Origin: Gammaproteobacteria bacterium
Lineage (GTDB): Bacteria; Pseudomonadota; Gammaproteobacteria; Pseudomonadales; Pseudohongiellaceae
Assembly (NCBI GenBank): GCA_002729315.1
Contig: PBTW01000118.1
Span: forward strand, 1-32,729
Direction of reading: 5' to 3'
Length of the DNA: 32,729 nt
This document shows positions 1 through 32,729 of the stretch, in pieces (the stretch's first letter is position 1; the number at the start of each line of letters is the position of its first letter). A program made the position numbers and the translations under genes. The notes beneath the pieces were generated by a model that had not been told where the DNA came from, did no database searches, and saw only the letters and a list, made by a program, of their open reading frames with translations.

Positions 1-1
1 C

Positions 2-316
2 CAGAAAACAGTGTTCAGGCGCGACCCAACGAATGCAGAAAAATTTATTACCACTGGTCTGTGGGCCAGATCCCGTCATCCCAACTATTTTGGCGAGATT
101 CTTCTGTGGTTGGGCGTCGCGCTGGTCGCTCTGCCGGTCCTCAGTGGCTGGCAGCTCGTCACCATGATCTCGCCGCTATTCGTTATTTTTCTGCTGATTA
201 AAGTCAGCGGCGTTCGCCTGCTGGAAGATAGTGCAAAGCAGCGCTGGGGACATGATCCGGAATACCAGGCGTATGTGACAAGGACCCCTGTTCTTGTGCC
301 AAGACTCACGAGCTAA
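2..316 (+). CDS. DUF1295 / steroid 5-alpha-reductase-like membrane protein, C-terminal part (5' end outside window)
   Basis: Open frame to the window edge. 'TTGLWARSRHPNYFGEILLWLGVAL...' and C-terminal 'DPEYQAYVTRTPVLVPRL' are typical of DUF1295 proteins. Confidence 0.8.
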   Translation, partial: QKTVFRRDPTNAEKFITTGLWARSRHPNYFGEILLWLGVALVALPVLSGWQLVTMISPLFVIFLLIKVSGVRLLEDSAKQRWGHDPEYQAYVTRTPVLVPRLTS

Positions 317-786
317 CCTCGGCAAGCCACATCCACCATAGGCCAGCTCCTACGGGGTCTCCTATTGCCAGGACTGAGACTCGGAGCCGAGCTCATTTTC
401 GCCTGCGCCATCTAGCAAGGGCTCGGGCGTCTATCCCTGAGGCCGCATGTCACAAGGAGCGCTGAGTGGACGCAATAATATCCAGACATTCCTGATTGAC
501 AGTGCGGCAGGCAGGCCAAACCCTCAGGAAATGCGCAAATATCCGACATTTCCATCATCAGCGAACCGGATGGAATCCTCGAAAAGCGCCGGCAACTGTT
601 GAAAAAACACCTGTTTAGGTACATTTTAACGTCTATCATATTGTTTTTATTGTATTTTTACTGAAACCCGACAATTCTGTCCTGAATTTCGAACCCCTTC
701 GTCGATCTGACTCCCAATCAGTTGTTTCAAAGTGTTTCATAATAGGCGGAAAAGCTTTAACATTGAGCGGTTGATAAAGGCCCTCT

Positions 787-804
787 CCGGCGTCACGCCG
801 GTTT
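787..804 (+). other. Short GC-rich hairpin in the TonB-receptor leader (ccggcg-tca-cgccgg-ttt)
   Basis: Perfect 6-bp stem with 3-nt loop read directly. It could be a weak terminator or leader structure. Confidence 0.35.
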
Positions 805-909
805 ATCATGTGACTTGACCGTCCTTGATTTCTAGATGCATATAGCTAGGATGCGTCACGGTCTTTCCAGAGGGAAACCCACAACTTTAACTCCAGGAGT
901 AAGAAACGA

Positions 910-3537
910 ATGAATTTTCGTAGACACCCAAAGACCTTGCTGGCAGCAGCTATTTTGGCCGCTACCGGGGCGCCTCAGGTCGCCTTCACGCAAGACAGCG
1001 GCGCTGACATCGAAGAAGTCGTTGTCACCGGCGCGCGTGGACGTCCTCGCACGGTATCGGACTCACCTGTGCCTGTTGATGTCTTCAGCGCTGACGAAAT
1101 CCAAGCGATCTCGCACACTGACACTAACAACGTGCTACAAACGTTGATCCCATCATTCAACGTTGCTCGTCAACCGATTTCGGACGGCGCGACCATGATC
1201 CGGCCTGCGTCACTGCGCGGATTGCCCACAGACAAGACTTTGGTCTTGGTCAATGGGAAGCGCCGACACAGAGCTGCGCTGGTTTCAATCGGTGGCTCAG
1301 GTACGCAGGGCCCTGACATGGCAACAGTTCCAGCCTCAGCACTGAAAAACATTGAAGTACTACGCGATGGCGCGTCGGCTCAATATGGTTCTGATGCGAT
1401 GGCTGGCGTTATTAACTTTATATTGAATGACAATAGCGAAGGAGGAAGCCTTACCATCGACCAAGGGGAATTCTTCGAGGGTGACGGCGCGATGACCACC
1501 GTGCTCGGCAACATAGGCCTGCCCCTTGGCGACAGCGGATTTGTCAGTATTTCGGGCGAATTCAATGAAGCTGACCGTACCAATCGCGGAAAGCAGTACT
1601 GCCATTCTTGGTGGTGTGTGGATCCGAGCCTTCCTGGCTTCACCTCGATGAGTGCAGCTAAGCAAGCGGCGGCTCAAGACCCAACTTATCAAGCTAACTG
1701 GAAGAATGCTAACGCCGCCGGAATCTCCGAAGTCGTTCAGCCATGGGGACAGCCTCAAACTGAAGCCGCTCGTGTTTTTGTTAACGCTGGTTATCAACTA
1801 GACGCTGACACAGAGCTTTATGGCTACGGTAACTTTTCCGACTCGAGCACGGACGGTAACTTCTTCTATCGATATCCGGGTAACGGAACTATCGAAGATC
1901 TGCGTCGGCCTGACGGCTCAATTTATTCACCGCTTCAAATTTTCCCCGGAGGCTTCACGCCACAGTTCAACGGTGATGTCCTCGACTTCTCGTTGCTCGG
2001 CGGCATGCGAGGCGAGCTGGATAACGGCCTGACATATGATTTCAGCGCCCGAACAGGTGAAAGTGAAATTCAGTACACTCTATTTAACACAATTAACCCA
2101 TCATTGGGTGACTCGGCTGGCACTGTTCCGACTAGCTTCCGCCCGAGTGACCTGATCAACTCCGAGACTCAGTTCCAAGCTGACTTTACGTACGAGTTCG
2201 ACGCAGGCCTAGCCGGCCCAGCACTCTTCGCATTCGGCGCAAGCTATATGGGTGAAGAGTATGAGTTGCGTCAAGGCGATCCTGCCTCCTACGTCGCTGG
2301 CCCCTACGCAAGACAAGATCCATGGGATCTCTGTAATGCAGACGGCACTACAGCGCCGAATGGGATCAATGCTATAGCCGGTGGCTCTACTCTTAACTGT
2401 GCCGATTCAGACGATCCTGTTTACACAGTTGTCGGTGTTGGTTCAAACGGTTTCCCAGGTAACAATCCACAATTCACAAACGTGTTTGAACGAAACTCGT
2501 TTGCGGTATACGGTGAACTGAGTGGTGACGTAACCGACAGCTTGTTCCTGCAGGGTGCGGTACGTTACGAAAACTATGAAGACTTCGATTCCGAGATTCT
2601 CTTCCAGCTTGCCGGCCGACTTGAATTAAACGACATGTGGAATGCCAGAGCGTCAATCGGAACCGGTTTCCGGGCTCCTACACCTGGACAGCAAGGCACG
2701 GTAAACGTATCGACACGTCTTCCTGATGGTATCCCAGTAGCAACAGGTCTGTTCCCAGCTGGTGGCCCAGTTGCACAGGCACTTGGCGCTACGCCACTCA
2801 AGCCTGAGCTGTCCAACAGCTTTACTATAGGGCTTACTGGTTCGATTGGTGAGATGGATTTGACTTTAGACTACTATCGGATCGATATCGATGACCGCAC
2901 AAATGCGATCTCGACTCGAGCGGTGTCTACAGATCCAACCTCTGGTTCCGCCTACGCTAACTACCAGGCGCTCGACGCAGCCGGTGTTGCTGGCGCCAAC
3001 TCGATTGGCGGTGTTTTCTACTTTACTAACGCATTCGACAGCCGTACCGAAGGTGTTGACCTCGTAGCAACTTTGCCGCTTGGAGACTCAACGAACGTCT
3101 CTGCAGCAATTAACTACACTGAGAATTCATTTGAATCTGATCCAAGCGTGTACTTGAACGCTGAAAATCGTTGGGATTTTGTGAATGCCGACCCGCAGTG
3201 GCGTGGTATTTTCACAGGTATCCAACAGCTGGGTGATGACCTGCAGCTCATCGCTCGTCTCCAGTGGTTCGGTGAATCTACTAATTCAAACCGAGGTGGC
3301 TCAGGCCCAGACGGACTGCGTTTCCAGACGCTGCCTGATTTCTACCAATTTGATTTAGAAGGTCAGTGGCAGATAAATGACATGTTCAACCTGTCTGCAG
3401 GCGCTCGAAACGTCTTCGACGAGTATCCTGACATAGACACCATCAGCGATTTTTGCTGTGGCCGTGTCTACTCCTCAGGTACCTTCGTTCCATGGCAGGG
3501 TGGTTACTACTACGCTCGCCTTCGAGCTGACTTCTAA
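910..3537 (+). CDS. TonB-dependent outer membrane receptor
   Basis: 875 aa with signal peptide and plug-domain motifs 'EEVVVTGAR', 'SLRGLPTDKTLVLVNGKRRHRAALV', 'NIEVLRDGASAQYGSDAMAGVINFIL'. Ends in a beta-strand with terminal F ('YYYARLRADF'). Shine-Dalgarno-like aggag about 10 nt upstream. Confidence 0.95.
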   Translation: MNFRRHPKTLLAAAILAATGAPQVAFTQDSGADIEEVVVTGARGRPRTVSDSPVPVDVFSADEIQAISHTDTNNVLQTLIPSFNVARQPISDGATMIRPASLRGLPTDKTLVLVNGKRRHRAALVSIGGSGTQGPDMATVPASALKNIEVLRDGASAQYGSDAMAGVINFILNDNSEGGSLTIDQGEFFEGDGAMTTVLGNIGLPLGDSGFVSISGEFNEADRTNRGKQYCHSWWCVDPSLPGFTSMSAAKQAAAQDPTYQANWKNANAAGISEVVQPWGQPQTEAARVFVNAGYQLDADTELYGYGNFSDSSTDGNFFYRYPGNGTIEDLRRPDGSIYSPLQIFPGGFTPQFNGDVLDFSLLGGMRGELDNGLTYDFSARTGESEIQYTLFNTINPSLGDSAGTVPTSFRPSDLINSETQFQADFTYEFDAGLAGPALFAFGASYMGEEYELRQGDPASYVAGPYARQDPWDLCNADGTTAPNGINAIAGGSTLNCADSDDPVYTVVGVGSNGFPGNNPQFTNVFERNSFAVYGELSGDVTDSLFLQGAVRYENYEDFDSEILFQLAGRLELNDMWNARASIGTGFRAPTPGQQGTVNVSTRLPDGIPVATGLFPAGGPVAQALGATPLKPELSNSFTIGLTGSIGEMDLTLDYYRIDIDDRTNAISTRAVSTDPTSGSAYANYQALDAAGVAGANSIGGVFYFTNAFDSRTEGVDLVATLPLGDSTNVSAAINYTENSFESDPSVYLNAENRWDFVNADPQWRGIFTGIQQLGDDLQLIARLQWFGESTNSNRGGSGPDGLRFQTLPDFYQFDLEGQWQINDMFNLSAGARNVFDEYPDIDTISDFCCGRVYSSGTFVPWQGGYYYARLRADF

Positions 3538-3561
3538 GATCAGCTAGATCGGAAAACAATG

Positions 3562-3591
3562 AAGGGGTGGCAATGGCCACCCCTTTTTTTT
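3562..3591 (+). terminator. Rho-independent terminator of the TonB receptor gene
   Basis: aaggggtggc-aatg-gccacccctt perfect 10-bp arms followed by a T tract, 24 nt after the stop codon. Confidence 0.9.
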
Positions 3592-3810
3592 GCCACAGCT
3601 TTCTTCTGGTCTGCTACAAGCTCGACATACTGCTGGTCTTGTTTTGTGGGAGCATTATACTTAAATTGCAAAACACGGAGACTGAAGCTCGTTTTACGCC
3701 CAAAAAGGCAGACGGATTAGGTGCACCGAATCTCAAGATACGCGCCGACTTTAACTCTTGGGGCATTTCGTGATAGAACCAAGCGACATAAACGGTAATG
3801 GCAGGTTCAT

Positions 3811-5370
3811 ATGTCCTGGCAACATGAAGTCGATGAAATACGCAGGCGCGAGGCTCTGGCTCAAGAAATGGGTGGAGAGGAGCGAGTCAAGCGGCAGCAC
3901 GACAATGGCCGGTTGACTGTCCGAGAACGAATTTCGACCCTGGTTGACGAAAACACCTTCCGTGAGATCGGCGCTCTGGCCGGCAAGGCGAGGTATGACG
4001 AGCATGGCATTCTACAATCGTTCACGCCATCAAATTTTGTATTAGGCACAGCGAATTTAGACGGCCGCAAAGTCGTCATCGGCGGCGACGATTTTACTGT
4101 GCGCGGTGGAGCAGCGGATGCCAAGATTGGAGACAAATCTGGCTATGGAGAGAAATACGCTCTAGAAATGCGGCTTCCCTTGGTCCGCCTGGTTGATGGC
4201 AGCGGCGGTGGCGGAAGCGTCAAAACGCTTGAAATGGTCGGCTATTCCTGTGTCCCCGCTTTACAGGGATTCAACACCACCATGGAACTAATGGGACAGG
4301 TACCGGTAGTTTGTGCCTGTATGGGCTCGGTTGCCGGCCTCGGCGCTGTGCGCGTCACCATTTCCCACTTTTCATTAATGATCAAAGAAACAAGCCAATT
4401 ATTTGTTGCTGGCCCTCCAGTCGTGGAACGAGGCTTTGGCAAGCCTGTAGAAAAAAACGAACTTGGCGGCTCACAAATTCATGCCCAAGTAAGCGGCGCA
4501 GTTGATAACGAAGTGGCCAGTGAAAAGGAAGCCTTCCTGACTATTAAGAAGTTTCTCTCATACTTGCCGCAGAATGTGTGGCATCTGCCACCAATTTTGC
4601 CATGCAGTGATCCTATTGACCGGCGCGATAATGAATTACTCTCGGTGATACCCCGCAATCGCCGCGAGATGTACGAAATAGGCCAGATCATAAGCGCCGT
4701 TGTCGATCGGGACTCCTTCTTCGAGATCAGTCCGGCATACGGCCAGTCACTGACTGTCGGATTAGCCAGAATGGATGGTCACGCAGTTGGCCTCATGGCC
4801 AACAACACAAAACACCACGGTGGCGCGGTAAATGCGTCTGCTTCAGAAAAAATGATGCGCTTCGTTGATCTGTGTGACACCTTCCACCTGCCCATGATAA
4901 ACCTAGTGGACAATCCCGGCTTTTTAATTGGGGCAGAAGCAGAACAGGAGGGCACTGTGCGATTGGGCAGCCGTGCTTTGATGGCTGTTTACCAGTCTAG
5001 CATACCCTGGGTATCCGTCATCATCCGACGCTGCTATGGTGTAGCCGGCGCCGGGCATGGCAAATCCGATGGGCTCAACCTACGTTATGCTTGGCCATCG
5101 GCCGACTGGGGTTCGCTTCCCATCGAAGGCGGCGTTCAGGCTGCCTATCGACGCGACATAGAGTCAGCAGAGGACCCTGAACTTCGACGGCGAGAGCTTG
5201 AAGATATGCTGGAGCAATATCGTTCTCCCCTGCGAACTGCAGAAGCGTTTGGCATAGAAGAAGTCATTGATCCGAGGGACACCAGACCCCTGCTATGTGA
5301 GTGGGTCAAGCTGGCCTACGAATTGCTCCCCAGTCAGCTGGGACCCAAAGCGCGGACCTCCAGACCCTGA
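3811..5370 (+). CDS. Acyl-CoA carboxylase carboxyltransferase (beta) subunit, propionyl-/methylcrotonyl-CoA carboxylase type
   Basis: 519 aa; biotin-dependent carboxyltransferase motifs 'GGSGGGGSVKTLEMVGYSCVP', 'PVVCACMGSVAGLGAVRVTISHFSLMI', 'DNPGFLIGAEAEQEGTVRLGSRALMAV'. Confidence 0.9.
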   Translation: MSWQHEVDEIRRREALAQEMGGEERVKRQHDNGRLTVRERISTLVDENTFREIGALAGKARYDEHGILQSFTPSNFVLGTANLDGRKVVIGGDDFTVRGGAADAKIGDKSGYGEKYALEMRLPLVRLVDGSGGGGSVKTLEMVGYSCVPALQGFNTTMELMGQVPVVCACMGSVAGLGAVRVTISHFSLMIKETSQLFVAGPPVVERGFGKPVEKNELGGSQIHAQVSGAVDNEVASEKEAFLTIKKFLSYLPQNVWHLPPILPCSDPIDRRDNELLSVIPRNRREMYEIGQIISAVVDRDSFFEISPAYGQSLTVGLARMDGHAVGLMANNTKHHGGAVNASASEKMMRFVDLCDTFHLPMINLVDNPGFLIGAEAEQEGTVRLGSRALMAVYQSSIPWVSVIIRRCYGVAGAGHGKSDGLNLRYAWPSADWGSLPIEGGVQAAYRRDIESAEDPELRRRELEDMLEQYRSPLRTAEAFGIEEVIDPRDTRPLLCEWVKLAYELLPSQLGPKARTSRP

Positions 5371-5394
5371 GTCAAACCCTGAATGCCGTGCCCG

Positions 5395-7002
5395 TCACTG
5401 AGTGGCTAGCGCCTCAATCCGGTCTATAAAAGCACTGCGGGGATGTACGGCATTTCGCACCTCCACATCAAGCACCTGTACCTCATCTTTTGTTGGCTCA
5501 TAAGCAGGCCAGTAGGGAAGACCTGGAGCATTTGGATTTCCGCTTTTGGCAAAATTAAACCAGTAGTCAGCAATCGTGGCGGACAGCAGATAATCATCCG
5601 ACTCCCAACCTATCCCGACCGTGCCCAGATTATCGAATACGTAGGCAAGCTCTCCGGAATGATAGGCCCCCAGTGATCTGCCACCCCCGTCGCCAGCGAG
5701 ATCTGGCATGGAAGGCATGTAAAGACGAAACACCGGCACCGGGCGGGAAAAATAATAGACATAGGCCGTATCATTGTTAGCTGAGATCAATCGTGCCCAG
5801 TCCCTGACCGTGCGAATAAACCCGTTGTCGCCAGCTATTGCTTTCCGAGCGGAAATCGGAGAAAGCCCAATCAAGCCCTTGTAGCCTGTTTTCAGCGCAA
5901 GCCCGTCAACACCAAAGCGTCGGGTCAGAAACGCGTCCAGATCAGCTTCTGAAATCTCAGCCGCTCCCGCCTGCAAACCGGAATATTCCTCAGCCAGCGC
6001 ACCCATCATCACCGGGACATGATTGTAATCCCCTTGCGCAAAAAGACGCGCTGGCGCCTCCGGCAGAACCCAACCATCGATAATAGGACCAGTGGAATTG
6101 CCTTCTGACGACGCTGTAGCGGTGATTTCTTCTGGCGATAAATCACGCATGGCTGCTAGCGCTAGCGCCCCCGAATCCTTGATACCCAGCGCCCCCAAAA
6201 ATCTGACCCCACTCGCATGAGCGGAATCTGCCCCGCCCTGAAGGGGTCGCTCGAGACGCACACACCCGCTGGAAGGGGATTGACCAATGACCCGATGAAT
6301 CAGACCAGTCGTTAGCGGAGAAGCCATAAGCAGACAGACGTCCTCACCGCCGGCGGATTGTCCGAATATAGTGACCCTTCCGGGATCTCCGCCGAAATGC
6401 GCAATATTTTTCTGCACCCATTGCAGTGCCGCAACCTGGTCCAGCAGCCCATAGTTGCCGGAAGCGGCTTGCTCCGACTCTGCCGTCAACGCCGGATGCG
6501 CCAGAAATCCGAGCGGCCCGAGGCGATAATTTGCCGTCACAACAACTGCGCCCCGTGCTGCTAGATTGGTACCATCAAAAATTCGCGCCCCACCATGCCC
6601 GGCAGTATTGCTGCCACCATGAAACCAGATCATCACCGGCAGTCCTGCGCTGTCATCGACGGCAGCGGTGAATACGTTGAGAGTCAGACAGTCTTCTGAC
6701 CGGTCCAAATTGCCACGGGCATAGACACTGTTGTCTGATGTTCGCGCCTGCCAGCAGGCCGAACCGGAGCGTTCGGCCAGTCTAACACCGGAAAAAGTGG
6801 CCGGCGGTAACGGCGGTTTCCAGCGCATATCCCCGACCGGAGGCGCTGCAAAAGCCAATCCCCTGAATACTGAAACGTCACTGGCGAGCGGTGACGGCAG
6901 GCCCTGATAGCTTCCTGCCGCCGTATCAACTTCGAGGATTTGCGCTGCGCCCACCTGCCATCCTAGTAAAGTGATAAGCGGCAAGACGAACTTCTTAAAC
7001 AT
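5395..7002 (-). CDS. Secreted type-B carboxylesterase (alpha/beta hydrolase)
   Basis: 535 aa; N-terminal signal peptide; 'FRGLAFAAPPVGDMRWKPP', 'SEDCLTLNVFTA', oxyanion 'WFHGGSNTAG', nucleophile 'FGQSAGG', C-terminal 'AYHSGELAYVF'. Confidence 0.93.
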   Translation of the reverse strand: MFKKFVLPLITLLGWQVGAAQILEVDTAAGSYQGLPSPLASDVSVFRGLAFAAPPVGDMRWKPPLPPATFSGVRLAERSGSACWQARTSDNSVYARGNLDRSEDCLTLNVFTAAVDDSAGLPVMIWFHGGSNTAGHGGARIFDGTNLAARGAVVVTANYRLGPLGFLAHPALTAESEQAASGNYGLLDQVAALQWVQKNIAHFGGDPGRVTIFGQSAGGEDVCLLMASPLTTGLIHRVIGQSPSSGCVRLERPLQGGADSAHASGVRFLGALGIKDSGALALAAMRDLSPEEITATASSEGNSTGPIIDGWVLPEAPARLFAQGDYNHVPVMMGALAEEYSGLQAGAAEISEADLDAFLTRRFGVDGLALKTGYKGLIGLSPISARKAIAGDNGFIRTVRDWARLISANNDTAYVYYFSRPVPVFRLYMPSMPDLAGDGGGRSLGAYHSGELAYVFDNLGTVGIGWESDDYLLSATIADYWFNFAKSGNPNAPGLPYWPAYEPTKDEVQVLDVEVRNAVHPRSAFIDRIEALATQ

Positions 7003-7211
7003 GACGTGACCTTATAGTTATTATCTAGAAGCGGATCAGTAAAGCAGATTTCACGCCGGGGCGATACTCTTTGCTAGGCTAACCTGTTTTCTCTTTTATT
7101 TGCCGCTCTCAGCACATCGATTTCCATGCTCGAATCTCCCATGTCACGCCTGATTAAAATACCCGGATCCTGTCGGTTTCGGATGACTCTGTTTGCAGAA
7201 GATCTGGCCTG

Positions 7212-7514
7212 ATCATGGAGCTTGGGTAGGTCTTATCTCACAACCTCTGGGCAGATTTTCTACCACTTAACTCCACCCTTGTGTTTGAAGACGTGGCCAT
7301 CTTTCGTATCATTGATCACTCCATGGTCAACAATCTGATTCCGACCAGCGCATGCTTCACCTCGATCTTTTTAGGTTTAGTGATGCCAAGAGAGGCCACC
7401 TGCTATGAACTCGGTCTAGATGAGTCTGGGGGTTATAAACTTTGGCGCACAGTGGTGCGTTCTATGACACCAACAAGTATTTTCCTAGTCGCCATCGGAA
7501 CGGCCCTGGGCTAG
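7212..7514 (+). pseudogene. C-terminal remnant of a sodium:neurotransmitter-symporter (NSS/SNF) family transporter
   Basis: Frame reads 'VLSHNLWADFLPLNSTLVFEDVAIFRIIDHSMVNNLIPTSACFTSIFLGLVMPREATCYELGLDESGGYKLWRTVVRSMTPTSIFLVAIGTALG*'. This resembles the last TM helices of bacterial NSS transporters. An in-frame TAG lies at 7227-7229 and no N-terminal part is present. Confidence 0.72.
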
Positions 7515-7529
7515 TAAATCGGAGAGCCT

Positions 7530-8756
7530 CTACGGCTGGACCTGCGGGCGCTCAAACCGGAGAATGGCGCCGTGTTCCTCATCAGCCAGCGCATAGAGAT
7601 AGCCATCAGGCCCTTGCTTGACTGCGGTAATCCGCGCGCCCAGATCTCTCAGAAGGCTTTCTCTTCGGACCTCCTGACCCCGAGAATTAAACACTATCCG
7701 TTCGACATGCCCCGTACCCGGGATGCGGCCTTGCAGCATAGCACCCACAAACAAGTCACCCTGCCATGACTCGACTTTATCCCCTGTGTAGAAAGCCAAA
7801 CCCGCCGGCGCAATTGACGGCCACCAGAGGATTTCTGGCTGAACGATGTCGCTCTGCCATTGCCTGTCGCTAACCCAGTCGCCACGATACTGCCTGCTGT
7901 AAGAAACTCCCGGCCAACCATAGTTGGCACCGGGCCTGATAATGTTGACCTCATCACCTCCCTGAGGGCCGTTTTCAGAAGCCCAGAGCTCTCCCGTTTG
8001 CGGGTGGAAATCCATGCCGATCTGATTGCGATGCCCGACAGAATACACTTCAGGAAGAAACTTCCCCGATTCTAAAAACGGATTGTCTGCTGCGGGAGCC
8101 CCATCGCTGTCGAGACGCAGCAGCTTGCCGTAGTGTACCGACGGATCCTGCGCATAATCCCCCAAACCCATGTACATGTAAGCGCCCCCAATCGACATCA
8201 GAAGGTGTCCGTCCGGCGCAAACAGCAACTTAGCGGCAGCGATGCCGCGATCTAGCCCTTCTGCGACGAAGATTTCCTCAACATTAATCAGCTCGTCACC
8301 ATCTAGGGTTCCTCTAGCCAGCGCCACGGTCTGTTCCGGTTCGCCATCAACTTGGATGGGCTTGGTGTAACTGAGAAACACCAGCGCATCATTATCCGGA
8401 TGTAGGGCAATCGACATGAGTCCCGCCCGGAAGACTTCCGAGTAGACGTCCGGCACACCAGCGACCGCATTGGGCAGCAAGACACCCTTCCGAATAACTC
8501 TGAGTTGTCCCGTATAGCGCTCGGTCACCAGTATGTCGCCGTTGTGTCGGAAAGCGAGATCAAAAGGATTCGCCAGACCCTGCGCGAAAGGCACCACAAG
8601 AATATCGCCCGCGTCAGCGGTGTGAATCAGGCGCGACTGCGCGAATTCGAACTCGAAGTCTGTCTCAGATTGGCCGTAAACAGCAGATGAAACCATGGCG
8701 GTCAAGAGCGAGGCAATGATTCGAAAACCAGCGAAGTGCAGCGCTTTTATTGACAT
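7530..8756 (-). CDS. PQQ-dependent soluble aldose/sugar dehydrogenase (Asd/YliI/sGDH-like beta-propeller)
   Basis: 408 aa; 'LANPFDLAFRHNGDILVTERYTGQLRVI', 'GLMSIALHPD', 'VYSVGHRNQIGMDFHPQTGELWASENGPQGGDEVNIIRPGANYGWPGVSYS' are diagnostic of this family. Confidence 0.92.
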   Translation of the reverse strand: MSIKALHFAGFRIIASLLTAMVSSAVYGQSETDFEFEFAQSRLIHTADAGDILVVPFAQGLANPFDLAFRHNGDILVTERYTGQLRVIRKGVLLPNAVAGVPDVYSEVFRAGLMSIALHPDNDALVFLSYTKPIQVDGEPEQTVALARGTLDGDELINVEEIFVAEGLDRGIAAAKLLFAPDGHLLMSIGGAYMYMGLGDYAQDPSVHYGKLLRLDSDGAPAADNPFLESGKFLPEVYSVGHRNQIGMDFHPQTGELWASENGPQGGDEVNIIRPGANYGWPGVSYSRQYRGDWVSDRQWQSDIVQPEILWWPSIAPAGLAFYTGDKVESWQGDLFVGAMLQGRIPGTGHVERIVFNSRGQEVRRESLLRDLGARITAVKQGPDGYLYALADEEHGAILRFERPQVQP

Positions 8757-8899
8757 GAGAGTTCACCTCTTAGCGGCTTGTGGACTTCGAGATAGCATAA
8801 CCCTCTGCCCTGCTCAGTGCCAGACTGGCGAATAACGTTGTCAGCACCTTCGAATTCTGAGATAAAGCATTTTCTTGAGGATCCATTGAGATATTCGGT

Positions 8900-9868
8900 A
8901 TGAAAGCGATCAGAGTGAATGAGCACGGCGGACCCGAAGTACTCGCGTTCGTGGATGTCGACACGCCCTGCATTGGCGAGGGTGAAGTGCTCTTGAAAAT
9001 CGAGTCGGCCGGCATAAATTTTATCGACACCTACCAGCGCAGCGGCCTCTATCAAATCCCACTCCCATCCACCCTGGGTCTTGAGGCCGCCGGAACAGTG
9101 GTCGAGATAGGAGCAAATGTGACCGGATTCAATATCGGGGACAGAGTGGCCTACACCAATGTGGCAGGCGCCTACGCAGAGTTTGCAGCCGTACCAGCGG
9201 ACAAACTAGTCGCGATTCCCGAAGGCGTCAGTTTTGACCAAGGCGCCGCTGCCATGCTTCAGGGTTGTACAGCTCACTATCTGTGTATGTCGACTTACCT
9301 AGTTAAAGCGGGAGACCGCTGCCTAATCCATGCAGCTGCTGGAGGGGTAGGCTTGCTCCTGATTCAGATGGTGAAAATGCTTGGCGGCTTTGTCATTGGC
9401 ACTGTCTCCACCGAAGAAAAAGCCGAGCTCGCCCGCGACGCCGGCGCAGACGAAGTGATTCTCTACACTGAGCAGGATTTCCACTCGGAAGTGATGCGAA
9501 TGACCGACGGCGCGGGCGTCAATGTCGCGTATGATTCAGTGGGTGCGGCAACCTTTGCTAAAAGTATTGATTGCCTCGCACGGTTCGGTCACATGGTCCT
9601 GTACGGAAACGCCAGCGGCCCGGTCACTGAGTTCAATCCCGCGACTCTAGGCCCCAAAGGATCATTGTTCTTGACACGTCCCACCCTATTTGACTATCTG
9701 GCATCCCGTGAAGACCTTGAGTGGCGCAGCGGCGAAGTCTTCACCTGGATTAAGGATGGAACGCTAAAACTGCGGGCGGAGCATTTCTATCCGCTTGCGA
9801 AGGCTACGGCTGCTCACGAGGCCCTTGAAGGACGACAAACTACTGGCAAGGTAATCTTGAAACCCTGA
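8900..9868 (+). CDS. NADPH:quinone oxidoreductase (zeta-crystallin/QOR family)
   Basis: 322 aa; 'MKAIRVNEHGGPEVL', 'INFIDTYQRSGLYQIPLPSTLGLEAAGTV', 'LIHAAAGGVGLLLIQMVKMLGG'. Confidence 0.93.
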   Translation: MKAIRVNEHGGPEVLAFVDVDTPCIGEGEVLLKIESAGINFIDTYQRSGLYQIPLPSTLGLEAAGTVVEIGANVTGFNIGDRVAYTNVAGAYAEFAAVPADKLVAIPEGVSFDQGAAAMLQGCTAHYLCMSTYLVKAGDRCLIHAAAGGVGLLLIQMVKMLGGFVIGTVSTEEKAELARDAGADEVILYTEQDFHSEVMRMTDGAGVNVAYDSVGAATFAKSIDCLARFGHMVLYGNASGPVTEFNPATLGPKGSLFLTRPTLFDYLASREDLEWRSGEVFTWIKDGTLKLRAEHFYPLAKATAAHEALEGRQTTGKVILKP

Positions 9869-9898
9869 AGCCCTGAACCTAAGAAAAGGGAAACACTG

Positions 9899-10795
9899 AT
9901 GAAAAAGCATCTATTCAAAACAATAATACTAGGTTCTCTGATCGGGCTTGGATTCGCTTTCAGTAGCATGGCTCAAGATATCAACTTTGGGCGCGGCGAC
10001 GTACTTGTCAAGATACCAAGCACATATAGCAATTCAGACTCCTATCCCCTCGTCATTTTATTGCACGGATATACTTCGAATGGCCGACGCATCGACAACT
10101 ACTTTAAGGTCAGTGATTTCGTTGATGATTATGGCTTTCTATTCGTTGCTCCTGATGGGACGCAGGAAACAACCGGCAGACAGAACCGCTTCTGGAACGC
10201 CTCCGACGCCTGCTGCAATTTCTTTGACTCCGAGGTCGATGATAGCGGCTATATCCGTTCAATCATTGAGGAGATGCAAAAGGTCTACAATGTAGACGGG
10301 AGGCGTATATATTTGATAGGCCACTCCAATGGCGGGTTTATGTCTTACAGGATGGCTTACGAACATTCAGATAAAATATCAGCTATAGTGAGTCTCGCAG
10401 GAGCGAACCATAGCGATCAACGCGACCCTCCACCAAACGCAGTACATATTCTCCAAATTCATGGAACCAACGACAGAATTATTGATTTTCAAGGTGGCGA
10501 TACACGCGAATATTTTAATGGCAGAGGTGGCAGATATCCCGGCGCACTGCGATCAGTTCGACGTTGGGCTGACTATAACGGCTGCGCTGAGGCAGGAGCA
10601 GGACGTGAGCTGCGCGATTTAGAAGCAAGTCTGCCAGGGCATGAAACCGGTGTGCTCAAGTTTGAAATTGGCTGCAAGGAGGGAGGATCTGCTGAACTAT
10701 GGACTATCGCCTCCGGAGTGCACTCACCAATGTTCTCTGATACTTTCGCGGCCCAAGTCGTAGAGTGGCTGCTGGCTCACCCAAAAAACAACTAA
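9899..10795 (+). CDS. Secreted polyhydroxybutyrate-depolymerase/LpqC-like esterase (alpha/beta hydrolase)
   Basis: 298 aa; signal peptide; 'PLVILLHGYTSNG', 'FLFVAPDGTQ', 'FWNASDACC', nucleophile 'GHSNGGFMSYRMA', 'LQIHGTNDRIIDFQGG', C-terminal 'SGVHSPMFS'. Confidence 0.88.
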   Translation: MKKHLFKTIILGSLIGLGFAFSSMAQDINFGRGDVLVKIPSTYSNSDSYPLVILLHGYTSNGRRIDNYFKVSDFVDDYGFLFVAPDGTQETTGRQNRFWNASDACCNFFDSEVDDSGYIRSIIEEMQKVYNVDGRRIYLIGHSNGGFMSYRMAYEHSDKISAIVSLAGANHSDQRDPPPNAVHILQIHGTNDRIIDFQGGDTREYFNGRGGRYPGALRSVRRWADYNGCAEAGAGRELRDLEASLPGHETGVLKFEIGCKEGGSAELWTIASGVHSPMFSDTFAAQVVEWLLAHPKNN

Positions 10796-10850
10796 CAAGA
10801 TAGTTCGGGGTAGCGGACAGAGTGGTCACGAGTAACCCCTGGAAAGTCTG

Positions 10851-11573
10851 CTACCACTCAACCCGCTTGCCCTGCCAGTCGAGAAACTGAATCGGCAGGT
10901 CAGGTCTCAGGTCGCCCTGAAGCCTCGTTAACTGCCTGGCTACAAACTCAGGGGTAAACAGCTTTGTGGGGCTGATATTTTTCTGAAATGGTTTCGACAG
11001 CGGTGAGTCTGTACTTCCAGGGTGAAACAGGAGAAACTGGACCAGCTTCGCTTCTCGCCGATATTCCAAAGCCGCCGTTTTCAACAGCATGTTCAGAGCC
11101 GCCTTGGAGGCTCGGTAGGCGTACCAACCCCCACTCTCATTGTCGCCAATACTGCCAACGCGAGCACTGAGCGCGGTGATAACGCAAGGTTTTCCGTTCA
11201 ACTTAAGCAGGGGCTTAAGCGCTTTTACCCACATCAGTGGGACAAAAGCATTGATTCGCATCACCGTCTCCAAGGGGGCAACAGAGGTATTCTCCAGCCT
11301 TTTTTCCGGTGACAGACCCTCATGATGCAGTATGCCATTACATATCGTGACCCGATCAAAGACGATGCCGGATTCCCGCAGTTCAGCGCAGACTGCGTCG
11401 ATCGATGACTCGGTGTAATCGCATTGCAGCCTTTGCAGACGACTGCCTGCAGATGACTCCTCAAGGCTGCCCGCCTGGCGACTCACTGCTATTATCGAGT
11501 CTCCCTGATTAAGGTTTTGCTGAATCAGAGCCTTCGCGATTGCACTGCCTGCACCTATTACCAGTTGCTGCAT
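10851..11573 (-). CDS. SDR-family oxidoreductase (CsgA-like short-chain dehydrogenase)
   Basis: Start set at the internal Met 'MQQLVIGAGSAIAKALIQQ' (11573), because the longer ORF overlaps the upstream DUF393 gene. Glycine-rich NAD motif; 'YAYRASKAALNMLLKTAALE' (YxxxK). Confidence 0.87.
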   Translation of the reverse strand: MQQLVIGAGSAIAKALIQQNLNQGDSIIAVSRQAGSLEESSAGSRLQRLQCDYTESSIDAVCAELRESGIVFDRVTICNGILHHEGLSPEKRLENTSVAPLETVMRINAFVPLMWVKALKPLLKLNGKPCVITALSARVGSIGDNESGGWYAYRASKAALNMLLKTAALEYRREAKLVQFLLFHPGSTDSPLSKPFQKNISPTKLFTPEFVARQLTRLQGDLRPDLPIQFLDWQGKRVEW

Positions 11574-11577
11574 ATAT

Positions 11578-12021
11578 TTAGCGAATATCTTTGGTCTGAG
11601 AAGTTTCGGCAGATGCGCTGGCGGAGATCTTGTAACAGACCTCGGCATCGCATCGGGAAGAACCGGTGAGCAGGCGCGAAATCTGACGTCGATATCTGGC
11701 AAAAAACAGGTAGCCCAAATCCGCAAACCAGCGCACCAAGGGCAGACGTAACAGTTTCAACCATTGGTGGCGGCCGACCAGAGCCCATGCCTGCTGGGTG
11801 ACATCCAGCCCGTAGATCAGCGTCCCGTTGGCCTGCTGCCCGTGAAGCACACGATCGGCTTCAACCGGATCTATGTGGGGAAACCGCTGTTTGAAGTCTG
11901 GCCGATTAATATCTTCCAGATACAACTTTCCGGCATCGTCAAGTTGGCGCAACTGCTTCATCTCCGCGGCACAAAGCGGACAGCGACCATCATAGAAAAT
12001 CGTTAGTACGGTATCGTTCAT
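11578..12021 (-). CDS. DUF393 / DCC-family thiol-disulfide oxidoreductase-like protein
   Basis: 147 aa; N-terminal 'FYDGRCPLCAAEMKQL' (DxxCPLC) and 'ALVGRHQWLKLLRLPLVRWFADLGYLFFARYR'. Confidence 0.88.
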   Translation of the reverse strand: MNDTVLTIFYDGRCPLCAAEMKQLRQLDDAGKLYLEDINRPDFKQRFPHIDPVEADRVLHGQQANGTLIYGLDVTQQAWALVGRHQWLKLLRLPLVRWFADLGYLFFARYRRQISRLLTGSSRCDAEVCYKISASASAETSQTKDIR

Positions 12022-12027
12022 AAGAAT

Positions 12028-12519
12028 TCACTGTGTTAGAGCTATAATTACCAGGTGAGCAATACAAACTACAGAGGTTAGCGTTAGCCGAAATTTAAGG
12101 TAGGTTGAGTCCATTCCCTGCAGCAGCAGACCCCGCGTTTTGTGCTCAACAAGATACACTAAAATAAAGCCAGTCATCGAGACTGCAAGGCCTGCTAACA
12201 GGTAGTCTCTGCCCAGCAGAACAGCCAGCCATGCCGTCAGGGCAAATACATTACTGCTAATCAGCAGGAAGCGATTGACATTGGACTCCTCCAGCTCTTT
12301 CGCTTTACCCCACAAAGCGCCAGCCAGAAAACTTAGGATAATCACGCTGTAACTCAGAAACAGGTGCGGCGTTGACCATGCCCCGAAAGACAAGTCCGCA
12401 TATGCAGCCCAGACCGCGGCGAGGAACGGCAGCAAGCCGGCATAGCCCAAAGAATTGATCAAGCGCGAATGTATCATGCTCGGCATAATAACCAGGATTT
12501 GCCAATAAGATACGCACAA
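12028..12519 (-). CDS. DUF3429 family integral membrane protein (start codon uncertain; an internal Met near 12480 is possible)
   Basis: 'INSLGYAGLLPFLAAVW', 'YSVIILSFLAGALWGKA' and several TM segments fit the DUF3429 pattern. Confidence 0.75.
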   Translation of the reverse strand: MCVSYWQILVIMPSMIHSRLINSLGYAGLLPFLAAVWAAYADLSFGAWSTPHLFLSYSVIILSFLAGALWGKAKELEESNVNRFLLISSNVFALTAWLAVLLGRDYLLAGLAVSMTGFILVYLVEHKTRGLLLQGMDSTYLKFRLTLTSVVCIAHLVIIALTQ

Positions 12520-12600
12520 TCATCACCAGCAGTTCTTCAGTCAGGTCTGAATCAGTGGCCGCAGCGCACTCAATGCCGACAGAAAGCCCTCAATCTTCAG

Positions 12601-13421
12601 TACCGACGCCTTCGCCTGATCCTCGGCGATCAGCTGAATCGCGAGCACTCATGGTTTAGCGAGCCGGATGAACCGGTTTTGATCGTTGTGGCTGGGTTAA
12701 AGCAGGAGGCCAGTTATGTCAGACATTATATGCAGAAAATCTGTGCATTCTTCGCAGCCATGGAACACTTTGCCAAGGTCCTTAGTAGCAGGGCCACCAC
12801 GTGCTGTATAAGACTTTAGATGACATCGCGGAGTACGACTCTCTATAGACTTTCCTGACCGCGCTGTGCACACGCTTCGAGGTCGGGTATTTTGACTATC
12901 TCCAACCCGATGAATATCGGGTCAGCCAGCAACCTCAGAAGTTTGACCTCCCGGCAGCGGTGCAAGGAAAAGTCGGTTGAAACAGAACATTTCTTGTTGC
13001 CCCTGACGGAAATCGATCAGCACTTTGCTCACCGGGATTGATCCTGCCACAGTGGATGACTGGTATCTTGGCACTTATCTGGATGCGCTGCAGTAGGTCA
13101 AACTCCCCAACAAGCGGGGCATGGCGCTCTGCGCCGACGGTGGTCTCGTTGGCTCCAAGCCTTATGCAGCAAGCGGAAACTACATCAAAAAATGAGCGAC
13201 TACTGTGAGAGCTGTAAATGCGATGGGAAGCTGCGAACCGGCAAAGGCGCCTGCCCTCTGAATCCCCATACTGGCATTTTATGGCACAGCACAAGGATCG
13301 ATTACGGGGCAACCATCGCATGCGTATGCTGTACGGCAATTGGAATAAAATGGGTGACGAGACCCAGCGCACTGTCCTTGCTCAGGCTGAGCATTACCTG
13401 AATACCATCGAACAGCTGTGA
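12601..13421 (+). pseudogene. Cryptochrome/photolyase-related protein (FAD-binding, COG3046-like), degraded
   Basis: Collinear fragments in shifting frames: 'YRRLRLILGDQLNREHSWFSEPDEPVLIVVAGLKQEASYVRHYMQKICAFFAAM', 'QGHHVLYKTLDDIAEYDSL*TFLTALCTRFEVGYFDYLQPDEYRVSQQ', '[46 protein letters not shown]', '[23 protein letters not shown]', 'SPYWHFMAQHKDRLRGNHRMRMLYGNWNKM'. In-frame TAGs at 12846-12848 and 13094-13096. Frameshifts near 12788, 13190 and 13260. Confidence 0.85.
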
Positions 13422-13655
13422 CCCGCCGCTGATCACCGGATCAGAGAGGCTTTGAGGAGAAAAACCTGCCGCATTCGAAGCTTTCAGGGCTGAAGACTAA
13501 AAATTACTAGCCGGCGCCAAAAATATAATTATCAATATCAATAGCTTAAGAAATTTAAAGTGCCAAGTACTCCGGCTCCGAAGTGGACAAATCCGCCGGT
13601 AAGGATTACGCTTAATCAAAATTTAAGAAGAAGCCTCGCAAATAAAGGTATCGCC

Positions 13656-15005
13656 ATGAAATTCCCCGATTTTTCACTGTGCTTCCTGATTTCTCTGGGC
13701 CTAGCCGCCACCGCGACGGCTGAAGACGTGCCAACTTTCTATAAGGATGCCCTGCCGGTTTTCATGAACAACTGTGCGGCCTGCCATCAAGATAATCCGC
13801 CCGACGTAGGGGGAATCAGTGCACCGATGTCTCTCATGGATTACGAACAGGCAAAGATTTGGGCCCCGCTGATCAAAAATGCTGTGGCTACAGGCTACAT
13901 GCCGCCTTGGGGCGCCCATGAGCGTCATCGCGGGGAATTCAAAGGCGAACGCTATATGGACAAAGCGGACAGAGATCTGCTGATCGCCTGGGTGGATGGT
14001 GGAGCCTTGAAGGGCGACCTTGCGGCGGCCAACGACGCACTGAGTTCGACCAGTGTGGGCACAGCCATGCCCGAATCTGGCTGGTGGATTGGTGAACCGG
14101 ATCTCGTCGTCGGCTTTGAAAAATCCGTTTACGTCGGCGATGACGTGGAAGACTGGCAGCCGACGGTACAGATGCCTGTTCCCGAGGGTGCCCACGAGAA
14201 CCCTAAATGGATCTCAATGGCCGAATTGGATCCCGGAGGTCCCTGGGTCCACCATATCGTCTCCAGTCATATGGGCGTCGGGGTGCCCGGCCGTGGTCCC
14301 TTTACCTATCCGGAAGGATGGGGAGTTTTGTTACCCGAAGACCCGTTTATTACCGTTAACATGCATTATCACAAAGATACCGGGGAAGGCACCGGCGTCA
14401 TTGATGATACCCGCGCGGGCTTCAAATTCTACGAAGCCGGTGATGTTATCGACTACGTGGTAGAGACAAACCTGTTACCGCATCGCGGCTGGACGATTCC
14501 CGCTGGTGACCCTAACTACGAAGTCACCAATACCCATGCAGTGGAGGAAGATATTTATCTGCTGTCCATGGGACCCCATATGCATTATCGCGGCAAGGCC
14601 ATGCGTTACGAACTCGAGTATCCCGACGGTGAACGCGAAGTGCTGCTGTGGGTTCCCAAGTATGACTTCAACTGGCAGTTTCTCTACGAATATGAAACAC
14701 CCAAGTTCATCCCGGCGGGTTCGACCTTGCATATGAGCTGGTGGTTTGACAACTCAGAGGGAAACCCCTGGAATCCGAATCCTTCGCAAGATGTGGTTTA
14801 CGGCCCGGAAACAACCGATGAGATGGCAAATGCCCGGATCTATTACGCTCCGACCACTCCCCGTGGGATCGTGGTCGGCCGTGACCTGCCCCCTGACGTC
14901 CTGAAACGGGCTCAGGAAGAAGAGCAGCGCCGACGGGACAACGCTAGCCTGCTGGTGCAGAGCGAGGATGATTTTTCCTGGCTCGAGTTAGACAGCCAAG
15001 ACTAG
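13656..15005 (+). CDS. Secreted c-type cytochrome fused to a copper type-II monooxygenase-like (PHM-like) region
   Basis: Start at internal Met (MKFPDFSLCFLISLGLAATATAED signal peptide). Heme motif CAACH; 'GPWVHHIVSSHMG', 'NMHYHKDTG', 'MGPHMHYRGKAMRYELEYPDGEREVLLWVPKYDFNWQFLY', 'WFDNSEGNPWNPNPSQDVVYGPETTDEMANARIYY'. Confidence 0.85.
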   Translation: MKFPDFSLCFLISLGLAATATAEDVPTFYKDALPVFMNNCAACHQDNPPDVGGISAPMSLMDYEQAKIWAPLIKNAVATGYMPPWGAHERHRGEFKGERYMDKADRDLLIAWVDGGALKGDLAAANDALSSTSVGTAMPESGWWIGEPDLVVGFEKSVYVGDDVEDWQPTVQMPVPEGAHENPKWISMAELDPGGPWVHHIVSSHMGVGVPGRGPFTYPEGWGVLLPEDPFITVNMHYHKDTGEGTGVIDDTRAGFKFYEAGDVIDYVVETNLLPHRGWTIPAGDPNYEVTNTHAVEEDIYLLSMGPHMHYRGKAMRYELEYPDGEREVLLWVPKYDFNWQFLYEYETPKFIPAGSTLHMSWWFDNSEGNPWNPNPSQDVVYGPETTDEMANARIYYAPTTPRGIVVGRDLPPDVLKRAQEEEQRRRDNASLLVQSEDDFSWLELDSQD

Positions 15006-15198
15006 TCGCTTTCAGAACGGGACTGCGGCTGACGCGGTAGCCTTTCCTTTTCCTGCTGATGACCGTTTATCTGTATTACCAGCTGTATGGGTAAGTCATG
15101 CAAACCAAAGTCCGTCACTTTCTGACCGTGTCGCACCTAAACAAATGAGCGCCAGGCTCAAGCTCTGAAACACTGGCACTCTAATCAGGAACCTGAAC

Positions 15199-16656
15199 AT
15201 GCCCACATTAAAGGATCAAGGCCTCATCTGCTGCGATAATTTCATCGATGGCAACTGGGTCAGTTCTACTCAGTCAATCCGTATCACCAGTCCGGCAACA
15301 GGAGGAACTGTCGCTGAAGTCGCGGACGGGACCAGAGAGCAGGCCGAACTGGGTGTTGAGGCCGCTCATCGAAGCTTTCCCAACTGGAGCAGAACAAGTG
15401 CGAAGGAAAGAAGTTCCGTCCTGCGACGCTGGCATGACCTAATTCTTGATAATGTCGAAGATCTCGCCGCACTGATGACCTGGGAGCAAGGGAAACCGAT
15501 TGCTGAAAGTCTCACTGAGATTAAATACGGCGCAGGATTCATCGAATATTATGCCGAAGAGGCCAAGCGAGTTTTTGGAGCGACAATCCCAACTATTGCC
15601 CCCGAGCGCCGATTGCAAACCTACAAACAAGCGGTGGGTGTTGTCGGTGCAATCACCCCCTGGAATTTTCCTAATGCAATGATAACCCGCAAAGCTGCCC
15701 CTGCCCTGGCAGCGGGGTGCACCATCGTCATAAAGCCTGATCCCGCCACGCCGCTGTCAGCCCTCGCGCTCTGTGAACTGGCGCACCGTGCCGGCCTTCC
15801 GTCTGGCGTCCTTAATGTGGTCGCGGGCAGCGATAGCCAAGGAATTGGGGAGGTTCTTACGCAGCACCCCAAGATTGCTAAATTCACGTTTACCGGCTCT
15901 ACTGCCATTGGCAAACTTCTGATGAAGCAGTGCGCCAGCACAGTTAAAAAAATCTCTCTTGAACTTGGCGGCAACGCCCCTTTCATTGTATTTGAGGATG
16001 CGGATCTCGAGGAAGCGGCCAGCCACTGTATTGCAACAAAATTTCGCAACTGCGGTCAGACCTGCGTATGCACCAATCGGATCTATGTCCAGGAATCTAT
16101 TGAGGAAGCATTCACCCAGAAACTGCGGGAGGGGATTCGGTCGCTCAAGGTCGCTGATGGCTTTACCGCCGATACCGATATCGGCCCGATGATCAATGAG
16201 CAGGCCATAGCCAAGATGGAGCAACTAATCACCGATGCCGTCGCAAAAGGGGCAGAGCTGGTCCTGGGAGGCGCCCGGCATGAACTAGGTAGCTTATTTT
16301 TTCAGCCCACCCTACTGCGATCAGTGGACGATACGATGGACCTGGTTACCGGGGAAATCTTTGGCCCAATCGCGGCTGTTCAGACTTTTACAAGCGAAAA
16401 TGAAGTCATCGACAAAGCCAACGCAACCGATTATGGCCTGGCCGCTTACTTTTTCTCTAGGGACGTAGGCCGAGTTATGCGTGTCGCAGAAGCACTGGAG
16501 TGCGGCATTGTTTGCTCTAATTCCGGCGTATTTTCGACAGAAGTTGCCCCCTTCGGGGGCTGGAAGCAATCGGGGATTGGCTCTGAAGGAGGGACGGAGG
16601 GTATCGCAGATTTTCTAGAAACGAAATTTCATTCCATGGGCGGGATCGATCGATAG
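15199..16656 (+). CDS. gabD: NAD(P)-dependent succinate-semialdehyde dehydrogenase-type aldehyde dehydrogenase
   Basis: 485 aa; 'ITPWNFPNAMITRKAAPALAAGCTIVIKP', 'FTGSTAIGKLLMKQCASTVKKISLELGGNAPFIVFEDAD', catalytic 'NCGQTCVCTNRIYVQ', 'FGGWKQSGIGSEGGTEGIADFLETKF'. Confidence 0.9.
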   Translation: MPTLKDQGLICCDNFIDGNWVSSTQSIRITSPATGGTVAEVADGTREQAELGVEAAHRSFPNWSRTSAKERSSVLRRWHDLILDNVEDLAALMTWEQGKPIAESLTEIKYGAGFIEYYAEEAKRVFGATIPTIAPERRLQTYKQAVGVVGAITPWNFPNAMITRKAAPALAAGCTIVIKPDPATPLSALALCELAHRAGLPSGVLNVVAGSDSQGIGEVLTQHPKIAKFTFTGSTAIGKLLMKQCASTVKKISLELGGNAPFIVFEDADLEEAASHCIATKFRNCGQTCVCTNRIYVQESIEEAFTQKLREGIRSLKVADGFTADTDIGPMINEQAIAKMEQLITDAVAKGAELVLGGARHELGSLFFQPTLLRSVDDTMDLVTGEIFGPIAAVQTFTSENEVIDKANATDYGLAAYFFSRDVGRVMRVAEALECGIVCSNSGVFSTEVAPFGGWKQSGIGSEGGTEGIADFLETKFHSMGGIDR

Positions 16657-16891
16657 CCACGATCCATACTAGCGGTACCATCAAACACGATGTCACGAAC
16701 TACGATTTTGCCCCCACTCTACCGAGCACTATGTATCGGAGTCTCCGAACTCCGCTGTGGCGATCATAAAGCGGAGGGGCCACTCAGCCGAGCCTTTTAT
16801 CCCGGCATCCGGGAATAATTAGCGCCGCGCACTGGGCCAACTTAGCACTTGCTGCGTATTGGCTTTCAGTGATCTGATAAGGCAACATGTC

Positions 16892-17227
16892 ATGAGAATT
16901 AAATTGTCCGAACTGCGCCAGCTGAAATTCATAGAAAAAGTCATCCTGCACTGTCACGATCAGAGTCTCTATATCGTCTCAGTGCAAATGGACAATGAAG
17001 AGCGCTACGTCACCGACGAGCGAGGCAGCTTTCTAAAATCATTCAACAAGCTTTCTTTGCAAAGAAGGTTTAACGGTATGACCGTTGGCGAAATGGTGCT
17101 CCGACATCAAAGCCCTTATGATGAAATGATCGGACTCCCACAAGAGAAGACAGACAATACCCTCGAAGTGCTGATCGGCGGCGAAGCCTACGCGCCGCAG
17201 CCTGGCGACGCGGACAGGCTCAATTGA
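16892..17227 (+). CDS. DUF6482-like small protein
   Basis: 'MRIKLSELRQLKFIEKVILHCHDQSLYIVSVQMDNEERYVTDERG' with a compact alpha/beta pattern. ATG at 16892 preferred over TTG at 16859. Confidence 0.6.
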   Translation: MRIKLSELRQLKFIEKVILHCHDQSLYIVSVQMDNEERYVTDERGSFLKSFNKLSLQRRFNGMTVGEMVLRHQSPYDEMIGLPQEKTDNTLEVLIGGEAYAPQPGDADRLN

Positions 17228-17405
17228 GTGCAAAACACGAACCAAAAATCGACCAGTGTCAATCTCCCTAGTCTTGCGCCGACCACGAGACAGACCCAGC
17301 ATCTAGGCTTCCAATCTGATCGACATGCAATCCAAACTGGGGCGCTACGGCCGTCTCGGCCAAAATTAACTTTGCTTAAGTTTTCTTAATTTTTCCAAAC
17401 TTCGC

Positions 17406-18251
17406 CTACTTAATGCCTACCACATAGCAAAGCCAGCTGTCGTCATTCGGTGCTTCATCCACCGCCTGCCAATCCGCATCCTCGTCTTCGCCAGCGACAT
17501 CCCAATACACTTTGCTCATGCTGAAACCTGCTTCGGCTAGCATTTCGCGAACCTCAGGTACAGTCCAGAAACGCCAATGGTACTCGAACGCCTTTCTGAT
17601 CATGCTGCCGTCACCGAATTTGAAATGGATAAAGAAAGAGCAGTCGGCAGTGACGGGGTTAAAATAGGCCTGCTCCCAGTGGTATTTAAAGCCTTCCTTG
17701 CCCTTGAGGATCGTGCGCTTGTCGGTCACGTCCGAGGCATAGCACTCCTTGCCACCCATCATGTCGATAACCATGACGCCTTTTTCGCCCAGATTCTTGC
17801 AGGCTATCTTGAAATAGTTCACGACCTCTGCTCGAGTCTTGAAGCACCAGAACGAGAAGTTCTGGGCGGCCAGCACGTCAACTTGCGGTACGGTTCTTGA
17901 ACGCGCGTCCTGCTCGAGCACTTCAACTCGATCTGCCACGTTTGATTTCAGCTTACCGAGATTGTTTTCAGTCCCCCATGCAAGCGTTTCAGGGCAGATA
18001 TCAAGCCCAATCGCCTGGCGATTCTTGTCTGACTTAGCCCATTCGCATGACACCGCAAAGGTGCCGCAAAAATCCTCTCTCAGAGTCATTGGCTTGGTCT
18101 TGTAAGCTTCCCGGTAAACCTGATCGAAAACACTAACCTCATGATCTGGCTCCTGCACTGAATGCTGATAACAGACAAATTTGTCTGCCAGTTCAGCCTG
18201 GCAGGGCTGCTCGCTGTTCTTCAGTTTCTTTCCTCGTTTTATCTCGGGCAT
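17406..18251 (-). CDS. Class I SAM-dependent methyltransferase
   Basis: 281 aa; 'LREDFCGTFAVSCEWAKSDKNRQAIGLDICPETLAWG' (SAM-binding), 'VDVLAAQNFSFWCFKTRAEVVNYFKIACKNLGEKGVMVIDMMGG', 'HWRFWTVPEVREMLAEAGF'. Confidence 0.82.
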   Translation of the reverse strand: MPEIKRGKKLKNSEQPCQAELADKFVCYQHSVQEPDHEVSVFDQVYREAYKTKPMTLREDFCGTFAVSCEWAKSDKNRQAIGLDICPETLAWGTENNLGKLKSNVADRVEVLEQDARSRTVPQVDVLAAQNFSFWCFKTRAEVVNYFKIACKNLGEKGVMVIDMMGGKECYASDVTDKRTILKGKEGFKYHWEQAYFNPVTADCSFFIHFKFGDGSMIRKAFEYHWRFWTVPEVREMLAEAGFSMSKVYWDVAGEDEDADWQAVDEAPNDDSWLCYVVGIK

Positions 18252-18431
18252 ATCTTCTTTCTCGGGTTGGTTGGGCGAGGTTTAACCTAGCGAATTCAGG
18301 GCTGGTGCGCAATGACGCGAGACCGCTCTGCTCGGCTGACTCAAGCAGGTCGGTCCGACGGCCTTCTGGACATACGATGCGTATTCGGAATGCCAAAGAA
18401 CTTCCGATAAGAAACAAATCAACCAGGTTGA

Positions 18432-20465
18432 CTAGACAGTTGCTTCGTTCCAGTGCTTTACCCGAACTTTGACTTTTTCAATGTCATGTTTACATACGCC
18501 GGCTTTTGCGATCAGCTTGTAATCGCAAATGTCGCAGCGGACACATTCCTTAAAATCAATCGCCGGGCCTCGGATTGCTCCGGTCGGACAGGCATACTCA
18601 CACACCTTGCAGACATCACACTGCTGTACCCGTTTGATTCTGAACGGTGACACCAGCGAAACCACCCCTAAGGAGGCTCCGAGTGGACAGGCGTAACGGC
18701 AATAGAAACGTGGGATGAACACAGCGCCAAACAGAAAGCCTGCGGCAATGGCCCAAAGCACCATTGAGCGGGAGATAAAGAAGACCGTTCCGAAAGGCTC
18801 AAAGTACTGAAATAGACTCAACTCCGAATAGGCAAGTGCCATCATGACCAGAAAAGCCAGGATGGCATATTTCACATATATAGCCAAATCGTGTATGGCC
18901 TGAGGAACCTGGTAGAGAAACTGTTTGGGAACGATTCGTGTGATGAAATCCTGCAGCGCGCCGAACGGGCATAGCGAAGAGCAGAAAACTCTGCCCCACA
19001 GCAGGGCGGTCACGATTGTAAACACAATTACGATCAGCAAGGGCAAATCATTAAGGAATAAAGAAGGACCTAACTTGATGCCATTAGTGATGTGGGAAAC
19101 TGAGACAAAGCCGCCGTCCATCCAGCCCAGGTAGACAAGAGTCACTGTCAGCGCTGCCCAACGTAGTATTTCCTTTTTCACGACAAATGCCATCATTACC
19201 AGAGCGCAGATCAAGAGCACGGCAAATACGTCTGAAAGAGGTGAACTTTCAATCAGCTCAGTCCAGACCGTTTCCTCCGGAAACTGAAACCTCTCGGCGT
19301 CAATCTCTGGACGTGGAATCAGTTCGGGCGCAATGGGTCCTCCTTCGGAAAGCGACAGGGCAAGTTCAGGCACCTTGTAGGCCATCTCATGAATACTGCC
19401 GAACTCGCCGACCACTCCCTCAGTGCTGTAGAGAATTGAAAACGGCTCCTCCAGATCAAGCTCGGGCATCAGGACAATAGCGCCGGCAAAGCGCGTACGA
19501 TCCTTAATTTTGCCGGCGTCTGCGCTACCCGCATAGACAAACCGGCGCCTTTCAACCGGGTAGAATTCATCCCCTTGCTTGATCGCTAGTCGCTCCTGTC
19601 TGAACGGCTGAGATGAATTGCCATCAATCCCTACCAGCAGCATTTTGCCTTCCCGCGACCGATTGCTGGCATCGCGGTCCGCAAGGGAGTAATCATCGAT
19701 CCCCAGCATCAGCTCTCCAAGGCCGTCGTGTCCGATAAATGCGAGTGACAAGTGAAGCTCAGTGAGATCTGGCTGGATCACCAGCATCTCCTTGACCAGA
19801 CCACTTTCAATCATGTCGTCCCAACTCTGGTTCTCGTACACACGCAGTGCCATTGCATCATCGCTAGCAGCCGCCACATAATCAGAACCCGGGAGATAGC
19901 TGTGCGCCATTTTACGAGCAGAATCCCTGACGCCCCGCGCTACTGCCCAACTGGTGATCGTTGCGCGGGAGATGCCGTCAATGTCTCTGCCCACCCGGAA
20001 TTCTTCGGTAATGTTCTTGCGGGAAAACTGTTGCGGGAAATATTCGCTGTTGACGAAATCACCTCGGATACTTTTATAAGACTCGATGTAATGCAGCACC
20101 TCGATGCCAGTCAGCGTGCCACGAAGATCAATTCCGACAAGGACGTCAATGGGCGCACTGTAGCCAACTTCTTCAGGAGGATAATCCGGTGTTTCAAAAA
20201 GATAACCCACCAATTCCGCATCCGCACTGCCAACATCACCCTTGTAACCCCGATAGACGGGAGGGCTCCCCTCCTTCAGGGAGAAGGAATCCGCATCGCG
20301 CATGACCGATTTCAAAACTTCCTCGTTGACGTCAATCGGCGCCTGTCCGTGGGCGACATTTATCAAGGCAACCAGACAGAGCACAAACATGAGCCCGTCT
20401 GATTGAGAAAAGGGTTCCAGAAATTGATCAAGATAACCGCGAAGCGCTTGCTTTATAGAAAACAT
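18432..20465 (-). CDS. NosR/NirI-like membrane protein: FMN-binding domain, TM helices, C-terminal 4Fe-4S polyferredoxin
   Basis: FMN-domain motif 'GISRATITSWAVARGV'; 'RVFCSSLCPFGALQDFI'; 'CRYACPLGASLGVVSLVSPFRIKRVQQCDVCKVCEYACPTGAI' and 'CVRCDICDYKL'. The ORF extends to 20531; the internal Met at 20465 is a plausible start. Confidence 0.88.
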   Translation of the reverse strand: MFSIKQALRGYLDQFLEPFSQSDGLMFVLCLVALINVAHGQAPIDVNEEVLKSVMRDADSFSLKEGSPPVYRGYKGDVGSADAELVGYLFETPDYPPEEVGYSAPIDVLVGIDLRGTLTGIEVLHYIESYKSIRGDFVNSEYFPQQFSRKNITEEFRVGRDIDGISRATITSWAVARGVRDSARKMAHSYLPGSDYVAAASDDAMALRVYENQSWDDMIESGLVKEMLVIQPDLTELHLSLAFIGHDGLGELMLGIDDYSLADRDASNRSREGKMLLVGIDGNSSQPFRQERLAIKQGDEFYPVERRRFVYAGSADAGKIKDRTRFAGAIVLMPELDLEEPFSILYSTEGVVGEFGSIHEMAYKVPELALSLSEGGPIAPELIPRPEIDAERFQFPEETVWTELIESSPLSDVFAVLLICALVMMAFVVKKEILRWAALTVTLVYLGWMDGGFVSVSHITNGIKLGPSLFLNDLPLLIVIVFTIVTALLWGRVFCSSLCPFGALQDFITRIVPKQFLYQVPQAIHDLAIYVKYAILAFLVMMALAYSELSLFQYFEPFGTVFFISRSMVLWAIAAGFLFGAVFIPRFYCRYACPLGASLGVVSLVSPFRIKRVQQCDVCKVCEYACPTGAIRGPAIDFKECVRCDICDYKLIAKAGVCKHDIEKVKVRVKHWNEATV

Positions 20466-20683
20466 TATTATGCTTTTGATGCGCAGGGACATCGATATCG
20501 TACACAATTTATCAGCCCAGAGTAAACGCACAATGGCCGCTCAGCCCTTCCAGAACAGCAGCCGGTCTGAAAGCACCTGCGCAGCCAGAAACTGACTTAG
20601 CGAGGCTACTTTATCCGATATTTTTCGCCGGAACGGTGTATGATTGAGGCTCCGAATCACGATTCCTTGCTACAGCGCGCCCT

Positions 20684-21859
20684 ATGATCAAACAGCTATT
20701 TATAACAATTATTCTGCTTGCTCAGATAAATTTTATGCAAGCAGCTGAGCGACCCGAAAGTCGCCTCCGGGCACGCGAAGCGGGCCTCATTGTCGGGGTT
20801 TTTGAACCAGGAGTCTATAATTCCATAACGGATGTAGATGGCGTCCTTGTAGGTCATGAAACAGTTATCGAAGGAAACGACATCCGGACTGGCGTGACCG
20901 CCATCATTCCGGTATCAGGCAATATGTACACCCATCCGATTCCGGCCTGGGTCACTGTCGGAAATGGCTACGGCAAAATGATCGGGGAAACCCAGGTCAG
21001 AGAGTTCGGTGAGTTGGAAACTCCGATTCTGCTTACCTGTACACTGTGTGTCTGGAGCGCCGCCAACGCCCTGAAAGAGTGGGTATACACCCAACCGGGT
21101 ATGGGGGAGCACACCGTTAATCCTGTCGTCGGCGAAACGAACGACGGTCGCGTCAATAATATGTGGGCTGATCCTATCCAGCGAGAACAAGTCTTCAGCG
21201 CGCTATCGAAAGCCAGCAGCGGTGTTGTTGCTGAAGGTAGCATCGGCGCCGGAACCGGCACTCAAGCATTCGGGTGGAAGGGCGGAATAGGCACCAGCTC
21301 CAGAGTGCTGCCGGAGTCACTTGGAGGCTACACCGTCGGGGTACTGGTGCAAACCAACTATGGCGGATATATGACAATCAATGGGGCACCGGTTGGCAGA
21401 GAGCTGGGCACCTACCCCTATCGGGACCAGCTTACCCCGACTGATGATGGTGATATAGAAGACGGTTCCATCATGCTCGTTGTTGCAACCGATGCTCCCC
21501 TCAATTCGCGCAGTCTGGACCGGCTTGGATTTCGAGCGTTGATGGGACTTGGCCGCACCGGATCCTATGCCAGCAACGGTTCGGGGGATTACGTAATTTC
21601 TTTCTCCACCCATCCTGCTGTTCGCAAGCCCCGCTTCAGCGAATCGCCAGTGGCTGTTGAAGAGCTGGTAAATGCATCGTTGTCACCTCTTTTTGCAGCG
21701 GTGTCAGAAGCCACTGAAGAAGCGATATATAATGCCATCTTCAAAGCCACCACGGTCAGTAGCGCTCGCGGGGAGCTTCAGGCCGTGCCCTATAAAGAAC
21801 TGATTCGGATACTCGAAAAACATCAGGTACTCGAATGGGATGTAACAGTTCCCCACTAG
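20684..21859 (+). CDS. P1 family (DmpA-type) self-processing aminopeptidase, secreted
   Basis: 391 aa; signal peptide; 'ITDVDGVLVGHETVI', 'RTGVTAIIP', 'GSIGAGTGTQAFGWKGGIGTSSRV', 'YTVGVLVQTNYGG', and the predicted autocleavage region 'EDGSIMLVVATDAPLNSRSLDRL'. Confidence 0.93.
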   Translation: MIKQLFITIILLAQINFMQAAERPESRLRAREAGLIVGVFEPGVYNSITDVDGVLVGHETVIEGNDIRTGVTAIIPVSGNMYTHPIPAWVTVGNGYGKMIGETQVREFGELETPILLTCTLCVWSAANALKEWVYTQPGMGEHTVNPVVGETNDGRVNNMWADPIQREQVFSALSKASSGVVAEGSIGAGTGTQAFGWKGGIGTSSRVLPESLGGYTVGVLVQTNYGGYMTINGAPVGRELGTYPYRDQLTPTDDGDIEDGSIMLVVATDAPLNSRSLDRLGFRALMGLGRTGSYASNGSGDYVISFSTHPAVRKPRFSESPVAVEELVNASLSPLFAAVSEATEEAIYNAIFKATTVSSARGELQAVPYKELIRILEKHQVLEWDVTVPH

Positions 21860-22408
21860 CGGCAACATCATCGGATTGAAGTGCTGGCACAAAGCCGCTG
21901 CGGGTTGCGCTCCTGGGTGCGTGCTTGGCATAAGATCCTCATGCTACAGCCCGGCGCAAAGCTCACTGTAGTTGTCCTTACTGCAGCCGCCCCCGGAAGT
22001 GCTGCCCATTAGTATGCCTCCCAGAGAACAAATCCCGTCCTAGCGGGTTTGCCCCTCTGAAAACCTGCGTGAAACGCTGCGATTGATCAGGACAATACAC
22101 AACAACCCGGACAGCGCGGTTCCATAGCTTCTTCGCTATGCTCAAAGCCCTTATCAGACGGCATTTACTTTTGCAGGCCCTCTGCCTCATGCTCGCGCTG
22201 GGCCCCTTTGGCAATCCGGCTCCGCACAACAGACTTTATTCGATGGTGAGCGCGCTGTGAATTTACTCGACAAGCAACGTCATCGTCCCGTTCGCGAGCA
22301 TGGGCAGCTTTATCTGCTCGACGTGCGTCCGAAACTCGGTGATGAATTCTTCGCCCACGTTCATGAACAGGCCATCCTGCTCACCTATGTCAGCCTCGCC
22401 GGCGGTCC

Positions 22409-22765
22409 GCAAAAGTCATGGTGGAGCGTGTGCGGGCCGCAGTGTCTCAAGCGTATCTGGTCAATACCGGCTGGAACGGCACGGGCAATCGGATTTCGAT
22501 CCGGGCGACGCGCAATATCATCAATGCCATCCTCAATGGCAGCATCGATGAAGCCGAAACCGAGCAGTTGCCATGTTTCGATCTCGCGGTGCCACTCTCG
22601 ATAGCGGGGATTACTGCTCTTCTGGATCCACGCAAGAGCTTTGATGAGCCTGCTGAGTGGGACTCAAGAGCTAGAAATTTAGCCAACCTATTCAGCCTGA
22701 ATTTCGAAAAATTCACTGACGCCCCGTCTGCAGCGTCACTTGTTTCAGCCAGCCCTCAGCTCTGA
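22409..22765 (+). pseudogene. pckA: C-terminal remnant of ATP-dependent phosphoenolpyruvate carboxykinase
   Basis: 'AKVMVERVRAAVSQAYLVNTGWNGTGNRISIRATRNIINAILNGSIDEAETEQLPCFDLAVPLSIAGITALLDPRKSFDEPAEWDSRARNLANLFSLNFEKFTDAPSAASLVSASPQL*' closely follows the PEPCK(ATP) C-terminus. Upstream sequence does not continue the family. Confidence 0.88.
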
Positions 22766-22800
22766 AGACTGCAGAAAACCCTTGCGCAAAGGCGTGCAAG

Positions 22801-22837
22801 CATAAAAAAAGGCGGCCACTGGCCGCCTTTTTTTATG
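22801..22837. terminator. Bidirectional intrinsic terminator between the pckA remnant and the convergent PQQ dehydrogenase
   Basis: cataaaaaaaggcggcc-act-ggccgcctttttttatg: perfect 17-bp arms with 3-nt loop, A-tract/T-tract flanked. Confidence 0.93.
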
Positions 22838-22847
22838 CTAGAACAAA

Positions 22848-24866
22848 TCAGTGTGCTCCACTCTCCGCCTGAGCGGCAGGCAGAGCCAGCGCAGTCAACT
22901 TAGAGCTGGTCTGTAGCATGATATACTGATGGCCGTCGTGCACCCAACTGCTCATGCCGTAGCTTGAGCGGGCGGGGGCTTCCATCTCAGCCGCAATCTC
23001 GCCAGTATCTTTGTCCAGGGCCCACAGCATAGGTGTGCCGTCGGAGGCCTGGTCGGAATACACCAGCATGGTGGGCGTAACTACCATTGGCACCAGAGCG
23101 CCGGTACCGGTATTACCGTAGACCGACTCCGAGACTCCCGCACGTTCAAAGGCGTCTTTATAGCGCTGCGGAGTTTCCCCAGTTGGGACGGTAAACTTCT
23201 TCTCGCCGGTATCCATGTCATAAGCTACTATCGTACTGTATGGCGGTTTCCAGATCGGCAAACCGCTAGGATGACGCGGAGTACGTGCAGTCGCGCCGCG
23301 CACGCTGTTCGCATACTGCGCAGTGGTTGTGCCGGTCGAGTTCGGGAAAAGCAGATCAGCCTCTTCGCCGGGAATAAGCCTCAAGGTAAAGCACGCGGTG
23401 TGCTCTGACAAATAAAAGATGTTGTTCACAGGGTCAGCGACCGGCGGTGAGGTTATGTTTACGCCCCCCGCGCCGCCGGGACAATTCATAGCGGCATACT
23501 TACCCATCGGATTGTCAGCGTGGATCGGCGGATTAAAAAGACCACCCATCACATAATCTTCCATAGTGGCCAGTGATTGCGCCTTTAGCTCAGGCGTGAA
23601 ATCCAGCAGGTCTTCTTCGCTGATCCCCTGCATGGAGTAAGGTTCTGGCCAGGTCACATGCGGTTGCGTAGGCGAGAGAATTTCGCCAGGGACTATCGAA
23701 GCTGGGACCTCGCGCTCCTCAATCGGCCAGACCGGCTCACCTGTAAGACGGTTGAAGGTGTACAACCAGCCCTGCTTGGTTGCCTGAACGACCGCGGGAA
23801 TTAATTGCCCATCTACAGCGAGATCCATGAGTATAGGCGCCGTCGGTGTGTCAAAGTTCCAGATCTCATGATGGACGAACTGGAAGTGCCACGCGCGTTC
23901 ACCTGTACTAGCGTTCAGCGCAATAATGCTCGCTCCGTATAGGTTATCTCCCGGGCGAAAGCCACCGTAGTAATCAATGGTCGCGCTATTGGTCGGAATA
24001 TAGACAAGATCATTCTCCGGGTCAGCCGAGAGCGGAGCCCAAGAAGAAACGTCTCCGGTCCATTCCCAGGCGTCATTTTCCCACGTTTCGTGACCGTATT
24101 CTCCGGGCTTGGGAATGACATTGAACTTCCACTTGAAATCGCCGGTGCGAAGGTCATAAGCGAGGATGTCGCCGGGCACATTTTCTATGCGCGACTGGTT
24201 GTAGCCTTGTTCCGCAGAGTTACCCACAACAATGGTGTCATTTACCACGATAGGTGGAGATGATGACGTTATGTATCCCGTCTCAAGTGGTATGCCCTCG
24301 TAGGGGTCGTAGGGATGTCCCAGATCTTTCAGCATGTCCACAACACCGCTCTCCGGAAATCCGTCCACGCCAACCGGTGCACCCCAATCATCGAGAGGCA
24401 CCCCAGTCTTGGCATCCAGCGCCGTCAGGAAAAAGCCCGGCGAAACAATTAGCACCACGCCCCGTCCATCAATGTAACCAAACGCCACTCCTTTGCCATA
24501 GTCGGCTCGCATGGAGTATTCTGCGCGCGGAGTCTTCGGCTCCCGATATGACCAGACGGTTTCTCCTGTCTTCGGATCGATGGCGATTACATGCCGATTG
24601 TAGCCGGCCACGGTGTAAAGCAGACCGTCGATCAGAGACGGCGTAGAGCGACCGCTCACCGCCCCGAAGCTGGCACCATCCCACTCCCAAGCCACTTCCA
24701 GATCTCCGAAATTTTCCGGCGACAGCTCCTCAGCTGTGGTGTAGCGAGTGTGCGCATAGTCATTGCCAAGCGTGAACCATTGGTCAGCGTCTTGAGCAGA
24801 GATAAGCCCCGGACTCATAAGCATAAGAAAAAGCACTAAAACTCTACTTAAATCAATACCTTGCAT
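22848..24866 (-). CDS. Secreted PQQ-dependent quinoprotein dehydrogenase (8-bladed propeller, glucose/alcohol dehydrogenase superfamily)
   Basis: 672 aa; signal peptide; 'RGRPGDNLYG'-type motif 'FRPGDNLYGASIIALNASTGERAWHFQFVHHEIWNFDTPTAPILMDL', repeated propeller W-motifs, 'CPGGAGGVNITSPP'. RBS-like AAGGAG upstream. No CxxCH heme motif. Confidence 0.9.
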   Translation of the reverse strand: MQGIDLSRVLVLFLMLMSPGLISAQDADQWFTLGNDYAHTRYTTAEELSPENFGDLEVAWEWDGASFGAVSGRSTPSLIDGLLYTVAGYNRHVIAIDPKTGETVWSYREPKTPRAEYSMRADYGKGVAFGYIDGRGVVLIVSPGFFLTALDAKTGVPLDDWGAPVGVDGFPESGVVDMLKDLGHPYDPYEGIPLETGYITSSSPPIVVNDTIVVGNSAEQGYNQSRIENVPGDILAYDLRTGDFKWKFNVIPKPGEYGHETWENDAWEWTGDVSSWAPLSADPENDLVYIPTNSATIDYYGGFRPGDNLYGASIIALNASTGERAWHFQFVHHEIWNFDTPTAPILMDLAVDGQLIPAVVQATKQGWLYTFNRLTGEPVWPIEEREVPASIVPGEILSPTQPHVTWPEPYSMQGISEEDLLDFTPELKAQSLATMEDYVMGGLFNPPIHADNPMGKYAAMNCPGGAGGVNITSPPVADPVNNIFYLSEHTACFTLRLIPGEEADLLFPNSTGTTTAQYANSVRGATARTPRHPSGLPIWKPPYSTIVAYDMDTGEKKFTVPTGETPQRYKDAFERAGVSESVYGNTGTGALVPMVVTPTMLVYSDQASDGTPMLWALDKDTGEIAAEMEAPARSSYGMSSWVHDGHQYIMLQTSSKLTALALPAAQAESGAH

Positions 24867-25015
24867 GAATATCTCCTTCAGTTACAGAACTCGGAGTACC
24901 CGGCTACGGCCTCCGGCTACGAATTCCCCAGCGAACTCGACTCAGGCTTAGAATTATCCGGCTTTTGAACGGGATTCCAAGCGCCTCAACTACCTGAAAA
25001 GCAACAAAGTTTGTC

Positions 25016-25468
25016 TCACACCGAAACAATCGGCTCGCTGACCATCACATAGGTCTCTTTGAAGATTTGCGGCATGCGTACCGCCTTACCCGTGTCGAGG
25101 TTGGTACATACGAATTTAAAATGGCCGCGGGCCATTGTCCGGCCTGACTCCGGGTGAAGTATCTGAAACTTCCTGGCCAGTCTGATGCGGCCATCGGGAT
25201 CGACAATCCACGTCGCAACTTGAAGCTCATCTCCTTCATAGGCTGAACCCAAAAGCTGCACATCGAAGCTGATCGCGGCCATACCCCGGGCCATTTTTTT
25301 ACAGGTCACTTCATCCAGACCAAGAGAGGCCGAATGCGCGAATGCGCAATCAATCATCCACTGCACATAATTATGAGTGGAAACGTGACCATATCCATCT
25401 ACATGCCGGGCAGTCGCTGTGACCGGAATGACAAAGGGGTGCGTTCTGTCCCAAAATGGACCTGACAT
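25016..25468 (-). CDS. 4HBT-family acyl-CoA thioesterase
   Basis: 'VTATARHVDGYGHVSTHNYVQWMIDCAFAHSASLGL' and 'FDVQLLGSAYEGDELQVATWIVDPDGRIRLARKFQI' are hot-dog fold hallmarks. The ORF extends to 25564; the internal Met at 25468 (MSGPFWDRTHPF) is preferred. Confidence 0.82.
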   Translation of the reverse strand: MSGPFWDRTHPFVIPVTATARHVDGYGHVSTHNYVQWMIDCAFAHSASLGLDEVTCKKMARGMAAISFDVQLLGSAYEGDELQVATWIVDPDGRIRLARKFQILHPESGRTMARGHFKFVCTNLDTGKAVRMPQIFKETYVMVSEPIVSV

Positions 25469-25564
25469 ACTGATCCCCTGAATAGAAAGCATGCGCAGAG
25501 TTGGCGGAGCCCAGCAGGCCCCGATCACCATTGCGCAGAAGCACGCATAACAGGCACTGGACAA

Positions 25565-27250
25565 TCAGCCCTTCAGCGCGAAAGTAAACAGGCTGTTACC
25601 TGAAATAATGGAGACGTATTGCACACCATCCACCATATAGGTTACCGGTGCCATGACTATCTGCCCACCTAGATTCTTGTGATAGAGCAATTCTCCACTT
25701 TTTGCGTCGAGTACGTGGAAATAACCTTCCCGGCCGCCGGTGATCAGCAGATCAGTCACTGTCGTCAACATACCACTGTCGCTGACGTCATACTGTTCAA
25801 ACTCCCAGACTTCTTCCCCGGTATTCGGATCCAGAGCCTTGAGCGAAGCATGTCCGACTTCATCCGTCCAGTTGTTTACTGGATTGGTACGGCCGATGCC
25901 GATCGTTGGTGCATCAGGCGCCGGAGCCAGCACACTGAACCCACCTCCTAGAAAGGCTCTGCCCGGCTTATATTCCTGCTCTTCCGAACGATATATCGTT
26001 GCGTAATCCTCCCAGGCACTGAAATAAAAGAGGCCAGTTCGTGGACTAAAGGAAGGGGGGTACCAGTTTGTCCCCCCCTGATTACCCGGATAGGTCGGCA
26101 TGCCATCTGGCTGCGGCGTGATAATCGGCCGGCAGTTCTCATCCAGACCACTGGACCAGTTCACTCGCACGTAGGGCTTGGCAACCAGGCACTCGCCGGA
26201 TGTCCGGTCGAGGACGTAGAAATAGCCATTACGATTCGCCCACATCATCACCTTCTTGGGCATACCGTTCCAATTCAGATCCGCGAGCACCGGCACCTGA
26301 ACGGCGTCATAGTCGTAGGGGTCATTCGGTGTGAATTGAAAATACCATTGCAGTTCGCCCGTATCGACATCCAGCGCGATAACCGAATCAGAATAAAGAT
26401 TGTCACCGGGGCGTTGTTCGTTGTTCCAGTCAGGCCCGGGATTTCCGACTCCCCAGTAAACCTGATTCTGCTCCACATCAAATGACCCCGTTATCCATAC
26501 TGGCGCCCCACCATGCATCCAGTCATCGTCCTGCCAAGAATCGTGACCGGGTTCGCCTGGTCCCGGGATGGTATAGGTTTTCCAGGCCTGTTCCCCGGTG
26601 TCCGCGTAGTAAGCAGCGACGTAGCCTCGTATTCCGAACTCTCCGCCTCCAACACCAACAATGACTTTGTCTTTCACCGCCAACGGCGCCATGGTCACAG
26701 AATTAGCTAGAGCCACGTCACCCACTTCCGCGTTCCACAATGCTTGACCGTTAATACGATCGAGCGCAATCAGCCGAGCATCAAGGGTACCAATAAACAC
26801 CCTGTCACCCAGAACCGCGACCCCTCGATTATTTGCACCACAACACACACGAGCTCTCTCATCTGGCGTGTGCGCGTATTTCCAGAACACCCTGCCAGTC
26901 ATTGCATCAACCGCCATAACGCTGTTTGGGCGCTCAGTCACATACATGATGCCATCAACCACAATGGGGTTCGATTGCCAAGCGCCGAAAACCTGATTCT
27001 GTAAAACCCATTTAAGTTCGAGATCCACCACGTTGTCCTGATTGATCTGATCAAGCAGGCTGTAGCGCTGGCTCATATAGCTGCCATTATAGGTCAGCCA
27101 ATTTTGCGGCTCGTCGGCAGCATTGAGAATGCGGTCATATGGGACCTGAGCATCGACAAGATGAAGGGTTTGGCTCGCAAACAAGAGTGCTAGGCAGCCT
27201 TTAAGAGCAGATTTGACGAGTTCAGCTAAACCTGTGTTTGAGGTGTTCAT
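25565..27250 (-). CDS. PQQ-dependent methanol/ethanol-family alcohol dehydrogenase (no fused heme domain)
   Basis: 561 aa; 'WLTYNGSYMSQRYSLLDQINQDNV', vicinal cysteines 'RVCCGANNRGVAV', 'RPGDNLYSDSVIALDVDTGELQWYFQFTPNDPYDYDAVQVPVLADL', 'NRNGYFYVLDRTSGE'. Confidence 0.93.
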   Translation of the reverse strand: MNTSNTGLAELVKSALKGCLALLFASQTLHLVDAQVPYDRILNAADEPQNWLTYNGSYMSQRYSLLDQINQDNVVDLELKWVLQNQVFGAWQSNPIVVDGIMYVTERPNSVMAVDAMTGRVFWKYAHTPDERARVCCGANNRGVAVLGDRVFIGTLDARLIALDRINGQALWNAEVGDVALANSVTMAPLAVKDKVIVGVGGGEFGIRGYVAAYYADTGEQAWKTYTIPGPGEPGHDSWQDDDWMHGGAPVWITGSFDVEQNQVYWGVGNPGPDWNNEQRPGDNLYSDSVIALDVDTGELQWYFQFTPNDPYDYDAVQVPVLADLNWNGMPKKVMMWANRNGYFYVLDRTSGECLVAKPYVRVNWSSGLDENCRPIITPQPDGMPTYPGNQGGTNWYPPSFSPRTGLFYFSAWEDYATIYRSEEQEYKPGRAFLGGGFSVLAPAPDAPTIGIGRTNPVNNWTDEVGHASLKALDPNTGEEVWEFEQYDVSDSGMLTTVTDLLITGGREGYFHVLDAKSGELLYHKNLGGQIVMAPVTYMVDGVQYVSIISGNSLFTFALKG

Positions 27251-27252
27251 CC

Positions 27253-28050
27253 CTAACTCTCTCCATCTAAAGTCAGTAAATAAGCAATGACGTCGGCCAC
27301 TTCTGCTGGAGTCAGATTCGTCGGCCCCTTGCTTGGCGATTCGCTGATCTCATAAGTCACCAAATCGGCCTTAATCAGTGAACGCAAGCGTTCATTCGAA
27401 TCGATAAGCTGAACAGTGTAGGTGTCCTCATTCAGCCGCCGTCCGATAATGGTTTCTTCATTACGGGTCACAATTCTGACCGGACGGTTAATAGGCAGAA
27501 TCGCGGCAGCTGGATCAACCAGATTTAACTGCAGGTTAGCTGGCGAGCGCTCGACACCAATAGCGCTCAGATCAGGGGCTGTTCGTGGACCCATTCCGTT
27601 GACACGATGGCAACCCACGCACTCCCCCTTCCCCTGGAAAAGCGCCAGACCGCGCGTCGCATCTCCGATGCGAATGGCAATCCCATCCGGATCAAGCCCG
27701 GCCCTGATATAAGCGATCACCCCGCTCAACTCTGACTCTCGCAATTCAAACGCCGGCATCTGCCCCTGAGCCCGGCCTTCCGCGATCACGCTTCTCAGGT
27801 CATCGTCTGATTGAGCTGAGCGAAACTCTCCCCGGGCTAGGTTAATCCCGCTGACGAGATCACCCTGCGGGCCATGACACAATGCACATTCCCGTGAATA
27901 TACCCGCAGACCCGCCTGGATGGCTTCCGACGTGTATTGATGGTCCGCTATCTCCTGCGCCTGACTCAGTCCTGGCAACCCGGTCAGTGTCGCGATGACT
28001 GCGAATAACCAGATCGTCGCGCGGCGAAAACCCCGAATTTGCTTGATCAT
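27253..28050 (-). CDS. Diheme c-type cytochrome (probable electron acceptor of the adjacent PQQ dehydrogenase)
   Basis: Signal peptide; CALCH and CVGCH; C-terminal 'GRRLNEDTYTVQLIDSNERLRSLIKADLVTYE...LTPAEVADVIAYLLTL'. Start chosen at internal Met 28050 (ORF begins 28086). Confidence 0.9.
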   Translation of the reverse strand: MIKQIRGFRRATIWLFAVIATLTGLPGLSQAQEIADHQYTSEAIQAGLRVYSRECALCHGPQGDLVSGINLARGEFRSAQSDDDLRSVIAEGRAQGQMPAFELRESELSGVIAYIRAGLDPDGIAIRIGDATRGLALFQGKGECVGCHRVNGMGPRTAPDLSAIGVERSPANLQLNLVDPAAAILPINRPVRIVTRNEETIIGRRLNEDTYTVQLIDSNERLRSLIKADLVTYEISESPSKGPTNLTPAEVADVIAYLLTLDGES

Positions 28051-28284
28051 GTGGATACCTATAATGCTAGTACGCCGTCCAAGCATATAACCTTGCCGTT
28101 AGCAGGTCCATATGGACACAAAGCTGCAATTCAGCTTAGGTTTCTAAACAAAATCGGGTTTGTTATATTCAGTCCGTAGATGCTTTTAAGCGCCGTCGCC
28201 GGGCACGAAAATTCAACTTCAATTCCTTCGCGTTAGGGACAGCCCGAGGCCTGATCAAGAACAATAATAGCGAGGTAACCCACT

Positions 28285-29190
28285 ATGGTCCTGTTACGAC
28301 GAAAAGCACTAAGAAGCGCAAGTATCGTCGCCCTGATTGTCGGCTTGCTAATCTCTCCTCTCAGCCTGCACGCACAGGACAATAGCCAGGGCCGCTACCG
28401 CCCCGAAGGCAGACAAGTCGGTCTGGCAATTGGCCGGGAATTCGATGAAAGACTCTACGAAGTGCGGACCTATGAACCCGAGGTCGGCGCCGAAGCATTC
28501 GCTGGAGCGATGGTCTTCTATCCGCTGACCCTAAGCTTCGATCCGCCCAACGGCGCTGTGGCCTTCGTTCCCGGCTTCAGAGCACCGGCATCAGTCTACG
28601 AATGGTGGGGGCCTGCCCTGGCATCTCTCGGATACTCAGTTTTCATTCTCGAAACCAACACACCGACTGACGCACTCGCTGCAAGGGCTGATGCACTCAT
28701 CGCAGCGGTGGACTTAATCAAGGCAGAAAACCAGAACCCCGACGCGCCCGTTGCAAACAAAATTGATCCGGAAAAAATCGCAATTATGGGTCATTCCATG
28801 GGAGGCGGTGCCTCTCTGGTGGCCGCTACCCAGATGGGAGATAGTATCAAGGCAGTCATCCCGTTGGCACTGTATTGCTGTGAGCCCGGCCAGTCCTTCA
28901 GCGGTGATTACGGCAGCCTAACGCTACCCACCATGATTATAGCGAGCGCCGAAGACGAGGTAGCTCCACCAGCTGAGCACGCCAAACTGCTTTACGACTC
29001 TATCGGCGGCAGCAAGACCTATGTCGAATTTGCCAGGGGTGACCACATGTTCATTTCAAACAGTGGGGATCAGAAAGCTACTCTGGGGCGTTTCGTTCTG
29101 GCTTTTCTTAAGGACATTCTGGATGGCAGAAACCATCTGGAGGGCCTTGGCGATGGGGGCGCGGAACTAACTCTCTTTCTGAATGAGTAG
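28285..29190 (+). CDS. Secreted alpha/beta hydrolase, dienelactone-hydrolase/cutinase (PET-hydrolase-like) family
   Basis: 301 aa; signal peptide; 'AVAFVPGFRAPASVYEWWGPALASLGYSVFILETNTPTD', 'IDPEKIAIMGHSMGGGASLVAATQ', 'LPTMIIASAEDEVAPPAEHAKLLYDSI', 'YVEFARGDHMFISNSG'. The order and spacing match bacterial cutinases/PET hydrolases. Confidence 0.87.
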   Translation: MVLLRRKALRSASIVALIVGLLISPLSLHAQDNSQGRYRPEGRQVGLAIGREFDERLYEVRTYEPEVGAEAFAGAMVFYPLTLSFDPPNGAVAFVPGFRAPASVYEWWGPALASLGYSVFILETNTPTDALAARADALIAAVDLIKAENQNPDAPVANKIDPEKIAIMGHSMGGGASLVAATQMGDSIKAVIPLALYCCEPGQSFSGDYGSLTLPTMIIASAEDEVAPPAEHAKLLYDSIGGSKTYVEFARGDHMFISNSGDQKATLGRFVLAFLKDILDGRNHLEGLGDGGAELTLFLNE

Positions 29191-29366
29191 ACCTTCAGAC
29201 CCGGCACTGAAGAAGGTGGAACAACCGACCGCATTTCGGTTTCTTTCCTTGCCTCCTGTGCCTTGCCGCGCACTGAGCCTTTGCGCTGCACTCTCAAAAT
29301 CCCCGCATTTTTAGCCTACCGGTCTCAAGACCACGTAGCCCGGAGCCAGCCCGGTACACGCATACT

Positions 29367-30173
29367 TCAATCGTCCCTGCCGCGATTCAGTTCCCAGAGT
29401 TTCGCGTATTTCATGAAGTTGTAAAACGCAAAGTTCATGCTGGTCAAAAGACCATCTACGCCGTCCAGAAAATGCCCTTTGAAAAAGTAGACCTGAACGA
29501 AGGACACGGGGAAAACAAAAACAAGCGTAATAACTGACACACGATTGCGCTTCTCGAACTTATCCTCTGCCTTGGCCTGACTGTACTTATTGGATTTATC
29601 CACCCGTTTGGAATAAGTCAGATTCTCATGATGGTTGATGGTGGCTTCGGTCTGCACGATCCTGCCGGTAATCGTTATACTTTCATGCACGCGCCGGGGC
29701 TCATAATGGCCAGCGTTTTTGCGAAAAAGTCTGACCAGTCGGTCATCACTGCCAAAGTGACGAGGTCGCCTCCCCCAGCGATATAGGGTCCGGGTGGATT
29801 CCAGAGCATCAGCTTCATCCGCTGAAACCACCCGCATGATTTCTTCTAGGTAGGCATCCGTCACGATCTCATCCGCGTCGATGTTGAGCACCCAATCATT
29901 GCGACAAAGGCTCAAAGCGTGCGCTTTCTGTTCACTAAATCCATTCCATGCATGAAAGCTCGCCTGAACATTTTCATACTGCCCCGCTAACTCAACGGTG
30001 CCGTCAGTGCTGCCACTGTCTACAAGGATAACCTCATCGAACTCTACCAATCGGTCAAGACAGACACCGATATTGCGTGCTTCATTCAAGGTGATGATGT
30101 AAGCGCTCACTGGAATTTTATCAAACATTTGTGGAGCCCATGCAGACAGGAATTTATTGGGACGCCGATTCAC
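29367..30173 (-). CDS. Glycosyltransferase family 2 (WaaE/KdtX-like)
   Basis: 'SAYIITLNEARNIGVCLDRLVEFDEVILVDSGSTDGTVELA', 'HALSLCRNDWVLNIDADE', 'HESITITGRIVQTEATINHHENLTYSKRVDKSNKYSQAKAE'. Confidence 0.9.
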   Translation of the reverse strand: MNRRPNKFLSAWAPQMFDKIPVSAYIITLNEARNIGVCLDRLVEFDEVILVDSGSTDGTVELAGQYENVQASFHAWNGFSEQKAHALSLCRNDWVLNIDADEIVTDAYLEEIMRVVSADEADALESTRTLYRWGRRPRHFGSDDRLVRLFRKNAGHYEPRRVHESITITGRIVQTEATINHHENLTYSKRVDKSNKYSQAKAEDKFEKRNRVSVITLVFVFPVSFVQVYFFKGHFLDGVDGLLTSMNFAFYNFMKYAKLWELNRGRDD

Positions 30174-31240
30174 TGTGTCTCAACACTCGACGGTGGAAGT
30201 CTATCATTTATGGCTTCCATTACCGCTTCAGGCTGTAAAGATGCCATGCAACGGTAATCCAATCGACAGTGAAAGGCGTCACAATCATCGGCACAGCACA
30301 ATGTCCCGCGTAAGGGATGACTGTGCTCACCCAGCGGAGCCCAAATCGCCTCGTCACTCGGCCCGAACAGGGCAAAAACAGGAGCACCAGTTGCTGCAGC
30401 CAAATGCATGGGACCACTGTCACTGCCGACAAAGAATCGACAGTGCTGATACAGCACCATCAACTCGGAGAAAGACAGGCGATTGCACAAATTGACCGTT
30501 TCATCTGTCCGGATCTGCTGCTTAATCGCTCGAATGATCTGCGCGTCCATCTCACCGGCACCTACCCAGACAACCTGATATCCCGAGTCCTGTAACTGAC
30601 TGACTAATCCAGCAAAATATGCCTGCGACCAGAGTTTGTAGGGAACACTTGCACCCGGATGAATGGCCACAAGCGAAATGGTCTGCCATTCCGGCACCAG
30701 CATGCGAAGCGCATCGATCGCTGCCTGATCGACCCGAAAAGGCAATTGGGTGGCAGGCAGTTCACCGTCCACAAAATCCGACACGATTTCTCCGAAAGCC
30801 TTAAATCGATGATTTCGATAATTCAGATCACGAATCTCGGTGTAAAAACGTCCCGCTCTTTTCATCATCGGGCCGATCCGGATCGGGCAGCCACTCAGGC
30901 GTGCTAGTATGCCGGTAAAGCGTTCCCCCTCAAGATCCACTATCACCTGCGAACCTGTGCCTCTCAGAGAAGTCAAAAACCTCCAATAGTGCGACAGTCG
31001 ACTGGAAAGGGGCTTACCAGCCGCCATTTCCTGGCGGGGATAGAGAATCAGCCGACTGTGCTCCGGCAAGATCAGCCTAGCTAGCGGACCAAAACAGGCA
31101 TCTAGTACTACAGGCGCTTCGGGCCTGACAGAGAGCACTTTCAACACCCACGGAAGCCCGAGGACAAAATTGCCCAGATAATGGGTAGGAAACAGTAAAA
31201 TCGGCGTTTTCTCAGCGCTGTTCTGGATTCTGTTTATCAA
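30170..31240 (-). CDS. Glycosyltransferase family 9 (ADP-heptose:LPS heptosyltransferase-like)
   Basis: 'LLFPTHYLGNFVLGLPWVLKVL', 'SLVAIHPGASVPYKLWSQAYFAGLVSQL', 'FFVGSDSGPMHLAAATGAPVFALFGPSDEAIWAPLG'. Overlaps the next gene by 4 nt (ATGA-type coupling). Confidence 0.92.
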   Translation of the reverse strand: MINRIQNSAEKTPILLFPTHYLGNFVLGLPWVLKVLSVRPEAPVVLDACFGPLARLILPEHSRLILYPRQEMAAGKPLSSRLSHYWRFLTSLRGTGSQVIVDLEGERFTGILARLSGCPIRIGPMMKRAGRFYTEIRDLNYRNHRFKAFGEIVSDFVDGELPATQLPFRVDQAAIDALRMLVPEWQTISLVAIHPGASVPYKLWSQAYFAGLVSQLQDSGYQVVWVGAGEMDAQIIRAIKQQIRTDETVNLCNRLSFSELMVLYQHCRFFVGSDSGPMHLAAATGAPVFALFGPSDEAIWAPLGEHSHPLRGTLCCADDCDAFHCRLDYRCMASLQPEAVMEAINDRLPPSSVETQ

Positions 31241-31291
31241 TGATGACTCCCTGGTATCGGCATCAACCGCAAGGTGTATGGCATTTCAATG

Positions 31292-31338
31292 ACTGCCTGA
31301 GTCACAAAAACAGGTTTGTTAAAGTTGAATCAGGCAGT
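31292..31338. repeat. 9-bp perfect inverted repeat (actgcctga ... tcaggcagt), arms 31292-31300 and 31330-31338
   Basis: Read directly. It lies in the intergenic region between divergent GT9 and TonB-receptor genes. Confidence 0.5.
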
Positions 31339-31524
31339 GGACATGGCCAGCACATTCACCACGGCTGCCAGTGGTGCGTAAATCAATGTGAGTTGCCACA
31401 GTCTTGCCACATTTACTCCTAATTGACCACCGGATCTCTACAAATTGTCACAAAGTCTAGCGCCTCGAAACATTATACTTTACAAGGTGTTAAGGGAACC
31501 AAGGAAAGGCCGACACAACCGATC

Positions 31525-32729
31525 ATGAAATCGGCCATCTGCGCAAATTACGGGAAAGGCTTCCACCAGACAAGTGCCATCGACATGAAATCAGCGAACA
31601 CTTTCAGACCAGGCCGGCAGATCATTCTGCAGCTGGCGCTGTCCGCCCTGATGAATTCAGCTTTGTCAGAGATACCTGCCACCAGTCAACAAGTCAGTGA
31701 TGAAGATACAACCGTTGTCTATTCCGCGGATTATTTCAACCAATTCTTTCCGGTGTCGGCCAATGACATGCTCAGTCGTATTCCGGGCATCGATCTGGCC
31801 CTGCGAGGAAGTCGTGGCGGCAGGGGCCTGGGATCGGGGGCAGGCGAAGTCCTGATCAACGGCCAGCGTATTACCGGTAAGAACAACGGTGGCCGCAGTG
31901 CGCTGGCGCGAATTTCAGCGGACCAGGTAGAACACATCGAAATCATCCGTGGCACCTCGACAGAATTAGATGTCAGAGGGGGCGGTCAGATTGTCAACGT
32001 AGTACTGCTGGACGAACCTAGTCGCTCTAGCACCACTGTTCAGCTGCGCTCCGATGTTATACAGGACGGCACTTTTGATCCCGGTGGTCAGGTCTCCCGT
32101 AGCGGACAGAACGGTGGTCTAAATTACCTTTTCAACCTGGAAGCTGATCCGCGCTACCGTGCCTGGGAAAGCCGGGAGTTCAGCTTCACACCAGACGCAG
32201 AGCTGACCGAAGTGCGCAGGGAAACACGCACCCGGGACGAAACCCAGTTGCAGGCTAGCATGAATCTTGGCTACAGCTTCCCGCAAAGCGTGCTTCAGTT
32301 TAACGCCCTCTACGAAACGCTCGGTAATGTTCCGGATGAGCGCTACCGCACCATCACTCAGCTCACCGATAATTCTTCACGCGTTGAAACTGAGTCAAAC
32401 CTCGCCACACGAGACGCCTGGGAGTTAGGCGGTGACTTTGAATATGATTTCAACGATGCGGGCACCTATCGCTTCCTCTTCGTCGTCAACGACCGTGATT
32501 CGATCAACGACCGCAACCGTTTTCAACAAGCCAATGGTTTAAGCACTCAGGATCTCTTTATCCGAAATGCAGGGCGGGACCGGGAACGTATTGCCCGAAC
32601 CTCTTATACTTTCGATTTCAATGATCTGCAGGGCTTGGAATTTGGCGTTGAAGGCGCCCAAACCATCAGGGACTCAAACCTAATGCTCGGGCGCGCTACC
32701 GACGGCACACCCGACCCTGCCTGGGCAAA
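31525..32729 (+). CDS. TonB-dependent receptor, N-terminal part (3' end outside window; start at 31525 or 31585)
   Basis: Not in the supplied ORF list because it runs off the edge. Translation from 31585: 'MKSANTFRPGRQIILQLALSALMNSALSEIPAT...VVYSADYFNQFFPVSANDMLSRIPGIDLALRGSRGGRGLGSGAGEVLINGQRITGKNNGGRSALARISADQVEHIEIIRGTSTELDVRGGGQIVNVVLLDE...' (plug domain, then beta-barrel). Confidence 0.92.
   Translation, partial: MKSAICANYGKGFHQTSAIDMKSANTFRPGRQIILQLALSALMNSALSEIPATSQQVSDEDTTVVYSADYFNQFFPVSANDMLSRIPGIDLALRGSRGGRGLGSGAGEVLINGQRITGKNNGGRSALARISADQVEHIEIIRGTSTELDVRGGGQIVNVVLLDEPSRSSTTVQLRSDVIQDGTFDPGGQVSRSGQNGGLNYLFNLEADPRYRAWESREFSFTPDAELTEVRRETRTRDETQLQASMNLGYSFPQSVLQFNALYETLGNVPDERYRTITQLTDNSSRVETESNLATRDAWELGGDFEYDFNDAGTYRFLFVVNDRDSINDRNRFQQANGLSTQDLFIRNAGRDRERIARTSYTFDFNDLQGLEFGVEGAQTIRDSNLMLGRATDGTPDPAWA

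Follow-up and report, generated by a model that had tools for sequence, protein, structure and literature searches.

A PQQ-dependent alcohol dehydrogenase with a predicted lanthanide site, encoded beside a dihaem cytochrome c and placed outside the XoxF and PedH clades

To our knowledge, confirmed lanthanide enzymes belong to a few clades only, the XoxF groups and PedH/ExaF. Throughout the family of PQQ-dependent alcohol dehydrogenases (ADHs), the metal acts on the C5 carbonyl of PQQ, and an aspartate serves as the catalytic base. Two residues after this aspartate, PedH carries Asp and needs lanthanides, while PedE carries Ser and uses Ca (PMC5487730). Claims that most ocean PQQ dehydrogenases need rare earths rest on this D-x-D rule. 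For the marine Pseudomonadales UBA9145, the main text of Voutsinos et al. (2025, PMC11996626) gives up to 70 putative lanthanide PQQ dehydrogenases per genome. Abundant putative lanthanide dehydrogenases of marine Pseudomonadales are thus already on record in that text, and the ADH described here is a further example of that kind.

The window under analysis is the whole of a 32,729-nucleotide stretch (contig PBTW01000118.1, assembly GCA_002729315.1) from a Pseudohongiella-like Gammaproteobacterium, whose 2.68 Mb assembly is 91% complete. Translation of the ORF at 25565-27250 on the minus strand gives a product of 561 aa that begins with ATG and contains no internal stop. This product scored 539.5 bits against TIGR03075 (PQQ methanol/ethanol dehydrogenase; cut-off, 480.05) in a profile search, and its closest PDB match by sequence is the lanthanide-dependent PedH. 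An AlphaFold2 model (mean pLDDT 80.6) shows an eight-bladed propeller, for which Foldseek ranks PedH first (6zcv; E 2e-51, TM 0.82, ~35% identity). The score above the cut-off and the match to the PedH fold agree with the initial annotation, which had called a PQQ alcohol dehydrogenase from the letters alone. The quinoprotein beta-propeller is accompanied by PQQ pocket residues, namely R142, W252 and the vicinal cysteines C136-C137 (VCCG; 26840-26845, minus strand), the latter at the residues where they had been noted. The N-terminal segment is hydrophobic and signal-like, and the enzyme is presumably periplasmic. A type II quinohaemoprotein ADH was rejected as a candidate, as the chain stops after the last blade and includes no haem domain.

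The ADH also matches TIGR04528 (acido-empty-quinoprotein) at 485 bits, under the cut-off of 650. A tentative interpretation of this match is a quinoprotein that has ceased to oxidise alcohols, for instance a sensor or an "empty" quinoprotein. We consider it very unlikely: none of the residues checked for catalysis, PQQ or metal is altered, all of them are conserved, and the ADH has an electron-acceptor cytochrome as its partner.

The metal site was examined by alignment to PedH (6zcv), XoxF (6oc5), the Ca quinohaemoproteins 1kv9, 1kb0 and 1yiq, and an annotated MxaF whose locus also harbors moxJ, moxG and the small subunit. E204 (GGGEFG; 26639-26641), N270 (GVGNPGP; 26441-26443) and the catalytic aspartate D313 fall on the three shared ligand positions. 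E204 and N270 correspond to Glu172 and Asn256 of SolV XoxF, the metal ligands of which are E172, N256, D299 and D301. D313 and the extra "lanthanide" aspartate D315 (D313-Y314-D315; 26306-26314, on the minus strand like the other ligands) align with both metal-ligand aspartates of PedH and XoxF. In the D315 column, T or A is found in 1kv9, 1kb0, 1yiq and the annotated MxaF, and Ser in the Ca enzyme ExaA (1flg; WDFSG). The vicinal cysteines, R142, W252, N395 and R340, the catalytic Arg near PQQ C5 (26231-26233, minus strand), are conserved as well; the position of R340 holds Arg in XoxF, MxaF, PedH and ExaA, and Lys in quinohaemoproteins. The initial annotation had read the two aspartates in TPNDPYDYDAV, with codons at 26314-26312 (D313) and 26308-26306 (D315) of the minus strand, and both codons are as it said. 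Comparison with PedH, XoxF, MxaF and ExaA places D315 in the metal-ligand column, and the metal site proposed there is upheld by the presence and conservation of all four protein ligands, with PedH ranking first in structural alignment.

The use of D-x-D as a marker of lanthanide dependence stood in one respect only: D315 does differ from the T, A or S of Ca enzymes, but D-x-D alone is not diagnostic. Many sorbose-/glucose-dehydrogenase-like quinoproteins in the same alignment possess D-x-D without the Glu and Asn ligands, and the main text of PMC11996626 cites a characterised m-GDH that bears D-x-D yet complexes Ca, Mg, Zn or Sr. Hence, the motif on its own is weak evidence, and the complete E/N/D/D set makes a stronger case. 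From this set we infer that a lanthanide, rather than Ca, occupies the site of the ADH.

One may also envisage the same ADH being metal-promiscuous or using Ca in vivo, with D315 in a structural or second-shell role. The divalent metals of the D-x-D-bearing m-GDH speak for this possibility, and so does a Ser-type PedE of Methylopila, which keeps 60-80% of its activity at 10 mM lanthanides (PMC10409515); such tolerance indicates that the motif is no strict switch. Residue 312 points the same way, being Tyr in the ADH and Trp in every characterised reference aligned. The Glu and Asn ligands of the clade are, however, like those of XoxF and PedH and unlike those of m-GDH-like proteins, and D315 is invariant throughout the sampled clade. 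Ca use or promiscuity thus appears unlikely, yet it is the most serious of the competing explanations. Seawater Ca exceeds lanthanides around a billion-fold (PMC11996626, main text), and this excess weakens the lanthanide reading, as do the D-x-D of m-GDH, the altered residue 312 and the failure to find a LanM motif or an importer.

The site is well conserved across relatives. A scan of genome contigs retrieved a clade of ~32 orthologues, the ADH itself included, with ~70-97% identity; their hosts are mostly Pseudohongiella-like Gammaproteobacteria, and Gemmatimonadota MAGs are also represented. All 31 other orthologues, from both phylogenetic groups, keep D-x-D. A second set, made of 34 homologues from sister genomes (48-85% identity), overlaps the first, and some of its members probably come from the same genomes. 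N270, D313 and D315 are kept in 34/34 of these homologues and E204 in 32/34, the remaining two having Asp. Residue 312 varies (Y, M, H or L) and, not being Trp, may alter the geometry of the site. The ADH or a ~50% identical paralogue group was present in 36 of the 59 genomes of a family sample. Beyond the family the clade is rare: in a class sample, 2/274 genomes, one of them the source genome, had it at E <= 1e-140.

A maximum-likelihood tree of 80 proteins was built by a quick method, with deep support of 82-95, so that the exact sister group is unsure. In this tree, the ADH clade groups with uncharacterised proteins: the own-genome paralogues L002, L004 and L005, a Sinorhizobium fredii protein, and L068. 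The quinohaemoprotein clade also excludes the ADH. Given a metal site identical to theirs and PedH as the best PDB match, the ADH might be a true XoxF methanol dehydrogenase or an orthologue of the ethanol dehydrogenase PedH/ExaF (ADH type 2b). Both identities were rejected, as the ADH falls outside the XoxF/MxaF clade (support 100) and outside the group formed by PedH, a Phaeobacter homologue and ExaA (support 100). In addition, identity to PedH is ~35%, the C-terminal pocket loop is missing, and neither a XoxJ-like periplasmic binding protein nor a XoxG-type monohaem cytochrome was found among the genes beside the ADH. Orthology to either enzyme is therefore the least probable of the explanations considered, with hardly any chance of being correct. 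The label "XoxF/PedH-type" given in the initial annotation fits the metal site and fails as a statement of lineage: because the tree puts the ADH outside both clades, it describes a site and not descent.

The gene directly upstream (27253-28086, minus strand), 2 nt from the ADH start, encodes a dihaem cytochrome c (CALCH, CVGCH) that is probably the dedicated electron acceptor. Its score in a profile search is far under the cut-off for cL. The pair is kept in all orthologues with complete upstream DNA, and a cytochrome c gene is adjacent or overlapping upstream in 34/34 homologues. The overlap measures 1 or 4 nt in 30 of the 34. Of the other four pairs, two are separated by short distances of 2 and 14 nt, and two overlap further, to an extent set by the automatic choice of start codon. 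Both haem motifs were detected in the cytochrome ORFs of 33/34 homologues. In the S. fredii homologue, located on a plasmid (L077, 3362-5548, plus strand), cytochrome and ADH are naturally fused in a single ORF that runs from a membrane-helix-like N-terminus through a monohaem cytochrome c domain (CSACH) to the PQQ-ADH, the reverse of the domain order in type II quinohaemoproteins. Altogether, the conserved pairing and the S. fredii fusion are good evidence that the ADH is functionally coupled to the upstream cytochrome, and its electrons presumably reach this protein.

The second haem domain of the cytochrome has a peculiarity of its own: the expected distal Met is not conserved, and PSK, PVH, PTH, PTM or PIM are found in orthologues. 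Met, His and Lys may thus replace one another as ligands in different species.

Other genes of the window deserve mention. Downstream of the ADH is a thioesterase-like (4HBT_2) ORF (25016-25564, minus strand) with an uncertain start, the ATG at 25468 being likelier; its synteny is limited to close relatives, and a functional link to the ADH is uncertain. An equally uncertain link concerns a second quinoprotein (22848-24866, minus strand), syntenic in close relatives, in which N-x-D replaces D-x-D. This protein has Asn at the catalytic Asp (HHEIWNFDTP), Lys in place of Arg, and neither the Glu nor the Asn ligand. The Asn is retained in all syntenic orthologues and in an own-genome paralogue (L018), which suggests a changed or lost catalytic base. 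Divergent from the cytochrome-ADH pair, and syntenic in close relatives, is a gene for a PETase-like (PF12740) secreted alpha/beta hydrolase (28285-29190, plus strand), which could release an alcohol substrate. Further away, the product of 13560-15005 (plus strand) combines a cytochrome-like N-terminal region with a weak C-terminal match to Cu type II monooxygenases and is possibly a copper oxygenase. A NosR/NapH-like polyferredoxin membrane protein with an RnfG-like N-terminus, far under the NosR cut-off, is encoded at 18432-20531 (minus strand).

Searched family by family, the source genome shows ~19 genes resembling those of quinoprotein dehydrogenases, and a congeneric relative gave up to 77 candidates at first look. 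The full E/N/D/D set is present in six of the source-genome quinoproteins (the ADH, L001, L002, L004, L005 and L006), and the Ca-type residue is absent from all aligned methanol/ethanol-type paralogues of this genome. None of the paralogues groups with XoxF in the tree, and no XoxF was found in the genome. Contig C110 carries pqqB, C, D and E, and the bacterium can therefore probably make its own PQQ. One DNA pattern, representing a single form of the LanM-type EF-hand motif, had no match in the genome, and tests of low power identified no lanthanide importer or uptake gene. A search for TonB receptors gave 19 matches in the genome, none of which could be linked to lanthanides by family match alone, and the same holds for the receptor at 910-3537 of the window.

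Differences from PedH are also seen in the substrate pocket. The ethanol site of PedH is small and buried, and an F412V/W561A double mutant has been engineered for larger substrates (PMC12462760); comparison of two PDB sequences identifies 6zcv as that mutant. The ADH clade lacks the C-terminal loop that bears W561 in PedH, a segment that is longer still in XoxF, and N390 occupies the position of F412. With the loop missing and Asn at this position, it is reasonable to infer from sequence that the pocket is more open and that the substrate may therefore be larger than methanol or ethanol. In addition, the stretch that follows N270 (NPGPDWN) is longer by one residue, and around residues 445-465 the clade has an insertion of its own that AlphaFold models poorly.

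The interpretation that we favor with fair confidence is that of a periplasmic PQQ-ADH, most likely with a lanthanide in its site, that passes electrons to the upstream cytochrome. The active site would contain PQQ together with a metal, most likely a light trivalent lanthanide, bound by E204, N270, D313 and D315. The metal would polarise the C5 carbonyl of PQQ, D313 would act as the base, and a primary alcohol (or an aldehyde) would be oxidised. Electrons of PQQH2 would then be transferred singly to the dihaem cytochrome c and from there to the respiratory chain. An attractive but doubtful speculation is that this distinct lanthanide-ADH clade forms an obligate two-protein unit with the cytochrome and that its oceanic substrates, after the loss of the pocket loop and bulky residues, are larger than methanol or ethanol. 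If true, such a unit would broaden the range of lanthanide enzyme functions. As a conserved marine clade outside XoxF and PedH/ExaF, it offers a compact two-gene target for probing the D-x-D rule beyond the characterised families. At the level of titles and abstracts, the literature yielded no paper on lanthanide ADHs coupled to a dihaem cytochrome, and the main text of PMC11996626 contains no description that we could find of the cytochrome pairing, the fusion or the altered pocket of this clade.

Comparison with known systems can be summarized as follows. The lanthanide-dependent PedH of P. putida KT2440 (6zcw, 6zcv), considered together with ExaF, shares with the ADH the fold, the E/N/D/D ligands, D-x-D, the vicinal Cys, the Arg near PQQ, and a Gln where MxaF and XoxF have Glu55. 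The ADH differs in its sequence divergence and separate clade, in the missing W561 loop, in N390 for F412 and Tyr for Trp, and in having the gene of a dihaem cytochrome partner directly upstream. With the lanthanide-dependent methanol dehydrogenase XoxF (6oc5, 6dam, 4mae) it shares the four metal ligands and D-x-D; unlike XoxF, it belongs to a separate clade, has neither the long C-terminal extension nor the 220-240 loop, and is not flanked by xoxJ or xoxG. Type II quinohaemoprotein ADHs (1kv9, 1kb0, 1yiq) resemble it in the propeller domain and in the delivery of electrons to cytochrome c, but possess D-x-T, Lys for Arg and a haem domain fused at the C-terminus, whereas the ADH combines D-x-D and Arg with a dihaem cytochrome encoded separately (in S. 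fredii, a cytochrome fused at the N-terminus). Finally, the enzymes described in the main text of Voutsinos et al. (2025, PMC11996626) are comparable in their related habitat and order, in the D-x-D criterion, and in the large number of PQQ dehydrogenases per genome.
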